DNA from: Candidatus Roizmanbacteria bacterium
GTDB taxonomy: Bacteria; Patescibacteriota; Microgenomatia; UBA1406; GWC2-37-13
Length of the DNA: 64,000 nt
Assembly: GCA_012798265.1 (NCBI GenBank)
Contig: JAAZNM010000004.1
Span: forward strand, 62,001-126,000
Direction: 5' to 3'
Part shown: positions 1 to 64,000 of the stretch, one piece after another
How positions within the stretch are numbered: the stretch's first letter is position 1
Layout: each line of letters starts with the position of its first letter
The notes under the pieces: model-generated
What the model was told of the DNA's origin: nothing
The model's database searches: none
The model's input: the letters and a program-made list of their open reading frames with translations, nothing else
Position numbers and translations under genes: made by a program

Positions 1-348
1 ATATTTACCATAAAAAAACTTATTGAAAAACGGAGTTTCGACGAGTTTGGACAACTGATTGAACACGAGGCTTTAGAACTTCATGCAATTATGTTAACCT
101 CGACTCCACCTCTTATTTATTGGTCTCCGGAAACAGTCAAACTGATGAAATTAATACAGGAATTGCGTGAGGATAAAGGTGTGCCGGTTTACTTCACTAT
201 TGACGCCGGTGCCCATATGCATCTTATTTGCGAAACCGGCAGTTTGAAAAAGGTCATTTCTTTTTTGGGCAGACAAGATTTTATCAAACAGACAATAATC
301 AATAAGCCTTTTTCAGGGGCAAGGGTAATTAATCAGCACCTGTTCTGA
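1..348 (+). CDS. mvaD: Diphosphomevalonate decarboxylase, C-terminal part (5' cut by window edge)
   Basis: The frame is open from the first base and ends at TGA 346-348, giving the last 115 residues. Two conserved stretches of the GHMP-kinase-fold decarboxylase are visible: HEALELHAIMLTSTPPLIYW, matching the family's 'H..ML.S.PP..Y' segment, and FTIDAGAHMHLICE, matching 'YT.DAGPN.HLI'. The enzyme converts mevalonate-5-diphosphate to isopentenyl diphosphate with ATP in the cytosol. It indicates a mevalonate route to isoprenoids, the precursors used by the undecaprenyl diphosphate synthase encoded just downstream. The in-frame ATG at 91 is internal, because homology continues upstream of it. 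The identification rests on these motifs only; the start lies outside the window. Confidence 0.85.
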   Translation: MFTIKKLIEKRSFDEFGQLIEHEALELHAIMLTSTPPLIYWSPETVKLMKLIQELREDKGVPVYFTIDAGAHMHLICETGSLKKVISFLGRQDFIKQTIINKPFSGARVINQHLF

Positions 349-351
349 CTT

Positions 352-690
352 TTAGAGGTGGGGAAGTGTGATTTCCCAGCCGCCAGAGGTACGTTTAAAC
401 AATCCTAAAATATCAACTCCGATTACCTCAAACACGACAATAACCACAACCACGACCAGTATTCCAATGACGGCATTGGTGATCTTGGTTTGAGCCTTAA
501 GAAGTTTGTCTTTTTCTCCGCCTGAGGCAATCCAATCCCAGGCTCCCCATAGACCGTAAATAAGCACTGACATAAAAGCGACGATCATGAACAGTTTGAT
601 ACCGGTGCCGGCCAGCGTTCCGAAAGCCGTCTGCGGATCGCTAGGGATAGAACTTACCGGAGGACTGATTGAACCAAATATTTGATCCAT
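352..690 (-). CDS. Small two-TM protein, VirB2/TrbC pilin-like (T4SS pilin-like family)
   Basis: A 112-residue protein with two hydrophobic helices and a short charged loop between them (GGEKDKLLKAQTKITNAVIG), followed by a very hydrophobic Val/Ile helix. This layout, with the K-A-Q-x3-T-x4-G signature before the second helix, is that of CPR pilin-like proteins related to VirB2/TrbC. I chose ATG 690 (MDQIFGS) over the upstream ATG 717 because 717 would overlap the end of the preceding gene. No classical signal peptide is visible; the N-terminal 30 residues are polar and Ser/Pro-rich. It forms a pair with the next upstream gene, 4 bp away. The role as a membrane subunit of a secretion or pilus-like structure is inferred from family resemblance. 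Confidence 0.7.
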   Translation of the reverse strand: MDQIFGSISPPVSSIPSDPQTAFGTLAGTGIKLFMIVAFMSVLIYGLWGAWDWIASGGEKDKLLKAQTKITNAVIGILVVVVVIVVFEVIGVDILGLFKRTSGGWEITLPHL

Positions 691-694
691 ATGA

Positions 695-997
695 TTATTG
701 TAATATTTGCACGCCAATTATGTAACCGATTACCCTGACTAGCACAAAACTAACAAGAACAATTACAAGGCCGATTATGGCTGATGTGAAAACCGCCTGG
801 GCCTTTTTCATGTTTTCCGCGCTGTCGCCGGCCGTAATCCACTGATAAGCCCCCAGAAGGAGCATAGCCAGGAAGATGACCGCTGCTCCGGTCATAAGAA
901 GCGGGAGAATTACATTAAGAATGGTGGCGAAGTTGGCTATTTTTGCCGGACCGAAGGTTGATTCATTTATGACAACTTCCGCATGGACTACATTCAT
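695..997 (-). CDS. Small two-TM protein, VirB2/TrbC pilin-like
   Basis: A 100-residue protein. An N-terminal segment ending near FGPAKIANFAT precedes a first membrane helix (around residues 28-50), a loop with GDSAENMKKAQAVFTSAIIG, and a second helix (around 72-95). The loop shares the K-A-Q-x3-T-x4-G pattern with the neighbouring gene and with two proteins at 18.2 and 26.6 kb, so all four are probably paralogues. A TATAAT hexamer on the minus strand at 1009-1014 lies 11 nt before the ATG, so this is probably the first gene of a two-gene transcript. The function is inferred: a pilin-like or channel-forming small subunit of a type IV-secretion-related machine. Confidence 0.7.
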   Translation of the reverse strand: MNVVHAEVVINESTFGPAKIANFATILNVILPLLMTGAAVIFLAMLLLGAYQWITAGDSAENMKKAQAVFTSAIIGLVIVLVSFVLVRVIGYIIGVQILQ

Positions 998-1108
998 AGC
1001 AAAAGTTTATTATAAATGATTTTTCTAGTCAAGGAGACTATATATAATATAGTTAAATATAAAGCCTCTGCGACCTCGCAGGTCGCCGGAGGCCAAATAA
1101 GAACAGTC
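998..1108. promoter_or_regulatory. Divergent promoter region with a GC-rich hairpin in the uppS leader
   Basis: On the minus strand TATAAT (1009-1014) serves the pilin-like pair. On the plus strand TATAAT at 1043-1048 points to uppS and would give a leader of about 55 nt. That leader contains an inverted repeat: GCGACCT (1070-1076), loop CGC, AGGTCGC (1080-1086), extended by CCTC (1065-1068) pairing with GAGG (1089-1092). It is not followed by a T-run, so it is unlikely to be a terminator. It could affect uppS mRNA stability or translation; no known riboswitch is recognised. Confidence 0.5.
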
Positions 1109-1789
1109 ATGAATAACATACCTCAACATGTCGCCCTTATTCCCGACGGTAACCGACGTTGGGCAAAAAGACGAGGTTTGCCGGCCATGATTGGTCATCG
1201 CCAAGCCTCGGAGACCACTCTTCCTAAGCTGGTAGATCAGGCGGCGGAGTCGGGAATAAAGTATTTTACTTTTTGGGCGCTTTCAACCGATAACTTTGTA
1301 AAAAGGGATAAGGAAGAATTGAATAACTTACTTCATTTAATCGAGGTATTCGTAAAAACCAGATTGGCTGATTTTCAGAAAAAAAAATACAGATTATTGA
1401 CGATAGGCGATCTTTCAAAACTGCCCGAGTCGGTCAGAAACAGTATAGACCACGCCCGGCAAGCTACTTGCGGGAATAACGGCATGGTGCTAATCCTGGC
1501 AATAAATTACGGAGGTCAAGACGAAATAATAAGGGCTATAAACAAATTGGATAAAAATAAGACGGTTGACAAACAATCTTTTTCCCGGATTTTGGATACC
1601 GGCGATATTCCCAACCCCGATTTGATTATCAGGACCGGTGGGGAAAACCGATTGTCCGGTTTCTTACTTTGGCAGAGCGAATACAGCGAACTGTATTTTT
1701 CCGACAGATATTTTCCCGACTTCAACCAGTCGGATTTCGAACTGAGTCTTAAAGAATACAGCGAAAGGCAAAGACGATTCGGCAAATAG
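1109..1789 (+). CDS. uppS: Undecaprenyl (polyprenyl) diphosphate synthase
   Basis: The cis-prenyltransferase that condenses isopentenyl diphosphate units to the C55 lipid carrier used for peptidoglycan and glycan export. Visible motifs are HVALIPDGNRRWAKRRG, with the catalytic Asp at about residue 13 of the chosen start, FTFWALSTDNF, INYGGQDEI, and the C-terminal PDLIIRTGGENRLSGFLLWQ with YSELYF. The 226-residue length is normal. The frame is open 31 codons further upstream, but those residues are not family-like and overlap the leader hairpin, so ATG 1109 is preferred. It follows the mevalonate-pathway gene on the same strand, though separated by two minus-strand genes. A GGAGG sits 16 nt upstream, too far for a normal Shine-Dalgarno. 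Confidence 0.92.
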   Translation: MNNIPQHVALIPDGNRRWAKRRGLPAMIGHRQASETTLPKLVDQAAESGIKYFTFWALSTDNFVKRDKEELNNLLHLIEVFVKTRLADFQKKKYRLLTIGDLSKLPESVRNSIDHARQATCGNNGMVLILAINYGGQDEIIRAINKLDKNKTVDKQSFSRILDTGDIPNPDLIIRTGGENRLSGFLLWQSEYSELYFSDRYFPDFNQSDFELSLKEYSERQRRFGK

Positions 1790-1822
1790 GAAAAAGAAAA
1801 CTTTGTTATAATAGTTTTTGCC

Positions 1823-2866
1823 ATGTTTACTCCCCAATACAGCATCACTAATAAGATTCTAAACAACATATCAAAAATAGAAGCAGCCGAAGAAATTATT
1901 AAACATTCGCCCCTTTTACCTCTCTGGGAAAAGCAGTTCAAAGAAGATGCTATCGTCAGGTCGGTCTATCACGGGACCCATATCGAAGGTAACCAGCTGA
2001 AAAAAGATGAGGCCAAAGATATTCTTCAGGGTAAAGACGTCATCGGCCGGCCCCGGGATATCCAGGAAATCATTAACTACCGTCGGGTTGTTGAGTTTAT
2101 TGATGAGGAGGCCCAAAAAAAGATAGAGAAAATTACCGAACCCCTAATAAAAAAATTTCATCGGTTAATCGTTGACAGAATCCTTACCGGTGAGACGGTT
2201 GGCGAGTACAGAAATAAACAGGTAGTGGTCAAAAATTCCCAGACCGGAGAGATTACCTTTCGGCCGCCTCCGCCAGTCGAGGTTCCCTTTTTGATGAGGG
2301 AGTTTTTTTACTGGCTTAACCGTGAGGACAAAGATCAAATCCATCCAGTTCTGAAAGCGGGTATCGCCCATCATGAGTTGGTTCGGATACATCCTTTCAT
2401 TGACGGTAATGGCCGGATCGCCAGAACGGTAGCCACTTTAATCCTTTTTCTGGGCGGTTACGATATTCGCCGTTTTTTTTCCCTGGAAGAATATTACGAT
2501 AAAGACGCGGTCAGCTATTACGAGAATCTTCAGAAAGCGTCATCCGGCAATTTGACCGCCTGGCTTGAGTATTTTACCTTTGGGGCTTCGATAGAGTTCG
2601 AACGAATCAAGGAAAAGATTCTTAGATTGTCAAAAGACGTCAAATTAAAAGAAAGATTTGGCGGTCAACAGATTTTTTTGACCGAAAGACAGATGAAAAT
2701 AATCGAGTACATCCAGGAAGTCGGATTTCTCCAGAATCAGTCCTTCTTGACCCTTTTCCCCAATGTCTCTGAAGACACGGTGTTGCGCGACGTACAAGAC
2801 CTTGTTAAAAAGAATCTGATCAAAAAAATAGGCAGTACGAAAGCGGCCCGTTACGTAATGGTATAG
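1823..2866 (+). CDS. Fic-domain protein with C-terminal winged helix
   Basis: A 347-residue Fic family protein. The catalytic core motif IHPFIDGNGRIAR (around residues 189-201) matches HPFx(D/E)GNGRxxR, which transfers AMP or a related group from a nucleotide onto a hydroxyl side chain of a target protein. A flap-like strand EITFRPPPP (around 143-151) precedes it. Near the N-terminus HGTHIEGNQ (50-58) resembles the inhibitory motif (S/T)xxxE(G/N) of class II Fic proteins, but with Gly at the Ser/Thr position. The C-terminal third (about 270-347) looks like a winged-helix DNA-binding domain, giving the common Fic/DUF4172-like layout. TATAAT at 1807-1812 ends 10 nt before the ATG. The target is unknown, and no partner antitoxin gene is adjacent. 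Confidence 0.88.
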   Translation: MFTPQYSITNKILNNISKIEAAEEIIKHSPLLPLWEKQFKEDAIVRSVYHGTHIEGNQLKKDEAKDILQGKDVIGRPRDIQEIINYRRVVEFIDEEAQKKIEKITEPLIKKFHRLIVDRILTGETVGEYRNKQVVVKNSQTGEITFRPPPPVEVPFLMREFFYWLNREDKDQIHPVLKAGIAHHELVRIHPFIDGNGRIARTVATLILFLGGYDIRRFFSLEEYYDKDAVSYYENLQKASSGNLTAWLEYFTFGASIEFERIKEKILRLSKDVKLKERFGGQQIFLTERQMKIIEYIQEVGFLQNQSFLTLFPNVSEDTVLRDVQDLVKKNLIKKIGSTKAARYVMV

Positions 2867-2876
2867 AATATATTTA

Positions 2877-3062
2877 ATGGAAAGCAAATCGATAGAACTT
2901 ATCTATCTGGGATTTCTTTTGCCGGGGCTGTTTTCTTTGACCTTGGTGACGGAAGGTATATATAAAATCGCCAAACACGAAGAAGGTTTTTTCACTTTTA
3001 TTCTCGGGGTAATTTTTTTATTAGGAATAGCTTTGATGTACTTAATCTTGTTTAACAAATGA
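2877..3062 (+). CDS. Small two-TM membrane protein, unknown function
   Basis: A 61-residue protein, almost entirely two hydrophobic helices (about 8-28 and 38-58) joined by a charged loop GIYKIAKHEEGFFTF. I do not recognise a family. It is probably real because its stop overlaps the start of the DNA ligase gene in an ATGA arrangement (3059-3062), a typical sign of translational coupling, and it starts 10 nt after the fic stop. A membrane role is all that can be inferred. Confidence 0.55.
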   Translation: MESKSIELIYLGFLLPGLFSLTLVTEGIYKIAKHEEGFFTFILGVIFLLGIALMYLILFNK

Positions 3063-4807
3063 AATTCAAACATCTCTCGTTTTTTTTTGAAAAAATAGAA
3101 GAAACAGCTTCGAGATTGGTTATTACCGAATATTTGGCCGATCTTTTTAAGGAGATAGCTCCTGAGCAAATAGATAAGACCGTTTATCTTCTTCAAGGCA
3201 GGATACGGCCGTCTTTCGAGTCTTTGGAGTTTGGGGTCGCGGAAAAGACGGTCGTCAAAAGCATTCTCTCCGCCTTCAACCTGGAGAAAAAGCTGTTTGA
3301 CAGTGAGTATCGGATATCGGGCGATATCGGAAAGACCGCCGAAAAGTTCAAAAAAGAGATAATGTCGCTTGAAGAAAAAGACCTGTCCATAGATGAAGTT
3401 TACAGGGATTTTTACCGTCTGGCGACATCCAGCGGTAACGGATCCCAGGAGGTTAAAATTAATATCCTGGCCCATCTTTTACGCCAGAGCGATCCGTTAT
3501 CCTGCCGTTATCTAGTCAGGATTCCCTTGGGGATCATGCGTCTGGGTTTTTCAGATATGACTGTTTTGGACGCTCTTTCTTGGATGATCAAAGGCGATAA
3601 AAGCCTAAGACCGGTTATTGAAAAAGCCTACCATGTTAGACCGGATCTTGGATTTATCGCCAGGACGATTAAGGAAAAGGGGGTTGACGGTTTGAATAAG
3701 ATCGGTCCGGAGGTGTTTACCCCGATTATCATGATGCGGGCGGAGAGGTTGTCCTCCGGTCAGGAGATAGTCGACAAGATCGGCCGGTGTGCCGTTGAGC
3801 CGAAATACGACGGATTTCGTCTCCAGGTACATTATAAAAACGATCAGGTGAAACTATATTCGAGAAATCTGGAAGAGGTTTCCTATATGTATCCCGATAT
3901 TATTGAAGGAGTTAAAAAAGAGGTCGGGGCCAAGGAGATTGTCTTTGAGGGAGAGGCGGTTGGTTTTGATCCGAAGACTGAAGCATTCCTTCCTTTCCAG
4001 GAGACAGTCCAACGGAAAAGAAAGTACGATATAGAGTCTAAAGCTAAGGAGATTCCTTTGAAGTTGTTTGCTTTTGAACTTTTATATAAGGATGGAGAAA
4101 ACCTGGTTGGGATACCGTATGATGAAAGAAGAAAAAAACTGGAAAAATCCCTGGAAGTTTCCGGGAAGATATCCCAGGATACGATTCTGCTTGCCCCAGG
4201 AGAACTGACCGATGAGGGTCCGAAAATAGAACTGTTGTTCGATGAGGCTATCGCCAAAGGTCTTGAGGGGATTATCGCCAAAAAACTGGATGGTATTTAC
4301 CAGCCTGGAGCCCGCGGCTGGAACTGGATCAAATTCAAGCGAAGCTATTCTTCCAAAATCGATGACACGATAGACTGTCTGGTAATGGGTTATGATGTCG
4401 GTAAGGGCAAAAGAGCCGGTTTTGGCATCGGCGCTTTTTTGGTCGGTGTTTATGACACTCAGTATGACCGTTACGTAACGGTAGCCAAAATTGGTACCGG
4501 TCTGACGGATGAGGAATGGCAAGAGATAAGGAAACGTTGCGATAAGATCCGGACCGATGACACCAAAGGTTATGAGGTCGACAAAATGATGTCGGTAGAT
4601 GTCTGGGTTAAACCTTCATTGGTAGTTGAGATAAAAGCCGATGAGATAACAAAGTCGCCGGTTCATACCGCCGGACGCAGTAATAAAAACTCTTCGGGTC
4701 TGGCTTTAAGATTCCCTCGGTTGGTCAGATTCAGGGACGACAAAAACCCCCAGGAAACCACTACCTTAACGGAGTTAGAAGAGATGTTTGCCAAGCAAAA
4801 TCGGTAA
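3059..4807 (+). CDS. lig: ATP-dependent DNA ligase, archaeal/eukaryotic type I family
   Basis: Seals nicks in duplex DNA through an enzyme-AMP intermediate. The order of domains is visible: an N-terminal helical DNA-binding domain (about 1-220), a nucleotidyltransferase domain with motif I VEPKYDGFRLQVH (adenylated Lys at about 249), SRNLEEVSYMYPDI, motif III FEGEAVGFD, motif IV EGIIAKKLDG and motif V WIKFKR, then an OB domain. The length of 582 is close to archaeal LigI-type enzymes (about 560-600) and much longer than minimal bacterial LigD/LigB modules. CPR bacteria are known to carry such ligases. It starts inside the stop of the small membrane protein gene. Its 3' end overlaps the convergent glycosyltransferase gene by 33 bp. 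Confidence 0.93.
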   Translation: MKFKHLSFFFEKIEETASRLVITEYLADLFKEIAPEQIDKTVYLLQGRIRPSFESLEFGVAEKTVVKSILSAFNLEKKLFDSEYRISGDIGKTAEKFKKEIMSLEEKDLSIDEVYRDFYRLATSSGNGSQEVKINILAHLLRQSDPLSCRYLVRIPLGIMRLGFSDMTVLDALSWMIKGDKSLRPVIEKAYHVRPDLGFIARTIKEKGVDGLNKIGPEVFTPIIMMRAERLSSGQEIVDKIGRCAVEPKYDGFRLQVHYKNDQVKLYSRNLEEVSYMYPDIIEGVKKEVGAKEIVFEGEAVGFDPKTEAFLPFQETVQRKRKYDIESKAKEIPLKLFAFELLYKDGENLVGIPYDERRKKLEKSLEVSGKISQDTILLAPGELTDEGPKIELLFDEAIAKGLEGIIAKKLDGIYQPGARGWNWIKFKRSYSSKIDDTIDCLVMGYDVGKGKRAGFGIGAFLVGVYDTQYDRYVTVAKIGTGLTDEEWQEIRKRCDKIRTDDTKGYEVDKMMSVDVWVKPSLVVEIKADEITKSPVHTAGRSNKNSSGLALRFPRLVRFRDDKNPQETTTLTELEEMFAKQNR

Positions 4808-5476
4808 TTGGTGGTTTTGGAATGTCTTAACCAACCGGAGCGGATATTCAGTAAAGAAAGAGATTGGATTGTTTTTCATCCTGCGGCCAGAAGCTTTGAC
4901 CGTCAGGTGGTTATCCCTTTTTATAATCCCGTCTTCCTCAAGAATGTGGATAGCCAGGTCAATGTCTTCATGAACTTTGGTGTCGTCAAGGCAGACTTTA
5001 TCTTTGACTTTATCCCACATTTTTTTGCTTAAGGCCATATTAGGTCCGACCAGGGTTTCCATGCCTTTTTGGATAAGTTTCATAAAATAAAAATATCTTA
5101 TCGCGATCTTATTTGTTTTCAGGATGGTGTCGTAGAGAATAATCGGCCCGGTCAAAGCGTCTATTTTTGATTTGTCAAAGTTTTTTTTGATTCTGGTTAT
5201 CCAGTCGGTCGGAAGAATGGTGTCGGCATCGCAACGGGCGATAATGTCATACCTGGCGGCGTTGAATCCGCTATTTCTTGCAAAAATTATTCCCTGTCTG
5301 GCTTCCTTTACGATCGATACCGAAAACTGTTTGGCGATAGATATCGTTTTGTCGGAGCAGTTGTTGTCGACAACGATTATTTCGTCGGCTTTTTCTTTTT
5401 GTTTCTGAAGACTGGTAAGGCATTTTTTTATATATTTTTCTTCGTTGTAGGCGGGAATCACTACGGATACTTTCAT
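4775..5476 (-). CDS. Family 2 glycosyltransferase
   Basis: A 233-residue GT-A fold enzyme beginning MKVSVVIPAYNEEKYIKKCL. The nucleotide-binding sites are visible as VVDNNCSDKT and ARCDADTILP (a D-x-D-like motif), with an acceptor-side segment HEDIDLA. It has no membrane helix and probably acts at the cytoplasmic face, transferring sugar to a lipid or polysaccharide acceptor; the substrate cannot be read from the sequence. It is transcribed divergently from the second GT2 gene, with 34 bp between the starts, and its last 33 bp overlap the DNA ligase end on the other strand. Confidence 0.88.
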   Translation of the reverse strand: MKVSVVIPAYNEEKYIKKCLTSLQKQKEKADEIIVVDNNCSDKTISIAKQFSVSIVKEARQGIIFARNSGFNAARYDIIARCDADTILPTDWITRIKKNFDKSKIDALTGPIILYDTILKTNKIAIRYFYFMKLIQKGMETLVGPNMALSKKMWDKVKDKVCLDDTKVHEDIDLAIHILEEDGIIKRDNHLTVKASGRRMKNNPISFFTEYPLRLVKTFQNHQLPILLGKHLF

Positions 5477-5510
5477 AATAATATTTTAACAAATGCTATA
5501 ATTTATCCTT

Positions 5511-6323
5511 ATGAAGCCGTTTTTTTCGATAATTATCCCGACTCTCAATGAAGAGTTTTTTATCTCCCGGTTGTTGAAAAATATCCAAAACCAGAAGGAA
5601 AAAGATTTTGAAGTGATAGTGGTAGATGCCCGGTCTCAAGACAGGACCAGCCAGGTGGTCGCCGGTTTTTCGGATCTGCCGTTAAGATTTGTCCAGGTCA
5701 ACAAGAAAAACGTTTCATATCAGCGTAATTACGGGGCCGATTTGTCAAACGGCCGGTATTTGGTTTTCTTGGATGCCGACGCCGGTGTCTCCGCATCTTT
5801 TCTCAGCCATCTGAAGAAGGCCATTACGAATAAGAAAGGCTTGGTTTTTATTCCTTATATATATCCGGAAAAAAAAGACAGCCAGTTTGAATTCATTTTT
5901 TCTTTCGTCAATATTATGATCGAACTTTCCCAGAATATAAGCAAGCCGTTTTCTTCTGGTGGATCGATGATCCTGGAAAAAAACTTTTTCCAGTTGGTCG
6001 GCGGCTTTGACGAAAAGCTGTTTTTGGCCGAAGATCATAACATCATCAAAAAAGCCTATCAATGGGGAGTGAGGCCGAAGTTCGAAAAAAATATAAAATT
6101 AAAATTTTCGTTAAGGAGAATGAAAAAAGAAGGCCAGCTGGCTTTTTTTTATAAAAACATCATCTCGCCGGCCTATCTGTTGCTGAAAGGGGATATCAAA
6201 GATAAGATATTTGACTATGAGATGGGTGGCGCCGGTTACATGAGGGCGGAAAAGGGGACTTCGATAGAAAAGTTCATTAAAAAAAACCTTATGCAAATAA
6301 AGAAATTTCTCAAGACTCTCTGA
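5511..6323 (+). CDS. Family 2 glycosyltransferase
   Basis: A 270-residue GT2 protein starting MKPFFSIIIPTLNEEFFISR, with VVDARSQDRTSQ, the FLDADAGVS D-x-D site, and AEDHNIIKKA late in the catalytic domain. The C-terminal quarter is basic, with one moderately hydrophobic segment (about 205-225), consistent with membrane association. The start is supported by an extended -10 (TGCTATAAT, hexamer 5497-5502) ending only 8 nt before the ATG. With its divergent GT2 neighbour it probably serves surface glycan or glycolipid synthesis. The specific sugar is unknown. Confidence 0.88.
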   Translation: MKPFFSIIIPTLNEEFFISRLLKNIQNQKEKDFEVIVVDARSQDRTSQVVAGFSDLPLRFVQVNKKNVSYQRNYGADLSNGRYLVFLDADAGVSASFLSHLKKAITNKKGLVFIPYIYPEKKDSQFEFIFSFVNIMIELSQNISKPFSSGGSMILEKNFFQLVGGFDEKLFLAEDHNIIKKAYQWGVRPKFEKNIKLKFSLRRMKKEGQLAFFYKNIISPAYLLLKGDIKDKIFDYEMGGAGYMRAEKGTSIEKFIKKNLMQIKKFLKTL

Positions 6324-6329
6324 ACTTCT

Positions 6330-7046
6330 TCAAATGTCAAAAACGGAAAAAATCGGATAATGGTCGGAAAAACGACAGTCAATCCGGGTGGTTTTTATCA
6401 AATCTATGTTTTTATAAAGGATATAGTCGAGTTTTAGGCGGATTGACATGAAGGGAAAAGATTTGGCCTCAAGGGTATAGGGGATATTATTTGTCGCTTC
6501 TTTCAGGTTGGAGGCGAAGATGAGTTTTTCAAACTTCTTTCTTCCGTACGGATAGTTAAAATCGCCGGCGATAATCGCCGTTTCCGATGTGTCTTTGTTG
6601 AGATCGGCCAAGGTTTCCTTGACTTGTTTGAAACGGATGCCGTTTGATCCCCACGGGGAAAGGTGAACGGTGTACACGGAGATAAGTTTGCCGCTCTTCA
6701 GACGAAATTTGGTCTTTAGGACGTTTCTGGGATTGTTGCCTCCTCTAAGGACGATCAGTAATCCTTCCAAAAAGCTCCGAGGAAGATTGAAGCTTTCCGA
6801 TCTGACTAAATCCAATTTTTGGCGATTGAAATAAGTGGCTACCCCGAAGATTTTATTAAACTTGAAAAAAGAGTTGGAAAAATCAGCCAATTGGTATTGG
6901 TCGAAGGCGAGGTTTTGGAGATTTTCCTCAGTAGTAATGATTTCCTGCAGACAGACGATATCGGGCCGATATTTTTGCACCAGAGGTTTAATCTGTTCAG
7001 AGGCTTTATTAAACAGGATGTTGTAGGTCAATACCGACACTTCCAT
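6330..7046 (-). CDS. Endonuclease/exonuclease/phosphatase (EEP) family hydrolase
   Basis: A 238-residue protein of the DNase I-like metal-dependent phosphodiesterase fold. Motifs in order: VLTYNILF (Asn for metal), IVCLQEI (metal-binding Glu), YTVHLSPWG (catalytic His region), IIAGDFNYPYG (the G-D-F-N signature), LDYILYKN, and FSDHYPIFSVF (the terminal S-D-H catalytic triad). The substrate could be DNA, RNA, phosphoinositide-like lipid or another phosphodiester; this cannot be decided. No signal peptide is visible, so it is probably cytosolic. TATAAT on the minus strand (7054-7059) ends 7 nt before the ATG. It lies 6 bp from the end of the convergent GT2 gene. Confidence 0.85.
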   Translation of the reverse strand: MEVSVLTYNILFNKASEQIKPLVQKYRPDIVCLQEIITTEENLQNLAFDQYQLADFSNSFFKFNKIFGVATYFNRQKLDLVRSESFNLPRSFLEGLLIVLRGGNNPRNVLKTKFRLKSGKLISVYTVHLSPWGSNGIRFKQVKETLADLNKDTSETAIIAGDFNYPYGRKKFEKLIFASNLKEATNNIPYTLEAKSFPFMSIRLKLDYILYKNIDLIKTTRIDCRFSDHYPIFSVFDI

Positions 7047-7209
7047 AGTTTCTATTATACAGCTTGTTTATTTGCCAAAGAAGCGACTTTATAAGAGATT
7101 ATAGTTATCCACATTTTTTTGCGCAAAAAAATATGTTGCTACAGCAATCCTTTCTGTCATATATAAAATATAGGTTATCTTATAGTTATATTGTTTTTTT
7201 TTATAGGTC
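7047..7209. other. AT-rich intergenic region with a 20-nt perfect palindrome and one DnaA-box-like 9-mer
   Basis: Between the divergent EEP and 48-residue genes. It holds the EEP -10 (7054-7059), a single TTATCCACA (7105-7113) identical to the consensus DnaA box, and directly after it a perfect palindrome of seven T, GCGC and seven A flanked by A/T (7113-7132). A TTGCT-AC-AGCAA inverted repeat follows at 7136-7147. No DnaA-box cluster is present, so this is not called an origin. It may be a protein-binding regulatory region. Confidence 0.35.
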
Positions 7210-7238
7210 TTGACAGGTGTTTTTTTATTGTTTATACT
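7210..7238 (+). promoter_or_regulatory. Consensus sigma-70 promoter TTGACA-17-TATACT
   Basis: The -35 TTGACA at 7210-7215 and -10 TATACT at 7233-7238 are separated by exactly 17 nt. The expected transcription start falls on or within a base or two of the A of the ATG at 7245, so the mRNA would be leaderless. Confidence 0.75.
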
Positions 7239-7244
7239 AACTTC

Positions 7245-7391
7245 ATGAAGTTGAAGTTCGTTACTCCGACAAAAAAAATGAAAGAGGTAGATCTTGATAT
7301 AACCAAGGATTTGATGAGTTTTGTCGCCGATCAGTTTAAGCAGTTATCGAAAAAAAATTTACAGGTTCCGATAAAACTTTACCATCTTTAA
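7245..7391 (+). CDS. Small protein of 48 residues, unknown function
   Basis: MKLKFVTPTKKMKEVDLDIT begins a soluble, Lys-rich 48-residue product with no membrane helix or recognised motif. The frame is open from 7191, but the ATG at 7245 is chosen because a consensus promoter (7210-7238) ends 6 nt before it. The gene stands alone between divergent and convergent neighbours and is followed by a strong hairpin. The promoter quality is the main reason for believing it. It might instead be the coding part of a small regulatory RNA. Confidence 0.5.
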   Translation: MKLKFVTPTKKMKEVDLDITKDLMSFVADQFKQLSKKNLQVPIKLYHL

Positions 7392-7398
7392 GTAGGAC

Positions 7399-7456
7399 AA
7401 AAAAAAGTGAGCATCACTACCGCTCGTATAAGGGGACGACGAGTAGTAATGCCCAT
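7399..7456 (-). terminator. Rho-independent terminator of the DUF2298 gene
   Basis: Arms 7409-7427 and 7436-7454 pair as a long, imperfect stem with loop ATAAGGGG. On the minus strand the stem is followed at once by eight T (the A-run at 7399-7406), the classic intrinsic terminator. It lies 45 bp after the stop of the minus-strand gene ending at 7499. On the plus strand there is no T-run, so it may work in one direction only. Confidence 0.7.
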
Positions 7457-7498
7457 TAAAACATTAGCAAAATAAAACCGGCTTGTCAAGAGCTGGTA

Positions 7499-9643
7499 TT
7501 ATTCTACTTGATACAGAGCCCCAAACCCATTAGAAGACTGGAAGATCTTTTTCCCAATTTGGCCGAACTTGTCTTCGTTTAATTTTTGATACTTTTGTTT
7601 TTCCATCTTGGAGATGACCACGTATTTTATCCGATATTTTTTGATTATTTTTTTGGTTTCTTCCAGATTGTCCGATTCATAAAGAGCATTGATGTCGGGA
7701 ATTCTTTTGCCGACTATCTCAGGCGAACCTCGCCACAGCCATTCGTGTACCCACCAGCCGGCCACCGTAGGCAATCCGGTATAGGCGGAGATCCTTTCAT
7801 AGTCGGTATACGAGTCACCTTGGGCTTCGAGAATAACGGGTGGATTTTTGTCGCCGAAACCGGCCTTATTAAGGTAGTCGATTATTTCCTTATCTTCCGG
7901 GTAATAGTTTTCCAACCAGGCGGCTCCGTCAAGCAACGGGATTTTTTTAAGGGCGCCATAGTAAGACGGTATCGCAAATATAGGATAGATAACTACGAAA
8001 AAGAAAAAAAACAAAAATAACAGGTTGGCCAAAAACGATTTGATATTGACGGTTTGTTTGAGGCGGAAAAAAACAAAACCTGAGGCAACCCCCATCATCA
8101 TAAACGCTTGATAGCCAAGTTTGAACATGGTGTTCGCCCGAAAATGGTTTGGGTAAATGTCTTTTATATAAAAGAACTCGGGGATAATGACCAAAAAGGT
8201 CCCGAAAAGAAACAGCAAAAAAACAAAGCGATCAACAGCCTTGATAGTTTTACCCGATTTGATAACGTAAACAAAAAGGACGGCACTTATCCAAAAGAAT
8301 CCCCAAAGGACAAACATCATCCAAAAGGGAGTAGGTTGACAGTTGCCTTTTTCAAAAAGGAACGGTCCAAGTTTGCCTATCTTAGTCAAAAAATCAGGAC
8401 TGCAGTTGAGTCCGATACCTGAGGCAAAAGGGGTAAAACTGCTTGAAAAAGGCAAGGAAAAAATCAGAAAGGAAAGGGTAAGCAGCAGGCTGTAATAAAT
8501 AAAGTCCAGACTAAGTCTGAAGACAAGAAAAAAAATAAAGATCGTAAGGAGGATGTAAATCGGTCCGTCAAAGGCGTTGGTCATATAATGGACAGCCATA
8601 AGAAATCCCAGGGAGACGACCATCTTGAAAACAAAATCAAAAGTCAGGAAGCTTTTGGTTTTTATTTTTTTTGCCTTCACGAACAGAAGCAGCAACAGGG
8701 TTAGGGTAAATACCACAAAAGGAATGTCAAAAACATGACCGTGCAGGTCGGCCACAACATAGGAGTAGATCGGAAATTCGTGGATCGTGAAAGGGATAAA
8801 ACGGGTAGCGTTGGGGTACCAGTATTTTGTCGGATTATAATAGCTTAATATCTGCCAGAAAGGGATAGGCTGTTCATTAGGGTAGCCTTTGGTAAAAAGA
8901 TAGATCGTATGGAGATTGCCTCCTAAGTTGACGATAAAACTGCTTATCAACCCGAAAAATATAAGTTTGCCGACCGACCTGGTTTTTTTAGGCAGGAAAA
9001 GATGGATAAGGTTTATACTTAACGAAAATACTTCGGTTACGGCCAGGGCAAAGATTGTTGCCAGAATCAGATTGTAGCCAACGGCCGGGTTTACTCCAAG
9101 CATTTTGATAAGAACTGCCCCGGTCAGGTGACCGAAATAATAATAGTTAATCGGATAGCCGTTCGGTTGGACGATATCTCCGGAGAGCCACATATCCAAA
9201 GGCGGGAAAAATCGGGATTTTAGAGCGGCGTTGATGAAACCGAAGTCCATAAATTTTTCCAGGCCCCTTATCGATGGTTCTTGGCCCCTGACGTATACCC
9301 AGAAAAACAGTGCCAGAAGAAACAAAATCTCCTGAAAAATTATCAGTTTTAATAAGCCGCGATTTGAGACGACGGTTTTTTTGCTTTTTACCAAAACAAG
9401 ATAGTTGACCGCAAAAAAACCGATAACGACCATAATAACATTTAGCTGGGTAAAAGCCAGTAGTTTGATCGACCCGAGAAGAAAAACGGTATAGCTTAAT
9501 AAAATAATGGCGATTATTTTTGCAAACGGATAACCGATATCGACAAATACCCGTCCGAATATTTTTTTGGTCAGCGGAATAAAGATCATCCCCAAGGAGA
9601 ACAGCATCAGATACCAAAGGAAAGTAATACTGATCCATGACAT
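7499..9643 (-). CDS. DUF2298 / YYY-type polytopic membrane protein
   Basis: A 714-residue protein with roughly a dozen hydrophobic helices and a soluble C-terminal part (about 590-714). The family-defining region is visible: FGFINAALKSRFFPPLDMWL, then GDIVQPNGYPINYYYFGHLT, where the aromatic 'YYY' cluster and GH follow an acidic loop, and later PIYSYVVADLHGHVF. The overall plan (acidic loops between membrane helices, soluble tail) resembles GT-C-type lipid-linked glycosyltransferases, but no activity has been established for DUF2298 to my knowledge. The C-terminal domain contains VILEAQGDSYTDYERISAYT and VVISKMEKQKY. It ends at the terminator at 7399-7456 and diverges from valS. Confidence 0.8.
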   Translation of the reverse strand: MSWISITFLWYLMLFSLGMIFIPLTKKIFGRVFVDIGYPFAKIIAIILLSYTVFLLGSIKLLAFTQLNVIMVVIGFFAVNYLVLVKSKKTVVSNRGLLKLIIFQEILFLLALFFWVYVRGQEPSIRGLEKFMDFGFINAALKSRFFPPLDMWLSGDIVQPNGYPINYYYFGHLTGAVLIKMLGVNPAVGYNLILATIFALAVTEVFSLSINLIHLFLPKKTRSVGKLIFFGLISSFIVNLGGNLHTIYLFTKGYPNEQPIPFWQILSYYNPTKYWYPNATRFIPFTIHEFPIYSYVVADLHGHVFDIPFVVFTLTLLLLLFVKAKKIKTKSFLTFDFVFKMVVSLGFLMAVHYMTNAFDGPIYILLTIFIFFLVFRLSLDFIYYSLLLTLSFLIFSLPFSSSFTPFASGIGLNCSPDFLTKIGKLGPFLFEKGNCQPTPFWMMFVLWGFFWISAVLFVYVIKSGKTIKAVDRFVFLLFLFGTFLVIIPEFFYIKDIYPNHFRANTMFKLGYQAFMMMGVASGFVFFRLKQTVNIKSFLANLLFLFFFFFVVIYPIFAIPSYYGALKKIPLLDGAAWLENYYPEDKEIIDYLNKAGFGDKNPPVILEAQGDSYTDYERISAYTGLPTVAGWWVHEWLWRGSPEIVGKRIPDINALYESDNLEETKKIIKKYRIKYVVISKMEKQKYQKLNEDKFGQIGKKIFQSSNGFGALYQVE

Positions 9644-9701
9644 ATTTTTTCATTATACATCAAGATTGTATTTGGAGGCCGTTTTTGGTATAAAAGAAGC
9701 C

Positions 9702-11804
9702 ATGGACAAAAATTTTACACCGGCCCAGGTCGAGGAAAAAATTTATGACTTCTGGGAGAAGAACGGCCTTTTCGAGTCTCATGTAAATAAAGGAAAAAAA
9801 CCGTTTTGCATAATACTTCCTCCCCCGAACGCTAACGCCAACCTTCATTTGGGTCATGCGATGTATGTTTATGAAGATGTGATGATAAGATATCATCGGC
9901 TTCTCGGCGACGAAGTACTGTGGTTACCCGGAGCCGATCATGCCGGTTTCGAGACTCAATACGTATTCGAAAAAAATCTCCAGAAAGATGGTAAGAGCCG
10001 GTTTGATTATGACAGGGAAACCCTTTTCAAGATGATCTGGAAGTTTGTCATGAGCAACAAAGGCAATATGGAAAAACAGTTAAGGCGTTTGGGTTTTGCC
10101 CTTGACTGGAAAAAACAAAGATTTACCATGGACAAGGCTGTGGTCAAGATCGTCCATGAAACATTTAAAAAGCTTTACGAAAAGGATTTGGTCTATCGGG
10201 CGGTACGACTGGTTAATTACTGTACTTTTTGCGGTACGGCTTTTTCCGATCTCGAAGTGGTCCATAAGGAAAAGGTTAGTCCTCTTTATTATATGAAATA
10301 CGGTCCGTTCGTATTGGCGACGACCCGGCCGGAGACCAAGTTCGGCGATACCGGTCTGGCCGTCAACCCGAAGGATAAACGCTACCAAAAATGGATAGGG
10401 AAGGAGATCGAGGCCGAAGGTCTTCTGGGCAAGTTCAGGATAAAAGTCGTCGGAGACGATTCCGTCGATCCGAAGTTCGGTACCGGCGTCGTCAAGGTTA
10501 CTCCGGCCCACGACTTTACTGATTTTGAAACGGGCAAACGCCATAATCTTCCGTTAAAACAGGTCATCGGTTACGATGGGAAGCTTAATCATCTTACTGG
10601 CCCTTACCAAGGGCTTTACGTAAACCAAGCCAGAAAAAAGATCGTTGAAGACCTTAAAGCCAAGGGTTTGCTTGATAAAATCGACGAAGGTTACCAGAAC
10701 CGGGTCGGCACCTGCTATAAATGCGGTCGGACTATCGAGCCTTTACCGCTTGAACAATGGTATGTAAAGGTTAAACCTTTGGCTGATAAAGCCAAAGAGG
10801 CGGTTGAAAAAGGCGACATAAAGATATACCCGAAAAGATTCAAAAAAATCCTCCTTTGGTGGCTTAATAACTTCCGCGACTGGAATATTTCCAGACAGGT
10901 AGTCTGGGGAATAAGGATACCGGCATACTATTGTAGGTCAAAAGCCAAAAGTCAAAAGTCAAAAGAGTGGTTTGTGTCGGTTGACCGGCCGGAAAAATGC
11001 CAGATCTGCGGCGGGCAGGACTTTGAACAGGATACCGACACGTTTGACACTTGGTTTTCGTCCGGTCAATGGCCGTTTGCCACCTTGCAGACCAACTCAA
11101 AGGAACTGTTTGATTACTTTTATCCGACGTCAGTCATGGAAACGGGTTATGACATACTGCCTTGGTGGGTCGCCAGGATGATTATGCTTGGTATCTTCTC
11201 GACCGGTAAGGTACCGTTCAAAAATGTTTTCCTTCATGGCATCGTCCGCGATAAAAACGGCAAAAAGATGAGCAAAAGCAAAGGCAACGTCATCAATCCG
11301 ATCGAGATGATCGATAAGTACGGCGCCGATGCTTTCCGGGCCAGTCTGATGTTCGGAGTCAAGGAAGGAGCAGACCTTTCCTTATCGGATGAAAGGGTAG
11401 TCGGGATGAGAAACTTTGCCAATAAGATATGGAATATAGGTCGTTTCTTAGAAATAAGCCAAAAGTCAAAATTCAAAAGTCAAAATAATAAGCCAAAAGT
11501 CAAAATTATTAATGATTTGGGAAAAGAGTTTGAATTGGAGCAAAAAAAATATAAAAAGTATATGGACAGTTACCAATTCTCAAAAGCACTGGGTTCGGTA
11601 TATGAGTTCCTGTGGCATCGGTATGCCGATTATTATCTGGAGCAGTTGAAAGAAGAAGTGTTAAATGGTAAGATAGAAGTTCTTGATAGTTTGAAAAAAG
11701 TATATTTTGAGAACCTGAGATTATTGCATCCTTTTATGCCTTTTTTGACCGAGACAATATGGCAGGTTTTTCACGGTAAAGACAGTTCGATATTAGCAGT
11801 TTAA
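9702..11804 (+). CDS. valS: Valyl-tRNA synthetase, C-terminally short form
   Basis: Charges tRNA-Val. Seen are class I motifs HLGHAM (HIGH), [11 protein letters not shown], the CP1 editing domain ([17 protein letters not shown], then [17 protein letters not shown]), [28 protein letters not shown], and [12 protein letters not shown]. Start 9702 ([20 protein letters not shown]) is typical, with TATAAA 7 nt upstream; the longer frame to 9567 is not. The 700 residues end just after [15 protein letters not shown], so most of the terminal coiled-coil arm and the end of the anticodon domain are missing relative to the usual 850-950. Two Lys/Ser-rich insertions are encoded by AAAAGTC-type heptamer repeats. 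It heads valS-rpmH-yidC-jag. Confidence 0.93.
10937..10967 (+). repeat. In-frame heptamer repeat (GTCAAAA)n inside valS
   Basis: Four consecutive heptamers (GTCAAAA, GCCAAAA, GTCAAAA, GTCAAAA) followed by GAG. They encode the Lys/Ser/Gln-rich loop after IPAYYC, a place where ValRS normally has a short turn. Confidence 0.8.
11458..11507 (+). repeat. Second in-frame AAAAGTC-type repeat inside valS
   Basis: Interrupted copies of GCCAAAAGTC/TCAAAATT/CAAAAGTC encode a Lys-rich linker ([17 protein letters not shown]) between the catalytic domain and the anticodon-binding domain. The same vocabulary recurs at the 3' end of yidC (12729-12754). Confidence 0.75.
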
Positions 11805-11817
11805 CCTAAATCAAAAG

Positions 11818-11952
11818 ATGAAAAGGACATATCAACCGAAAAAAGCCAAACGGATGAAAAAACACGGTTTTTTGGTAAGAATGAGATCGAAAAACGGCCA
11901 GAAAGTTTTGAAAAGAAGACGGCTTAAAAATAGAAAAAAATTGACCATATAA
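11818..11952 (+). CDS. rpmH: Ribosomal protein bL34
   Basis: A 44-residue protein starting [20 protein letters not shown] and continuing [15 protein letters not shown], a clear L34 with its conserved KRT(Y/F)QP start and GF..RM.T/S..G..VL..RR core. It packs against 23S rRNA in the large subunit. It starts 13 nt after the valS stop and ends one base before the yidC ATG. The usual next gene, rnpA (RNase P protein), is absent here. Confidence 0.95.
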
Positions 11953-11953
11953 A

Positions 11954-12757
11954 ATGCTGTCACCAAATTTTTTCAATACGGTTTTTGTTTTTCCCATCCT
12001 TAATTTATTGATGCTTCTTTATAAAGGTTTCTTGACGCTTAATCTTCCGGGAGCTTTCGGCTGGTCGATAATCAGTCTGACGCTTTTGGTACGCCTGGTG
12101 CTTCATCCTTTTTTCAGGCAGCAGTTGGAGACCGCCAAAAAAATCCAGGATATGAAACCTCACCTTGACAAACTTTCCCACAAACATAAGAGTGATCCGA
12201 AAAAACTGCAACAGGAACAGTTGAGACTTTATCAGGAAGCCGGTATCAATCCCGCCTCCGGTTGCGTTTTCATGATAATCCAGATACCCATATTCATAGC
12301 TTTATACAACACCCTTTCTCTGTTTCTTCTCAACGGTGGCGCCGGAAAAATAGCTGCCTCAATCAATAAAATCCTTTATCTGCCGTGGTTGAGGATAACC
12401 TCTCCTATCGATCCTTGGTTTTTCGGTTTTGATCTGGTGCTCAGTCCGGCCAAAGCCAAAATTTGGTTCTATTACCTGATTCCGGTCGTGACCGCTTTTT
12501 TGCAGTATCTGCAGGCCAGCGTAACAACTCCTCCGGCGTCTACTTCAGCCGAAATAACCGAAAAAAACAAAGACGGCAAAGAAGACAATAAAGAGGATTT
12601 CCAAAAGATGATGAACACCCAGATGAAGTTCGTATTTCCGTTGATGATCGGATGGTTTTCTTATTCATTGCCGGTGGGTCTCTCAGTCTATTGGAATCTT
12701 TTTTCCGTTTTCAGCATCGTTCAGTATAAAAAATTAAAAGTTAAAGCCAAAAGCTAA
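11954..12757 (+). CDS. yidC: YidC/Oxa1 family membrane protein insertase
   Basis: Inserts and folds membrane proteins, alone or with SecYEG. The 267-residue protein is the short Gram-positive-like form without a large periplasmic P1 domain. Visible are helix 1 (about 7-27), LRLV-type TM2 (SLTLLVRLVLHPFFRQQL), with an Arg in the hydrophilic groove position, a charged cytoplasmic hairpin HLDKLSHKHKSDPKKLQQEQ, GINPASGCVFMIIQIPIFIALY, and a terminal QMKFVFPLMIGWFSYSLPVG-LSVYW segment. A Lys/Glu-rich cytoplasmic loop (about 193-216) and a basic tail KKLKVKAKS, encoded by heptamer-like repeats, may touch the ribosome. It sits in the conserved rpmH-yidC-jag order. Confidence 0.93.
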   Translation: MLSPNFFNTVFVFPILNLLMLLYKGFLTLNLPGAFGWSIISLTLLVRLVLHPFFRQQLETAKKIQDMKPHLDKLSHKHKSDPKKLQQEQLRLYQEAGINPASGCVFMIIQIPIFIALYNTLSLFLLNGGAGKIAASINKILYLPWLRITSPIDPWFFGFDLVLSPAKAKIWFYYLIPVVTAFLQYLQASVTTPPASTSAEITEKNKDGKEDNKEDFQKMMNTQMKFVFPLMIGWFSYSLPVGLSVYWNLFSVFSIVQYKKLKVKAKS

Positions 12758-12765
12758 TTTTTCCT

Positions 12766-13254
12766 ATGGAAAAAACAGAGGTTATTAAGACGGAAGCCAA
12801 CGAGCTTCTCAAAAAGATTATTGATAAATTTGAGATCGAAGTGATGCCCGAGGAGGATGTCTATCAAATAGTGATCAAGTCAGAAGAGGAAGCGCCGGTA
12901 GTTATCGGTCGACATGGCGAAACAATAAGAGCCATCCAAAAAATACTTGAAGTCATCCTGTATAAAAAACTAGGCGAGCCGACCCAGATATTGGTTAATG
13001 TCAACGATTACCGGGAAAAACAAAAGGAAAGATTGGAAAGGATCGCCTCCGAACTCAGCGATAAGGTCATTCAGTCAAGCCGTCCGACATACTTCGGCGG
13101 TCTTTCTTCTTACGAAAGGAAGATAATCCATGAGTTTATTACGGCTAACTATCCCGATCTGACCACTTATTCGACCGGAGAGGGTAAGGGTCGAAAACTG
13201 GTTATCGACCTGAAAAGCAATACACCCGTCAAAGAGGAAGTCGTAGAGGCTTAA
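12766..13254 (+). CDS. khpB: KhpB/Jag-type RNA-binding protein (KH + R3H)
   Basis: A 162-residue protein whose KH domain (about 40-95) carries VIGRHGETIRAIQKI (GxxG loop) and whose R3H domain (about 95-155) carries SSYERKIIHEFI with GEGKGRKLVI at the end. It lacks the N-terminal Jag-N domain found in many Firmicutes. KhpB binds RNA and in other bacteria affects cell division and envelope synthesis. The position right after yidC is the standard one. No Shine-Dalgarno is visible before the ATG. Confidence 0.9.
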   Translation: MEKTEVIKTEANELLKKIIDKFEIEVMPEEDVYQIVIKSEEEAPVVIGRHGETIRAIQKILEVILYKKLGEPTQILVNVNDYREKQKERLERIASELSDKVIQSSRPTYFGGLSSYERKIIHEFITANYPDLTTYSTGEGKGRKLVIDLKSNTPVKEEVVEA

Positions 13255-13358
13255 TCAATATTGAGGTCTAACACAGCCTTTTAATAATCCAACCATTTAT
13301 TTTTGTAGTCTATAATCCATAGAAAAGAGGTTGTTGCTGGGTTATTCTACATAAGTTT

Positions 13359-13577
13359 ATGAAAGGTGATTTCTTTTATCTCAGGTTGGGAGAAAAGGTC
13401 ATCGACATAAGAAAAAGAAAACAAATTACCCAAGAACAGCTGGCTTTTTCCTCCGACCTTGACCGGACTTATATCGCTCGTATTGAGCGCGGGCGGGCCA
13501 ACCCCAGCATCAAAACTCTCCACAAAATCTGCAAGGCACTAAGAGTCAAACTGAGCAAACTCTTCAGAGGAGTATAA
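13359..13577 (+). CDS. Small XRE-type HTH transcriptional regulator
   Basis: A 72-residue single-domain Cro/CI-type helix-turn-helix protein: LGEKVIDIRKRKQITQEQLA (helices 1-2), then SDLDRTYIARIERGRANPSI (recognition helix with the common IERG turn), TLHKICKALRV and LSKLF. It presumably binds DNA as a dimer. A TATTCT-like -10 (13342-13347) lies 11 nt before the ATG. No toxin gene is adjacent; the next gene downstream is the 1224-residue protein of the secretion-like block, which it might regulate (inference only). Confidence 0.85.
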   Translation: MKGDFFYLRLGEKVIDIRKRKQITQEQLAFSSDLDRTYIARIERGRANPSIKTLHKICKALRVKLSKLFRGV

Positions 13578-13589
13578 AAAAGCCCTAAT

Positions 13590-13618
13590 TTGTATACGGT
13601 TTTTTAAGATGGTATAAT
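13590..13618 (+). promoter_or_regulatory. Promoter TTGTAT-17-TATAAT upstream of the 13.8-kb gene
   Basis: The -35 TTGTAT (13590-13595) and -10 TATAAT (13613-13618) are spaced 17 nt. The start site would be near 13625, leaving a leader of about 135 nt. An ATG at 13624 opens a 49-codon frame that ends at 13773, overlapping the start of the large gene; it is Phe/Lys-rich and may be only leader sequence. The rest of the 13578-13759 gap holds nothing else I can identify. Confidence 0.5.
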
Positions 13619-13759
13619 TGGCGATGTATACCTGTTTTTTTAGAAAAACGCGTTTTTTTCAATCTTCGCCGAGTTTTATTTATTGCTTCAAAAAGACAAA
13701 TCTGGTAGATTTTAATATAACGATATCGCAATATAAGTTATATTTATTCAACAAATACA

Positions 13760-16700
13760 ATGGCCAGCCCTGATACCAATGAATCAAAACCGGTGGTTGA
13801 CGAAGTCGTCGCCAAAGCCCGTGAAGAGGTAAAAAAGGAAGTGGATCAAGCCAAAGCCGCCCATAAAGAGGACGACCTCGGTAGGAGGATTATCGAGGAG
13901 GTGCAACAGGTGCTTCTTCACGCTCAAGAAGCGGTTGATTCTGAGCAGAAAGGCAACTTCAATCAAAAAAGGATTGAGGCGGAAAAAGTGCAGAGAGCGC
14001 TTGCCCGGGCTGCCGAAGCCGCCAAAGAAGGCATCAAAGTATCAAGTAGCGATCAGGGGCAGGATCTGCTGGTCAGACTGGCCGGAAAAAATCTGACCCC
14101 TTCGGTATCAAGCGCGATCGAAGTGACGTTGGCCGATTTTATCCTGGGAGACAAACCGATAACTTTTTCGTCTTCCGGAGCTTCAAAAACTGAGTTTGAG
14201 ACGGCTATGGGTAATCTCCAGGCGCTTAATTACGTAGCCGGCAATATGATGGTCGATTTTCTGAAACAGGCATCAAGGAAAGGAGTTATTCCCCTTAAAG
14301 AGGAGGAGATCGAACAAAAACTATCGCCTGAAATCCAGGAGAAAGAGGATCCGCGGATGCGCCGGCGCAACATCCCCAGTAAAGAGGACAGGCAAGGGTT
14401 TGATGATCTTTACAAAAAAATAAACAGCGCCTTGCAGGACAATCTGGCTAACGCTCCTGACGACAAAAAGCTTACCGGTGATGAGAGGACTAAACTGAAG
14501 ATGTTTCTTTTTGGCGACAGTGATATTCCGGCATCAGAGTTGGAGCGGATATTCGGCAAACTCGACCTGGTCAAACACGGTTTGAAAAGGGAAGATCTTG
14601 CCCACTATTCCCGGTTTTATGAAAAAAACTTCCGCCAGATCGATGTTGAAGAGATCATCGGTATGATGACTAACCATACTTTGATTAGGCATCTGGAAGA
14701 CGCTACCCGGGTCTTTAACATCAATTACCTGAGGGGAGAGGGTAAGGAAGGTCAGGATATCCTGTACTTCAAAAAAAACGACCAGGGGGTAGAGGAGGTA
14801 GTCCTTGACCGGAAGCGCTTCAAGAAGCTTATCAACAATTACTATTATCTTGCCCTGAAAGAGGTCCATGCCAACTCTTCCAAGATGTTCAACGAGATCT
14901 TCGATCCTTATCAGCATGGTTATTACTTCGGTGGGTTGAAGGGTTTGGTCGGCAATCTTTGTGACGGTTTGCGGGATCAATTTTTTCAGGGAGATCCCGA
15001 GATGAAGAGGTTTCTTGATGATGTCCGCGGCCGTTATCAGGCGAGTATCCTGACCTATGCCGAGACCTTCCATAACCTGCCTCTTTATGCCCGCGACGCC
15101 AGCAGTTTTGAAAAATGGCCGCAGTTTTTGGGTTATCTTTTTCCGTCGGAACTGGCCGAAGTCTTTGACCCCGATGATCCCTTAATGGAGATAGCCCGCC
15201 ACGAGATTCCGATGTATCTGCGAAGAAGAGTAGTGTTAAACGGTAACAAGATGCCCTCCGACCTTTTCTCCGGCAACTACGATAAGGAAGGGGCCCAGTA
15301 TGGTTTTAAAGACAGGAACAAGATGATAGAGATACTAAAAGCCAGGGTAAACGAACTTGGCCTTAAAGTTGAGGATTGGGAGTTTGAGCGGGCGATGACA
15401 TATTCGCTAGGTATAGGGATTGCCACTTTAAATGACATTGAAGTGCTTTGTACGGCCGATCCCAATACGGGTGATTTTAGGAGTCTTCATCCTTTGATGC
15501 CGGTTTTGTCGGCTAAACACAACTGGGGTCTGGGACGGGGTTATCCTGACTCAAGTTATATCCCCGATCTACTCCAGATGGACGTAACCCTTTTTCCTGA
15601 GGAGAGAGGGTTTTTGAGCCGGCTTTTAAAAAAGAAAAGCTGGGTGCCAAAAGCCTTTCACGAAAAGGTAATCGGCAATGTCCAAAAATACGGAGACAAG
15701 GTCTTTGATGCCATGCTGGGCCATGAGGGCCAGTATCAGGAGCTTCTTAGCATGATAAACATTGGTACCAGCCTTAACAGCCGTGCAGGTTGGCGGGTAT
15801 TGCCGATCAGAGAAAAATTAAGAGGTTATGCCGCGAAAGATGGTGGATATGGATTGAATATGAAATGGGGAGATGCCCGTAAAACCTGGGGCAAAAAAGA
15901 ATGGCGGCAGTATGTTGAGCTGGCTATGAAGTTATATGGCGGTTCGGCAATCTGGTGGGTAAATCAAGCGGATAGGCTTGATCCGGAGATGAGACGATTC
16001 TTAACGAAGCATTTGCACGGAGATTATGACGAAATGGAAAAAGAGTACCATGAATATAATAAGGGCGGAAAATCGCTAAAAAAGGAATTTGAAATTACCG
16101 TTAATGGTAAACAAAGGAAGATAAACTTTCTTGAAGCAAAAAATATTCGCAACTATCAATTTAGAGCCGAGGCTTTTTATATGTATATGAAGCGTAACCC
16201 CGGTGACTTTGTTCTGCTTCTTAGTCAAATGGCGCCGGAATTATTAAATGCAAATACTAATTATTTTTTAAGTGAAAGTGAATTTAAAAAAAATATCCCA
16301 GGAGGAAAATCAAAAATAGATATTGAAAAAGATTTAGCTATTAGAGCGATGCTTGAAGCCCGTTGGGGTCCGCAGATGGAGACTTTGGGAAAGATAAGAA
16401 GCTGGATATTTAACGATTTTAAAAACAGCAGGGAAGCTATAATAAATGAGGGGAAAAAAGAAGGAGATAAAGATTGGGTAAAATTAGGCAAAGACAAACT
16501 TATAGAGTATTTAGTTGAGCAAAGCGGTAATGCTTATGAAAAAGTGTTGAAAGATAAGGCACGCCATGTGGATAAAGATGGTAAACCTCTGCCTGACACT
16601 ACCCGTTCATACGTGGAAAGAGGCGATTTTGACGATCCTGAATTGGCCAGGTTGATCTTTGACGAAAATGGGTTGATGGGCATCCTAAAAGAAGAGGATT

Positions 16701-17434
16701 TCGGAGGGTTTGATGAAAAAGGCGATTTCAGTTACGGGGACCAGAAGTTTTTCTATATGCTGGGTCAGGTATGGACTCTTAAGCAGGGCGATATCAATCC
16801 GTTTACCGCCGACCTAAACCACTTTGCCCTTTATGAACAGTTGGGAAAACCTGGTGAAGATGTGGTTAAGCGTTATCTTGGTGATACTCAGGCGGTGAGG
16901 AAGATGATCGAAGGCGTGGCCCAGCTTGACCAAAAACTGCTTCATGCGGCCAACTCCGGCGACCTTAAGGAAATATATGAGATCCACAAGTCGGTATACG
17001 GCACTTTAAGGGCGATTATCAGCGAAGAGTACGCTTTCCGGGCCAACTACATAATGGCCTCAATCGTCGCCAAGTTTTTTTATGAACATAGCTTAACCCG
17101 GGTTTCCGGTATGCCCTCAATAATCAGTTATCTGTTTAAGTCGGGATTAGGTCATAATTCGGCTCTGTCAAAAATAGTCACCCATAATCGTCACGCCAAA
17201 ACCATGGATGAAAATGGCGTTAGGGATTATTTTATGAAACTGGCTTATGACATGCATGTCATTGCTCCTGAAGGAGTATGGTCTAGGGAACAACTAGAGT
17301 TGGCGTACGACGCCAAAACCGATACGTTCCTTTTTGGCGACGCCATTCCGAACTTCACCTACTTCCTTTTGTTTTACCTGTGGTGGATCTATATGAAAAG
17401 GGCCATGGAAGAGGCAGAAGGAAAGAAAAAATAG
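13760..17434 (+). CDS. Large 1224-residue protein, unknown family, first gene of the secretion-like block
   Basis: No family is recognised. The N-terminal 110 residues are Ala/Glu/Lys-rich and probably coiled coil (EEVKKEVDQAKAAHKEDDLG; RRIIEEVQQVLLHAQEAVDS). The rest looks largely helical and charged, with no signal peptide and no nucleotide-binding motif. One hydrophobic stretch lies at the very end (NFTYFLLFYLWWIYMKRAME), suggesting a tail anchor or membrane contact with the body in the cytoplasm. A segment around 15.8-16.6 kb is noticeably more AT-rich than its surroundings. It precedes the pilin-like secreted protein by 32 bp on the same strand. A scaffold or cytoplasmic part of the same machine is a guess from position. 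Confidence 0.8.
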   Translation: MASPDTNESKPVVDEVVAKAREEVKKEVDQAKAAHKEDDLGRRIIEEVQQVLLHAQEAVDSEQKGNFNQKRIEAEKVQRALARAAEAAKEGIKVSSSDQGQDLLVRLAGKNLTPSVSSAIEVTLADFILGDKPITFSSSGASKTEFETAMGNLQALNYVAGNMMVDFLKQASRKGVIPLKEEEIEQKLSPEIQEKEDPRMRRRNIPSKEDRQGFDDLYKKINSALQDNLANAPDDKKLTGDERTKLKMFLFGDSDIPASELERIFGKLDLVKHGLKREDLAHYSRFYEKNFRQIDVEEIIGMMTNHTLIRHLEDATRVFNINYLRGEGKEGQDILYFKKNDQGVEEVVLDRKRFKKLINNYYYLALKEVHANSSKMFNEIFDPYQHGYYFGGLKGLVGNLCDGLRDQFFQGDPEMKRFLDDVRGRYQASILTYAETFHNLPLYARDASSFEKWPQFLGYLFPSELAEVFDPDDPLMEIARHEIPMYLRRRVVLNGNKMPSDLFSGNYDKEGAQYGFKDRNKMIEILKARVNELGLKVEDWEFERAMTYSLGIGIATLNDIEVLCTADPNTGDFRSLHPLMPVLSAKHNWGLGRGYPDSSYIPDLLQMDVTLFPEERGFLSRLLKKKSWVPKAFHEKVIGNVQKYGDKVFDAMLGHEGQYQELLSMINIGTSLNSRAGWRVLPIREKLRGYAAKDGGYGLNMKWGDARKTWGKKEWRQYVELAMKLYGGSAIWWVNQADRLDPEMRRFLTKHLHGDYDEMEKEYHEYNKGGKSLKKEFEITVNGKQRKINFLEAKNIRNYQFRAEAFYMYMKRNPGDFVLLLSQMAPELLNANTNYFLSESEFKKNIPGGKSKIDIEKDLAIRAMLEARWGPQMETLGKIRSWIFNDFKNSREAIINEGKKEGDKDWVKLGKDKLIEYLVEQSGNAYEKVLKDKARHVDKDGKPLPDTTRSYVERGDFDDPELARLIFDENGLMGILKEEDFGGFDEKGDFSYGDQKFFYMLGQVWTLKQGDINPFTADLNHFALYEQLGKPGEDVVKRYLGDTQAVRKMIEGVAQLDQKLLHAANSGDLKEIYEIHKSVYGTLRAIISEEYAFRANYIMASIVAKFFYEHSLTRVSGMPSIISYLFKSGLGHNSALSKIVTHNRHAKTMDENGVRDYFMKLAYDMHVIAPEGVWSREQLELAYDAKTDTFLFGDAIPNFTYFLLFYLWWIYMKRAMEEAEGKKK

Positions 17435-17466
17435 ACTATTTTTTGGTTTTCTTGTATAAATAGAAT

Positions 17467-18279
17467 ATGAGAAAAATTCTTCAAATAATAATATTGATTG
17501 TTGGCGTAATTTTAATTACTTCAAAAGTCAGGGCCGACGTTCCTTCGCCAACACCAACCTCAAGTATACCGATCCCAACAATAGTAGTTCCAAGTGCGGT
17601 AATTTCCTCAGCTCCAATGTTGCCTGGAGTCAATTGTGGAGATACTTATGCGACTTCTCCAAACAATCGTTGTTGTGTACATCAACCAATTGTTTTTAGC
17701 ATACCAAGGCCTAACGTTATAGGGATAGATCAGATAGTAGATGTAGTTAACCCTTTGGTTGATTCGATATTGAGGCCATTATTCAGTCCCTTTAATAACT
17801 ATGCCCAAAGTATTGTCCAGCCATGCGTCAGTGGGTTTCCAAGTACTCCTGGAGATCTGACCAATCCAAGTTGTGTATGCAATGCCTCTCCTCCTCAGGC
17901 ACCTTTGACGCAACTGTTGTATTTATGCAAAAACGTCAGTCCAAAAGAACAAGGACAGTGTGAGAGCTGTCTTAAAGGAACGGGCAGTTCGGGTACGGTT
18001 GGAGTTTGGACAGGTATAGGTTGCATATATACCGATTTTGGTACTTTTATCAAAGAAAAAGTCTTTGGTTTTGGGGTTGGCATGGCCGGAATAGTAGCCT
18101 TACTTTGCATAATCTACGCGGCTTTCAGCATGCAGACTTCAAGGGGCAATGCCGAAAAGATAAAAAAAGCTCAGGAGATGCTGACTTCATGCATAATGGG
18201 ACTGATGTTGGTTATTTTCTCGATATTTATACTGAGATTGATTGGGGTGAATATTCTGAAGATTCCCGGTTTTAGCTGA
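17467..18279 (+). CDS. Secreted Cys-rich protein with C-terminal VirB2-like pilin module
   Basis: A 270-residue protein. It has a signal peptide (about 1-23, ending VRA before DVPSPTPTSS), a Pro/Ser/Thr linker (24-50), and an ectodomain (about 55-190) with ten Cys (57, 69, 70, 120, 136, 138, 154, 165, 168, 186), probably disulphide-bonded. The C-terminal part is a two-helix pilin-like module (about 200-262) with GNAEKIKKAQEMLTSCIMG. That last part matches the three short pilin-like proteins in this window. The combination suggests a pilin-like subunit displaying a folded extracellular domain. TATAAA at 17455-17460 ends 6 nt before the ATG. It converges on the VirB6-like gene with only 2 bp between stops. 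Confidence 0.75.
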   Translation: MRKILQIIILIVGVILITSKVRADVPSPTPTSSIPIPTIVVPSAVISSAPMLPGVNCGDTYATSPNNRCCVHQPIVFSIPRPNVIGIDQIVDVVNPLVDSILRPLFSPFNNYAQSIVQPCVSGFPSTPGDLTNPSCVCNASPPQAPLTQLLYLCKNVSPKEQGQCESCLKGTGSSGTVGVWTGIGCIYTDFGTFIKEKVFGFGVGMAGIVALLCIIYAAFSMQTSRGNAEKIKKAQEMLTSCIMGLMLVIFSIFILRLIGVNILKIPGFS

Positions 18280-18281
18280 TC

Positions 18282-19991
18282 TTAAAACTGGCCCTCTTTC
18301 TTCAATTGGGCTAGTTTCTTAGCCATAAGCTCTCCTTGTTGAGGCGGCATCAATCCTTTATTCGCTAGAGTCTCATAAATTTTGCTGCCCATGATTTTTC
18401 CACCAATTATCGGCATTTGGGTCAAAGAGGTAAATGTGCCAAAGCCGGTTTGGGCACCGGTCCAAGCCGCTCCGACTCCGCCAAAGAAGGTGCCAAGACC
18501 AAGATTAATCGGCATCGGTTTAATTCCTAACATCTCTCTAACCATTTTTACAAGATCGGGTATCATCAAGATAATACCCATGCCGATGAACATTGAAAAA
18601 GTGTTGGCGCTGAGGCTGCCTAAAAATGGAGGAGCCCAGAACGTATACACGGGATTGTTGGTGGTATTAGCTATGATGTATCCTGCGATAAGCAAAATTA
18701 CGACAACCGGAAAGGTCAAAAGGTCGCCCATCAAATTTTTCAGCCAATAGGAAAAAGCATTTTTTCCAGGGATAGCTTCAAATACTATAAAAATAGGAGC
18801 AAATATAATCATAAGGACTATTCTTATATAAGTGGTAAACAACAGGAAAAATATTCTAAAAAGGACAAATATGATGGTAAGAAGAACTAAAAGTCCAATC
18901 ACCAATTGAGGAGCAAGAAAAAAACCAAAAGCCAAGGCAAGTATTATTATGATAAAACCAAGAACAATGTTAAGGGCCCCACTTGGTATTTTTCCCAGGG
19001 AAAAAGTAAAAGCATCTATATTGTCAAAAATTTCCGTAACTTTACCTAAAGTCGAGATATTACTTAACTGGAAAAAAAGCCAACCACCCAATATCAACCC
19101 AACAATTCCTCTTATTAAGATATTTACGAATAAAGGCATTATCTTCAAAAGCTCGTTGCCTAATCTGAAAAGAAAATCAAAGCTGGACAATATAGGTATA
19201 CCACCTTTGTTGGGAATCATAAATTCACCCAAAGATCCAAGATCGCCGCTAATAAGTTTTTGTTGGAAATCGGCAGGATTATAAAAAGAACCGTTATTGC
19301 TCATAATGTAAATAGCTATTCCGATCATAAAGTACATTATGTCGATAAGGAATCCGGCGATGGCAAAAGAAAAAGTGATTAAAAGAAGAGCTATCACTAT
19401 TCTTGGCAAACTGTTTTCAACCGAAATTACCGTCTGGGGATTAATCTTCATCCGGAACATGATCATAAAACCGATACTGATCATAATCAGTACTAGAATA
19501 AGATAGGTGATGTCCCGAAAAACCTTCCAAAGATTCATAAACGGTTTAACCGCAGCGAAACCAATTCCTTCAGCCGCATATGTTTTGGGGATAAAACCGC
19601 TGTTTTGCAGTCCCGAGTATACCCAGTATGCGCCAGAAGCCGGAGGATTTATATATGGAAGCACGATCATGTTAGACATCATACCCAATATGCTTGTTTT
19701 ATAGTTTTTTTCGCCGTCGTCAGGATTATCGGTACAAGCTTCTCCAAGCGTTCCGCATACGACTATTCTATATATGGCTAAACTGATTTTTCCTTCCTTG
19801 GTGGAGGCAAGTTTTTTGTCGCTTAATACTTTATATATATTTTCCCGGTTTTTTTGTATGGGGTCGTAGCTTATTTTTGGCTTGTCCTTGTTTATAAAAT
19901 AAAACAATAGGCTTACTACGGAGACATATACGGCTACCACCAGAAATAATTTTCTTAAAAGTAATAGGGTTTTCTTAAAAAAAGAAGCCAT
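18282..19991 (-). CDS. Polytopic membrane protein, VirB6/TrbL-like
   Basis: A 569-residue protein with an N-terminal signal-anchor helix (about 10-32), an extracytoplasmic segment (about 33-150) containing one Cys pair (CGTLGEAC), then about eight to ten long hydrophobic helices (about 155-495) and a cytoplasmic Gly-rich tail ending in basic helices (GELMAKKLAQLKKEGQF). The helix pattern, including FRMKINPQTVISVENSLPRI after the second helix, is like CPR polytopic proteins annotated as VirB6/TrbL-type channel subunits of type IV secretion. This family assignment is by layout, not by a strict motif. It is the last gene of a probable three-gene minus-strand transcript behind the two anchored proteins. 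Confidence 0.6.
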   Translation of the reverse strand: MASFFKKTLLLLRKLFLVVAVYVSVVSLLFYFINKDKPKISYDPIQKNRENIYKVLSDKKLASTKEGKISLAIYRIVVCGTLGEACTDNPDDGEKNYKTSILGMMSNMIVLPYINPPASGAYWVYSGLQNSGFIPKTYAAEGIGFAAVKPFMNLWKVFRDITYLILVLIMISIGFMIMFRMKINPQTVISVENSLPRIVIALLLITFSFAIAGFLIDIMYFMIGIAIYIMSNNGSFYNPADFQQKLISGDLGSLGEFMIPNKGGIPILSSFDFLFRLGNELLKIMPLFVNILIRGIVGLILGGWLFFQLSNISTLGKVTEIFDNIDAFTFSLGKIPSGALNIVLGFIIIILALAFGFFLAPQLVIGLLVLLTIIFVLFRIFFLLFTTYIRIVLMIIFAPIFIVFEAIPGKNAFSYWLKNLMGDLLTFPVVVILLIAGYIIANTTNNPVYTFWAPPFLGSLSANTFSMFIGMGIILMIPDLVKMVREMLGIKPMPINLGLGTFFGGVGAAWTGAQTGFGTFTSLTQMPIIGGKIMGSKIYETLANKGLMPPQQGELMAKKLAQLKKEGQF

Positions 19992-20033
19992 ATATTGATT
20001 TAATAAAAAAAATCACGGAAAATCAATCGGCAT

Positions 20034-20474
20034 TTATTTGAGTATGAATCTGCCCATGGAAAGACTTGAATAATTTGCTTTTAACCACTGTTCAAATTTG
20101 GTTTGGTTATCTGCTTTTGGAGAGGCTATATTAACGATAAATTTGTCTTGGCTATAATCGAAATTGATAGTGAATCCGTCGTTTTCCAACGGCAGCTTGT
20201 TTTTGAGGTTCAGTTCCTGTTTGGTTTCGTTAAGGAGCTCGGGAGCGATCGTCTCTTCTTTTACTCCGGTAAAGCCGGTCGGCATAACTTCGGTTGTCGT
20301 AACAGAGGCGGCCTGACTGACGGAATTGACTGAGGTTGGGCTGGGTAGGGGAGTGATACTGTTTGACGTTGAGGTATCTTTGTGATTCCTGAGGATCGAT
20401 AATAATACTATTAATACGATAACTATAATTAAACCGAAAATTGCCGCATATATCTTCAAGTTATTTTTTGACAT
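20034..20474 (-). CDS. Membrane-anchored exoprotein sharing a module with the adjacent C39 protein
   Basis: A 146-residue protein with one N-terminal membrane helix (about 8-28), a Ser/Thr/Pro linker (32-65), and a small external domain. Residues 99-134 (DGFTINFDYSQDKFIVNIAS, then ADNQTKFEQWLKAN) align with residues 73-106 of the C39 protein encoded 3 bp upstream: FT-x(9)-DK(F/Y)-(I/V)(V/I) and AD-x(4,5)-W(L/I)K-x-N. The module is not one I can name. The gene is probably cotranscribed with the C39 and VirB6-like genes. Confidence 0.65.
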   Translation of the reverse strand: MSKNNLKIYAAIFGLIIVIVLIVLLSILRNHKDTSTSNSITPLPSPTSVNSVSQAASVTTTEVMPTGFTGVKEETIAPELLNETKQELNLKNKLPLENDGFTINFDYSQDKFIVNIASPKADNQTKFEQWLKANYSSLSMGRFILK

Positions 20475-20477
20475 TTT

Positions 20478-21542
20478 TTATGGCTTTTTAACTCCTAAAA
20501 TTATACGGTATTTGGGAAAAGGATATTTACTGTTTTCGTTAAAGGGAGGCGCTTGAAAGCGGCCGTAAAAAGGGTCGTAAGCCCAGACGTTGCCGCCGCT
20601 GTCTATATCGGTGATCCAGAAATAATGGCCGCAACCGCCGTCGCAGTAATTGGCCAAAGCAAACAGAGTCCAACCTCCGTTTAGGTATCCTTTCATGTCC
20701 GACGCCACTTCGTTGACGGTTGCCAAACCGTAGTATTTGTATCCGGTCGTGGTTAACCCGAGGCTGTCAAGGACTATCTTGGCCGAACTGTAATATGACC
20801 CACCGCATCCGATATACTGCCCTTTTTGTTTATAATAATCGACCATAGTCTGCGGATTGGTATTTTTGTCTTTATAGGAGGCGACGATCATGGCGATACT
20901 GGTCGGTCCGCATCCGGCCCGGCAGACCGTACAACCGTCAGGTAACGGATAGTTGTCGTAGCTTCCGCCGCATTGAGAGTAATAAACCAAGTTGCCGGCC
21001 GGAACCGGAACTGAAGAAGGCAAAGAAGTAGGGGTAATCTTATAAGTAGGTTTTGGAGTAAGAGTGATGTCGGCTGTTTTTTTAACGATCACTAATAGGT
21101 CGGTCAATAAATTGGCTATGCCGTTACTGACAACACCTTTATTTTTATCGGCGCTTCCGGAGCTTGTTTTGGAAGTACTGTTCTCGATATAAATATCAGG
21201 GTGTTGATCTCTGTCGGGAAGTTGATTCTTTTTTATCCAGTCGTCAATTTTTTGGTCAGCCTGGTCGTTTTTTTTGTCGATAACGTATTTATCTATTTCC
21301 GGGTGATATTCAGCCGTAAAGTAGTCGTCACTATAATAATACTTATTAGTATTGGTATAGGTACTGTCGTTTGACTCCTTATCATTATTAGAAGACTGAT
21401 TGTTCTGATACCCATATATGGGGGTAGGTGTGACCGAAGCCGTCTGTTTTTTCTCCTTTCGCTGAAGAAAAAAACTTAAGCCGATAATTATGATAAGGAG
21501 TATCAGCAAAACAAATCCTAAAATCGCGACGATTTTCTTCAT
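20478..21542 (-). CDS. Membrane-anchored C39-like (papain-fold) cysteine peptidase
   Basis: A 354-residue protein from ATG 21542 ([10 protein letters not shown]); the frame is open 7 codons earlier but overlaps the divergent gene's leader. One anchor helix (about 5-26), Ser/Asn/Thr linkers, the shared module (73-106), then a C39_2-type domain (about 183-354). Catalytic residues are visible: Cys211 in [13 protein letters not shown], His306 in [13 protein letters not shown] and Asp323 in AYDPFYG. Further Cys (191, 204, 207, 246, 300, 304) may form disulphides. It would act outside the membrane, cutting peptide or peptidoglycan cross-links; the substrate is unknown. It is divergent from the Clp ATPase gene, with 35 bp between starts. 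Confidence 0.78.
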
Positions 21543-21577
21543 TGACAAAAAACAAAAAATCAATAATAATAAAAAAT

Positions 21578-24500
21578 ATGGCCTTTTTTGATTTTATAAA
21601 AAAACCGACGGCAAATGCAAACGATCAATCGACTCCGGTTCCTCCGCAACCTGTACAGAGCTCTCCAAAGCCCTATTCAGGCATAGGTAATCCGCCTTCG
21701 GGTCAGGCATATTCCGGCATCGGCAGTCCGCCTTCTTCGACTGCGACTCAGCCTGTTGGGCCGACCGCGGTCCCACCAGCAAACCAGCCGCCGGTCAATC
21801 AGTTTTTGAGTAAACAGCAGCAGGTTAATAACATAAAAAACTTGATTAACGACCCGAAATTAGTCCATCCGAATACGGATAAACCGTCTCAAGATCCTAA
21901 AAAACCGTCACCGACGGATTTAAACAAAAGTCCAAGTCCAACCGGACCGGTCAAATCCGGATCTCCGGCGCCGGGCGCCACCGATAAAAAAAAGGAAGAT
22001 ATCGATCTGATGACTCATCTGACCCAAAGATCGAACAGGGTTTTTCTCTCGGCCCAAACCAAAGCCAAAGAACTGAAAACCCAGTTTATCGACAGCGAAC
22101 ATCTTCTTCATGGTTTGCTTTCTGATACTGAGATATACAATCTTTTAGTTGAGATGAAGATCCAGCCTCAAGTAGTTGAAGAGGAGCTGGCCAAGATTTA
22201 CAAAAGGGAGAATGTCCAGACTTTGCCCCAGCCTTCACCGAGGATCAAAAGAATCCTTGACAACTCATTGGTCATTGCCCGCAAACTTGGTTTTGAATTT
22301 ATTTCTCCTGAACATTTATTACTGTCTTTGTATGAAGAAGGTGAAGGAGCCGGAGCCAGGATTCTTTCCAAACTGGGGGCAAAAAAAGAAGAACTGAACA
22401 AAAAGATCGTCGGCAGGAAAGAAGGATTGGAAGCCGATCAGAAAGAAGCGGAAAAAAAGAAAAGTTCGCTGGAGGAGTTTACTATCGATCTGACGGCTAA
22501 GGCTTCCCAGGGATTGCTTGATCCGGTGGTTGAGCGTTCTGAGGTGATAGAGAGGGCGATACATATTTTATCCCGCCGAACCAAAAACAACCCGGCCCTG
22601 GTCGGAGAGGCCGGCGTCGGTAAAACCGCCATTATTGAAGGACTGGCCCAGAAAATAGTTTCCAAACAGGTACCGGAGCCGCTTTTGAACAAAAAAATCC
22701 TCCAACTGGATCTGATGAGTATTTTGGCCGGGGCTTCGCACAGGGGAGAGTTTGAAGAAAGGATGAAGAACCTGATCGAAGAGGTCAAAAGTAGCCAAGG
22801 GCAGATAATTCTTTTTATTGACGAGATTCACAATATCGTCGGTGCCGGGTCATCGGGCGAGGGATCGCTTGATGCCTCAAACTTCCTTAAACCGGCCTTG
22901 GCCCGCGGCGAAATTCAGCTTATCGGAGCGACTACTTTAACCGAATACCGGAAATACATCGAAAAAGATCCGGCTTTGGAAAGAAGATTCCAACCGGTAA
23001 TCGTGCCGGAACCGACAGAAGAGCAGGCAATAAAAATGCTCAAAGCCATAAAAGACAAATACGAAGCCTTCCATAGGGTTAAGATACCGGAGGCGGCCGT
23101 TGACGGTGCGGTTGTCCTGTCAAAACGCTATATCGGTGACCGTTTCCTGCCCGATAAGGCGGTTGATCTTATCGATGAAGCGTCGTCAGCCGTAAGGTTG
23201 CCGATGATTTCACTCCCCGAGGAAATCCGCTCCGTCGAAACGAGGATGGCCGAGTTGAACCAAGAACTAAAAGAGACTGAGAAAACCGGTGACAAAGTCA
23301 GGGGCCGGATATTAAGGTCGAAGATCGATGATACCCAGTCGGTCCTTAAGGAAAAACAGGAAGAATACAATCTGAAAAAATCGCAGACGACGACGGAGGT
23401 AACGGTCGATATCATAAAAGATATCATCTCCCGCTGGACGGGTATTCCGGTCTCAAAAATTACCGCAAGCGAGGTGGAAAGGTTGGCTAATCTGGAGAAG
23501 ATCATGCACGAACGTCTGATAGACCAGGAGGCGGCGGTTACCGCCGTTGCCCAGGCGGTCAGGCGCGGTAAAGCCGGTTTGAAGTCGACCCAAAGGCCGA
23601 TCGGCAGTTTCGTTTTCCTGGGTCCGACCGGCGTCGGTAAAACCGAGCTGGCCAAAACCTTAGCCGATATCCTTTTCGGCCAGGAAGAAGCGATGGTAAG
23701 GTTCGATATGACCGAATACATGGAAAAACATGAAGTGGCCAAATTATTGGGAGCACCGCCCGGATATGTCGGTTATGAAGAGGGTGGTAAACTTACCGAG
23801 GCTGTCAGGCGGCGTCCGTATTCGGTCGTACTTTTTGACGAGGTGGAAAAAGCCCATCCGGATATCTTCAATATCCTTCTTCAGATACTTGACGACGGGC
23901 GTCTGACCGATAACAAAGGCAAGGTCATCTCTTTCAAGAATACGGTAGTTATCTGTACTTCGAATATCGGCACCAAAGTAATCCAGGACGAACTGCTGAA
24001 AAACGGCAAGACCGAAGTCGAAGAGCCGCCGGTGTTATCAACCTATGCCTTTTCTCCAAGAGGCAGGGAGATACTGACGATCGGCAACAAGTATTTCGAA
24101 CAGGAAAAAAAGAGCGAGTCGGGTGAAGGCGAGTGGAAAAGTCAGATGCTTCTTGATTATTTCGCCGGACAGCAGGTCGATCCAAAAGTAGAGTTTCCGG
24201 TTTACGGTTTCGATACCCAAGCGATATCTCCCCAGGGCGAAGAGATAATCACCAAAAACGATAAAGTCTATCTGAGGAAGTCGACCACGGCCAAAACATG
24301 GAACAGCAGTAATCTTATCGAATACTTCAAGGAAGGAGTGGTTATCAACGCTCTTCCTGATGCACCGGATGAACAGCTGCCGACAGTCAAACTTAAGACG
24401 CATGCTTTTACCCCTGACGAGAACGAGGTAGTCACCTACAAAGACCGTTATTGGATGCGTAAACAGGGGACCAAGGATTGGCAAACATGTCTTTTGAAAG

Positions 24501-25387
24501 ACTATTTTGTTGATCAGTCTTTGGATAAGGGCAGTCTACCGACTACCCACTGGGATGTCCATACTTTTTCCCCGACAGGGACAGAGGTCGTTATTCTCGA
24601 GAATAACGTTTATATGAGAAAAACCGGAGAAAAAGCCTGGAAATCCGTTACCTTAAAAGAGTACTTCGGCAAAGACTTCCCGTTGGAAAAAGAAATAGAG
24701 GAAAAGAAAAAAGTCGAGGATGAGGTCGACGGCAAAAAATATCAGGGCATAAAAGGCAAGGTTATGGAGGAGTTGCGCAAGTTTTTCCGCCCGGAACTTA
24801 TCAACCGGTTTGACGAAGTAATTATTTTCGAGCCGTTGAAGTTTGTCCATATGATGGCCATAGTCAAACTTCAGTTAAAAGGCGTCGGTAAACTGCTTGA
24901 AGATCAGAGTATAGGATTTGCCTATACGGATTCCGCAGTCAAGGAGATAGTCAGGGCCGGTTTTGATCCTATCTATGGAGCCAGGCCGTTAAGACGGGCG
25001 ATACAAAAACTGGTCGAAAACCCGATATCGACGTTGATTATCGAACAAAAAGTCAAACCGGCCGACCAGTTGACGGTAGATTTTGATGGTGACAGTTTCA
25101 TATTCAACGTCGAGAAAACCGAACTGGTGCAGGTGGATAAAGCCAATCCGGTAAAAAAATTCAAATGCCAGACTTGCGGAGCCGAATTTGAAACCGAGAT
25201 CGTCAAAAACTCGACCTTGATCTGTCCTAAGTGTGCCTCGAAAAAACTTCAAGAGTTGGTCGCCAAACCAGAAGAAAAAAAGCCAGAGATCCAAACCCAA
25301 GTTCCTGTTAAGACTAACGGGGCTGCTAAAAAAACGTTACCGACAGAATCTCAAACAGGAAGTCCACAAGTCTCGGCAGCCGCTTAA
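21578..25387 (+). CDS. Clp/Hsp100 AAA+ unfoldase (ClpC/ClpB-like) with four-repeat insertion and C-terminal zinc ribbon
   Basis: A 1269-residue protein from ATG 21578. Order: Pro/Ser-rich N-terminus (1-140); Clp-N repeats (about 145-280); AAA-1 with GEAGVGKT (343-350) and LFIDE (412-416); short middle region (about 545-605); AAA-2 with GPTGVGKT (682-689), LFDE (752-755) and sensor-1 TSN (794-796). An insertion of about 245 residues (811-1055) follows, with four repeats ending at about 862, 917, 977 and 1030. Then [11 protein letters not shown] (arginine finger), D2-small with GARPLRR (1134-1140), and a CxxC...CxxC ribbon (1197, 1200, 1216, 1219). In ClpA/ClpC the ClpP-docking loop lies where the insertion is. 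It unfolds proteins with ATP in the cytosol; partners are unknown. Confidence 0.88.
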
Positions 25388-25402
25388 TTTATATATTAAC
25401 TT

Positions 25403-25720
25403 ATGTTAAATTACACCCCGCTAGATTTGGAAAAGCTCAAAAAAAAAGATAACGGAGTCAATACGATGTTGCTTCTGATGGCGACATTGACCGCCGGCAT
25501 ATTGGCGGTAATGCTTTTTGTCCTTATCCAAAAAAAAACCAGTCAAGAGCAACTGCCAAGCACGACCTATACCGATACGAGTATCGAGTCGCCTACGCCT
25601 TCATTGACCGGTGAGGAGATGATGCCGACGGCAAGCGTCAGTCCGGTGCTTGATATAAGTCCCGCAGTTTCATCCCCATCGGGCCAATCGGCATCGTCGA
25701 CTCCAGAGCTAACAAAATGA
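25403..25720 (+). CDS. Small single-TM protein with Ser/Thr/Pro tail
   Basis: A 105-residue protein: charged N-terminus (1-20), one helix (about 22-43, LLLMATLTAGILAVMLFVLI), then a Ser/Thr/Pro-rich external tail of about 60 residues with no recognised motif. It starts 15 bp after the Clp ATPase stop and its own stop overlaps the next ATG (ATGA, 25717-25720), so it belongs to the same transcript. TATATT at 25392-25397 lies 5 nt before the ATG. A spacer or anchor role in the complex is possible but not shown. Confidence 0.65.
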   Translation: MLNYTPLDLEKLKKKDNGVNTMLLLMATLTAGILAVMLFVLIQKKTSQEQLPSTTYTDTSIESPTPSLTGEEMMPTASVSPVLDISPAVSSPSGQSASSTPELTK

Positions 25721-26409
25721 GTAATAATATCCCCATCGCCCTTATTTTTTTTCTGGTTCAGGTTCTGCTGATTTTTTTCGTTTCCCGGTTGACTATCAAT
25801 AACATCTTTTATTTTCTCCGGCGCTTCACCAAAAACGAAAAATTGATTTTTAGCTTGGTTTCGTTGTTTTTTTTGCCCGGGACATTACTCCATGAGATTG
25901 CCCATTTTTTTGGGGCGATGGTAATGATGCTTAAGGTCCATCAGGTGACGGTTTTTCCGACATGGCATGATGATTACATAAAACTAGGAAGTGTCGTCTA
26001 CGAAAAAAAAGACTTCCTGCGGGGAGTTATCGTCGGTATCTTTCCTTTCGTCTTCGGTACCGGTTTTTTTTGGCTGGTGGCCAAATTCAAACTGTTTCCC
26101 CAACCCAATCTTCTATTGAATGTCCTATGGATTTATCTTTTTTTCAATATTTCCTCGACGATGTTTTCCTCCAAACAGGATCTGATTGACATAGTTTACA
26201 TCCTGCCGGTATTGGTGATTGTCGCCGGGTTCGTATACATATTCAATATCGATGTCGTTGGAATATTGAACAGCCCAAAAATAAGGGACAATTTGCTAGA
26301 CTTTACTAGAGAAGTGAATTATTATCTGACGATGTCTTTGGGGATCAATTTAGGGTTGTTAGTCATATTTAAAAGTTTTTCGCTTTTGTTCAACAAACAT
26401 GGAAAATAG
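25717..26409 (+). CDS. Polytopic membrane protein with HEIAH (metalloprotease-like) motif
   Basis: A 230-residue protein with about five or six membrane helices. FFLPGTLLHEIAHFFGAMVM places an HExxH zinc-binding motif (about residues 60-64) inside or beside a helix, as in M50/site-2 proteases. A later segment FNISSTMFSSKQDLIDI could play the part of the second M50 motif (N-x(2)-P-x(n)-D), although the Pro and Gly of the canonical site are missing. The gene is coupled to the one before (ATGA) and overlaps the pilin-like gene after it by 11 bp. An intramembrane protease is the best guess; a non-catalytic relative is equally possible. Confidence 0.55.
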   Translation: MSNNIPIALIFFLVQVLLIFFVSRLTINNIFYFLRRFTKNEKLIFSLVSLFFLPGTLLHEIAHFFGAMVMMLKVHQVTVFPTWHDDYIKLGSVVYEKKDFLRGVIVGIFPFVFGTGFFWLVAKFKLFPQPNLLLNVLWIYLFFNISSTMFSSKQDLIDIVYILPVLVIVAGFVYIFNIDVVGILNSPKIRDNLLDFTREVNYYLTMSLGINLGLLVIFKSFSLLFNKHGK

Positions 26410-26719
26410 ATATTTGGCTCAGACGGTCAATATGAACGGTCAACAGATCACCGGACCCTTGCAGGGAATCAATAATTTGGGGGATATAGTCAACAAAATG
26501 ACGATGTTTTTGCTGCCTTTGGCGGGAATTATTCTTCTTTTTGTTCTTATCTGGGGCGGTTACGACTATATGATGTCCCAGGGTAAACCGGATAAGATAA
26601 AATCGGCCCAGGCCAAAATCACTACCGGTTTGATCGGTTTCATCCTGCTCATTTTGGCTTTTTTCCTGACCAAGTTGTTGACGACGATTTTCGGGCTGAG
26701 CGGTTGGAGTCCTTTTTAA
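26399..26719 (+). CDS. Small two-TM protein, VirB2/TrbC pilin-like
   Basis: A 106-residue protein: polar N-terminus (1-28), helix (about 33-55, FLLPLAGIILLFVLIWGGYD), loop QGKPDKIKSAQAKITTGLIG, second helix (about 75-97), short tail. It has the S/K-A-Q-x3-T-x4-G signature of the other three pilin-like proteins here. The start overlaps the end of the HEIAH gene by 11 bp. It is the last gene of the plus-strand operon that begins with the Clp ATPase or at 25403. Confidence 0.7.
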   Translation: MENRYLAQTVNMNGQQITGPLQGINNLGDIVNKMTMFLLPLAGIILLFVLIWGGYDYMMSQGKPDKIKSAQAKITTGLIGFILLILAFFLTKLLTTIFGLSGWSPF

Positions 26720-26720
26720 G

Positions 26721-26749
26721 TTGATTATTTCCCCGCACTCGGTTATAAT
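26721..26749 (+). promoter_or_regulatory. Promoter TTGATT-17-TATAAT before the UMP kinase-methyltransferase leader
   Basis: The -35 TTGATT (26721-26726) starts 2 nt after the previous stop; the -10 TATAAT is at 26744-26749, with a 17-nt spacer. The transcript would start near 26756 and run through a 9-codon frame (26761-26790, MMMVCQIFS) and the terminator at 26803-26831 before the gene. Confidence 0.6.
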
Positions 26750-26802
26750 TATTAGTCAGTATGATGATGGTTTGCCAAATTTTTAGTTAACAAGGATTTG
26801 TT

Positions 26803-26831
26803 TCCCCCGAAAAAAACCGGGGGATTTTTTT
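26803..26831 (+). terminator. Intrinsic terminator inside the leader of the UMP kinase-methyltransferase gene
   Basis: Stem TCCCCCG (26803-26809) and CGGGGGA (26818-26824) around an A-rich loop, followed by seven T (26825-26831). It can end the upstream pilin operon, but it also lies downstream of the promoter at 26721-26749 and only 10 nt before the next ATG, so it could act as an attenuator. Confidence 0.75.
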
Positions 26832-26841
26832 AGGCCTTTTT

Positions 26842-28176
26842 ATGTTTAAATCAAACAAAGAACCTCCAATAATACTTTCGATCGGCGGCAGTTTGATCGT
26901 TCCTGATGGGGGAGTTGATACGGACTTTCTTTCCAAATTAAATAAATTCATTAGGCAACAGGTGGCAAAAGGTAAAAGGTTTTTCTTAGTTGCTGGTGGT
27001 GGTAAAACAGCCAGACGTTATCGAGATGCTGGTAAGGCGGTTATCGGTAATTTAACCAGCGAAGATCTTGATTGGTTAGGTATACACTCCACCCGTCTGA
27101 ATGCCCATCTTTTAAGGACAATATTTCAAGATATTGCCCATCCGCGAATAATCGACGATTACAGCCATAAGGTAAGGCAATGGCGGGAGCCAATCATGGT
27201 TGGTTCGGGATGGAAACCGGGTTGGTCGACCGACTATGATGCGGTTATCCTTGCCCGTGACTATAACGCCAACGTGATTGTCAATTTGTCCAACGTTGAC
27301 TGGGTTTATGATAAGGATCCGCGTAAGTATCCGGATGCCAAAATCATCAAAAAACTGACATGGGAGGAGATGGAAAAACTGGTTGGCACCAAGTGGAGTC
27401 CTGGGATAAATGCTCCTTTTGATCCGGTAGCCGCCCAGCTTGCCAAAAAAATCTGTCTTACTGTAATTGTCGCCAATGGTCTTGATTTTAAAAATATGGA
27501 GAAGATAGTCGAAGGCGATTCTTTCAAAGGTACGGTGATAATGCCTTTTAACATAGATGCCGGTTTTTATGACAGGGAGTATTATACCGGCAAAAAAGGC
27601 GAGTACCGTTTCGGCTATGTCGAGTCTGTTTTCGGAAAAGTTCTCCACAACCTTATCAATTTTTATCGGGCTTTCTTAATAAAAATTTTCTTGAATCCGA
27701 AAAACTGTTTGGATGTCGGTTGCGGTACCGGTAAGCTTATCCGCTGGCTGAAATTCTTTGGGATCGAGTCTTACGGAATAGAGATTTCAAAACAGGCGCT
27801 CGACCTGGCCGATCAGTCGATCAAACCTTTTTTGAAATCGGGCGATATTATCAAAATCCCTTATCCTGATGATCATTTTGATCTGGTTCTGACATATGAC
27901 GTCATGGAACATCTGGAAAGGTCAAAAATAAAAAAAGCGGTTGAAGAGACGATCAGGGTTTCCCGTAGACATGTGCTCCATAAGATATATACTTTGGAAA
28001 ACCAATGGATAAACCTTACCCATAAACGCGATTTTTCCCATGTCTCCGTTTTCAGCAAAAAATACTGGCAAAAACTTTTCGCATCTTTTGAAAATGTTTC
28101 CATCCTCAGAGGTTCTTTTTTCAAACTGTCTTCTTTTTTTGAGACAATATTCTTATTAAGGAAAAAACCGTCATAA
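26842..28176 (+). CDS. Fusion: archaeal-type UMP kinase + class I SAM methyltransferase
   Basis: A 444-residue protein. Residues 1-236 are an amino-acid-kinase-fold UMP kinase of the archaeal PyrH type: LSIGGSLIVPDGGVDTDFLS, FLVAGGGKTARRYRDAG, MVGSGWKPGWSTDYDAVILA, VIVNLSNVDWVYDKDPRKYP and a C-terminal KGTVI. It phosphorylates UMP to UDP. Residues about 255-444 are a Rossmann methyltransferase with motif I CLDVGCGTGKLIRW (about 290), ESYGIEI and DLVLTYDVMEHLE. The two halves share one frame with no stop, so this is a true fusion unless the assembly joined two genes. The methyl acceptor is unknown. It is followed 4 bp later by recF. Confidence 0.85.
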   Translation: MFKSNKEPPIILSIGGSLIVPDGGVDTDFLSKLNKFIRQQVAKGKRFFLVAGGGKTARRYRDAGKAVIGNLTSEDLDWLGIHSTRLNAHLLRTIFQDIAHPRIIDDYSHKVRQWREPIMVGSGWKPGWSTDYDAVILARDYNANVIVNLSNVDWVYDKDPRKYPDAKIIKKLTWEEMEKLVGTKWSPGINAPFDPVAAQLAKKICLTVIVANGLDFKNMEKIVEGDSFKGTVIMPFNIDAGFYDREYYTGKKGEYRFGYVESVFGKVLHNLINFYRAFLIKIFLNPKNCLDVGCGTGKLIRWLKFFGIESYGIEISKQALDLADQSIKPFLKSGDIIKIPYPDDHFDLVLTYDVMEHLERSKIKKAVEETIRVSRRHVLHKIYTLENQWINLTHKRDFSHVSVFSKKYWQKLFASFENVSILRGSFFKLSSFFETIFLLRKKPS

Positions 28177-28180
28177 TAAA

Positions 28181-29224
28181 ATGGTTCTCAACAGAATCTA
28201 TCTAAAAAACTTCCGTAACTTTAATGAGGCGAGTTTTGATTTCAACCGGTCGTTGACCATCATTATCGGGGAAAATGCCCGCGGTAAGACCAATCTTTTG
28301 GAGTCGATCTACTGCCTGACCAGCGGTGCGGGTTTTCGGGAAAGCCGGGAAGAGGAGTTGATGGCCTTGGGAGCAAAAGAAACGACGATCGAAGGCGAGT
28401 TCGCCGACAAGAACGGAAAGTATGACTTCAGGATATTTTTGAGGTTGACCGGGAAGGTCTTGGAGAAAATTTTTTTTGCCAACAGGACAAAAAGAAAATC
28501 ATCCCTTTACCAAAAAGAGACGGTTAAAGCGATTTTGTTTTCCCCCCAGCAGATAGAGATCGTTACCGGTCCGCCGGACATAAGACGCCGGTATTTTGAC
28601 AAACTGCTGTCGGGCTATGACATTGACTACAAAAAAAAGCTGACCAACTTCGAAAATGCCCTGCGGAGAAGGAACAAAATCCTGGAAAGTTACAGCAATG
28701 AAGCCGCTTTGAAAGAAGAGCTTTTTTTTTGGGACGATTACCTGATAGAGCAGGCAAGCTACTTAACGCGCGAAAGGGAAAAATATGTTTCGTACCTTAA
28801 CGATCATAGAAAGATCGACAGCAAGAAATTTTTTGTCAAATACGTGAAAAACGAGATGACCCGGACTCGGCTCGACGAATCTTTTCCGCTTGAAAGAAGG
28901 TATCGCCGGACGGTGATCGGTCCCCAAAAAGATGACTTTGAGATCTATGAGGAAGGTAACTTCGACAAGAATCTGCTCCATTTCGGATCAAGAAGCGAAC
29001 AAAGGTTGGGAGTATTCTGGCTGAAGTTCAACGAAATCAACTATCACGAAGAAAAGTTCGGCAAAAAACCAATACTCCTTTTGGACGATATTTTTTCCGA
29101 GCTGGATAAGAAAAACAAAAAACTCATCCTTGATCTGATCACTCGTTATCAGACAATCGTCACAACCACCGAGGATGATCTGATTAACCTTTCCCACAAA
29201 CCTAATACGGTGATAGGGATATAG
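28181..29224 (+). CDS. recF: DNA replication and repair protein RecF
   Basis: A 347-residue SMC-like ATPase that loads RecA with RecOR at gaps. Visible: LKNFRNFNEASFDFN at the N-terminus, Walker A GENARGKTNLLESIY (about 31-45), IVTGPPDIRRRYFDKLLS (the typical RecF 'R..F.D' arm), the ABC signature region FGSRSEQRLGVFWLKF, and Walker B with D-loop PILLLDDIFSELDKKN. The length is normal. The start is 4 bp after the UMP kinase-methyltransferase fusion, so it is probably cotranscribed. In many bacteria recF lies in dnaA-dnaN-recF-gyrB; none of these is adjacent here. Confidence 0.92.
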   Translation: MVLNRIYLKNFRNFNEASFDFNRSLTIIIGENARGKTNLLESIYCLTSGAGFRESREEELMALGAKETTIEGEFADKNGKYDFRIFLRLTGKVLEKIFFANRTKRKSSLYQKETVKAILFSPQQIEIVTGPPDIRRRYFDKLLSGYDIDYKKKLTNFENALRRRNKILESYSNEAALKEELFFWDDYLIEQASYLTREREKYVSYLNDHRKIDSKKFFVKYVKNEMTRTRLDESFPLERRYRRTVIGPQKDDFEIYEEGNFDKNLLHFGSRSEQRLGVFWLKFNEINYHEEKFGKKPILLLDDIFSELDKKNKKLILDLITRYQTIVTTTEDDLINLSHKPNTVIGI

Positions 29225-29225
29225 T

Positions 29226-29288
29226 ATGAAGGCGGAGTATCAGGGTCTGGAACTTTTTAATCCTTATAACTCGATCTTCAAAACTTAG
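29226..29288 (+). CDS. 20-codon ORF directly after recF, probable remnant
   Basis: MKAEYQGLELFNPYNSIFKT starts one base after the recF stop and has codon use like recF rather than like the AT-rich region that follows. It may be the start of a gene cut off by the island, or a real micropeptide. No family is recognised. Confidence 0.3.
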   Translation: MKAEYQGLELFNPYNSIFKT

Positions 29289-29476
29289 GTGCATTGTAGC
29301 AAAAATGAGACATTTATCCTTATTACTTAAGGCTAAATAGAACAAATGGGACAGTATAAAAAAACAAATAATATGACATATAGATACAAACTCATATTGT
29401 TTCTTTTCTAGCTATCCACATTGTGTGCTCGCGAGAGATGGCATTTTCTGAGCTCGAAAAAATGAATAGTTGATAA
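29289..29476. other. AT-rich intergenic start of the island; no gene seen
   Basis: Stops occur in all frames. There is a CTCGCGAG palindrome near 29429-29436 and a CTATCCACA (one mismatch from a DnaA box) near 29411-29419, neither of which is convincing as a functional site. Base composition changes visibly from the recF side to this side. Confidence 0.4.
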
Positions 29477-29877
29477 GATTTATTTGAAAACGGTATATGT
29501 TTTATAGATGGATTTTTAAAATTTTATCAAAAGATTAATAAGAAATTTAAAACAGTTGTAGCTACATCACTTGAAAGAAAATTCTTAAATAAAATTGAAC
29601 CCAAAATACATTTATATTCATTATTCAAATCTTATGTATATTCAATTGCTGATATTGGATATAAATCAAAACCAGATCTTCAATATTTCTATATTCAGCT
29701 TCAAAAATTGCTTTTTCTCCAGAAGAATGTCTAGTTATTGAAGATTCTCCAAATGGAGTAGAAGCAGCTATAAAAGCTGAAATGAAATGTATGGCATTTT
29801 TCACAAGCACGATTAAGGATAATTTGATTAAAGCAGATAAAATCGTAGATAATTATAATCAGTTATACGATAATTAA
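29477..29877 (+). pseudogene. HAD-superfamily hydrolase remnant with a one-base deletion
   Basis: The first frame (from 29477) reads FENGICFIDGFLKFYQKINK... up to SKPDLQYF; the second frame reads IFLYSASKIAFSPEECLVIE DSPNGVEAAIKAEMKCMAF to TAA 29877. These are the KPD, E-D-S and cap-core motifs of beta-phosphoglucomutase-like HAD phosphatases. Restoring one base near 29677-29679 recreates KPDPSIFLYSASK in a single frame, so the break is a one-base deletion. The 5' end with the catalytic DxD is missing as well. Inactive. Confidence 0.75.
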
Positions 29878-29914
29878 AATTATTATAAGATAAAAGTTTT
29901 GATATAATACATTT

Positions 29915-31024
29915 ATGAATAAAGAGCTTGTTGCTGTATATAGCGACAAATCAGTTTATCATAAACCAATATTTGGTACATTTGACGGTATTAATAGACC
30001 TTCCTATGACCTTCCTCAAAGAACTACTAGTATTATCGATGCCTTACAAGATTTAAAAGCTGTAACTGAAATTGAAATTACCTATCCCAGAGTTTTTGGA
30101 ATGCCTTTTATTTACAGTGTTCACGATCAGGGATATGTTGAATATTTAAAAACAACAAGTGATCAGGTGGCACAAAAACCGCCTATTCTTGTACCAGAAA
30201 TAGTTAACAAAGATACAAAAGAAACAGTTATAAGAGAGTATCCTGCATTTACAACACCTTCTGTATTTCCACATGGTAATAATCCTAGAGCAAAAAATAA
30301 AGAGGCTATTAAAGGAACGTATTCTTTTGATACAGCTACACCAATTATGGCCAATATTTATGAAGTTGCTTTAGAAGCCGCCAACACTGCTTTGACTGGT
30401 GCAGACATGATAGCTACTCAAAACTATACTCTGGTTTATTCATTATGCCGGCCTCCTGGTCATCATGCTGAAAGAAGCAAAATGGGGTCATATTGCTATT
30501 TAAACAACGCGGCAATTGCCGCAAACTATATTTCCCATCAAACCGGTTCAAGGGTTGGAATACTTGATATTGACGCACACCATGGGAATGGAACACAACA
30601 AATATTTTACGAAGATCCTAATGTTTATTATGCTTCAGTTCATGGAGATCCAGAAACGACACCACCATATTACTCAGGATATGTTGACGAACTAGGAGAA
30701 GGGCCAGGATTTGGATATAATACAAATATCCTTTTACCAAAAGGAAGTGACAATGAAAAATTCTTAGATGCTTTAGATAAATTAATTTTTTTATTAAAAC
30801 AATTTAATCCCAATTTTCTTATTGTCTCATTAGGATTTGATGGTTTTAAAACTGATCCTTGTAAAGTATTTACTTTAACAACTGATGCTTATATTGAAGC
30901 TGCTAAACGTATTGGAAAATTAGGTCTACCAACATTATCAATTCAAGAAGGTGGTTATGCTGTTGAAGATTTGGGTACAAATATAGCAGCGTATTTAAAA
31001 TCATTAAAAAGTTCCCATTCATAA
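29915..31024 (+). CDS. Histone deacetylase / acetylpolyamine amidohydrolase family protein
   Basis: A 369-residue zinc-dependent deacylase. Visible: RPPGHHAERSKMGSYCYLNN (catalytic His-His dyad), VGILDIDAHHGNGTQQIFYE (zinc Asp and His), SVHGDPETTPPYYSGY, LIVSLGFDGFKTDP (second zinc Asp), and SIQEGGYAVEDLG with the transition-state Tyr. The loop HGDPETTPPYYSGYVDELGE is typical of the bacterial acetylpolyamine branch rather than eukaryotic HDACs. It removes acetyl groups from polyamines or lysines in the cytosol; the true substrate is unknown. TATAAT at 29903-29908 ends 6 nt before the ATG. Codons are much more AT-rich than in genes outside the island. The next gene is a GNAT acetyltransferase 1 nt away. 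Confidence 0.88.
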   Translation: MNKELVAVYSDKSVYHKPIFGTFDGINRPSYDLPQRTTSIIDALQDLKAVTEIEITYPRVFGMPFIYSVHDQGYVEYLKTTSDQVAQKPPILVPEIVNKDTKETVIREYPAFTTPSVFPHGNNPRAKNKEAIKGTYSFDTATPIMANIYEVALEAANTALTGADMIATQNYTLVYSLCRPPGHHAERSKMGSYCYLNNAAIAANYISHQTGSRVGILDIDAHHGNGTQQIFYEDPNVYYASVHGDPETTPPYYSGYVDELGEGPGFGYNTNILLPKGSDNEKFLDALDKLIFLLKQFNPNFLIVSLGFDGFKTDPCKVFTLTTDAYIEAAKRIGKLGLPTLSIQEGGYAVEDLGTNIAAYLKSLKSSHS

Positions 31025-31025
31025 T

Positions 31026-31448
31026 ATGAAAATCCAAATTACAACAAAAACTAATTTAAAATTAAAAAATTTTAATAAAAAAGAATGGCCAATCGCCAAT
31101 ATTGAACATTTTGGGTCTAATGTTGATTGGAAAACCAAAAACTATATTTTAAATTGTATTGAAAAAAACAAAATTATTGGAACTTTAGGAATAAGAATTG
31201 AAGGTGGAGTAGGATATATTGGAACAATGATTGTAGCAAAAACAAAACAAGGAAAAGGCATAGGTGGTAAGCTAATGGATAAAGCAATCGTAATTGCCAA
31301 AAAAGAGAAAGCACATAAAATATATTTGCAAACAGGCAAAGATTGGAAATCTATCCAATTCTATAAAAAATTTGGCTATAAAATAACTGCTGAGCTAAAG
31401 AATCATTATTTCCATAAGAATTTTGTAGAACTGACGTTATATATTTAA
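31026..31448 (+). CDS. GNAT family N-acetyltransferase
   Basis: A 140-residue protein with the GNAT acetyl-CoA site: GYIGTMIVAKTKQGKGIGGK (strand 4 and the R/Q-x-x-G-x-G/A loop, here KQGKGIGGK), then LMDKAIVIAKKEKAHKIYLQ and SIQFYKKFGYKI, the usual last helix and strand. It acetylates an amine using acetyl-CoA; the substrate is unknown. Pairing with a deacetylase-family gene in one transcript (1 nt spacing) suggests opposing reactions on the same substrate class, which is inference. The gene is AT-rich like the rest of the island. Confidence 0.82.
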   Translation: MKIQITTKTNLKLKNFNKKEWPIANIEHFGSNVDWKTKNYILNCIEKNKIIGTLGIRIEGGVGYIGTMIVAKTKQGKGIGGKLMDKAIVIAKKEKAHKIYLQTGKDWKSIQFYKKFGYKITAELKNHYFHKNFVELTLYI

Positions 31449-31455
31449 TCTTTTA

Positions 31456-31909
31456 TTAAGAAAAGCTCTTTATCCTGATAGGTTTATTTAATTCAGAAGA
31501 CTTTATGGCGCTTAATACCATATTAAGCGTATTGAGGTTGTCTCCACACCAACAGTCCGGTAAAGTTTTTGTTGAAATTGAATTGATAAATAATCTAATA
31601 TTTTGTTCGAGTTCATATAAAAATACTTCGTAAGGTGTAAATGTAAATGGTATATGAATTTTTTCTTTTAAATTTCTATTATTAACTTTTCTTTCGAGTT
31701 GAACATCTAAATTCCCATCCCATATTATTGTTCCTAATTCTCCAATAATTCGCCACTGGCCATTATAGCTTGTATCAAATCCCCAAGAGCTCCAAGATCC
31801 TCTATAGCTGAAAAATGATTTATCACTCATCCGAAAATTTGCATAAATACTTGACCCATTTTTAAATTTGCTGGAAATTGGATTAAATTCTTGAGCAAAA
31901 ATAAAATAA
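31456..31909 (-). pseudogene. Gfo/Idh/MocA-family oxidoreductase, 5'-truncated by the IS element
   Basis: The reading frame continues upstream of its only ATG (31830) through IYANFRMSDKSFFSYRGSWS up to the IS boundary near 31909, so the N-terminal NAD-binding half is gone. The remaining part matches the C-terminal domain of sugar dehydrogenase-like proteins: GQWRIIGELGTIIWDG, PFTFTPYEVFLYELEQNIRL, DCWCGDNLNTLNMVLSAIKS. The IS3-type element starts immediately at the break, which makes insertion the likely cause. Confidence 0.7.
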
Positions 31910-31978
31910 GTGACCGGTCTCCGGTATACTGGACATAGTTTTCTAAGAATTTAAGTTAGAAATTATCTTTTTAAAACT

Positions 31979-32212
31979 ATGGCAGGTATATCAAAAGAGG
32001 TTAAGGATGAGATCTTAAGTAAAATTAAATCAGGAGAAAAAGTAATGGCTCTTTCGAAACAATACGGAGTCTCCGAAAAAACAATCTACAATTGGCTACG
32101 TCTGGGGACTGAGGATAAAATCTCCCTGATTGAACACAACAAACTGAAAAGAGAAAATATTGAACTTAAGGCAATAATCGGAGCTTTAACGATTTCTACA
32201 GATACTTCTTAA
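31979..32212 (+). CDS. IS3-type transposase OrfA
   Basis: A 77-residue protein: MAGISKEVKDEILSKIKSGE, VMALSKQYGVSEKTIYNWLR (HTH_Tnp_1-like), followed by a leucine-zipper-like helix KLKRENIELKAIIGAL. It binds the IS ends and dimerises. It is followed by orfB in a different frame, overlapping its last 23 bp. Confidence 0.85.
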   Translation: MAGISKEVKDEILSKIKSGEKVMALSKQYGVSEKTIYNWLRLGTEDKISLIEHNKLKRENIELKAIIGALTISTDTS

Positions 32213-33059
32213 TCGAATACAAAATGCAGGTGTTATTTTAAGCCTTAACCGTCTTTCTTTCTATCTCCATATTCCCCATTCCACTTTTTATCACAAACAA
32301 AAACAACAGAGTAAAGATGAGATTGTTAAAGATCAAATTATCCATGTGCTCTCATCAAATCCATCATACGGTTATCGAAGAATAGCTTTAGCCTTGAGAA
32401 TTGGAAAACGCAGGGTCAAACGAGTGATGAGGCTTTACGGTATTAAGCCTTACAAGAGAAAAGCAAGATGGAGAAAAAGACGGGATGAAAGACGAAATAC
32501 TACACCCTACGAAAATATCATTAAATCAGTCTGTCCTATCAAACCTTATGTAATCTGGATATCTGATTTTACCTACATTCGCTATCAGGAAAAGTTTCTG
32601 TATTTGGCTACCTTTATGGACAGGTTTACCCGAGAAATTGTTGGCTGGGACATATCAACAAAACATACAAAAAGTCTTATCATTGATGCTTTTTGGAATG
32701 CGGTTAAAACAACAGGGAAAATACCCGATATTGTTCACTCCGATCAGGGAGTTGAGTATACAAGCGAATCATATACCGGACTTATGAGTAAACTTGATAT
32801 TAAAGTATCAATGAGCAAAAAAGCTTCTCCCTGGGAAAACGCTTACCAGGAATCTTTCTACAACAATTTTAAAACAGATCTGGGACTGGAGTTTGACAGA
32901 TTCTCCTCGGTTGGGGAACTAATCGAAGCAATCCATCACACAATTAACTATTACAATCAGGTAAGAATCCACACTACTCTCAAGATGTCACCGACAAAAT
33001 ACCGTTTACTTCAGGAACAAAAAGTCTTAGAAGAAGTTGTCGAAAAAATGAGTACTTGA
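32190..33059 (+). CDS. IS3-type transposase OrfB (DDE integrase)
   Basis: The frame is open from 32190. The first start-like codon before the core is GTG 32346, but family-like sequence (LHIPHSTFYHKQKQQSKDEI) begins earlier, so OrfB probably needs frameshifting from OrfA. The core has the DDE residues in VIWISDFTYIRY, IVHSDQGVEYTS and SPWENAYQESFYNNFKTDLG, and YGYRRIALALR at the start. OrfB lies in the +1 frame relative to OrfA, while IS3 elements normally use -1, so the element may be a decayed copy. Confidence 0.82.
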   Translation, partial: RFLQILLNRIQNAGVILSLNRLSFYLHIPHSTFYHKQKQQSKDEIVKDQIIHVLSSNPSYGYRRIALALRIGKRRVKRVMRLYGIKPYKRKARWRKRRDERRNTTPYENIIKSVCPIKPYVIWISDFTYIRYQEKFLYLATFMDRFTREIVGWDISTKHTKSLIIDAFWNAVKTTGKIPDIVHSDQGVEYTSESYTGLMSKLDIKVSMSKKASPWENAYQESFYNNFKTDLGLEFDRFSSVGELIEAIHHTINYYNQVRIHTTLKMSPTKYRLLQEQKVLEEVVEKMST

Positions 33060-33069
33060 CACACCGCTT

Positions 33070-33198
33070 ACTACGGAAAAAGCAAAACAATATTTACTTC
33101 ATGTTTTAAAAACTGGAACAGCTGAAGAGAGGCAACAGATTCTAGGAGTCATTCAGACAAAATTTATTCTTAGAAATAAAGCTCTTCGAATAAAGTAA
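33070..33198 (+). pseudogene. C-terminal gene remnant after the IS (possibly a recombinase tail)
   Basis: An open frame without a start reads TTEKAKQYLLHVLKTGTAEE, RQQILGVIQTKFILRNKALR, IK and stop. The spacing and the 'T.EE....L......L..' pattern remind me of the end of large serine recombinases, but this is weak. The 5' part would have been lost at the IS insertion or at a deletion. Confidence 0.3.
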
Positions 33199-33232
33199 TA
33201 AAAACTCAAATAGATTGGTAGAATAACAACGT

Positions 33233-33946
33233 ATGGGAAACGATCTATCAACAATTGAAAAATTTAGATGCGTATATTGTGGTGAAAAATTTCCTATAAA
33301 AGAAAAATCACCTGATCATATTCCCTCAAAATCTCTTTTCCCGAAAGGAAAGGCATTAAATAATCCAATTAAGATCCCAAGCTGTAGAACATGTAATCAA
33401 AGTTTTTCTTTAGATGAAGAATATTTTCGAATCTTTTTAGTAAATCAAACAGTTGACGATTCATTTATAGCATCACAACTATTTTATACAAAAATAGCAG
33501 ATTCAATTAAGCGAAGACCTCAGATTGGTCATAAAATAATGAATAATATGAAATTGGTCGATTTATATACGAAATCTGGGATTTATTTAGGTAAAAAAAC
33601 CGCAATTCGCTTTTCAGATGAAGATTGGAAAAGATACCACCATGTGTTAGATAAATATATAAAAGGGATTTATTATCACTACCAAAATAAAAGAGTTGAG
33701 GATAGCGGATTTGTTATTAGGCACAAGATGATCAAGCATATGGATTTAATAAATAAAGATTTATTTAAAACAGTTAAAGCTTGTTTAGACAATAAAACCG
33801 TTTTTATATATGGATATTCTTTTGTTCCGGCAACAGGACAAGGAATTATAATTACGACCTTCTTCGAAAAAATAAACTTTATGTCTTTTGTTGCTTCTCC
33901 AGTAAATTTTGAACAATTTAAGAATAAAGAACAATTACAAGGATAA
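33233..33946 (+). CDS. HNH-like endonuclease domain protein
   Basis: A 237-residue protein. The N-terminus has FRCVYCGEKFPI (first CxxC), KSPDHIPSKSLFPKGK (the D-H of a beta-beta-alpha metal site) and IPSCRTCNQSFSLDEEYFRI (second CxxC with CN), the arrangement of small HNH proteins common in mobile islands. The C-terminal two thirds are not recognised. It may be a DNA nuclease; metal-binding residues look intact. TAGAAT at 33219-33224 ends 8 nt before the ATG. AT-rich codons match the island. Confidence 0.65.
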   Translation: MGNDLSTIEKFRCVYCGEKFPIKEKSPDHIPSKSLFPKGKALNNPIKIPSCRTCNQSFSLDEEYFRIFLVNQTVDDSFIASQLFYTKIADSIKRRPQIGHKIMNNMKLVDLYTKSGIYLGKKTAIRFSDEDWKRYHHVLDKYIKGIYYHYQNKRVEDSGFVIRHKMIKHMDLINKDLFKTVKACLDNKTVFIYGYSFVPATGQGIIITTFFEKINFMSFVASPVNFEQFKNKEQLQG

Positions 33947-34053
33947 TCTCATTACAGGATGTTAATTTGAAAAATGTTTTTTTAGGGATTTTTCAGCAAA
34001 CCACAACAAGAAAAAAATGAGTAGTTAGAGCGTCTCAACGGACTTTTCGATCT

Positions 34054-34143
34054 TGGCGGAGATGGAGGGATTCGAACCCCCGATGACCTTGCGGCCATAC
34101 TGGTTTTCGAGACCAGCCCGTTCAACCACTCCGGCACATCTCC
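34054..34143 (-). tRNA. tRNA-Ser(CGA)
   Basis: On the minus strand the acceptor GGAGATG (34137-34143) pairs with CATCTCC (34058-34064), followed by discriminator G and encoded CCA (34054-34056). The anticodon stem CTGGT/ACCAG encloses loop CTCGAAA with anticodon CGA, which reads UCG. A long variable arm and GGGGGTTCGAATCCC T-arm confirm a class II serine tRNA. The 3' end faces the AT-rich island. Confidence 0.93.
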
Positions 34144-34210
34144 AAAAGACCCGATCTGATAATCTAATTTTACCAGAGTCGAAAAGATTGTATAATCAAT
34201 AAATACCCAT

Positions 34211-35197
34211 ATGAGTGCCATTGAAGTCAGCAATCTGTGCAAATCTTTTAACATCTACAAAAAACAGCCGGGCATACTGGGTTCGATTAAATCTTTGTTC
34301 AGGCGGGAGTACCTAGAAAAAAAAGCCGTCAACAATGTTTCTTTTGAGATAGAGGAGGGTGAACTGGTCGGTTTTATCGGTCCCAACGGTGCCGGTAAAA
34401 CTACGACCCTGAAATGCCTTTCGGGGCTGATTTTTCCGACAAGCGGTAATATTAGCGTTTTGGGATATCGTCCTTTTGACAGGAAAAAAGAGTTTCTGAA
34501 AAAGATAAGTCTGACGATGGGACAGAAAAACCAGCTTTGGTGGGATCTGCCGCCAATGGAGACTTTTTTGCTTAACAAAGACATATATGGGGTCGATGAC
34601 TCAACCTTCAAAAAAACGCTTGGCGATCTGGTGGAACTACTTGATATCGAAGACGTCCTAAATGTCCAGGTAAGGAAACTTTCTCTCGGACAGAGGATGA
34701 AATGCGAGCTGGCTTGTCAGTTAATACATTCACCGAAGGTTTTGTTTCTCGACGAACCGACGATCGGATTGGATATCCTTATGCAGCAGCGCTTAAGGCA
34801 GTTTATCAGATCATATAATAAACATTACAAAGCGACGGTCATTTTGACCAGTCATTATATGGAAGATGTCAAGGAGTTGTGCAAAAGGGTTATCATCATT
34901 GATCATGGAGAAAAGTTGTATGACGGGGACCTCGACAAGGTCAGTAAAAAATTTTCGCAGCATAAGACGATTACCGTTTTTTTTAATAAGGCAGTCGACA
35001 GAAAAAAGTTGATTCCGATGGGTCAGATAGAGTTTTTTGAACCTAATAAAGTCATCCTTTCGGTCGCCCGCGACAACTCCAATCTGGTGGCCGCCAAATT
35101 ATTGGAAGACTTTCCCGTAGCCGATATAAATATTGAAGAACCCGACATCCAGGATATAATCCGTAAGGTCTTTACCTCTATCCGCAAAAAAAAATAA
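34211..35197 (+). CDS. ABC-2 type exporter ATP-binding protein
   Basis: A 328-residue NatA/DrrA-like ATPase. Visible: Walker A FIGPNGAGKTTTLKCLSGL (about 55-75), Q-loop region TMGQKNQLWWDLPP, signature LSLGQRMKCELA, Walker B VLFLDEPTIGLD and the switch His in ILTSHYMED. The C-terminal 90 residues form the extra domain seen in drug or lipid exporters of this class. It powers export by the two downstream permeases, whose genes follow at 1 and 8 bp. TATAAT at 34191-34196 lies 14 nt before the ATG. The substrate is unknown. Confidence 0.92.
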   Translation: MSAIEVSNLCKSFNIYKKQPGILGSIKSLFRREYLEKKAVNNVSFEIEEGELVGFIGPNGAGKTTTLKCLSGLIFPTSGNISVLGYRPFDRKKEFLKKISLTMGQKNQLWWDLPPMETFLLNKDIYGVDDSTFKKTLGDLVELLDIEDVLNVQVRKLSLGQRMKCELACQLIHSPKVLFLDEPTIGLDILMQQRLRQFIRSYNKHYKATVILTSHYMEDVKELCKRVIIIDHGEKLYDGDLDKVSKKFSQHKTITVFFNKAVDRKKLIPMGQIEFFEPNKVILSVARDNSNLVAAKLLEDFPVADINIEEPDIQDIIRKVFTSIRKKK

Positions 35198-35198
35198 T

Positions 35199-35990
35199 AT
35201 GAGTAACGTCAGAATTTTTTTGCTTCACTGTCAACACGTATTCGAATACCGGTTGCGATCTTTTATCTGGTTTCTCCAACCGATACAGAACTGTCTCATA
35301 CTGATTTTGTTTTGGTTGGGAGCTTTCCATAACAAAAGCCAGATCGGCGGCTGGACTCTAAACAATATTACCGCCTATTATTTTTTGCTGACGATAGCCA
35401 GTTCGCTTCTGGTTTCCCATATCGAAGAGGATATCTCCGACTATGATATTAAACAGGGAGATCTGGTCAGATATCTTTTGCGCCCGTATTCCTATTATTG
35501 GATAAAATTTTTTGAAGAAACGCCCTGGCGTCTGCTGCAGGGATTTTACGGAATCATACTCCTTGCAATCTTTTTGTTTTGGTTGGGTAACTTTTTACAG
35601 CTTCATGTGAATGTAGACTGGTATTTTATTACGCCGGCGATAATTTTGGCTTACTTCATCTCTTTCACTTACAAAATGAATTTGGGCTTAACGGCTTTTT
35701 GGCTTAAAGATGCCCGAGCTTTGCATCAAGTACTGGAGATAATTGCTATTGTTTTAGGGGGTGGAGTTGTTCCGCTTGAACTTATGCCGGGTTATCTCAA
35801 AAAGATAGCCGATCTGACCCCTTTTCCCTACATAACCTATTATCCGATCACGATATTCCAGGGAAAATACCAGCTGGACATACTGCTGAAGATTATCGGT
35901 TTCCAGTTCCTCTGGTTGAGTTTTTTACTTATCGCCAGGCGGGTTATGTGGAGTAGGGGTATTAGAAGTTTTACGGCTACCGGTCAATAA
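35199..35990 (+). CDS. ABC-2 family permease (DUF990/PF06182-like), first subunit
   Basis: A 263-residue protein with six hydrophobic helices. The segments SLLVSHIEEDISDYDIKQGD, LVRYLLRPYSYYWIKF (between helices 2 and 3) and GGGVVPLELMPGYLKKIADL, TPFPYITYYP are the conserved marks of this ABC-2 subfamily, whose members come as two-permease systems. It forms the membrane channel with the next gene product. It starts one base after the ATPase stop. Confidence 0.85.
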   Translation: MSNVRIFLLHCQHVFEYRLRSFIWFLQPIQNCLILILFWLGAFHNKSQIGGWTLNNITAYYFLLTIASSLLVSHIEEDISDYDIKQGDLVRYLLRPYSYYWIKFFEETPWRLLQGFYGIILLAIFLFWLGNFLQLHVNVDWYFITPAIILAYFISFTYKMNLGLTAFWLKDARALHQVLEIIAIVLGGGVVPLELMPGYLKKIADLTPFPYITYYPITIFQGKYQLDILLKIIGFQFLWLSFLLIARRVMWSRGIRSFTATGQ

Positions 35991-35998
35991 TATTTAGC

Positions 35999-36784
35999 AT
36001 GAAAACATATTTAAAGGTTTATTGGCGGGTGATAAAAATAAACATTTCGTCCATCCTTGTTTATCGTTTAAGCTTCATAAATCAGGTCGTCAGCAGTATG
36101 GGATGGGGGATGTTCCAGATTATCTGGATAAACCTTCTCACTTATAAATCCCAGACGATTTTCGGTTGGTCGCGGGACGAGTTGATCGCTCTTGCCAGTT
36201 CTTATGTCATCGCCATAGCTATCTTCCACGTATTTTTTTCCAGGAACTTTCAGGACTTTTCCCGCATAGTCAACTACGGCCAGTTGGACAGCTATCTTCT
36301 TAAGCCGGTTGACAGCCAGTTTTTGTTAAGCACCAGAATAGTCAGCTACGCTTCTGCCTCAAGGATTGTCTTTGGCCTTTATTTTTTGGTGTCAATACTC
36401 ATAAAAAATCATCTGACACCGTCTTTTACAAACATAGTCGGATATATTGTCCTTATGGCCTGTGGCATATTATTGACTTACTCGGTGTGGTTTATCGTTT
36501 CAACAATTATTATCTGGCATCCGCAGCTTAACAATATAATCGACTTCCTGTTCAATTTTAACGGTATCAGCCGGTATCCCAAGGAGATGATCCTGGAAAC
36601 GCATAACTTCCTCCTGCTTTTTCTGATCCCGATTACCTTGACGATAGCGACTCCGACCAAAGCTTTGTTCGGAAAAGCCCTTGAGGGTGACGTATTTATG
36701 CTGATTGCTTTTACCGCTTTTTTATTTGTAATCTCCCGCTGGTTTTGGCATTTTGCCCTCCGTTCGTACACCAGTGCCGGTTAG
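35999..36784 (+). CDS. ABC-2 family permease, second subunit
   Basis: A 261-residue protein with six helices; NYGQLDSYLLKPVDSQFLLS matches the same conserved loop as RPYSYYW in its partner, and FNGISRYPKEMI with LTIATPTKALFG corresponds to the C-terminal 'P.....P...' region. Together with the two genes before it, it makes a complete exporter. The DNA after the stop carries a small minus-strand ORF (36791-36913) ending 7 bp away. Confidence 0.85.
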   Translation: MKTYLKVYWRVIKINISSILVYRLSFINQVVSSMGWGMFQIIWINLLTYKSQTIFGWSRDELIALASSYVIAIAIFHVFFSRNFQDFSRIVNYGQLDSYLLKPVDSQFLLSTRIVSYASASRIVFGLYFLVSILIKNHLTPSFTNIVGYIVLMACGILLTYSVWFIVSTIIIWHPQLNNIIDFLFNFNGISRYPKEMILETHNFLLLFLIPITLTIATPTKALFGKALEGDVFMLIAFTAFLFVISRWFWHFALRSYTSAG

Positions 36785-36790
36785 ATGGAG

Positions 36791-36913
36791 TTATTTGAAG
36801 CAACAGGGCCACATTTCCTTAAAACCTTTTATCAAGCCTTCTTTTGCGCCCTTAGGTGTCTTAAAAACAAGGCTTGTTCTTAAAAACGCCAAAGTTTTTT
36901 TTATCCGTTCCAT
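36791..36913 (-). CDS. Possible 40-residue basic protein
   Basis: MERIKKTLAFLRTSLVFKTP, then KGAKEGLIKGFKEMWPCCFK and stop. It is Lys-rich and amphipathic, ends in a Cys pair, and has codon use like neighbouring genes. Extended -10 TGCTATATT (hexamer 36921-36926) ends 7 nt before the ATG, the same spacing as at other starts in this window. It fills the whole gap between the ABC exporter and the divergent large exoprotein gene. No homologue is known to me. Confidence 0.45.
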   Translation of the reverse strand: MERIKKTLAFLRTSLVFKTPKGAKEGLIKGFKEMWPCCFK

Positions 36914-36988
36914 ATTACCAAATATAGCAGAATTTGCATGACAGCTGCTCTTGATTATTTTTTACTTTTTTTTTACTATGAAGTTAAT

Positions 36989-39130
36989 ATGACTAATAAT
37001 ATGTCGGTTCTTGATCCCGACAACAAAAAGCCTTATTTTCTGCTTGTCACTACCGGAATCTTGATCTTTTTTGTTTTGGCGCTTTCGATGGTCATAATTT
37101 TTTTGAACGGCAAAAGGTCAAAAAACCAGGCGACCGATTTGGACAGCATCGCAAACATCATCAAGAATCAGTCTTCGGCACGCCCGTCCCAAACGGCGGA
37201 AAACAAAGAAATTCCTGTTTATCCCGAGGTCAAAGTCAGTTCATGGAATATCGGATCAAAAAAACCGGCAGGGCTTCCGTCGGACGTCAAAATCTATCCG
37301 TTAAAGACCAGTTTCAGTGATAGCGATCTTGTCTCTCTTTCAAAAAAATTGCTGACGGAAGGCCAGATTTATGTCCAAAAAGCCAATATTCTGACGGTTG
37401 CCTATACCACAAACGAGAACAAGAAACAGATCTCGACGGTTTTCTTTAATCCTTATTCGGGAGTATTCTCATACGGTTCAAATACCGGAATTCCTTTGTC
37501 GTCTTTATCTGTCGATACAGGAGCGGAGTCTATTTTGAAGAATGTCCTGACCGAAGACTTGGCGTTGAGTCTAACAGCTTCTTACAGACGAAAGGATCAG
37601 CCGGATCTGAGGTACTTTGAGTTTCACCGCGACTGGAAAAAAATGGGACTGCCGGTCTTTAATCTTCTTGGCCTTTTTAACCTTCCGGACGATCAGCCGC
37701 TCTCGTCATTGACCCTAACCGGCAATATTGCCAACTTGCCAAGCGATATCAACATATATGCGACAACCGATAGTAAAGACGGCTTAGGAAGACAGACTGA
37801 CTTTAACAGCGCTACCGTAGCCGTTGATGAGAAGAAAAAGACCGTTCTGGCGATAAATTCCAACCTAAGACCTATTGATATGGGGAAGATCGTATCGCAG
37901 TCGATTATTTCTTATGAACAGGCAGTGACGAAACTTAAAAACAACCAGTATCAGTCTTTGGTAACCAGACCGTCCGGGAAAGGAACACCCGACTATAACA
38001 AAGTTTATCCGGGCGACAAAGGTTTGGCCAAAACCGCCGTGGTTACCGATGCGGTTTTGGCATATTTGGAAAGTCCGGCAACCGTTGTCCAAAAAACAAT
38101 CGAACCGTTTTACGTCTTTAAAGGTTACGCAACTTTGGATTCCGGTTATCGGGTGGATCTATTGGCAACGGTCAGGGCGGTATCAGAAAATAAAAACCAG
38201 GCCGGTCGCCGACCGGACGCCGTTTTAGGGGAGTCGACCGTCTCGACTCCGCCGGCCCAGCAACAGTCGACTATCAACTTTCCGACAAAGGTTCCCAAAG
38301 CGACCAACTGTCCGCCCGGCATCGGCGGAGTCGGCACCTTTCCGGTCAGCCAACTGGTCAACGTCAGGCAGATAAGCAGCGTCAAGGTCGGCGACGGTAC
38401 TCCGCCGGCCACCAACGAAACTTATCTTTACTATGTTCCGGAAGGACAGATAGACATAAACTCTTTGATCGGTACCTTAAGATCGTTAGGTCTCTTTGGT
38501 CGGGACGATGCCGAAAGATTTACCAAAGATTATCTAGCGGCTTTGGAAAGTCCTGATTGTGCCGTCAGAATGACCGGCGGCTCACCATCTGTTTTTATAT
38601 ACGGATCAAACGGGGAAAAGGTCGAAGTGTCAGTCGGGACAACGGGTGTTATCTACTCGGATCCTTCGATAACCGGCGACCGCTGGTCGGCAAAGATTGC
38701 AAACGACGGCCAACTGGTCACAGATTACGGCAAGATCGATTACTTATATTATGAGTATCGGCCGGTCGGTTTTACCAGACCCGAACACGGATGGATTGTC
38801 AGCCGTGACAGCCTGGACCAGTTTGTCGTCAAGAATATTGCCCCGAAGCTTGGATTGACCCGACGGGAAACCGAAAGGGCGATTTTTGAGCTGAAACATG
38901 CCGCCTATTATCTTCAAGACGAGGAACTGTTCGTCGGTTTGGTTGGCGATAACGAGTTGAACGATAAACTGCCGCTAAAGACGTCTTCCAACATAAAAAA
39001 CGTTTATCGCTACCATTTTTACGTTGCTTCGGTTAATGATGACAAACCGGTGCCGCCGGTCCTCAAAAAAATAAACAGGGAAAATGTTTATTTGCTGGAA
39101 ATAGGTGGTAGTGGAAGTAATAGGATTTGA
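36989..39130 (+). CDS. Large membrane-anchored exoprotein, unknown family
   Basis: 713 residues from ATG 36989 (MTNNMSVLDPDNKKPYFLLV); the frame is open from 36938, but TACTAT (36974-36979) ends 9 nt before 36989. One helix (about 16-40) anchors a large external part. Internal features: two mixed alpha/beta regions, a Ser/Thr/Pro/Gln linker around residues 430-450, and a C-terminal half with NCPPGIGGVGTFPVSQLVN, YYVPEGQIDINSLI and EHGWIVSRDSLDQFV. No catalytic motif is recognised. It converges on lexA with one base between the stops. It may be a cell-surface or envelope protein served by nearby export genes, which is inference. Confidence 0.75.
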   Translation: MTNNMSVLDPDNKKPYFLLVTTGILIFFVLALSMVIIFLNGKRSKNQATDLDSIANIIKNQSSARPSQTAENKEIPVYPEVKVSSWNIGSKKPAGLPSDVKIYPLKTSFSDSDLVSLSKKLLTEGQIYVQKANILTVAYTTNENKKQISTVFFNPYSGVFSYGSNTGIPLSSLSVDTGAESILKNVLTEDLALSLTASYRRKDQPDLRYFEFHRDWKKMGLPVFNLLGLFNLPDDQPLSSLTLTGNIANLPSDINIYATTDSKDGLGRQTDFNSATVAVDEKKKTVLAINSNLRPIDMGKIVSQSIISYEQAVTKLKNNQYQSLVTRPSGKGTPDYNKVYPGDKGLAKTAVVTDAVLAYLESPATVVQKTIEPFYVFKGYATLDSGYRVDLLATVRAVSENKNQAGRRPDAVLGESTVSTPPAQQQSTINFPTKVPKATNCPPGIGGVGTFPVSQLVNVRQISSVKVGDGTPPATNETYLYYVPEGQIDINSLIGTLRSLGLFGRDDAERFTKDYLAALESPDCAVRMTGGSPSVFIYGSNGEKVEVSVGTTGVIYSDPSITGDRWSAKIANDGQLVTDYGKIDYLYYEYRPVGFTRPEHGWIVSRDSLDQFVVKNIAPKLGLTRRETERAIFELKHAAYYLQDEELFVGLVGDNELNDKLPLKTSSNIKNVYRYHFYVASVNDDKPVPPVLKKINRENVYLLEIGGSGSNRI

Positions 39131-39131
39131 T

Positions 39132-39704
39132 TTAGTTGACGATTTTTCTGATGACGGCTTTGACGACGCCGAAGATCTGCAGTTCCTGATGCGGATAAAG
39201 CGGCGGATATTTTGGATTGGCCGCCTGAAGATAGATTTTTCCATGATGACGTTCTTTCCTTAATATCTTCAGGGTCCATTCTTTATCGATCTCCGCCAAT
39301 ACCAAATCTCCAGGATAGGCGTTTTTTCTTTTTTCGATAACGACGTAGTCCCCGTCGAAGATGCCGACTCCGGTTAACGAGTCGCCGCTGACTTTGAGCA
39401 GAAAAGATGAGTGAGGGTCTTCGATAAGATATTCGTCGAGACTGACATACTCTTTGTTTTCATCGGCCAAAATAGGATAGCCGGCCTTGACCAAACCTAA
39501 TAGGGGAATGCTGAAGAACTTGGAGGTCGGCGCCAGTTTGCCTTTTTCCATCTTCAGAAGATCTTCCTCGATCCATTCGTGGACGATGTCGTGGATGGAT
39601 TTTTTGGACGAAAGATTGAATAGCTTAAGCATTTCGGAATAAGAAGGTAATCTTTTAAAACGCCTGAAAAATTTTTTAACCAGATTCAAACGGTCTATGG
39701 CCAT
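39132..39704 (-). CDS. lexA: LexA-type SOS repressor
   Basis: 190 residues: an N-terminal winged-helix part (about 1-60; LPSYSEMLKLFNLSSKKSIH) and a C-terminal S24 self-cleaving domain. The cleavage dipeptide is Ala74-Gly75 in GLVKAGYP, the catalytic Ser is Ser109 in VSGDSLTGVGIFDGD, and the Lys is Lys146 in WTLKILRK. All residues needed for RecA-stimulated autocleavage are therefore present. It represses DNA-damage genes until cleaved. A promoter with a probable LexA operator lies upstream (39750-39778), between this gene and fusA, so lexA can be transcribed apart from the ribosomal operon and is probably autoregulated. Confidence 0.9.
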   Translation of the reverse strand: MAIDRLNLVKKFFRRFKRLPSYSEMLKLFNLSSKKSIHDIVHEWIEEDLLKMEKGKLAPTSKFFSIPLLGLVKAGYPILADENKEYVSLDEYLIEDPHSSFLLKVSGDSLTGVGIFDGDYVVIEKRKNAYPGDLVLAEIDKEWTLKILRKERHHGKIYLQAANPKYPPLYPHQELQIFGVVKAVIRKIVN

Positions 39705-39749
39705 AGGTTATAAAGTATTTTAATTAGTTTGAGTAAACGGTTGTTTATC

Positions 39750-39778
39750 AGTATAGTGAACGAAGGTTTGCTTGTCAA
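39750..39778 (-). promoter_or_regulatory. lexA promoter with SOS-box-like operator in the spacer
   Basis: On the minus strand the -35 TTGACA (39773-39778) and -10 TATACT (39750-39755) are spaced 17 nt. Between them lies AAAC-CTTC-GTTC (39758-39769), one mismatch from the Gram-positive type GAAC-N4-GTTC LexA site. A LexA dimer here would block RNA polymerase directly. Confidence 0.65.
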
Positions 39779-39794
39779 GTGATATTGATTATCT

Positions 39795-41906
39795 TCACTT
39801 GTTCTTTTCGATCATTGATTTAATTATCTGTTGGGGAACTTCTTCGTAATGGGAAGGTTCTATATAGAAGAATCCCCGGCCTTCGGTAAGCGAGCGGATG
39901 ACGGTCGCATAACCGGACAGTTCGGCCAGAGGAACGTAGCCTTTGATGACTACGGCTTTAGTCCTTTTTTCCGTACCGAGAATTTTACCTCTTTTGCTTG
40001 AGATGTCACCGATGGTGACTCCCATAAACTCTTCCGGAACGGTGATTTCCATTTTCATTATCGGTTCAAGCAAGGTTAATCCGGCTAACTTGGCGGCATT
40101 TTGAAAAGCCATGGTTCCGGCGATTTTGAAGGCTATGTCGGAAGAGTCGACATCGTGGTAACTTCCGTCATACAGGGTCACCTGGGTATCGACGACAGGA
40201 AAGCCCAAAAGCACTCCTTTTTCCATCGCCTCAATAACTCCTTTTTCAATCGGAGGAATAAACTCGGAGGGGATAGATCCACCTTTTATCTTATTGACGA
40301 ATTTGAAGCCTTCACCTCTTGGTAGAGGGTCGATCTTGACAAGACAATGACCGTATTGACCGTGTCCTCCGGTTTGTTTTATGTACTTGCCCTCGGCGTC
40401 ACCGCTTTTGGTGATCGTTTCTTTGTAGGCTACCTGGGGTTTACCGACATTGACGTTCATTCCCATTTCCCGTTTCATCCGGTCAACCAGGATCTCAAGA
40501 TGAAGCTCGCCCATGCCCGACATGATTGTCTGGCCGGTTTCGTGATTGATCTTGACCTTGAAGGTCGGATCTTCTTCGGCCAGTCTTTGCAGGGTATAGG
40601 AAAGTTTTTCCTGGTCGGCTTTGGTCTTCGGCTCGATAGCCAGAGAGATAACCGGTTCCGGAAAAGTAATCTGTTCAAGAATCACCGGATTGTTTTGATC
40701 GGCGAGCGTGTCTCCGGTTTTGGTTTCTTTCGGACCTACCAAAGCCACGATCTCACCGGCATAAGCCTTGTCTATTTCTTCCCTTTGGTTGGCATGCATA
40801 AGTAAAATTCGGCTGACCCGTTCCTGTTTGTCCTTGCTGGCGTTGTAAATATATGAACCAGACTCCAAAGTACCCGAGTATATGCGGGTATAAGTCAGTT
40901 TCCCGACATGGGGATCAAGTTGGATCTTGAATGATAAGGCGGTGAATTTTTCGTCGTTAGTAAGTTTTCTTGACTCCTCTTTTTGGGTGGTCGGATTGGT
41001 TCCTTTAATCTCTTTTAGGTCGGCCGGTGAAGGCAGATAATCAACGATAGCGTCAAGCATCGGTTGTACTCCCATATTCCTTAAAGAGGTGCCGCAGTAA
41101 ACCGGAATAAGTTTATAGGCGATGGCCGCTTTTCTTAAGGCGGCTTTCAGTTCGTCGACGCTGATTTCCTCACCGCTTAAGTATTTGTTTAATAAATTAT
41201 CGTCGGTTTCGGCGATCTGTTCGATGAGTTTGGCCCGGAAAGCGGTTACTTTATCTTTAATATCGGACGGAATTTCGTCTTTTACCAAGTATTTTGATCC
41301 TTGGTTTTCCTTATCGTTTCTGTCCCAGATTAAAGATTTCATCGAAAAAAGATCAACGACGCCCTGATATTCTTGTTCTTTTCCGATAGGATACACCATG
41401 ACGGCCGGTTTGGCACCCAGCCGGTCTTCAATCTCGCCGACGGTACCTTCAAAGTTGGCACCGAGCTTATCCATTTTATTAATAAAACAGATTCTTGGGA
41501 CTTTATATTTGTCGGCTTGTCTCCAGACCGTTTCCGACTGGCTTTGGACTCCCTCTTCGGCGTCAAAGATAACGACGCCACCGTCAAGGACACGCAGCGA
41601 CCTTTCCACCTCGGCCGTAAAATCAACATGGCCGGGAGTGTCGATGATATTTATTCTGACGCCTTTCCAAAAGGTGGTAGTGGCGGCGGAAACTATAGTA
41701 ATACCTCTTTCCCTTTCCTGTTCCATCCAGTCCATCTGGGTGTTGCCTTCGTCGATATCACCGATTTTATAGCTGCGCCCGGTATAAAATAGAATTCTTT
41801 CGGTAGTGGTGGTTTTACCCGAATCTATATGGGCGATAATACCGACATTCCTGATCTTGTCGATCGGGACATTTCGATTTTTAGTGACAATACTTTGTTG
41901 AGCCAT
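39795..41906 (-). CDS. fusA: Elongation factor G
   Basis: 703 residues, the full usual length. The GTPase moves tRNAs and mRNA during translocation. Visible: IIAHIDSGKTTTTERILFY (G1), GNTQMDWMEQERERGITIVS (switch I), DTPGHVDFTAEVERSLRVLD (G3), FINKMDKLGANF (G4), then domain II, and domain IV with GGHGQYGHCLVKIDPL (the tip region), RGFFYIEPSHYEEVP near the end. G1 has Ser in 'AHIDSGKT', where many EF-G have 'HIDAGKT'. Last gene of the rpoB-rpoC-rpsL-rpsG-fusA run; no Shine-Dalgarno is visible upstream, only an AT-only inverted repeat. Confidence 0.96.
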   Translation of the reverse strand: MAQQSIVTKNRNVPIDKIRNVGIIAHIDSGKTTTTERILFYTGRSYKIGDIDEGNTQMDWMEQERERGITIVSAATTTFWKGVRINIIDTPGHVDFTAEVERSLRVLDGGVVIFDAEEGVQSQSETVWRQADKYKVPRICFINKMDKLGANFEGTVGEIEDRLGAKPAVMVYPIGKEQEYQGVVDLFSMKSLIWDRNDKENQGSKYLVKDEIPSDIKDKVTAFRAKLIEQIAETDDNLLNKYLSGEEISVDELKAALRKAAIAYKLIPVYCGTSLRNMGVQPMLDAIVDYLPSPADLKEIKGTNPTTQKEESRKLTNDEKFTALSFKIQLDPHVGKLTYTRIYSGTLESGSYIYNASKDKQERVSRILLMHANQREEIDKAYAGEIVALVGPKETKTGDTLADQNNPVILEQITFPEPVISLAIEPKTKADQEKLSYTLQRLAEEDPTFKVKINHETGQTIMSGMGELHLEILVDRMKREMGMNVNVGKPQVAYKETITKSGDAEGKYIKQTGGHGQYGHCLVKIDPLPRGEGFKFVNKIKGGSIPSEFIPPIEKGVIEAMEKGVLLGFPVVDTQVTLYDGSYHDVDSSDIAFKIAGTMAFQNAAKLAGLTLLEPIMKMEITVPEEFMGVTIGDISSKRGKILGTEKRTKAVVIKGYVPLAELSGYATVIRSLTEGRGFFYIEPSHYEEVPQQIIKSMIEKNK

Positions 41907-41912
41907 GTTTTA

Positions 41913-41935
41913 ATTTTAAATTAAGAATTTAAAAT
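41913..41935. other. AT-only inverted repeat between rpsG and fusA
   Basis: ATTTTAAATT - AAG - AATTTAAAAT forms a 10-bp A/T-only stem with a 3-nt loop, 6 nt before the fusA start. It is too weak to be a terminator. It would not block initiation strongly and may simply keep the start region unstructured. Confidence 0.4.
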
Positions 41936-41950
41936 ATTAAATTACTTCGG

Positions 41951-42424
41951 TTACCACTTCAAGTGAGAAAAGGCCTTGTTGGATTCGGCCAGTTTTTCTG
42001 TTTGGGCTTTCTTAACGACCGCCTGACCTTGATTTTTTGAAGCATCGACGATCTCGGTATATAACTTTTCGGCAAAGGTATGAAACTCTTTATTGGATTT
42101 TGCCGTAGCCGCCTGGATTATCCAGTTAAGCGCTAAAAAAAGCCTTCTCTCTCTTCTTACCTCTATTGGTACCAGGTAAGAAGCCCCTCCTAGTCTTCTT
42201 GGCTTTACTTCATAGTTCGGAGCGACATTATGGATCGCCTGAGTCAAAATTTTCATCGGGTCCTGATTTTCTTTTTGCAGCCTGTCCATCATCGAATAAA
42301 CAATATTCTTGGCTACTGATTTTTTCCCGTCTTTGGTGATGTAATTGATAAGTTTGGCTACTTCAATACTGTTGAAAATCGGGTCTGATTTCGTGACTGA
42401 TTTTTTATAAGAACGTCTTGGCAT
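41951..42424 (-). CDS. rpsG: Ribosomal protein uS7
   Basis: 157 residues with MPRRSYKKS start, FNSIEVAKLINYITKDGKKS, NVAPNYEVKPRRLGGASYLV (the conserved V-R-R-G/L-G-G-Y-Q-V type loop) and VEVRRERRLFLALNWIIQAA. It nucleates the 30S head on 16S rRNA. It stands in the standard str-operon order after rpsL (21 bp) and before fusA (44 bp). Confidence 0.96.
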   Translation of the reverse strand: MPRRSYKKSVTKSDPIFNSIEVAKLINYITKDGKKSVAKNIVYSMMDRLQKENQDPMKILTQAIHNVAPNYEVKPRRLGGASYLVPIEVRRERRLFLALNWIIQAATAKSNKEFHTFAEKLYTEIVDASKNQGQAVVKKAQTEKLAESNKAFSHLKW

Positions 42425-42445
42425 TTTAAAAATAAATATTAAAAA

Positions 42446-42868
42446 TTAGGCGGTTTTTGCTTTTTCCGGTTTTGCTCCATATTTGGAGCGGGAAGTTTTT
42501 CGACCAACTACCCCAGCCGTATCAAACTTGCCCCGAACTATATGATATTTTACACCAGGCAGATCTTTTACGCGGCCGCCCCTGACAAGCACGATAGAGT
42601 GTTCAGCCAAATTATGGCCGATACCTTGGATGTAGGCGGTTACCTCGACCTTATTTGACAGTCTGACTCTGGCGACTTTTCTAAGTGCCGAGTTCGGTTT
42701 CTTCGGAGTCATGGTTCTGACCACGGTACAAACACCTCTTTTAAAAGAGTTGTCCGTGGGAACATATTTTCTCTTTAAGGCGTTGAAAACGGTTTTTAAA
42801 GCTGCCGATCTTGATTTTTTAATCCTTTTTTTCCTCTTTATTTTGATCAGTTGGTTGATTGTTGGCAT
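42446..42868 (-). CDS. rpsL: Ribosomal protein uS12
   Basis: 140 residues: [40 protein letters not shown] (loop around the decoding centre, with Lys at the position of streptomycin-resistance changes), [40 protein letters not shown] and [17 protein letters not shown]. The C-terminus is basic. The first 50 bp overlap the end of rpoC in another frame, an unusual tight junction between RNA polymerase and ribosomal genes. Confidence 0.96.
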
Positions 42869-45800
42869 ATTTATTCAGAAACTTGCCGTAATACTTACCG
42901 ATTAAATCACTGGTAACGGGTATTAATCTGCCAATTATAACATTTTCTTTTATTCCGAGCAAATAATCTATCTGGCCTTTGATGGCGGCATTAGTCAGCA
43001 CGCCGGTTGTCTGTTCGAATGAGGCGGCCGACAGCCATGATTCCGTATAGATGGCGGCACGGGTTATCCCCAAGATCGAAACTTTTCCGAGGGAAGGTTT
43101 ACCTCCCTGGGCCAGGACTCTTCGGTTTTCTTCTTCAAAACGGATTTTTGAGACAACCTCGTCTTTTATAAAAGAGGTATCTCCTTCGTCTTCGATAATG
43201 ACCTTGTCACTCATCTTCCTGACGATTACCTCGAAATGTTTGTCATGGATGGCGATACCTTGGGATTCGTAAACCTTTTGGACCTCGTCCAACAGATATA
43301 TTTGGGCGGATCTCAAACCTTTGATCGACAGAACGTCGTGGACGTTCAAGTAGCCTTCGCAAAGAGGCGTACCCAAAACTATGAGCTCCCCATCCTTGAT
43401 CTTGAGTTTTTGGGACATCGGTATGACGAACTCCTGTTCTTTTTCCGGAGTTTTGTTGGTTGAGGAAATTTTGACTATGTATACTTCTTTTTCCGTATCC
43501 TCCTTAACCGAGACCTTTCCGTCAAACTCGGCTATCGGGGAGACGACCTTCGGAGTTCTGGTCTCAAACAGTTCCTCGACCCTCGGAAGACCTTGGGTAA
43601 CATCAGATATGACGATACCGCCAAAATGACGGACTCTCATGGTCAGCTGAGTACCAGGTTCACCTATTGACTGTGCGGCCATAACGCCGACCGGAACACC
43701 AATATCCACCAATTTGTTGGTTGAAAGATCGGTTCCATAGCATTTCTGGCAGACGCCGTATCTTGAGGAACAGTATAAAGGTGAACGAACTACGACTTTT
43801 TTAATACCTTTTTTTTCGATAATATCGGCTTTTTCTTTAGTGATCAATTCACCAGCCTTAACGATCGTTTCCTTGTCGTCAATGCAGATGTCTTTGGCGG
43901 CAAATCTTTCTTTGATCCTTTCCTTGAATTTATCGCCGCGTTTATCCGAAGCGCTGACGATAAGCCCTTCCTTAGTCTGACAGTCTTCTTCCTTAACGAT
44001 CATATCGTGGGAAACATCGACCAAGCGTCGGGTAAGATAACCGGCGTCGGCTGTTTTCAGGGCCGAATCGGTCAAACCTTTGCGGGCACCTCGGGCCGAA
44101 ATTACATATTCGAAAATAGACAGACCTTGACGATAGTTTGATTTGGTTGGTACCTCGATAATCTTACCCAAAGGATCGACCACCAGTCCTTTAAGGGCGG
44201 AAAGCTGCTTTAACTGTTCTCTTGAAGCCCTGGCGCCTCCTGATTTAATGATCATCTTGACCGGATTTTCTTCTTCAAGATTGTCCCAGGTTTTGTCGGC
44301 CAGGTTTTCTGTCGTTTCAATCCAGAGTTTGTTCGAATATCGTTTCTTTTCTTCCAACGTCAATAGACCTTGCTGGAAGTTTTTTTCGATTTTTTCAATT
44401 TCTTTTTCCGTTTGTCCGACGATCTGATCCTTTTCTTTAATGATTTTGCAGTCGAAGATCGACAATGAAAGTCCGCCTGACAGAGTAGCCGCCCAAAAGC
44501 CTATTTCCTTTATATTGTCGATAATTTGCCCGATTCGTTCGTTATCAAAAATAGTCATAGCCGAAACGACGATATTTTTTATGTCGGCGGCTTTAATATC
44601 TTTGTTAATGAATCTTAACTCTTCGGGAATGGTTTGGTTAAAAATGATCCGTCCGGCAGAGGTCTTAACCATCTTTCCTCCGATTTTAACCAATATCGGT
44701 TGGCGCAGTTTGATCCTCTTTAGATTGAAAGAGATGATCGCTTCCTGCTCATCGGCATAGTATTTGAGTTCTTCGTCTTTGTTTATATTGTAGGAGTTAT
44801 CCAGAGTGGTAAGATAAAAGCAGCCTAAAGCCATCTCTTTGTTTGGTAACACGATCGGTGAACCGTCAGCTGGCTTAAGCAGATTATGATAAGCAAGCAT
44901 GCGGTTTTTTACTTCGTCGATGGCGTTTTTTGACAGAGGGACAAATACGCCCATAGCATCTCCATCAAAGTCGGCGTTGTATCCGGAACAGACGGTCGGA
45001 TGGAGTTTTATCGCATAAGAATCCGTCAAGACAGGATAAAAACCGAGAACCGATAATTTATGGAGAGTCGGAGCCCGGTTAAGAAGAACCGGATGGTTTT
45101 TGGTTATTTCCTCCAAAATGTCGTAGACTACCGGTTCCTTTTTTTCCAAAAAGTTTTTGGCGCTTTTAATATTCGGCGCCAGTCCGCGGATGATAATTTC
45201 ATGAAGTAGGAACGGTTTGAAAAGTTCCAAAGCCATTTCCTTCGGAATGCCGCATTGGTTGATCTTCAACTCAGGTCCGACGATGATGGTCGATCGACCG
45301 GAATAATCAACCCTTTTTCCCAAAAGATTCTGGCGGAATCGACCTTGTTTTCCTCTTAAAATATCGGATAAAGACTTCTGGACTTTTGAAGCCGCTCCTT
45401 GAGTTCGCGATCGTCCCCGAGTCTTTTGGAGATCGATCAGGGAGTCGACTGCTTCCTGAAGCATTCTTTTTTCATTGCGGAGAATTATCTCCGGCGCTCC
45501 CAGGTCTATCAGCTGTTTAAGCCTGTTATTGCGGTTGATCACCCGACGATAGAAATCGTTAAGATCTGATGTGGCAAACTTTCCGCCAGGCAGTTGGACT
45601 ACCGGCCTGAGGTCAGGCGGAATAACCGGCAGAACGGTTAGGACCATTGATTTTGGGGCCAGGGTAGCCTTGATAAACGACTCAAGAACCCTGACTCTTT
45701 TTAGAAGCTTGTTTCTTTTTTCGCCTTTAGCTTCGGTCAGTGTTTTTAAGTTCTCGTTGTATTTTTTATTGATATCCAAGGAAGAGAGCATCTCATAAAG

Positions 45801-46610
45801 GATTTCGGCTCCCATACCGACCTCGATGCAGTTATCGATATTTTTTTCCTTGAAGAAAAGATAATCGTCTTCCTCAATGGTATCGAGCGGTTTTATTGAT
45901 TTGACGATCTTTATTACCCGATCGTAAGCGGCTGTTTTTTGGGATTTTCTTTCAATGAGTTTGTCGGATATGATTTTTAGCTGTTCTCTTTCCTTAAAGT
46001 CGATTTCCTGTTCGGTAATCTCTCTTTGTTCCTTATTGCTTATTCTTTTGGCCAATTCTTCTCTTTGTTTGGTAAAGCTTTTTTTGACATCGACCTGTTC
46101 TTTTTTATGGTTGTCTTCCAGAACGGCCAATTCTTCCTTTTTCGCTTGGTTGAGGATGGAAACGGCGTCTTTCTGTTTATCCTTATCGACGTTTTTTACA
46201 AGATACAAGGCAAAATAAATAATTCTTTCCAAAGCTTGGGGAGGAACATCGAGAATAATACTGAGAATGGATGACGGACCTTTGAAATACCAAATATGGG
46301 CAATCGGAGCGGCAAGTTTGATATGACCCATACGTTCGCGTCTTACGGCTGATGTGGTAATTTCAACTCCACATCGGTCACAGACGATGCCTTTGTAACG
46401 CATCCTTTTATACTTGCCACAGTAACATTCGTAGTCTTTTGTCGGTCCGAAGATCCGTTCATCAAAAAGACCGTCTTTTTCCGCCTTGAATGTCCGGTAA
46501 TTGATTGTTTCTGGTTTAGTAACTTCTCCGTGTGACCAAGAAAGTATCGCTTCAGGCGAAGCCAAACTAATTCTTAAACCGGAAAAATCAATTAGGTTGA
46601 GATCTTCCAT
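42819..46610 (-). CDS. rpoC: DNA-directed RNA polymerase subunit beta'
   Basis: 1263 residues. Visible: N-terminal zinc site [20 protein letters not shown] (Cys62, 64, 77, 80), [17 protein letters not shown], the catalytic NADFDGD (545-551) that holds the active-site magnesium, trigger loop/bridge region with [20 protein letters not shown], second zinc site with [15 protein letters not shown], and [20 protein letters not shown]. Residues about 142-240 form a long, highly charged, probably coiled-coil segment where E. coli and Bacillus beta' are shorter. It starts 5 bp after rpoB and its tail overlaps rpsL by 50 bp. Confidence 0.96.
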
Positions 46611-46615
46611 AGACT

Positions 46616-49831
<3,216 letters not shown>

Positions 49832-49865
49832 CTGATTTGAAAGACAATTTTATCGAGATAACAAT

Positions 49866-49890
49866 AAAAAAAGCCCCTTAATTTAAGGGG
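49866..49890 (-). terminator. Terminator-like hairpin in the rpoB leader
   Basis: On the minus strand CCCCTTAA/TTAAGGGG (49874-49890) folds into an 8-bp stem and is followed by CTTTTTTT (49866-49873). It can terminate the upstream two-gene unit ending at 49931. Because a promoter for rpoB lies upstream of it, it would also stand at the 5' end of the rpoBC mRNA. Confidence 0.7.
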
Positions 49891-49905
49891 AGAAAAAACT
49901 TATAT

Positions 49906-49934
49906 AATATACACAAGGTTTTTCAAAAAGTCAA
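49906..49934 (-). promoter_or_regulatory. Probable rpoBC promoter TTGACT-17-TATATT
   Basis: The -35 TTGACT (49929-49934) overlaps the stop codon of the preceding gene; the -10 TATATT is at 49906-49911, with a 17-nt spacer. The expected start (near 49899) lies about 9 nt before the hairpin at 49874-49890. Confidence 0.6.
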
Positions 49935-50287
49935 GTGATCTTTCCGTCCTTTACGAAAAACTTCTTAACCGTCTTTTTTTCCGCAAGGGGAGATAGGGTT
50001 TTTATCTTGTTGAGAAGCGATCCGATCGAGTGGTTTTTCTTTTCGTTCCTGACGGCGGTTTTTACCGTTTGAGGTAACTTTTCAAGCAGTTCTTCACTGA
50101 CGTTTTCCGTCATCTGGATAAAACCTTCTTCCCAGTTTTCAGAAAGTTCCAGTAACCTTTTGGTTATTTTACGGCCTTTTTTTGTCCCAAAAAGCAAAAA
50201 AACTCCACCGGTTACCATGGTTCCCAATGCCAAACCGGCCCAGAAGTTGGTGATTTGATGATGCTCTAGATCATTTTGTTTTCCCAT
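49931..50287 (-). CDS. YtxH-like single-TM protein
   Basis: 118 residues from ATG 50287 (MGKQNDLEHHQITNFWAGLA); the frame is open from 50341 but would overlap the upstream gene deeply. One membrane helix with Gly-rich packing (about 14-32, GLALGTMVTGGVFLLFGTKK) directly followed by KKGRKITKRLLELSENWEEG, the pattern of YtxH-type proteins, then a charged cytoplasmic amphipathic tail. The function of YtxH-like proteins is poorly known; envelope stress links exist in Bacillus. It overlaps the 3' end of the next upstream gene by 17 bp, so the two are probably coupled. Confidence 0.65.
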   Translation of the reverse strand: MGKQNDLEHHQITNFWAGLALGTMVTGGVFLLFGTKKGRKITKRLLELSENWEEGFIQMTENVSEELLEKLPQTVKTAVRNEKKNHSIGSLLNKIKTLSPLAEKKTVKKFFVKDGKIT

Positions 50288-50534
50288 CTTTTTTGTGTTG
50301 GAGGGCTTCAAATATTTTGAAAAGCGTTTTGGCTCCGGCAAAAAAACCGACGACCTCGGAGAAACCGTGTTCGACCGACAAACCTATCTTTTCGAATCCG
50401 GCCGCCACCTGGTTAACCCTTCTTAAAGCCGATCTGATCTCTTTAAGGACGAAGATCAGTTGTACCCCTATGATGACCATCAATATAGTGGTGACGGTTA
50501 AAACCACGGTTAGAAGAAGTTGAGTTGTGTCCAT
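50271..50534 (-). CDS. Small single-TM protein, DUF948-like
   Basis: 87 residues: an N-terminal helix (about 5-29, LLLTVVLTVTTILMVIIGVQ) and a charged helix LKEIRSALRRVNQVAAGFEK with heptad spacing, then GFSEVVGFFAGAKTLFKIFE. The layout (membrane helix followed by amphipathic helices) resembles the start of DUF948-type general-stress proteins that often pair with YtxH proteins, as here. The function is unknown. Confidence 0.6.
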   Translation of the reverse strand: MDTTQLLLTVVLTVTTILMVIIGVQLIFVLKEIRSALRRVNQVAAGFEKIGLSVEHGFSEVVGFFAGAKTLFKIFEALQHKKDGKTK

Positions 50535-50578
50535 ATATTTTTATTGTCGACGAAAATCGTTTAAAAGTCAAATACAAA

Positions 50579-51340
50579 TTAGCGGACGGTTTCTTTTATC
50601 AGTTTTTCCAGTAGGGCGGTTCTTTTTTTATTGGCCCAGTACAGATTGGCGGCAAAAAGGGTTTCGTGGGTACCGGCATCCAGCCAGTAACCGTTAAGTT
50701 CGGCCCAAACAAGGGCTTTGTTTTTTATATATATATTATTGACGTCGGTTATCTCCAACTCTCCCCGATATGAAGGTTTGCACTGTTTTATGTACTTGAA
50801 AACGTTTTTGTCGTAAATATACAGACCGGTAACCGCGTAATCGGATTTTGGTTTTTCCGGTTTTTCGATAATCTCGATGATCTTTGACGGATCGCGTGGA
50901 TCAAAGGTGGGAACCCCGAAACGTTTGGGGTCGGGAACTTTTTTCAAAAAGATAAGAGCTCCTTCCTCGAAGTTCTTCACCGGAACGCTGACGTCGGCAT
51001 CGGTAGTGTTGTCGCCGAGGATGGTCATGATGGAATGGTTGTCGGCAAAATCTTCGGCCAAAAGCAGGGCGTCGGCGATGCCGCCATCGGGTTTTTCCTG
51101 ATAGGCATATTCCAAATGTTGTACGCCGAACTCTTTACCGTTTTTCAAGACGGGAATGAAATGCCCGGCATGAGGACCTGATACGACTATAAGTATCTCT
51201 GTGATACCGGCTTTGACCAAGGTCTGGATCGGATAATAGATCATTGGTTTGTCATAAATGGGTAGCAGATGTTTATTGGTGGCGTAGGTTAAAGGATAGA
51301 CCCGGGAACCGAGTCCTCCGGCGAGTATGACTCCTTTCAT
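50579..51340 (-). CDS. Sugar-1-phosphate nucleotidyltransferase (glucose-1-phosphate thymidylyltransferase-like)
   Basis: 253 residues. MKGVILAGGLGSRVYPLTYA and NKHLLPIYDKPMIYYPIQTL are the nucleotide- and sugar-phosphate sites of the RmlA/RfbA family (G-G-x-G-S/T-R-L-x-P-x-T, with Val for Leu). GDNTTDADVSV, PKRFGVPTF and KSDYAVTGLYIYDKNVF, GELEITDVNNIY follow in the usual order. It activates a hexose-1-phosphate as an NDP-sugar for surface glycan synthesis. It is about 35-40 residues shorter than standard RmlA, lacking the C-terminal helices, so the exact sugar and nucleotide are uncertain. Confidence 0.85.
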   Translation of the reverse strand: MKGVILAGGLGSRVYPLTYATNKHLLPIYDKPMIYYPIQTLVKAGITEILIVVSGPHAGHFIPVLKNGKEFGVQHLEYAYQEKPDGGIADALLLAEDFADNHSIMTILGDNTTDADVSVPVKNFEEGALIFLKKVPDPKRFGVPTFDPRDPSKIIEIIEKPEKPKSDYAVTGLYIYDKNVFKYIKQCKPSYRGELEITDVNNIYIKNKALVWAELNGYWLDAGTHETLFAANLYWANKKRTALLEKLIKETVR

Positions 51341-51341
51341 A

Positions 51342-51620
51342 TTAGATAAATATAATTTTTAAAAGATATAGGGCGATAAAACCGAACAGTATATATTCTA
51401 GCACAATTTTCAGCCTGAGACTGTTTTTGAAAGCGTGGTGATAGACTCCCCAGCCGATATAGAAAAAGACAAATGACAAAAAAATAAGGAAGTCGGTAGT
51501 TCTTTCGCCCTGAAAATAGCTTAACGCAACCAAAAACAGGACTCCGGAAAAGATCAGAAGCAGATAATCAAAGGCGTGTTTTTTGATCTCTTTTTGCCAA
51601 TATCTAAGGATTTTTTTCAT
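51342..51620 (-). CDS. Small three-TM membrane protein, unknown
   Basis: 92 residues with a basic N-terminus (MKKILRYWQKEIKKHAF), then three hydrophobic helices (about 18-36, 44-60, 72-91). No recognised motif. The stop is one base from the start of the nucleotidyltransferase gene, and its start overlaps the CAP protein stop (ATGA at 51617-51620), so it sits inside a tightly packed envelope gene run. Confidence 0.6.
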   Translation of the reverse strand: MKKILRYWQKEIKKHAFDYLLLIFSGVLFLVALSYFQGERTTDFLIFLSFVFFYIGWGVYHHAFKNSLRLKIVLEYILFGFIALYLLKIIFI

Positions 51621-52483
51621 ATTATGGCTCCTTTGCTGAGAAAAAAAGCCAACCCCAAAATTATAAAGCCGATGAATATCGAATGGGCGACGGTTTTGCC
51701 GCCGAGATGAATGACGTTGAAGCGGGCGGCAAAATAAATATCGGCAATCAGGATTATAAATAAGAGGGCGAAGAAGACCAGATCAAACCTTAAAGCTAAA
51801 GCGGCGATATTGATTTTAGGTTGGGAAGTTTTTTGAGCCAGGACTTGGGATCTGACCGGCTGGGGATAGTGTGTGTCCGTCTGGGTCGCGGATTTTTCAG
51901 AAATGGCCGCGCCGTTTAGGGGTTTGGCAAAGGTTTGGACGACAAGAGTGGTTTCTTCACCGTTTAGAGTGCCGTTGACTATCGCCAGACCGATGTCGGT
52001 ATACTCGGGACGGAGAATGTTTTCCCGGTGGCTTGGGGACTGCATCCAACCGTCAATCACCCCCTGGGAAAAAAGGAAGTTTTTAGCCAGATTTTCACCG
52101 GCATACTCATATCGGTACCCGGCGTCCAGTATGAAACTCCAGGGAGTGGTACCGTCAGGACCATAGTGAGACCAGTAATTGCGTCGGAACATATCTTCGG
52201 CTTTTTTAGTGGCCGCTTCGGCCAATTGTTTGTTATAGGCAAGCGGAGGAAGATTGTTTTTTTGCCTCTGTTCGTTGGTCAGTTGGTAAATCTTGTCGAC
52301 GGTTATGTCTGTGGCAAACCCGAGGACGCTGTTCCCGGATTTGATCTGTTTGAGAGCGAAGGTAAAAATCAGGGCAAAGGCCAAGTAATATGTCAGGAAA
52401 TCGACATGAAGGCTGCGTCCCCGGAAATCATTTTTTTCCTGAGGCACAAAAAGATGACTAAGGACTTGAACGATTTTTTTCAT
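51617..52483 (-). CDS. CAP/SCP-domain exoprotein with membrane helices
   Basis: 288 residues: an N-terminal membrane helix (about 28-46), a CAP (SCP/PR1) domain (about 60-190), a linker, and two C-terminal helices (about 225-285). CAP landmarks are LTNEQRQKNNLPPLAYNKQL, AEDMFRRNYWSHYGPDGTTP (first His), YAGENLAKNF and WMQSPSHRENILRPEYTDIG (second His), with GLAIVNG and VVQTFAK closing the fold. Bacterial CAP proteins are secreted, and roles as lipid-binding or protease-like proteins have been proposed; the activity here is not known. Coupled at both ends by ATGA overlaps. Confidence 0.85.
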   Translation of the reverse strand: MKKIVQVLSHLFVPQEKNDFRGRSLHVDFLTYYLAFALIFTFALKQIKSGNSVLGFATDITVDKIYQLTNEQRQKNNLPPLAYNKQLAEAATKKAEDMFRRNYWSHYGPDGTTPWSFILDAGYRYEYAGENLAKNFLFSQGVIDGWMQSPSHRENILRPEYTDIGLAIVNGTLNGEETTLVVQTFAKPLNGAAISEKSATQTDTHYPQPVRSQVLAQKTSQPKINIAALALRFDLVFFALLFIILIADIYFAARFNVIHLGGKTVAHSIFIGFIILGLAFFLSKGAII

Positions 52484-52878
52484 AATACTTTTTTAAGCCA
52501 GGGTAAAAACAATCTTATATATATATACATTATACTCATGCCGACGATATCGATTAAGACGTCGCGGGGACGACCCTGGCGGGTGAGAATAAAAGTTTGA
52601 TGGAACTCGTCGGTGCCGGCGTAGAGAACGCAAAAGACAAAAGGGATAATCATAAGTAAATTCAATGATTTGACTTTTTTTCGCAGACTGTAAAAAGCTC
52701 GAAAAAAAAGAAAATAGAGCAGGGCGTATTCGGCGACATGCAATGATTTGAAAAAATAAAAGTTGACGGCGTATTCGGTTGATACCGACACGCGCCGATA
52801 TGAAGAAAAGTGGAAGATTATATACATCCATATGAAAGGAGGTAGCCAATAATAGATTATCTTAGCGATTTTTTTCAT
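52480..52878 (-). CDS. VanZ-like family membrane protein
   Basis: 132 residues with four helices. The family marks are visible: WMYIIFHFSSYR (first helix end, F-x-x-S), FKSLHVAEYALLYFLFFRAF (H-x-x-E-Y/F), and YAGTDEFHQTFILTRQGRPR, DVLIDIVG (D-E-x-H-Q...R-x-x-x-x-D-x-x-x-N/D). VanZ of Enterococcus gives low-level teicoplanin resistance; the role of most relatives is unknown. The stop overlaps the start of the CAP gene (ATGA). Confidence 0.85.
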   Translation of the reverse strand: MKKIAKIIYYWLPPFIWMYIIFHFSSYRRVSVSTEYAVNFYFFKSLHVAEYALLYFLFFRAFYSLRKKVKSLNLLMIIPFVFCVLYAGTDEFHQTFILTRQGRPRDVLIDIVGMSIMYIYIRLFLPWLKKVL

Positions 52879-52886
52879 AAAAAGAC

Positions 52887-54209
52887 TTATTTTCTTATTC
52901 TAAGCAAAAGGGAAACAATAGTCAAAAGGGAGTAGGAAAAAGAAGAAAAAGACAATGATTTTATAAGAAAAAAGTTTTTATTAGTTTGTGTGTTTGCAGT
53001 ATCCGTTCCTAAAACATTACCTTTATCGTTGACAAGTTTGTCATTATTTATAGTGGACAGGCCAGTTTTTTTCATAACTTGGACGTAATTGGAATATTTT
53101 TTAGCGACTGGTTGTTTTGTTTTCGTAGATGAAGAGGTTGATTTAATATTATTAATTTTTTTAATAGCGGTTGGGTTTAAAGATTTTTCCGTTATTTCTT
53201 CCTCAAAACATGTGTTGTTTACCATTCCCTTGCTTGGTATTTGCAAACAAAAATCAGCCGAGGCGAAACTCGTTCTTCCCCAACTTTTTCCTTGCTCTCC
53301 GTCATAGTACCGGAACCGGTCCTTGAGATTTTTATCAAAATCCATAAGTCTGACCTCATCAGAGTCATTATTGAAAATAGACGAGTTCAGGTTAATGGTA
53401 TTATAACTTTTGGCTGGTATTTCCAAAGAAAAGATCCTAGGAGAAGAACCGCTGTCTTCCGTATCGTCCAGGTACCAGTTTTTCAGTAAAGCCGTAAAGT
53501 CGTTGTCGTTATATATCTCGACCCATTCGCCGTCTCCCGTTTCCGGATAACTCATTATTTCGGAAAGAATAATATTATCGTAGGGAATTGGAGTCGGCGT
53601 CGGCGTAGCCGTCGGAGTCTCTATTTTAGCGGTAGGAGTCGGTACGGCTTCGGTTAGCAAAGCCGGAGTTGAGGTGGTTGCCGGTATAGCGGTTGGAGAA
53701 AAATACTCTTCAAAAGAGATATTGTCAAAGTAAGCGGCTCCCGAGGCAACGAGCAATCTTACTTTTGCCGAGCTTATCCCTTCGGCCGGATTTTTGATTA
53801 ACGATAGTTCTTGCCAGGCGTCAGTATTGGTTGGGAAAGGGAAGTCGTCGGTCGATGACTGGCTGCCGCTGCCATCAGTCGATTTATACCAGGCGACCCT
53901 TAAAAAAGCTTTTTCCGGAAAAGGGGAAATCAATTTTATATAAGTGCCAATTTTATAAGTAAGAGAACCGCTGATGTCGGTAAGGGTTTGTTCAATCCCG
54001 TAAGAGCTGGTTTTCGGATTGGCGATCTTAGCCGATTGGCTGCCTTCATAATAAATATCGCTGGCCGTAGAAAAGTTGACGCCGCTGTTATTAGTCTTCC
54101 AGCTCTGCACCCCGTTTTCAAAACCGGGATTTTGGATAAGATTGATGGCGTCTGCTTTTTTCGGAAACAAAACTAATAATAGACAAAGCAATAATAATTT
54201 TATCCTCAT
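52887..54209 (-). CDS. Secreted protein with carbohydrate-binding-like and lamin-tail domains, C-terminal anchor
   Basis: About 440 residues (ATG 54209 gives MRIKLLLLCLL; ATG 54218 is also possible). Signal peptide ending near KKADA; a jelly-roll domain (about 22-170) beginning NLIQNPGFENGVQSWKTNNS, like carbohydrate-binding modules; a Thr/Pro-rich linker with TPTATPTPTPIP; a lamin-tail (LTD) domain (about 205-320) with ILSEIMSYPETGDGEWVEIY, NDNDFTALLKNWYLDDTED and DEVRLMD; a Ser/Thr/Lys stretch; and a final hydrophobic helix with RIRK. Probably displayed on the cell surface; no enzyme motif is seen. Confidence 0.8.
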   Translation of the reverse strand: MRIKLLLLCLLLVLFPKKADAINLIQNPGFENGVQSWKTNNSGVNFSTASDIYYEGSQSAKIANPKTSSYGIEQTLTDISGSLTYKIGTYIKLISPFPEKAFLRVAWYKSTDGSGSQSSTDDFPFPTNTDAWQELSLIKNPAEGISSAKVRLLVASGAAYFDNISFEEYFSPTAIPATTSTPALLTEAVPTPTAKIETPTATPTPTPIPYDNIILSEIMSYPETGDGEWVEIYNDNDFTALLKNWYLDDTEDSGSSPRIFSLEIPAKSYNTINLNSSIFNNDSDEVRLMDFDKNLKDRFRYYDGEQGKSWGRTSFASADFCLQIPSKGMVNNTCFEEEITEKSLNPTAIKKINNIKSTSSSTKTKQPVAKKYSNYVQVMKKTGLSTINNDKLVNDKGNVLGTDTANTQTNKNFFLIKSLSFSSFSYSLLTIVSLLLRIRK

Positions 54210-54213
54210 TTTT

Positions 54214-54256
54214 ATCACTTGATGAACTTGATAAACTTTATAACTTGAAGAACTTG
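54214..54256. repeat. Imperfect 9-bp tandem repeat upstream of the lamin-tail gene
   Basis: About five units of the type ATGAACTTG (TATCACTTG, ATGAACTTG, ATAAACTTT, ATAACTTG, AAGAACTTG) reach into the start of the gene. They may shift promoter or start-codon spacing if copy number varies. Confidence 0.6.
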
Positions 54257-54303
54257 TTCTGTCAACGGACTATATGCTACAAAAGCGAGTAGGAGGTTTG
54301 ACT

Positions 54304-54343
54304 GTTCCCCAAAACAACGACGATCGTCGCTAAAAAAGGGAAC
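54304..54343 (-). terminator. Nested inverted repeats after the C39 hydrolase gene, possible terminator
   Basis: The outer pair GTTCCC (54304-54309) and GGGAAC (54338-54343) encloses the palindrome CGACGATCGTCG (54318-54329). On the minus strand the inner palindrome is followed by TTGTTTT. It lies 2 bp after the stop of the gene ending at 54346, so termination is the simplest reading, though the stem is not classical. Confidence 0.4.
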
Positions 54344-54345
54344 AA

Positions 54346-55536
54346 CTATTTAAAAGTCTCCGCAGAAAATATTTGTCCTTTTGAATAATGTTCACTGAAC
54401 TTTTTATCTGGACCGTAATAAGGATCGTGCATAATATAGTCACTTCCATCTATAGATTTTAGTACTACGAAGTGCATACCGTAGTAACCCGCTCTAATTC
54501 CAACAATAACCGGACGGCCATTTTTTATTTCATCATCTATTTGAGAAACAGAAAGATTATAGCTATTTAAACCATTTGGCCAAGGATTCATATTCCATCT
54601 ATAGTTCATAAAAGCAGTATTTAAATAAAAATAATTTGAATTTGAAGCGATGTTTGAAGGGTTAGTGTCAACTCCATATTTTTTTAATACCATTGCAACG
54701 CTAGTTAATAAACAACCAACATCAAGAATATTTTCACCTGAGTTACCAATCCTTGAGTTAGCCCAACGTGCATCTCTTTGTGAATAATACCAACCATCTG
54801 ATCCAGAGCCAAATCCGTTAGCTCCAATTATTCCACCTCCCGCAGTTTGGGTAAATGATTTAAAAGCCGCTAACTGAGCTTGAGCTTGTGAGAGGAGATT
54901 TTGATAAATATTTTCATCATTATTAGTTATTGCTAATAGATTTTTTTTCGCATTTTGTTGATTTTTTAAATCAACTTTTTGCTTATCAAGAGTAATCATC
55001 AAGTTATCCAGATCGATTTTTTTCTGTTCCCGGATTTTTTTTTGTTCTTCAAAATTAAGCTTCGTTTGCTGCACTTGGATCAGAAGTTTTTGGTTATTTT
55101 GTTGGGTGATCTTAATATATTTGAACCGGTTAAAAAAATCATTGACGGTGTCACTATCCAAAACGGCGCTATAAAAAGAGATTGATTTGTTTTTGTAATT
55201 TTCCACGACTTTACTGAGCAGAAGTTTGGTGTAATAGTTCATCGAAGTATCAAGGCCGTCAATCCGTTCTCCCAAAACGTCAATTTCTTTTTGTGTCCTT
55301 TCTATATTTTGTTCAGTTTCCTGTATTTTAAGCTGGGTCAGATAGATCTGAGTATCCATGTATTGTATTTGTGAAGAAAGGGTATTTTTTTGTTTTCTTA
55401 TATCGGTTAATTTCGCCGAGTACTCTTCAATCTGTCTTTGGAGTTCTTGTTGGCGGCTGTTATCGTCGGCAAAGATAGGTTTAAGATACAAAAAAAAGAC
55501 GACTAATACGAAAAAAACCAGTAATCCTTTTTTCAT
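54346..55536 (-). CDS. Secreted coiled-coil protein with C39-like peptidase domain (probable FtsEX-controlled hydrolase)
   Basis: 396 residues: signal peptide (about 1-23, cut after FA), a long coiled coil (about 26-225) like the EnvC/PcsB/CwlO type, a Gly/Ser linker (231-247), and a C39_2-like papain-fold domain (about 248-396). Catalytic candidates: Cys275 in LDVGCLLTSVAMVL, His355 in YYGMHFVVL, Asp371 in IMHDPYYG. The gene follows ftsE-ftsX on the same strand (37 bp), the place where PcsB/CwlO/EnvC-type regulators or hydrolases act. The catalytic domain differs from the usual CHAP, NlpC/P60 or LytM. DNA for the C39 part is more AT-rich than that for the coiled coil. Confidence 0.8.
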   Translation of the reverse strand: MKKGLLVFFVLVVFFLYLKPIFADDNSRQQELQRQIEEYSAKLTDIRKQKNTLSSQIQYMDTQIYLTQLKIQETEQNIERTQKEIDVLGERIDGLDTSMNYYTKLLLSKVVENYKNKSISFYSAVLDSDTVNDFFNRFKYIKITQQNNQKLLIQVQQTKLNFEEQKKIREQKKIDLDNLMITLDKQKVDLKNQQNAKKNLLAITNNDENIYQNLLSQAQAQLAAFKSFTQTAGGGIIGANGFGSGSDGWYYSQRDARWANSRIGNSGENILDVGCLLTSVAMVLKKYGVDTNPSNIASNSNYFYLNTAFMNYRWNMNPWPNGLNSYNLSVSQIDDEIKNGRPVIVGIRAGYYGMHFVVLKSIDGSDYIMHDPYYGPDKKFSEHYSKGQIFSAETFK

Positions 55537-55573
55537 GATGTTATTAATTATAATTCAAAGACGGATGAGATTA

Positions 55574-56467
55574 TTATTGAAGATATTTATCAGTCGCCAT
55601 GTAGCTTGAAAAAAGCGATATGACTAAACCAAACAAAGTAGAAAGGACATAAGTAATTAGCAAAAATTCAAGATTAAGCGGCCAGACAGTCAGTTTATAA
55701 ACTTCAAAATTGAGAATAAGATTAGGGATGCCTTTAAGATATGAGGAAAGGAACGGATTGAAGTAGGCGAGAACGGCTCCGATAATCATAAAAGAGCTGG
55801 TGGAAGCGACAAAACCGAAGAAAGCCGCCTCAGATAAGAAAGGGGCCCGTATATAACTTTTGCGGGCGCCGAGAAGTTGCAGTAATTGGATCTCATCTTT
55901 CTTAAGGGCGATCTTAAAAGACGTAGTTGTGATAAGGACGATTATAGCCATGAACATCAGGAATCCAAAAAAACCAAAGGACAGCTTTCTCAAAATATTG
56001 GTCAGATTCAACAATCGGTTGACGATATCTTTCTGAAAAACCACTTCGTCCACCCCGGGCTGTTTTTTAAGAAACTCGGCAATCTCAGGCAGAAAAGCCG
56101 GTTTGTTGGCAAATATTTCAAGCGAAGCCGGCAATATGTCTGATGAGACCATCTCCAAAAGCAGGGGATTGTCTTTGTTTAAGTCCTTATAGATCTGGAA
56201 AGCCTCGTCTTTGGAAATGTATTTGATCGACAGTACTTTGCCAGAGGTGACGAGCTCATCTTTAACCTTGAAAATTTCGTTTGTATCGGTCTTGGTTTGG
56301 AAATAGACGGTTACCTGGGGTTTGCTTTCGACATAGCCGAGCAGCCCCGACAGAAAAGAGATCGAAATGAAAAGCGCCGTTGACAGAAATAGGGTAAAGA
56401 AAAGGACCAAAAAAGCCGTCAAAGATTGGTAGGGTGTCCTTCTGATTGAAGTCAGCATCTCTTTCAT
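55574..56467 (-). CDS. ftsX: Cell division ABC transporter-like protein FtsX
   Basis: 297 residues: a cytoplasmic N-terminus ([20 protein letters not shown]), helix 1 (about 18-40), an extracellular loop (about 45-165) with [20 protein letters not shown] and [20 protein letters not shown], then three helices with [40 protein letters not shown] between them, the permease signature. FtsX passes an ATP-driven signal from FtsE to an extracytoplasmic cell wall hydrolase. Coupled to ftsE by an ATGA overlap (56464-56467). Confidence 0.92.
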
Positions 56468-57144
56468 AGGTCATACCCTCCTTTTCTGACGTCCTTGGCG
56501 ATTTTCCCGTCTTTGACAAGGATAACTCTTTTTTGCAGGCTGTTAACGATATCGCTGTTGTGGGTGGCGATAATGATGGTTTTTTTGCCCTCGAGTTTTT
56601 TGAAGATCTTGATTATTTCCCAGCTGGTTTTCGGATCAAGGTTCCCGGTCGGTTCATCGGCCAGGATGATATTGCGATCGCCGATTATCGCGCGGGCGAT
56701 CGCCACCCGTTGCAGCTCGCCGGCCGAAAGTTGCAGAGGAAAAACTTTTTCCTTACCGCTTAATCCGACCAGAGCCAGTGCTTCCTTTACCTCTTTTTTA
56801 ATATGATGTTTTTGACGGTCGTCCATGACCTTAAGGCTTAGGGCGACATTTTCATATATGGTTTTGTCGGGAAGGATTTTAAAATCCTGAAAGACAATGC
56901 CGATTTTTTGCCTCAATTTGTCTGTGTCTTTAAACTTCTTGTCGGTGATATCAAGATTGTCAATTGTCACTCTGCCGGACGACGGAGCAAATTCACGGGA
57001 GATGAGTTTGAGAATGGTGGTTTTGCCGGCGCCGGAAGGGCCGACCAAAAAAACAAACTCGTTGTCGGCTATCTCAAAAGAGACATCGTTTAAAGCCGTA
57101 TTGCCAAGAGGGAACTTTTTGCTGATATCGTCAAAAACAATCAT
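56464..57144 (-). CDS. ftsE: Cell division ATP-binding protein FtsE
   Basis: 226 residues, the usual length. [20 protein letters not shown], Walker [37 protein letters not shown] (Q-loop with the FtsE-type 'FQDFxLL'), signature [15 protein letters not shown], Walker [14 protein letters not shown] and the switch His in [10 protein letters not shown]. It binds ATP at the septum and controls FtsX. First of the ftsE-ftsX-C39 genes; the upstream gene is 22 bp away. Confidence 0.94.
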
Positions 57145-57166
57145 TAAAATCCTGCAGTATTTCTAA

Positions 57167-57595
57167 TTAAAGCGATTCGACCAGGCCGACATCCATAAGC
57201 CAGCCGGCTTTTTCCCCGCTAAAGGTCTGTCCCCAGACCCTTACTTTTCGTCCGACAAACTCGGACAAGTCGACCGTCGTTGATGTCAGATAGACGTTTT
57301 GGGAAGTGCCGCCGGGACGTTCAAGATGGAAATTGCCTTCTCCGTCAATCCCGCCTTCTCTTAATATGCCTTCGGCTTGGTCTTTGAAAGTTTTTTTATC
57401 GGTTACTCCGGCCGTTTTTTTTTCGCCGGACGAAGTTTTCAGTATGCCTCCCGTTGACGATTTTCCCAGCTTGCTTATGCCGAAGCCGATACCGATGCCG
57501 ACCGCGACAAACAAAGCCAGGATTATTAAAAATTTGGTGACGGGTAGTCCGTCAGCCGGTTTTTTTTCATCAAGATTGTGAATTAAGTTATCCAT
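57167..57595 (-). CDS. Single-TM protein of 142 residues, unknown family
   Basis: A short cytoplasmic N-terminus, one helix (about 23-43, FLIILALFVAVGIGIGFGIS), a Ser/Gly/Lys linker, and an external beta-rich domain (about 85-142) with NVYLTSTTVDLSEFVGRKVR, VWGQTFSGEKAGWLMDVG. The last part looks like a small OB-type barrel, as in other CPR anchored proteins, but I cannot name the family. It lies between prfB and ftsE on the same strand and may be cotranscribed with ftsEX. Confidence 0.6.
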   Translation of the reverse strand: MDNLIHNLDEKKPADGLPVTKFLIILALFVAVGIGIGFGISKLGKSSTGGILKTSSGEKKTAGVTDKKTFKDQAEGILREGGIDGEGNFHLERPGGTSQNVYLTSTTVDLSEFVGRKVRVWGQTFSGEKAGWLMDVGLVESL

Positions 57596-57640
57596 ATGTC
57601 ATTAGGATAGCAGGATTTTTTTTAAAAAACAAGCTCTCCC

Positions 57641-58654
57641 TTAGGTGTTTTTTTTGAGGTAGGCTTCGATAAAACCGTCAAGATCTCCATTCAGGATTTT
57701 GTCGACATTAGTCTCTTCATAATCTGTCCGAAGGTCTTTGATCAGCTTGTAAGGGTGGAGGACATAGGAACGGATCTGCCGTCCCCATGAAGCGATCTTT
57801 TCGGTTTTGAAAGACTCGATTGTCTTTTGGGTTTTATCCTGTTCGATCTGCCAGAGTTTGGCCCGGAGAATTTTTAGGGCGTTCTCCCGATTCTGGCCCT
57901 GATATCTTTCCTGCTGGCAAGAGATAATTATACCGGTCGGTTTATGGGTGAGGCGGACGGCAGTCGCGACTTTATTGACGTTTTGGCCACCATGTCCTCC
58001 TGAACGAAAAAACTGCCACTCGATATCTTCATCTTTGATATCGATCTCTTTGTCTTCGATCATCGGCAAGACTTCAACCAGGGCAAAAGAGGTTTGCCGT
58101 AACTTATCGGCGTTAAAAGGCGACTGGCGCACCAGCCGATGGACTCCTGCTTCAGCCTTAAGGTATCCGTAGGCGAACTGGCCGTAGACATTTATAGTTG
58201 TACTTTTGATGCCGGCTTCTTCTCCCGGTACCCGGTCAACCTCGTCGAATCGCCAACCTTTTTTCTCAAAATATCGGGTATAGGTGCGGTAAAGCATGTT
58301 GGACCAGTCCATTGCCTCGGTTCCTCCTTGACCGGCATGGATCGACAGGATGGCGTCTCCCCGGTCATACGGTCCGGACAGAAAAAGCAAAATCTCATAT
58401 TTGTTTATCAGTTTTTCCGCCTCCTTCAGTTCGTTTTCCTCCAGATAAAACTGCATGGTTTCGATCTCATCAATCTCTTTTTTCAGGTCATTGATCTTTT
58501 TCATGACTAATGCGGCATTTTTGGCGTCCTGCCAAAAAGATCCTTCATAAGTCTGTTTTTCAAGATCGGCCAGTTCTTTTTTTTTGCCGACCAGATCGAA
58601 CTTGACCAGTATACCGTCAAACTTTTTTTTAAGTTCTTCTTTTAGATTGTCCAT
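57641..58654 (-). CDS. prfB: Peptide chain release factor 2
   Basis: About 337 residues from ATG 58654. The stop-codon recognition tripeptide SPF ([20 protein letters not shown]) marks RF2, which reads UGA and UAA, and [20 protein letters not shown] carries the GGQ that triggers hydrolysis. There is no in-frame UGA near the start, so the autoregulatory +1 frameshift of E. coli prfB is absent. Its presence argues against the UGA=Gly code of Gracilibacteria/SR1. A TATAAT about 27 nt upstream of the ATG is the likely promoter. Confidence 0.95.
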
Positions 58655-58701
58655 ATTAACCAAATTTACTAATTGAGTCTTATTATATAAAAAGAAGCGG
58701 G

Positions 58702-60132
58702 TTATTTAAAATCCTTACCGATAATGACGACAACGTCAGCCGCCTCTTTGTCGTCCAGAGCGGTTTGTTTAAAAGAAGAAGTGTAGTCTTTGAGATCGTT
58801 TTTTAGCCAAGTAACGGCCTCGTTTTTGTCTTTTTTTGCCTGGATCTCGGTTATCTCGTAGTCGAAGCTTTCGGCGTTCGCCGTCAGTACTTCGCCGTAG
58901 CCGGCTTTCTTAAGGATATCCTTTACCTCTGAGGCTTTGCCGGCGGTGCCGGAGCCGTTAAGGACCTTGACCTTCAAATCGTCCCTGCTGTAACCGGGTG
59001 TCGGTGTTGCCGTTGGCGGAGTGTTGGTCAATACCACTTGTTTAGTCTCGGCCGGTTTATTGCCTTTTGGTTTTAAAAACTCCAGATTGAGTTTGGAAAC
59101 AAACAGAAAAAAGACGAAGGAGAGGGCAAAGGAAATCAAAAAGAAAAAGAACTCTTTTTTCGGGGGTTTTACCGGCGGCAGCGACAGGGAAGGACCGCTG
59201 CCTTTGACTGTCAGAAAACGCCTGTTTTCTTTGATAAAAATAAAGGCACCGAGACAGGCATCGAACTTCAAAAAAGGAAACGGTTTTTTGTCCTGCGAAA
59301 AAAACAACTTCAGATATTCTTCGTAAAAGTTAGGGATGATCCTTTTTAAAGGGTTGGTCCAGACGCCGACGGCTTTGGTAAAGGTGTCTTGCCTTATACT
59401 ACCCGACGACTCTCCGGAGACGATCAAACGGTTCAGTTTTTTACCGTCCTTGGCCAGTTGGTCGGCCTTTTGTTTGAGGATGCTTTCCAGCTTGTCGTCT
59501 TCACCAAGTTTGGTTTTCCATTTGTCTTTCAAAAGCAGTCCTGACGAATCGAAAACATAACCGCTCAAAACCTTCTCTTCGTAGTTGACGAAAAATATAT
59601 TTTCTTTCTTCTCTTTCCTTAAGGTTTTCTCAAAAAGTTTGAAATAAGCAATGGTTTCGGGAAGGATCATCGTTAACTTCAGGTCAATAAGCTTGAGAGC
59701 ATCAACCAGCTTGTCCACCGTTGTTTCTTCGATGGCAAAAAAATTAACCTGTTTTTCATTATCGGACTGTTCGATAAAATAATCATAAAGACAGTTGTCC
59801 AGACTGAAACGGAGACTGGCGCGAGCCCGGTCTTTTATAAACGAAGCCATAGCCGATACGGCAATATCGGCCGGTACCTGGCATCTGAAAAACGAAAAAC
59901 TTTCCTGGGGCAGTATCAGGACGACATCTTTATCGGACAAGCTTTTTTGATTAAGGGAGTTGATGGCCTCTTTTATGGCCGAGGCAATCAGGTCGACATT
60001 GGCTGGTTGGCCTTTGTCAAGAAGGTCGGTCTGATATTCTTTTTCAAAGAAAAGCGACTCGTATTGGTTCATGATACTCTTTTTGAGGTTAAGAAGTCTT
60101 ATCCGGTTTTTTGACAAAAAAAGATAAAGCAT
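58702..60132 (-). CDS. PilM-like actin-fold protein fused to a LytR_C domain through one TM helix
   Basis: 476 residues. The N-terminal 300 residues follow a PilM/GspL-like actin-ATPase plan: [40 protein letters not shown] (cf. 'LP...v..r.i.lP'), a pair of Asp/Gly-containing subdomains, then [13 protein letters not shown]. One helix (about 331-352), a Pro/Thr linker (TPPTATPTP) and a LytR_C domain (about 387-476) with [20 protein letters not shown] and [15 protein letters not shown] follow outside. LytR_C occurs on cell wall ligases and in anchored proteins. The order suggests a link between an assembly platform and the wall. TATAAT (60143-60148) ends 10 nt before the ATG. Confidence 0.7.
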
Positions 60133-60210
60133 GTTAATTTACATTATATTAAAGATAAAAGACAAAAAACAAGCCCTATAAAAAGTGATAGAATATGGGT
60201 GAAAAAAAGA

Positions 60211-61968
60211 ATGGACAACCCTATTGAAGAGATAAAAAGCAAAATCGACATAATCGAATTTTTAAGTTCTTATATTGATCTTAAGAAAACCGGTCGCAAC
60301 TTCAAAGCCATCTGCCCTTTCCATCAGGAAAAAACCCCCTCGTTTGTCATCTCGCCGGAGCGGCAGATCTGGCACTGTTTTGGCGCCTGTCAGGAGGGAG
60401 GCGACATAATCAAGTTTTTGATGAAGTGGGAAAACATCACTTTTTACGAAGCTCTTAGGGAGCTGGCCCAGAAAGCCGGAGTCAAGCTGAAACAGGTCGA
60501 TTTTGAGGATAAGACCTGGAAAAGGAAGGAAAAGATAATCGAGATAAACAGCCTGGCGGCAAATTTTTTTGCTTACGTTCTTGAAAAGACTGCTTTTGGC
60601 AAAAAAGCCATGGATTATCTTGCCCTAAGAAAGATAAATCAGAAAACGGTAAGGAACTTCCAGCTGGGTTACGCTCCGGTATCTTGGCATTCTTTGCTTG
60701 ATTTTCTTGTCAAAAAAAAATTTACGGCTTCCGATATCGGTGAAACCGGACTTTTGGTCAAGGGCGACAGGGGTAACTATTATGACCGTTTCCGGGGTCG
60801 TCTTATGTTTCCGATAAAAGATCTTCGCGGCAATATTATCGGTTTTTCCGGACGGATGATCGAAGGTAAAGACACCGAAGCCAAATATGTCAATACCCCG
60901 GAAACGCCGGTTTATCACAAACGGGAGACTCTATACGGAATCGATCTGGCAAAAGAAGCAATAAAAAAAACCGGAAATGTTTTTTTGGTTGAAGGTGAGT
61001 TTGATATGATATCCCCTTACCAGCACGGTTTTGAAAACTTCGTCGCCATTAAAGGCTCAGCGGTTACCCGCGAACAGTTGATGCTTCTTAAGCGCTATAC
61101 CAATAGGGTGACTTTGACTCTTGATAACGACGAAGCCGGGGAGGAAGCGGCCAAAAGAGGAATAGAATCGGCCGAAGAGTTGGAGCTGGAGACCCAAGTG
61201 GTCAGTTTTGATTTTGCCAAGGATCCGGACGAGGCGATAAAAGCCGATCCGATCCAGTTCAAAAAAACCCTTGAGGTCCCTCTGCCGATTTACGATTTCA
61301 TAATCACCAACCTTCAAAAAAAATATCCGGGAAACGATCCTTATAGCAAGAAAAAAATCGGTGAGGAAATCAGCGTTTATCTCGGTCGGATAAAAAATCC
61401 GATAATAAAGTCGCATTACGTTAAAAAAATCGCCGCGATTTTGGATGTGACCGAAAACACGATAGAAAGTCTTATTCGAACGGTTAAAAAAAAGACAAAA
61501 CCGCCGATTTACGTAAAAAACAAACCGGACGCATCAAAAGAAAGGTACTCCCTTATCCAAAAATATCTATTGAGCCTTATTTTTCAGAGCGAAACCCCTT
61601 ATGAGATCTCGGAGACGATTTTTTCCGTGCTCACGGTCGAAGATTTCGATATTCCCGCTTATCAAAAAATACTCAATATCTTTTTTGGATTAAAGGATAA
61701 AAAGCACGGAGTTAAGGAAATAGCCGCCAGTCTTCCCGAGGAACTCCGACCGGTATTTGACGAGGTATATCTTTACGCCGATTCTCAGGCGACTTTTTCC
61801 AGCGAGAATCTTAGTCGCTTAATTTACCAGCTGAAAAAATACTCCTTAAAAAAACAGATATCCGGTCTTTTGTCCGGAAAAAAAGACGAAGACGCGGAGT
61901 CGGATAATAAAATAAAGGAACTTAACCGCGCTTTAAATGAGGTAGAAAAAAAGCTATCTGCGTTATAA
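60211..61968 (+). CDS. dnaG: DNA primase
   Basis: 585 residues from ATG 60211 ([20 protein letters not shown]); GTG 60199 is in frame but lies at or before the expected start site of the TAGAAT promoter (60189-60194). Zinc-binding CHC2 domain: [31 protein letters not shown]. The primase core has [29 protein letters not shown] and TOPRIM motifs [15 protein letters not shown] and [19 protein letters not shown]-terminal helical helicase-binding part ends the protein. Makes RNA primers for replication. Followed 10 bp later by rpoD, the ancestral macromolecular synthesis order without rpsU. Confidence 0.95.
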
Positions 61969-61978
61969 AATTGACCTT

Positions 61979-63070
61979 ATGACAAAACAAAAACTGCCCA
62001 AAAGTCTTAAGGATCTGCTTAAACAAGGAGAAGAGGACGGTTTTTTAATCCAGGACGATATTTTTTTTATCTATCCGGAACCGGAAAAGCATGTTGAAGA
62101 GATCGACGGTTTTTTTGATGAGGCATTAAAAAAGGGAATCGATATCTTTGAGACAGTCTCCACCCGTGAAGAAAACGAAGCGAAAAAAAGTGCCGAGGAA
62201 ATAGAAAAAGAGTTGGAGCAGTTGGTGGTTTTGAAACACGGCGAATCGCTTGACCCGATAAAAATGTACCTTAAGGAGATCGGAAAGACGCCGCTTCTTA
62301 CGTTTGACGAAGAAATAAATTTGGCTAAAAAGTATGAAAAGGGAGACAATAGGTCAAAAGACAAGATAATCAAGGCAAATCTGCGCTTGGTGGTTTCAAT
62401 CGCCAAAAAATACTTAGGCAGGCGATTGTCGTTCCTTGACCTTATCCAAGAAGGTAATCGTGGTCTGATCCGGGGAGTGGAAAAATACGATTGGCGGCGC
62501 GGCTATAAATTTTCGACCTATGCCACCTGGTGGATCAGGCAGGCAATAACCAGAGCGATAGCCGACCAGTCAAGGACGATAAGGATCCCGGTCCATATGG
62601 TCGATCATATCAATCGTTACTATAAAACCCAGCGCCGGTTGACCCAGAAACTGGGTCGGGAACCGTCGGTTAAGGAGATCGCCAAGGAGTTGAAGATGTC
62701 GGTCGACGAGGTTGAAAACCTGATAAAAATCTCCCAGCAGCCAAAGTCATTATCGACTCCGGTCGGCGACGATAAGGAAGCGACGCTGGAGCAGTTTGTT
62801 TCCGACGCCAGTCAACCGACCTTATACGACAAGGTTTCCCGCGAACTTCTCAAAGATGCCTTAAATACCGTTCTTGAAACTTTGTCGCCTCGCGAAAAAA
62901 AAGTGCTGATCATGAGGTTTGGTCTTGAAGATGGTAAACCCAAGACGCTTGAGGAGGTTGGTCGCGAGTTTAAAGTCACCCGGGAAAGAATAAGGCAGAT
63001 AGAGGCAAAGGCAATCAGGAAGCTCAAGCATCCGACTCGGGCGAGAAAACTCAAGGATTTTTTGGAATAA
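61979..63070 (+). CDS. rpoD: Primary RNA polymerase sigma factor RpoD/SigA
   Basis: 363 residues. Regions visible: 1.2 ([20 protein letters not shown]), 2.1-2.4 ([78 protein letters not shown]), 3 and 4 ([50 protein letters not shown]). The N-terminal 80 residues are acidic and short, without a full region 1.1. Residues that read TATAAT and TTGACA are conserved, in agreement with the promoters seen in this window. Confidence 0.96.
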
Positions 63071-63108
63071 TTTGATTTTTGCCTCAAAAAGGTTTACATT
63101 TTTACTAA

Positions 63109-63771
63109 ATGAAACAAAAAATTACCCCAACTCAAAAAACCCTTAATCTTTGGGCGGTAATTTTGATCCTTTGGAGTATTTATCGGGCTAACTTTCATTT
63201 TCCCGACTGGGTCGACGAGTTTGTCTTCAAACCGTTGGTTTTTATCCTGCCGGTTTTTATATATGTCCGCCGTAACGAAAAAGGCGGATTTTTCCATAAC
63301 ATCAATTTTTACAACAAAAAAACTTGGAAAACGGATTTGGGATTGGGTTTTTTAATCGGAGCAGCGTTTTTTCTTTCGGCTTTGATCGCCAATTATTTGA
63401 AGACGAAAAAGTTCGTATTATTCCTGCATCCGCCCGCCTCTTTTCTGTCGATGGTTTTGGTGTTTGCAACGGTTATCGCCACTGCCGTTTCCGAAGAGAT
63501 TTTGTCGCGTGGTTTTGTCCTGAAACGGTTATATCAGGAATCTAAAAACATTTATAGTTCGTCGTTTTTCGCAAGTATCCTTTTTTTCTTTCTTCATGTT
63601 CCGATCCTTTTTACCAACGCCAAGATGGTTGGTAATCTGCTTTTGGCTTTCATGTTCGTCGATATTTCGTTAAGCATCATTAATTCGCTTGTTTATCTCA
63701 ACAGAAAAAGTCTGATACTGCCGATACTGATCCATGCTTTTTACAATCTCTCATTGATTCTTTTCGTCTGA
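63109..63771 (+). CDS. CPBP family intramembrane metalloprotease
   Basis: 220 residues with six to eight helices. The four CPBP/Abi motifs are present: AVSEEILSRGFVLKRLY (E-E-x(3)-R, about 128-136), FASILFFFLHVPIL (F-x(3)-H), and LILPILIHAFYNLSLI (H-x(3)-N). These residues form the glutamate-type active site of Rce1-like proteases. Substrates are unknown; relatives act in prenyl-protein processing, bacteriocin immunity or protein secretion. It stands alone after rpoD with 38 bp between. Confidence 0.88.
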   Translation: MKQKITPTQKTLNLWAVILILWSIYRANFHFPDWVDEFVFKPLVFILPVFIYVRRNEKGGFFHNINFYNKKTWKTDLGLGFLIGAAFFLSALIANYLKTKKFVLFLHPPASFLSMVLVFATVIATAVSEEILSRGFVLKRLYQESKNIYSSSFFASILFFFLHVPILFTNAKMVGNLLLAFMFVDISLSIINSLVYLNRKSLILPILIHAFYNLSLILFV

Positions 63772-63773
63772 AG

Positions 63774-64000
63774 TCATTTTGATTCGTAGATCCAGAACAT
63801 CTCCTCGTTGCTGTCTTTCAGTTTGATCTTTTTGATGGCGGCGTAATCGATCGGCCAGTCGTTGAACTGGTCCGGGTATCCGATATAGGCGGTTTTCGTG
63901 TAAGTTTTATCAAAACCGAAACGGAAGTCGAACTTGTCGAACTTTTCAACCTGAGTGAATCCGTATCCGTCGGGAAGAGATAGTTGCTTCGGCTGTTTTT
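63774..64000 (-). CDS. Partial CDS, C-terminal 75 residues, unknown protein
   Basis: An open minus-strand frame from the window edge to TGA (63774-63776) encodes KQPKQLSLPDGYGFTQVEKF, DKFDFRFGFDKTYTKTAYIG, YPDQFNDWPIDYAAIKKIKL and KDSNEEMFWIYESK. It is aromatic- and Lys/Asp-rich and soluble; no family is recognised. It converges on the CPBP gene with 2 bp between stops. Codon use matches the genes around it. Confidence 0.6.
   Translation of the reverse strand, partial: KQPKQLSLPDGYGFTQVEKFDKFDFRFGFDKTYTKTAYIGYPDQFNDWPIDYAAIKKIKLKDSNEEMFWIYESK

What the first reader, a model, noticed from the sequence alone, without database searches (positions are those of the whole stretch)
13760..26719. 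Candidate undescribed secretion-like system with peptidase and unfoldase parts
Seen: within 13 kb, a 1224-residue protein, a Cys-rich exoprotein with pilin-like tail, a VirB6/TrbL-like channel candidate, two anchored proteins sharing a module (one a C39-type peptidase), a Clp-type ATPase, a Ser/Thr/Pro single-TM protein, a HEIAH membrane protein and a VirB2-like pilin. Spacing is tight (2-43 bp), with overlaps in the plus-strand part and a short divergent promoter region between the C39 and Clp genes. Inference: these form one envelope-spanning machine that unfolds, moves and perhaps trims proteins. No VirB4/VirD4-type ATPase is in the window, so the Clp protein could be its motor.
Basis: partly seen in the sequence, partly recalled or inferred. 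Interest (0 to 1): 0.78.

Follow-up and report, generated by a model that had tools for sequence, protein, structure and literature searches.

The report
Split type IV secretion gene cluster
This stretch carries the channel, pilus and cell-wall-cutting half of a type IV secretion machine in a tiny, probably host-dependent bacterium, together with a large fast-changing protein and a Clp-type protein unfolder that keep turning up beside secretion genes and have no described place in such machines.

Summary
The gene list is right and conserved. It is not an undescribed machine but one half of the patescibacterial type IV secretion system (T4SS), split in this lineage (Roizmanbacteria relatives, Microgenomatia). 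VB6 (18282-19991) has a VirB6/DotA fold: the top four VIA rows, Z 8.7-10.5, next 5.8. Its profile hits 201 of 233 class genomes, where print calls VirB6 scarce. Outside the family VB6 lies within 38 kb of VirB4 in 54 of 76 genomes with both printed; inside it, in 0 of 19. The genome has VirB4, PrgI and a coupling-type ATPase on another contig, so Clp need not replace a missing motor. Two parts are new to me in T4SS. (1) A large, fast-evolving helical protein encoded tail-to-tail with VB6; its C-terminal 200 residues match counterparts in other families. (2) A ClpC-like unfoldase with a 240-residue, four-repeat insert where ClpC docks ClpP; the genome has no ClpP. In another order this Clp stands beside PrgI-VirB4 in 12 of 12 loci examined. 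Clp as accessory T4SS unfoldase is inferred, not shown; three genomes have it away from T4SS genes.

The parts
13760..17434 (+). 1224-aa protein ('P1224'): no signal peptide seen, almost wholly helical, C-terminal hydrophobic helix with charged tail; fast-evolving large partner encoded tail-to-tail with VirB6
   Evidence: in 22 of 83 genomes of the order by one-sequence search; model pLDDT 80.8, pTM 0.71; C-terminal 200 residues match large proteins of other families in profile-profile comparison
17467..18279 (+). Secreted Cys-rich protein (12 Cys) with pilin-like two-helix tail; head-bearing pilin, tip adhesin candidate
   Evidence: PF18895 19.3 bits (below cut-off), family profile links it to pilins
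18282..19991 (-). VirB6/DotA-fold inner-membrane channel protein ('VB6')
   Evidence: profile in 201 of 233 class genomes; VIA Z 10.5 to DotA, 8.7-9.0 to TrwI/VirB6, next row 5.8
20034..20474 (-). Single-TM protein with small outside module shared with the C39 protein
20478..21539 (-). Single-TM protein with the module and a C39-like peptidase domain; probable cell-wall hydrolase (VirB1 analogue)
   Evidence: C39_2 27.8 bits; same slot holds CHAP (4) or M15 (1) in relatives
21578..25387 (+). ClpC-type double-ring unfoldase with P/S-rich N-terminal extension and C-terminal zinc-ribbon-like stretch; no ClpP in the genome
   Evidence: best PDB match B. subtilis ClpC, E 6e-227
23972..24784 (+). 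Stretch from sensor 1 to the Arg-finger region of the second ATPase ring, holding four ~40-aa repeats; replaces ClpC residues 666-674
   Evidence: 34 of 233 class genomes; 1 weak match outside the class among 286 phylum genomes
25403..25720 (+). 105-aa single-TM Ser/Thr/Pro-rich protein
   Evidence: open frame, no family, no relative recognised by sequence in the loci scanned
25717..26409 (+). Multi-helix membrane protein with invariant PGT..HExxH; candidate membrane metalloprotease, overlapping the pilin gene
   Evidence: 86 of 233 class genomes
26399..26719 (+). VirB2-like pilin (PF18895)
   Evidence: 33.0 bits, cut-off 26.6
695..997 (-). Further PF18895-like pilin outside the given range (26.0 bits, just below cut-off)
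352..717 (-). Second pilin-like protein overlapping it (no Pfam hit; profile match only)

Best explanation
The cluster is the VirB6-pilin half of a type IV secretion system of the patescibacterial kind, separated in this family from its ATPase half (PrgI, VirB4, coupling-type ATPase on contig C2). Inferred working: VB6 lines the inner-membrane channel; the small pilin and the Cys-rich head-bearing pilin form a surface fibre or tip; the C39-like protein (CHAP or M15 in relatives) opens the cell wall; VirB4 and the coupling ATPase drive assembly and transport. P1224 is a large helical protein anchored in the membrane by its C-terminal helix, working on the cytoplasmic side with VB6 as a substrate receptor or scaffold. 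The Clp protein is a ClpC-derived unfoldase that has given up ClpP and carries a repeat domain at the pore exit; it most likely unfolds or disaggregates clients (substrates, pilins or P1224) for the T4SS. Shown here by computation: VirB6 fold, gene linkage, presence of VirB4/PrgI/coupling ATPase, absence of ClpP, swap of wall-enzyme domains. Inferred: P1224 topology, Clp clients, HExxH role, cargo.
For: VB6 fold: the first five Foldseek rows are VirB6 or DotA (E 0.3-0.8 only), VIA Z 8.7-10.5 against 5.8 for the next row. VB6 in 201 of 233, VirB4 family in 217 of 233 class genomes. Outside the family 54 of 76 genomes with both printed have them on one contig, all within 38 kb; in the family 0 of 19 within 40 kb, five on one contig at 64-318 kb. 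A large convergent gene follows VB6 in 18 of 19 loci outside the family and in 62 of 80 loci; 15 of the 18 misses have fewer than three further ORFs. P1224 C-terminus matches other families' large proteins: probability 98% E 1e-14; E 6e-7; E 2e-7. Own genome: PrgI 1e-7, VirB4 7e-30, coupling-type 1e-7. Clp beside PrgI-VirB4 in 12 of 12 loci of family f147. No ClpP in the own genome while 12 of 14 controls ring.
Against: Foldseek E for VirB6 is not significant by itself, and helical models give middling Z easily (note). Conserved order around recF, yidC, jag and valS could reflect conservation of the origin region rather than function. The repeat-Clp lies away from T4SS genes in 3 genomes of families f133 and f143 and its insert is absent from 199 of 233 class genomes. 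P1224 has no recognised relative or fold. In several groups (f9b, f12, L098, L103-L105, L107) the large convergent protein shows no detectable similarity to P1224. No VirB8 was sought.
Confidence: 0.72

Rival explanations
1. P1224 is the main T4SS cargo: a large effector delivered into the host cell, with the conserved C-terminal domain as its export signal, unfolded by the neighbouring Clp.
For: It evolves faster than VB6 (15-45% against 25-50% identity to the window protein over 18 relatives each); the last 200 residues are its best conserved part; lengths of 1123-1362 aa are kept in the labelled family members; charged tail after a hydrophobic stretch.
Against: A hydrophobic C-terminal helix in most members suggests membrane anchoring; exactly one large gene, tail-to-tail with VB6, looks like a machine part; no enzyme or toxin domain found.
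Confidence: 0.28
2. Clp, HExxH protein and perhaps P1224 are housekeeping or stress genes that sit here only because the chromosome around the origin is conserved.
For: recF, an amino-acid-kinase gene, jag, yidC and valS flank the cluster in many family loci; repeat-Clp is next to ribosomal or isoprenoid genes in families f143 and f133.
Against: The large gene-VB6 pair is kept outside this region and near VirB4; the Clp is beside PrgI-VirB4 in another order and next to a pilin gene in families f2 and f3; the genome has another Clp ATPase.
Confidence: 0.2
3. One reading: a separate undescribed envelope machine driven by Clp instead of VirB4.
For: No VirB4 in the window; tight gene cluster.
Against: VirB4, PrgI and a coupling-type ATPase are in the genome; VB6, Clp and pilins are neighbours of VirB4 in relatives.
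Confidence: 0.04
4. The C39 protein matures a secreted peptide or pilin rather than cutting peptidoglycan.
For: C39 peptidases are known from bacteriocin export (recalled).
Against: No ABC transporter domain in the protein; the slot is taken by CHAP or M15 wall enzymes in relatives.
Confidence: 0.15

Closest known systems
T4SS of Patescibacteria, FATA-like (Quinonero-Coronel 2025, PMC12102498: abstract, passages and section 14 read)
   Same: VirB4, PrgI, coupling ATPase, PF18895 pilins, often near the replication origin
   Different: Here split in two loci; VirB6 of a kind the published profiles rarely find in Microgenomatia; Clp not mentioned (0 occurrences), and no large tail-to-tail partner seen in the passages read
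VirB6/TrwI of R388 and DotA of Dot/Icm (structures 7o3v, 8rt9, 8rtd, 9ngy)
   Same: Helical membrane core, VIA Z 8.7-10.5 over residues 139-493
   Different: 9-12% identity; the N-terminal 140 residues with a conserved Cys pair are not covered
ClpC (3j3s) and ClpV/TssH of T6SS
   Same: Double AAA+ ring, ClpC-like; ClpV is a Clp of a secretion system that generally lacks the ClpP loop (PMC10149685, passages)
   Different: Window Clp carries four repeats in the loop position and is linked to T4SS genes, not T6SS
VirB1-type wall hydrolases of T4SS
   Same: Wall-enzyme gene beside the channel gene
   Different: C39-like domain in the window; CHAP or M15 in relatives

Membership tests
Type IV secretion system | VirB4 ATPase in the genome | tested here: met
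   PF19044 104.8 bits at C2:79028-79945; 7e-30 plus CagE_TrbE_VirB 2e-6
Type IV secretion system | VirB6 channel protein | tested here: met
   VB6 by fold: DotA Z 10.5, TrwI Z 8.7-9.0, next 5.8; Pfam gives one sub-threshold TrbL_5 hit in 63 members
Type IV secretion system | VirB3/PrgI | tested here: met
   PF12666 32.8 bits, cut-off 27, two genes before VirB4 on C2
Type IV secretion system | Coupling ATPase (VirD4) | tested here: met
   L009:1637-4018: TrwB_AAD_bind 31.6 bits, cut-off 20.5; TraG-D_C 24.3, cut-off 22
Type IV secretion system | VirB2-like pilin | tested here: met
   PF18895 33.0 bits in the window; six places in the genome
Type IV secretion system | Channel genes in one cluster with VirB4 | tested here: not met
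   In the own family 0 of 19 within 40 kb; met in 54 of 76 other class genomes
Type IV secretion system | VirB8, relaxase | not tested
   No search made
ClpC | Two AAA+ rings with ClpC-like N and M parts | tested here: met
   Best PDB match ClpC over residues 147-802 and 1046-1177
ClpC | ClpP-docking loop and a ClpP partner | tested here: not met
   ClpC 666-674 (loop place recalled) replaced by the insert; no PF00574 hit in own genome; 4 of 34 repeat-Clp genomes have a divergent PF00574 hit over the cut-off
Peptidase C39-like | C39_2 domain with Cys and His site | tested here: met
   27.8 bits, cut-off 24; GCGP and GHYFW present in the window protein and one or both motifs in most of the 24 relatives listed
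Peptidase C39-like | Cell-wall cutting activity | not testable with these tools
   Inferred from domain swap only

The most novel reading that the evidence does not exclude
A T4SS with its own unfoldase: a ClpC-derived ring whose ClpP-docking loop has become a repeat domain that docks on the T4SS (VirB4, VB6 or the giant helical partner), feeding unfolded proteins into the channel, with P1224-type proteins as the receptor or main cargo across Microgenomatia.
Probability: 0.3. Interest if true: 0.85.

Novelty: new variant of a known kind. Interest (0 to 1): 0.62.

Why it matters
T4SS genes are essential for host-dependent growth in the one patescibacterium tested (as told in PMC12102498). The class Microgenomatia seemed mostly to lack VirB6; VB6 fills that gap for most genomes. 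Two further parts, a giant helical partner and a ClpP-free Clp, give concrete candidates for how such cells handle cargo. T4SS cargo is held to pass at least partly unfolded (PMC12857230, passages), and a dedicated Clp unfoldase for it was not named in the papers searched.

Tried and rejected
Clp as motor in place of VirB4: rejected after the genome search. P1224 as a known family: Pfam on 32 members gave only single-member hits; PDB profile search gave one hit at E 0.72; Foldseek PDB and BFVD and VIA gave no informative row, best VIA Z 7.7 to a designed helical cage. The absence is not proof of a new fold: the model was searched whole, not by domain. P1224 profile in 286 phylum genomes: own, one other of the family, and one poor match with stops; the protein seems too diverged to find outside the order except through its place beside VB6. 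VB6 in PDB by sequence: none. Clp insert: PDB E 0.06 at best, Pfam weak hits in 1-2 of 22 members. DNA repeats in the insert: none worth naming; the repeats are visible only in protein. HEIAH as a fixed T4SS part: in families f12 and f13 it is mostly elsewhere by the printed rows.

Selection: loci L227-L234 were picked because HEIAH lay near VirB4 in the printed rows, so 8 of 8 there is biased. L277, L278, L280 and L281 came from the insert search without that choice and show the same (4 of 4). Of 13 f147 genomes with the insert, 10 were read with flank, all 10 beside PrgI; two are cut by contig ends (G471, G489) and one was not fetched beyond 1.5 kb (G506). G464 and G498 have a Clp without the full repeats, also beside PrgI; with the 10 they make the 12. 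The 76 and 19 genomes are only those with both genes in the printed rows, transcribed by hand. Of 21 non-own genomes with a P1224 hit, 20 were fetched (G027 left out).
Full report
What is there. All nine open frames are present at the stated places and spacing. Pfam gives a T4SS_pilin for the last gene (33.0 bits, cut-off 26.6), a sub-threshold pilin tail on the Cys-rich protein, a C39-like peptidase and a ClpB/ClpC-type ATPase, and nothing for the 1224-aa (P1224), 569-aa (VB6) and HExxH proteins. Relatives found by DNA scan are mostly named Candidatus Roizmanbacteria or other Microgenomatia; the genome itself is unnamed, 954 kb in 8 contigs, window = C4:62001-126000.

Conservation. A one-sequence search found P1224 in 22 of 83 genomes of the order. 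I fetched 20 of the 21 non-own loci. All 20 hold a P1224 relative; 18 also hold the Cys-rich pilin-tailed gene and a convergent VB6, and the other two contigs (L045, L051) end first. Around this core stand the wall-enzyme gene and its small partner, then Clp, HExxH and pilin genes, and housekeeping genes recF, jag, yidC and valS. Because the origin region is conserved as a whole, order inside the family alone proves little.

Outside the family. A profile of 19 VB6 proteins hits 201 of 233 genomes of the class; the VirB4 family hits 217 of 233. For genomes with both genes in the printed rows I compared places: outside the family 54 of 76 have them on one contig, all 3-38 kb apart; the other 22 have them on different contigs. 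In the own family none of 19 has them within 40 kb; five have them on one contig at 64-318 kb. In the own genome VirB4 lies at about C2:78263-80080, with PrgI and a separate short gene before it and a coupling-type ATPase about 1.6 kb after it; whichever way the contigs join, VB6 is at least about 85 kb away (from contig lengths). So the window holds one half of a split T4SS. Print says that VirB6 is scarce in Microgenomatia and suggests extreme divergence (PMC12102498, passages); VB6 is the likely answer.

VB6 fold. The model (63 sequences, pLDDT 83, pTM 0.68) has VirB6 or DotA chains as its five first Foldseek rows among 350,542 chains, at E 0.3-0.8. VIA gives DotA Z 10.5 (259 residues, rmsd 6.0), TrwI/VirB6 Z 8.7-9.0 (231-246 residues, rmsd 6.9-7.3), then 5.8. 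For helical models such Z can be chance, but the jump and the agreement of the rows with the gene neighbourhood make VirB6 the clear choice.

P1224. In 18 of 19 VB6 loci outside the family the next large gene is convergent, 613-1456 aa, with gaps of 1-109 bp (in the exception, L102, the next large gene is not convergent and two smaller minus-strand genes follow). In the 80 loci such a gene of over 550 aa is seen in 62; of 18 misses, 15 have fewer than three further ORFs, L166 shows two pieces, L135 holds P1224 farther on, and L172 shows none. Profile-profile comparison ties the C-terminal 160-210 residues of P1224 to large proteins of one f9 group (98%, E 1e-14), to L101 (E 6e-7) and L089 (E 2e-7), and weakly to f13 (E 1e-3); the other groups show no similarity. 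The last 200 residues are also the best conserved part within the family (31-33% mean pairwise identity against 15-30% elsewhere). The model (last 1200 residues, 32 sequences) is good for such a protein (pLDDT 80.8, pTM 0.71), almost all helix, and matches nothing informative. A hydrophobic C-terminal helix with a charged tail is seen in most members. I read it as a cytoplasmic, membrane-anchored partner of VB6; cargo is the main rival.

Wall enzyme. The C39-like protein has the expected Cys and His motifs (one search lists them for relatives). In loci where C39 is missing the slot holds CHAP (L139, L144, L147, L178) or M15 (L112) domains; five of ten proteins scanned had no hit. This points to cell-wall cutting, as VirB1 does elsewhere.

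Clp. Its best solved relative is B. subtilis ClpC (E 6e-227). Residues 147-802 and 1046-1177 align; ClpC residues 666-674 between them, the place I recall for the ClpP-docking loop, are replaced by about 240 residues. These hold four copies of a 40-residue unit (read by eye). PMC10149685 (abstract and passages) states that such loops dock ClpP, and that ClpB and the ClpIb type lack them and ClpV generally does. Of 30 Clp proteins of the Roizmanbacteria-type loci (window included), 17 of the 28 that could be measured span more than 250 residues there, the other 11 span 40-148, with charged linkers and no evident docking motif. The own genome has no ClpP hit and another Clp ATPase of 717 aa. The insert profile hits 34 of 233 class genomes and gives only one weak match outside the class in 286 phylum genomes. 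Four of the 34 have a divergent PF00574 hit over its cut-off.

Clp linkage. In the family, 11 of 13 genomes with the insert have it within 10 kb of VB6 by the printed rows; one more would if its single contig is circular (G069) and one has no VB6 match listed (G061). In family f147 of another order the Clp stands divergent beside PrgI-VirB4 in 12 of 12 loci examined (in L280 and L281 only PrgI is reached before the contig ends); eight were picked with knowledge of HEIAH-VirB4 nearness. In f2 (2 of 2) it precedes a pilin gene and in f3 (1 of 1) it is divergent from one. In f133 and f143 (3 of 3) it is among ribosomal or isoprenoid genes. Linkage is therefore strong but not universal: an accessory, not a core part.

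Print. Seven literature searches and three papers opened in part (PMC12102498, PMC12857230, PMC10149685) show no mention of a Clp or a giant VB6-linked protein in a patescibacterial T4SS; most subscription papers and all preprints are outside that library.

Noticed in passing
window 352-997 (-): Two further pilin-like genes, overlapping, about 13 kb before the cluster.
   Followed up: partly
window 26842-28176 (+): One frame fuses an amino-acid-kinase domain with a methyltransferase domain; kept beside recF in relatives.
   Followed up: no
L010 9846-10193 (contig C3): Another small pilin-like gene far from both T4SS loci; PF18895 has two hits on C3, so pilin genes are scattered over the genome.
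   Followed up: no
L008 7769-9481 (contig C2): Coiled-coil plus SpoIID wall enzyme next to a Cys-rich pilin-tailed gene 6-7 kb before PrgI-VirB4; may belong to the ATPase half.
   Followed up: no
L011 11860-17371 (contig C4): Apparent mevalonate-pathway gene run just before the window, read from the translations only.
   Followed up: no
window 21578-22015 (+): The Clp N-terminal extension carries YSGIGNPP-like motifs that recur in the Clp of family f147.
   Followed up: partly

Follow-up and report, generated by a model that had tools for sequence, protein, structure and literature searches.

The window analysed here (a stretch of 64,000 nucleotides from a Candidatus Roizmanbacteria bacterium) encodes a ClpC-like double-ring AAA+ unfoldase (21578-25384, + strand; 1269 aa from its ATG) with an inserted domain that very probably has a hemopexin-type fold and lies at the position where ClpC docks on ClpP. 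Clp ATPases have been taken either to possess a ClpP-docking loop (ClpA, ClpC, ClpX) or to lack one (ClpB); in this case, an entire folded domain is predicted to occupy the docking site, and it has long been kept under selection in one bacterial class. The explanation that we prefer, and consider reasonably probable, is that the protein is a ClpC-type unfoldase that works independently of ClpP and uses propellers on its exit face as a docking or handling platform.

Domain layout and fold of the insert

Pfam matches along the open reading frame comprised Clp_N, AAA, AAA_lid_9, AAA_2 and ClpB_D2-small, and all of the features described below lie on the + strand. A Pro-rich, low-complexity N-terminal extension (21578-22018) precedes the Clp_N double repeat (22019-22411; PF02861, with LTQRSNR at residue 148), which is followed by the D1 AAA module (22598-22996; Walker A GEAGVGKT, Walker B ILFIDE, pore loop GASHRGEFE), a short ClpC-type middle domain recognised by its position and by an alignment with ClpC that lacks the long ClpB middle domain (23216-23386), and the D2 AAA core (23594-24001; PF07724 at residues 673-808; Walker A GPTGVGKT, Walker B VVLFDE, pore loop GAPPGYVG). 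The small part of D2 (24785-25078; PF10431) contains an 11-residue motif and sensor 2 (GARPL). Motifs for ATP use and threading are preserved in the two rings: Walker A and B of each are intact, and so are sensor 2, the arginine-finger region and the pore loop of D2. The C-terminus carries a zinc-ribbon-like CxxC...CxxC (25148-25258; C1197, C1216), for which the PF09723 score of 25 bits is below the cut-off of 34.4, and which most of the family's insert-free orthologues share. A first-pass annotation of the sequence had pointed out both these cysteine pairs and the Pro-rich N-terminus, and both are present in the Clp protein. The D1 pore loop (22730-22756) has His in place of the Tyr of ClpC and ClpB. 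Two further Clp relatives were observed in the same genome: a ClpB-like disaggregase without an N domain (C2, L001:139-2292, +) and a degenerate Clp-like protein of 739 aa (C5, L003:13-2232, +) with hydrophobic, probably membrane-spanning N-terminal stretches, weak matches of similar size to which occur in many genomes of the family.

Sensor 1 (TSN) is found at residue 794 and FRPELINR at residue 1070, with 276 residues between them, about 230 of which make up the insert. The first-pass annotation had placed a four-repeat domain between sensor 1 and the 11-residue D2 motif, and this holds; its limits of residues 811-1055 do not, as the insert proper spans residues of about 812-1035 (24011-24682) and a model of D2 plus the insert shows a long helix leading back into D2 from residue 1036. 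This predicted continuous helix, or stalk, is 34 residues long (24683-24784; helix 431-464 of model m2311fe299b35, pLDDT 83-87). The four repeats form blade 1 (residues 820-865; 24035-24172), which has a hypervariable loop between its strands 3 and 4, blade 2 (residues 877-921; 24206-24340), blade 3 (residues 938-980; 24389-24517) and blade 4 (residues 991-1034; 24548-24679), with a conserved 16-residue linker (24338-24385) between blades 2 and 3. When profiles built from one blade across 35 orthologues were scored against the other three blades, median scores were 20-42 bits, whereas the top score among about 2,600 shuffled sequences was 9-13 bits, and the repeats are therefore real.

An AlphaFold2 model of the insert alone, predicted from an alignment of 35 inserts (m5e72f08f3e67), reached a pLDDT of 93.4 and a pTM of 0.88 and shows four units of four strands each, a predicted closed four-bladed propeller of the kind that defines the hemopexin fold; the earlier idea of an independent binding platform is thereby supported in so far as the isolated insert is predicted to be globular. 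The top Foldseek matches in the PDB were hemopexin-fold proteins, namely the grass pea albumin LS24 (3lp9, TM 0.67/0.68), the hemopexin domain of MMP-14 (3c7x, TM 0.63/0.73, rmsd 2.8) and a Dolichos albumin (6ix1, TM 0.70/0.71), with hemopexin itself also matched, and in a second library (viral proteins) metalloproteinase hemopexin domains ranked first. No Pfam family matched the insert sequence, including Hemopexin (PF00045), and a genome search with PF00045 also misses the gene; the statement about hemopexin thus concerns fold and not family membership. Weak, scattered Pfam matches (DUF6273, P_proprotein, Proteasome_A_N and others) were set aside, and a reading as SH3-like repeats, to which weak profile matches to SLA1 in the PDB had pointed (E 0.13-0.3), was ruled out by the structure model and Foldseek. 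A closed ring of four blades explains why the number of repeats stays constant: 55 of 59 unique sequences have exactly four blades, the four exceptions being a nested propeller (one gene, two overlapping loci), one split blade and one truncation at a contig end. In the nested case (G066, L032; 9 fragments), a complete second four-blade propeller is nested in the first, within the variable loop of its blade 1.

Distribution and descent of the insert

While the Clp gene is near-universal in the family, with some Clp match in 70 of 72 genomes, the insert is present in 38 of the 72. A search of 329 genomes of the class gave 41 matches to the insert, among which one (G129) is not a Clp and one (G281) is a remnant, and a sample of 380 genomes of the phylum added a single weak match. 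Across about 85,000 species genomes that were scanned, all records with the insert either carried one of the names Roizmanbacteria, Woesebacteria, Gottesmanbacteria, Microgenomates and Patescibacteria or belonged to unnamed bacteria. The insert is restricted to Microgenomates (Roizmanbacteria, Gottesmanbacteria and their relatives).

On a tree of the ATPase core, the presence and absence of the insert needs 10 changes, at least five of which are forced by well supported branches; as many forks of this quickly built tree are weak, the losses can be counted only approximately. Distances between inserts are correlated with those between cores (Mantel r 0.76, with 0 of 2000 permutations as high), and the insert diverges about twice as far as the core. 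Taken together, the tree changes and the distance correlation favour one old gain followed by several losses over repeated capture. The dN/dS of the insert was about 0.11 in two pairs of sequences (two other pairs being saturated at synonymous sites), and several invariant residues survive its deep divergence. The favoured history is therefore that of an old, vertically inherited domain that is under purifying selection and has been lost several times. Since these losses left the gene and its neighbourhood in place, the motor can do without the propeller.

These repeats are also found in other settings, which indicates that the propeller is a separable module. The non-Clp match, G129, encodes two secreted proteins with dockerin-like C-termini (L185:3-2372 and 4491-6779, +), each of which has four such repeats, located in one of them just upstream of a DUF2961 match. 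A membrane-anchored protein of 250 aa with at least two related blades is found in another class of Patescibacteria (G623, L204:1120-1872, -). The Clp remnant of G281 (L186:5665-6723, +; 353 aa) has a degraded Walker A and no Walker B; it retains all four repeats and is followed, as is usual for this locus, by the M50-like, pilin and RecF genes.

ClpP and the gene neighbourhood

When an insert-free orthologue (from G014), which is 86% identical to the window's Clp over the aligned ATPase core, was aligned with Bacillus subtilis and Staphylococcus aureus ClpC, the insert site fell exactly over the ClpP-binding loop (KYVGF and FAGF, respectively), bearing out the proposal that the insert occupies the docking site. 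No conserved (L/I/V)G(F/L) tripeptide was found between TSN and FRPE among 74 sequences, a set that includes the ClpB of the same genome, and the expected absence of an IGL/VGF loop is thus borne out. Insert-free orthologues have about 50-155 residues at the site, mostly of low complexity and with no conserved tripeptide, and the motif is likewise missing from those of sister genera and of other families. No ClpP gene was found in the organism's own genome, which is 99% complete, and this agrees with the first-pass annotation. The protein combines two AAA+ modules, Walker A and B, a D2 pore loop and sensor 2, as in Hsp100/Clp class I (ClpA/B/C type), with the N domain, short middle domain and top similarity of ClpC; the long middle domain of ClpB, a coiled coil of about 90 aa, is missing, and the short one aligns with that of ClpC. 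Given the lack of a conserved docking tripeptide, it is classed as ClpC-like and not as a ClpC that partners ClpP. In this organism, the unfoldase is likely to be ClpP-independent.

Canonical ClpP (>150 bits) was found in only 11 of the 329 class genomes, so that its absence is the general state of the class. None of the 11 bears the insert; however, an overlap of only 1.3 genomes would be expected by chance (canonical ClpP in 11 of 329, the insert in about 40 of 329), and the lack of overlap is uninformative. The idea that the insert arose because ClpP was lost was rejected, as ClpP is missing both with and without it. The further claim that the repeats replaced the ClpP contact was not supported, for the same reason and because insert-free orthologues also lack the motif; with docking lost whether or not a propeller is present, 'swapped' is too strong a word. 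The simplest order would be that ClpP docking was lost first and the propeller was gained afterwards. Divergent ClpP-like genes (68-75 bits) do occur in three insert-bearing genomes (G069, G218 and G096), one of which was examined and retains a plausible Ser and His; ClpP independence is therefore not proven everywhere.

Upstream of the Clp gene are genes for a membrane protein, a C39-like peptidase and a type IV secretion pilin-like protein, and downstream is another pilin gene; in Gottesmanbacteria, PrgI and a VirB4/TraG-like ATPase adjoin Clp. Insert-free orthologues share this type IV secretion-like neighbourhood in the same gene order (including L212/L213), whereas one insert-bearing orthologue (L187) adjoins ribosomal protein genes. 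Some insert-free orthologues adjoin DnaJ, and one of these adjoins DnaK too. Clp is thus associated with secretion genes, and in some cases with chaperone genes as well; this association does not come from the propeller. In another family, a run of DnaK, T4SS pilin, large membrane protein, insert-free Clp and DnaJ genes was observed (L216:12-10311). Within the window, an M50-like membrane protein with a HEIAH motif and no Pfam match is encoded at 25717-26409, and such genes often adjoin Clp in Roizmanbacteria and Gottesmanbacteria alike; this HExxH protein was rejected as a partner of the propeller, as its occurrence is unrelated to the presence of the insert. At 26842-28176, one open reading frame fuses an amino acid kinase domain to a methyltransferase domain. 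A role in anti-phage defence was also discarded, with the PADLOC matches confined to the shared AAA core.

Proposed role of the propeller and relation to known Clp proteins

Under the preferred explanation, the docking loop would first have been reduced in this lineage to a free, low-complexity linker without the tripeptide, and this linker may later have received a complete hemopexin-fold propeller, a domain suited to insertion into a loop by its neighbouring N and C termini. In ClpC, the underside of the ring is where the LGF loops are found (PMC10149685); if the hexamer here has the same geometry, its D2 exit face, where ClpC meets ClpP, should be surrounded by six propellers, each on a helical stalk. 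There, they would probably keep hold of a partner or of the polypeptide as it emerges, so that it can be refolded or delivered rather than destroyed. Such docking on the exit side has, in our estimation, an even chance of being correct. The DnaJ and DnaK genes beside insert-free orthologues count toward a stand-alone chaperone role, and the dead Clp remnant that keeps its propeller in the same gene order also counts for this explanation. The repeated loss of the insert and the three insert-bearing genomes with ClpP-like genes count against it. A stretch of 13 residues in the linker between blades 2 and 3 is the strongest candidate for the contact or interface: the linker is kept in nearly all Clp versions and is missing from the secreted propellers, a pattern that suggests a Clp-specific contact.

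There are several other potential explanations for the insert. It is possible that the propeller recognises substrates or adaptors through peptide, glycan or metal binding and has no special exit role, as might be expected from the secreted dockerin-like proteins (one beside DUF2961) and the membrane-anchored protein that carry the same repeats, and from the use of hemopexin-fold domains as general binding modules (PMC6934871). However, the Clp-specific conservation of the linker and the location of the site, distal to the substrate entry side of known Clp enzymes, make this unlikely. The first-pass annotation had instead taken the repeats to stand in for the ClpP contact and perhaps to connect the unfoldase with the surrounding secretion-like machinery, handing unfolded proteins over to it. 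Its position at an exit-face loop and the pilin, PrgI and VirB4/TraG-like neighbours agree with such coupling, but we consider it quite unlikely, given that orthologues without the insert lack the docking motif too and that the insert occurs outside this neighbourhood; moreover, the earlier annotation had itself held that repeat-free homologues in otherwise identical neighbourhoods would speak against its proposal, and these were looked for and found. A more specific version, in which six propellers form a second ring that docks the exit pore onto a type IV secretion-like membrane machine, is decidedly improbable; if true, unfolded proteins would be exported and not degraded, and the export motor HSP101 of Plasmodium would be the counterpart of such a secretion-docked bacterial unfoldase.

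It is also conceivable that the insert is baggage of little function tolerated at a permissive loop. While its repeated loss, its faster divergence relative to the core and the highly variable length of its flanking low-complexity linkers are all compatible with this, the low dN/dS, the blade number held at four, the residues that stay invariant over deep divergence and the persistence of the propeller in a Clp remnant without Walker motifs render it very unlikely. Finally, the protein could be the ATPase of an ordinary ClpCP protease that binds a divergent ClpP through propeller contacts, for which the three insert-bearing genomes with ClpP-like genes, one of them with plausible Ser and His residues, could be cited; as ClpP is lacking from the own genome and from most insert-bearing genomes, and the docking tripeptide is not conserved, we regard this as highly improbable. 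If the propeller of the preferred, ClpP-independent unfoldase does hold a partner, it would illustrate a way of connecting an unfoldase to a different machine downstream, and since natural orthologues with and without the propeller exist in the same gene order, the question is directly testable.

No publication connecting hemopexin with Clp ATPases was found in the literature searched, and a limited search returned no description of a folded domain inside the ClpP-docking site. Like the insert, the hemopexin-fold propellers of MMP domains and plant 2S albumins (LS24, CP4, DC25) consist of four four-stranded blades separated by short helices, and they match it with a TM of up to 0.70/0.73; the insert differs from them in its sequence (8-14% identity, no PF00045 match), its cytoplasmic location and its nesting inside an ATPase. 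The ClpC proteins of B. subtilis and S. aureus share Clp_N, D1, the short middle domain and D2 with the Clp of the window, and ClpC was both the nearest solved sequence to an insert-free orthologue (about 799 bits) and the best structural match to the D2 model; compared to ClpC, the Clp of the window has a propeller instead of a VGF-type loop, a zinc-ribbon C-terminus and no ClpP in its genome. The ClpB disaggregase also has two AAA modules and no ClpP-docking motif, but it has a long middle domain, and a separate ClpB-like gene is present in the same genome (L001). The closest published idea is that of ClpIb of Actinomycetota, whose middle domain is likewise short and ClpC-like, which lacks the LGF motif and which has been proposed to act alone, providing a precedent for independent short-M unfoldases (PMC10149685). 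The likeness is one of described features between different phyla. The loop region of ClpIb is very short (about 5 aa) and has no inserted domain (PMC10149685), whereas that of the Clp in the window holds a predicted propeller.

Follow-up and report, generated by a model that had tools for sequence, protein, structure and literature searches.

The window, a 64,000-nucleotide stretch of Candidatus Roizmanbacteria DNA, carries directly behind ftsE-ftsX a gene whose secreted product joins an EnvC/PcsB-like coiled coil to a C39 papain-fold domain. In relatives of this protein the same coiled coil is followed by either C39 or a zinc LytM domain, and each of the two has supplanted the other time and again. 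The protein is read here, with a probability of about 0.75, as an FtsEX-gated wall hydrolase with a C39 blade, in which the exchangeable cassette brings its own inhibitory helix. The gene order and coordinates given in the first-pass annotation, ftsE-ftsX followed by the coiled-coil/C39 gene, were borne out by open reading frames and Pfam (Table 1), and its coiled coil and C39-type domain with Cys275, His355 and Asp371 were recovered on the translation and in Pfam. The ftsX and ftsE genes overlap by 4 bases and the partner gene starts 37 bases after the end of ftsX. The top NCBIfam model for FtsE was TIGR02673 FtsE with 250.1 bits, slightly below the cut-off of 264.85. The architecture of the window gene is kept in dozens of genomes and is therefore more than a chance arrangement.

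Table 1. Features of the ftsE-ftsX locus in the window; residue numbers are those of the FtsEX partner protein.
Feature	Position	Strand	Basis
ftsE, ATPase, 226 aa	56464..57144	-	ABC_tran E 9.6e-36
ftsX, permease with extracellular domain, 297 aa	55574..56467	-	FtsX_ECD E 8.9e-17, FtsX E 3.1e-9
FtsEX partner gene, coiled coil and C39 domain, 396 aa	54346..55536	-	Open reading frame and Pfam
Predicted signal peptide, residues ~1-24	55465..55536	-	Read by eye: 2 Lys, long hydrophobic run, Ala-Asp
Antiparallel coiled coil ('lever'), residues ~25-218	54883..55464	-	CC_PcsB 103-164; AF2 helices 53-116 and 131-204
Helix and linker at restraining-arm position, residues ~219-247	54796..54882	-	Column association with domain type; modelled helix 208-231
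C39-type papain-fold catalytic domain, residues 248-396	54349..54795	-	PF13529; AF2 pLDDT 75-95 per ten-residue block; likeness to PeiR 8z4h
Gln253, candidate oxyanion residue	54778..54780	-	Invariant in 32/32; putative role
Cys275, candidate nucleophile	54712..54714	-	Translation and homologue alignment
His355, candidate catalytic base	54472..54474	-	Translation and homologue alignment
Asp371, third member of candidate triad	54424..54426	-	Translation and homologue alignment

The coiled coil was compared with those of known FtsEX effectors. CC_PcsB of Pfam scored 21.6 bits on the window protein, below its cut-off of 27, and lay above the cut-off in five relatives (L028, L051, L063, L064 and L066). 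The PcsB and EnvC models of NCBIfam gave sub-cut-off matches to the coiled-coil portion, and the protein belongs to neither equivalog, scoring 23.2 bits against the 270 required for EnvC (NF008644) and 28.9 bits against the 450 required for PcsB (NF046104), with no CHAP match. Foldseek with the AF2 model retrieved FtsEX-EnvC (8tzl), RipC (8idc) and PcsB (4cgk), with none of the matches at E 0.001 or better. Together, the Foldseek likenesses and CC_PcsB in the relatives point to a coiled-coil hairpin akin to PcsB and EnvC. Synteny is also that of an FtsEX effector: 50 of 60 non-redundant relatives have FtsX on the same strand, and in family f57 it is at most 53 bases away in 26/26. No same-strand FtsX was found in the loci of the other 10 relatives, some of which end there; four of them, all from family f2 (L055, L058, L059 and L060), do have about 4 kb of sequence upstream. 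Pairwise identities of coiled coil and FtsX are closely correlated (r 0.82), and those of the C39 domain and FtsX are not (r 0.23). FtsX and the coiled coil descend together and the C-terminal cassette does not.

The first-pass annotation had proposed a search for the same coiled coil with different catalytic domains, and such proteins are plentiful. The 60 relatives comprise 32 with C39, 26 with permuted LytM/M23 and two (L053 and L070) which are truncated by contig ends and hence untyped. Across the phylum, 64 of 118 sampled FtsX loci possess such a protein, with permuted M23 in 27, canonical M23 in 15, CHAP in 15 and C39 in seven; no such hydrolase gene was recognised adjoining FtsX in the other 54. 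C39 and permuted LytM have replaced each other repeatedly, and CHAP or canonical M23 stands in their place elsewhere in the phylum. The lever seems to have been kept and its cutting end exchanged many times.

In close relatives of the window gene the halves of the LytM domain are, judging from sequence, circularly permuted. The order of the Pfam M23 profile is reversed, positions 61-96 matching ahead of 2-52, and alignment with the solved M23 chains 9m7n and 9gy1 placed the two stretches in the wrong order; the canonical order of halves that defines M23/LytM is absent from this form. The zinc ligands H46, H48, H116, D120 and H165 (H..D, HxH and YxH) are invariant in 21/21 aligned permuted domains, an alignment that left out L045, a degenerate second copy that reads HTPF and whose locus lacks FtsX. 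The AF2 model of one relative (L044), built on an alignment of 5 rows, had a pLDDT of about 30 across the permuted domain. A count by eye puts permuted LytM in at least 67 of the 286 Patescibacteria genomes sampled. As profile searches give partial M23 matches, annotation may miss or misname it. Neither permuted LytM nor FtsEX with C39 was reported in the portions of the literature available to the search, which covered few subscription papers and no preprints. If true, the permutation would be a new form of the LytM fold, employed by a bacterial phylum for cell separation.

The history of exchange was followed on a concatenated tree of FtsX and the coiled coil, from which three long-branched members (L050, L062 and L021) were left out. 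Domain type changes 9 times on it (8-10 in bootstrap), and well-supported branches alone give a lower bound of 6 changes. Nine or fewer changes occurred in 4/1000 shuffles, a result helped by the all-LytM outgroup. The FtsX-only tree, with the three members included, required 11 changes for the whole set and 10 among the 41 labelled ingroup rows, where the shuffle mean was 10.5 (6-12); domain type is no better ordered on it than at random. Family f57, the second in which exchange was observed, showed 4 changes. In sister pairs whose FtsX proteins share 84% and 88% identity the catalytic domains differ, and the DNA is homologous on both sides of the exchange, resuming past the stop codon. The point of exchange is constant, at residues ~219-222. 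Arm columns 221-236 are linked almost perfectly with domain type (p down to 1.9e-11, 0/40 shuffles), whereas the best FtsX column had p 1.2e-3, which was matched by 5/40 shuffles and is within chance. The exchanged cassette therefore includes the helix at the position of the EnvC restraining arm. This contrast between arm and FtsX columns is purely evolutionary support for the restraining-arm model, and it predicts which chimeras would function.

Possible carriers of the cassette were sought in phages and plasmids and not found, though these negatives are weak. Run against viral sequences, the permuted LytM profile had 29 loci among the matches listed, all within query residues 1-97; as these residues are essentially one half, no permuted form is among the listed matches. 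The C39 viral scan gave 6 loci with 24-30% identity, and tblastn with one permuted domain (L059) reached at least 80% coverage in 0/32 phage and 0/8 plasmid records. The gene is cut by a contig end in 5/51 matching genomes (pieces L052, L053, L064, L065, L068 and L070). An excess of such ends was considered as a sign of strain-level switching and dropped, since a rough chance estimate is similar.

Selection may have driven the exchanges, for instance through inhibitors, rival toxins or phages acting on an exposed hydrolase, as opposed to neutral swapping. The frequency of change, the differing domains of sisters with nearly identical FtsX, and the occurrence of C39 in three dissimilar subtypes (a, b and c, assigned by eye; 25-40% identity in listed cross-subtype pairs) would all fit. 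Neutral recombination predicts the same pattern, however, and domain type showed no link here to an inhibitor, immunity gene or host shift; selection is a tentative explanation, the less probable of the two.

The replacement of domains had been proposed earlier from base composition, the C39 DNA being described as more AT-rich than the coiled-coil DNA. Overall GC is in fact nearly the same, 0.338 in C39 and 0.333 in the coiled coil. GC3 falls from 0.337 in the coiled coil to 0.218 in C39 in the window gene, all of which is AT-rich (window median GC3 0.50), and steeply from 0.50 to 0.20 in the relative L026, so individual recent captures may be visible. The codon-use comparison suggested in the first-pass annotation found no difference in GC3 between the halves across 31 C39 relatives (Wilcoxon p 0.62), and domain capture as read from composition was rejected. 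Of that earlier interpretation, the C39-like FtsEX partner and the replacement of domains stand, the AT argument and a single capture in one lineage do not; replacement is far better supported than composition could make it because the relatives show it directly.

The C39 domain belongs to Peptidase_C39_2 (PF13529), which matched residues 250-373 with E 6.1e-11 and 43.5 bits against a curated cut-off of 24. This family includes proteins with other or unknown functions. Cys275, His355 and Asp371 are invariant in 32/32 C39-type homologues; loss of the Cys/His pair among homologues, named in the first-pass annotation as evidence against a hydrolase role, occurred in none. The AF2 model places C275 at a helix start, as papain folds have it. 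The closest structure to residues 247-396 was PeiR 8z4h (VIA-align Z 12.9, 128 residues, 2.6 A, 13% identity), closely followed by the leader peptidases PCAT1 and ComA (Z 11-11.7) and papain-like toxins. These two neighbours, and bacteriocin C39 (PF03412), which likewise exceeds its cut-off on the window protein, raise the alternative that the domain is a processing protease for secreted proteins or peptide leaders, placed in the operon without cutting the wall. That is improbable, as the ABC exporter fusion of bacteriocin C39 is absent and the domain is instead joined to a secreted, EnvC/PcsB-like coiled coil, the nearest structure is PeiR, sister lineages show its exact replacement by LytM, and the slot behind FtsX is otherwise filled by wall-hydrolase folds (M23 and CHAP).

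The favoured reading, a gated wall hydrolase, would work as follows. ATP hydrolysis by FtsE would power the machine, and the extracellular domains of FtsX, by homology with EnvC, PcsB and RipC, would squeeze the coiled-coil hairpin. The squeezed hairpin would pull the inhibitory helix away from the catalytic domain, which, once freed, would cut the cross-link peptides of peptidoglycan at the septum. The same lever would accept C39 or the zinc permuted LytM as one cassette with its own inhibitory helix. Wall activity of the C39 domain is suggested by the folds present at the locus and its gating by FtsEX by homology with known effectors; the inhibitory role of the arm helix is putative. With 6 transpeptidase and 2 FtsW/RodA matches in its genome, the bacterium probably makes a wall.

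Alternatively, the C39 fold might serve as a scaffold which turns on a separate amidase, as EnvC does with its own dead LytM domain according to the part of PMC11627006 available. This is very unlikely given the invariant triad in C39 and the zinc ligands kept in permuted LytM, and an amidase search of the genome, limited to Amidase_3, found none. Least credible of all is that the exchanges are artefacts of chimeric metagenome assemblies mixing strains, for although the genomes of the named relatives come from metagenome assembly or uncultured organisms and several genes are truncated at contig ends, both flanks remain homologous, the junction is fixed, each type occurs in single-contig genomes (C39 in G025 and G326, permuted LytM in G053, G200 and G292) and 0/27 genomes have both types in coiled-coil-sized frames.

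More broadly, and with somewhat less assurance than for the window protein, FtsEX with its coiled coil is probably a general mechanical actuator in Patescibacteria into which C39, CHAP, canonical LytM and permuted LytM are plugged, at least two lineages repeatedly swapping C39 and permuted LytM in place with their own arm on an unaltered FtsX and coiled coil. Exchange of this kind would imply that the gate needs a fit only between an arm and its own blade, and that FtsX and the catalytic fold need not be matched to one another. How FtsEX gates such diverse hydrolases is the question this natural set of domain swaps addresses.

Among known systems, FtsEX-PcsB (CHAP), FtsEX-CwlO and FtsEX-RipC (NlpC/P60) share a secreted, FtsEX-gated coiled coil with a C-terminal papain-like domain, gating being predicted for the window protein; here the domain is of C39 type and not CHAP or NlpC/P60, and alternates with zinc LytM on one coiled coil. 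The C39 domains of bacteriocin transporters (PCAT1, ComA; PF03412) have the same fold and Cys-His-Asp layout. They are parts of ABC exporters and cut double-glycine leaders, while the window domain is secreted on a coiled coil. The pseudomurein endoisopeptidase PeiR (8z4h, 8z4n) shares the papain fold as the nearest structure and targets a peptide cross-link of the envelope; the portion of PMC6189367 available reports that it hydrolyses the pseudomurein walls of methanogens. As described there, PeiR is viral, with pseudomurein-binding repeats, an archaeal substrate and no coiled coil, unlike the window protein. FtsEX-EnvC has the coiled-coil hairpin and a helix at the restraining-arm position in common with the present family, and a LytM-type domain with nearly half of the relatives. 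The LytM of EnvC is described as catalytically dead and amidase-activating (PMC11627006, in part); here the zinc ligands are kept, LytM is permuted, and C39 fills its place in the window genome, in which no Amidase_3 was found. Circular permutation has a precedent in the LRAT-like and YaeF groups of NlpC/P60 papain-like hydrolases, so far as the accessible text of PMC6403190 goes; the permuted fold there is that of a cysteine peptidase, whereas here it is the zinc LytM/M23 fold.

The partner protein encoded behind ftsE and ftsX in the window consists of a coiled coil followed by a C39 peptidase domain. Its Pfam Peptidase_C39_2 match (E 6.1e-11; 43.5 bits, cut-off 24) is stronger than its PcsB and EnvC coiled-coil matches, and C275, H355 and D371 stand where the first-pass annotation placed them. 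It is the sole full-length match in the source genome (954 kb, 99% complete); of the named relatives, Roizmanbacteria and other Microgenomates stand closest. This genome also holds six transpeptidase matches, two FtsW/RodA matches and one canonical M23 protein above cut-off, situated away from the ftsEX locus, while no Amidase_3 was found in it. The C39 DNA had been described as more AT-rich than the coiled-coil DNA. Total GC contradicts this (0.333 for the coiled coil, 0.338 for C39) and the difference survives at third positions only (GC3 0.337 vs 0.218), where the fall belongs to the window gene and is not shared across the family. The second C39_2 protein of the window may open the wall for a type IV secretion-like system. 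A weak C39 match was also observed in a protein at another locus (L072). The protein with carbohydrate-binding and lamin-tail domains encoded 3' of the partner gene is probably secreted.

Features of the window around the FtsEX partner gene and the second C39_2 gene
Feature	Position	Strand	Evidence
ftsE	56464-57144	-	ABC_tran (Pfam)
ftsX	55574-56467	-	FtsX_ECD and FtsX (Pfam)
FtsEX partner, 396 aa, coiled coil + C39	54346-55536	-	Peptidase_C39_2 at 250-373
3' of partner gene	52887-54218	-	carbohydrate-binding and lamin-tail domains
3' of partner gene	51617-52483	-	CAP domain; membrane segments by eye
Second C39_2 protein, 361 aa	20478-21563	-	PF13529 match; N-terminal membrane segment
Large multi-span membrane protein beside it	18282-19991	-	TrbL/VirB6-like by eye

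The protein is present in 51 of the 57 relatives searched, and 17 named loci were added from a scan of genome contigs; probably nearly all genomes analysed are metagenome-assembled. Many matches break off near residue 233, where the coiled coil finishes. Once duplicates were removed, the set comprised 60 coiled-coil proteins, which by types assigned from sequence are 32 C39, 25 M23, one truncated M23 and two cut by contig ends. The first-pass annotation had proposed to look for this coiled coil with different catalytic domains, and it occurs with C39 and M23 both. Fifty of the 60 loci have FtsX on the same strand. Residues Q253, R254, D255, W258, G274, C275, H355, D371 and P372 are invariant in all 32 C39 proteins. 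Four proteins of one family in the same order (f2; L055, L058, L059, L060) have the coiled coil with permuted LytM and no FtsX detectable by BLAST or profile in about 4 kb upstream; they may be uncoupled from FtsEX or relocated.

The M23 (LytM) domains of these relatives plainly appear, from their motif order, to be circularly permuted. Pfam M23 matches come in reversed order, profile 61-96 first and 2-52 last (two sets of 10 proteins each), and the chain reads GNTG..STGAHLHFEV...DP, then WP...QGYG...HTGID...YLHV, then the protein end. An alignment of 21 of these domains, from which the degenerate copy at L045 was left out, shows no variation at either His of HxH, at the His or Asp of HxGxD, or at the His of YxH. 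Against solved M23 structures the permuted profile gave two matching stretches with chain order swapped, and the solved chains listed in the alignment are canonical; beyond Patescibacteria the search covered phage, plasmid and viral collections and solved structures. The degenerate copy (L045:5950-7227, the L049 gene) is a second coiled coil with permuted LytM away from ftsX, in a genome which also has an ftsX-linked copy (L031). This copy carries HTPF as its HxH motif and has therefore probably lost zinc binding; it may be an EnvC-like regulator. Two further permuted LytM proteins (L227:1578-2693, L230:1135-2259), in which HTHF replaces HLHF, lie on contigs other than that of FtsX; in these genomes a CHAP or weakly CHAP-like protein follows FtsX (L141, L131).

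A tree of FtsX plus coiled coil was built from 46 rows, leaving out L050, L062 and L021 for their long branches. It required nine type changes (8-10 over 1000 bootstrap trees), at least six on well-supported branches only, and 15 (at least nine) with C39 split into three subtypes. The coiled-coil-only tree (59 rows) gave 12 changes and the ingroup of the FtsX-only tree 10, the latter no fewer than with shuffled labels. The clearest case of exchange is given by sister pairs of C39 and LytM loci, L014/L044 and L043/L046, which share 84% and 88% of FtsX respectively. Their proteins are alike up to residue ~215-220 and wholly unlike beyond, and DNA similarity returns shortly 3' of the gene. L014 and L044 are well-supported sisters on the FtsX tree (98/92) and weakly so on the joint tree (89/40); on the coiled-coil tree they are not sisters, yet fall within one supported four-member clade. 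All three trees support the L041/L043/L046 clade. In the reverse case, L024 and L043 have C39 domains 82% identical with FtsX at 52%, and identity rises at the same junction. Among C39 pairs FtsX identity correlates with that of the coiled coil at r 0.82 and with that of the catalytic domain at r 0.23; among permuted LytM pairs the catalytic-domain value is 0.74, so LytM has the steadier inheritance. Immediately 3' of the gene, L041:7302-7403 and L043:6093-6207 are 93% identical over a stretch that matches in inverted orientation as well, forming a hairpin or small inverted repeat; it could be either a terminator or a recombination site.

Among the FtsX columns none exceeded the shuffled association with type: the best p, 1.2e-3, was reached in 5 of 40 shuffles. 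Coiled coil 28-205 has a few associated columns, the best being 196 (p 1.2e-4) followed by 29 and 189 (0 of 40 shuffles). Within columns 206-236 the association is nearly perfect from 221 onward (p 1.9e-11), and this arm region, at the EnvC restraining-arm position, reads QLAxFxxFxxxxG with C39 and EYAAIQGIxxGxGTE with LytM. These associations indicate that arm and catalytic domain travel as one while coiled coil and FtsEX remain. A second family (G101, f57; 27 genomes) has permuted LytM in 22 and C39 in a coiled-coil-sized frame in four, all among the five without permuted LytM. All its 26 proteins lie at most 53 bases from FtsX. The four C39 rows occupy four separate places in its tree, hence four changes, and one pairs with a LytM protein as starred sisters (L275/L280). 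Additional C39 domains in much longer frames (G340, G341) represent another gene; same-profile domains at L278 and L279 (1269 and 1463 codons) likewise stand apart from the FtsX-linked gene.

Through the phylum, a permuted-order match through both halves was found in at least 67 of 286 Patescibacteria genomes. FtsX is present in 118 of 126 sampled genomes, and these loci have 27 permuted M23 (19 by pattern, with both zinc motifs in permuted order, and eight by half-profiles only), 15 canonical M23, 15 CHAP and seven C39; 32 are followed by another gene, and in 22 there is either no frame of sufficient length or a contig end. Of 47 unclassified neighbours, 20 were run against Pfam for CHAP, giving 12 above cut-off and two (L131, L148) below; the 15 are matches of a profile built on those 12, and one (L165) is not the next gene to FtsX.

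The predicted model of the window protein has a mean pLDDT of 79 (75-95 per block of ten in the catalytic part). The nearest structure to its C39 domain is PeiR (Z 12.9 over 128 residues), followed at Z 11-11.7 by a papain-like toxin, PCAT1, a B. anthracis C39-like protein and ComA. Foldseek gave no match at E 0.001, so this comparison ranks folds and is no proof of function. For PeiR, hydrolysis of pseudomurein has been described (PMC6189367). With LytM and CHAP as the other occupants of the locus, cutting of a peptide bond in the wall would be the likeliest role of the C39 domain. Action on the wall, binding to FtsX and inhibition through the arm are inferred. The catalytic domain of CwlO is NlpC/P60. 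PcsB and RipC are described as hydrolases gated by FtsEX with papain-type domains (PMC11627006).
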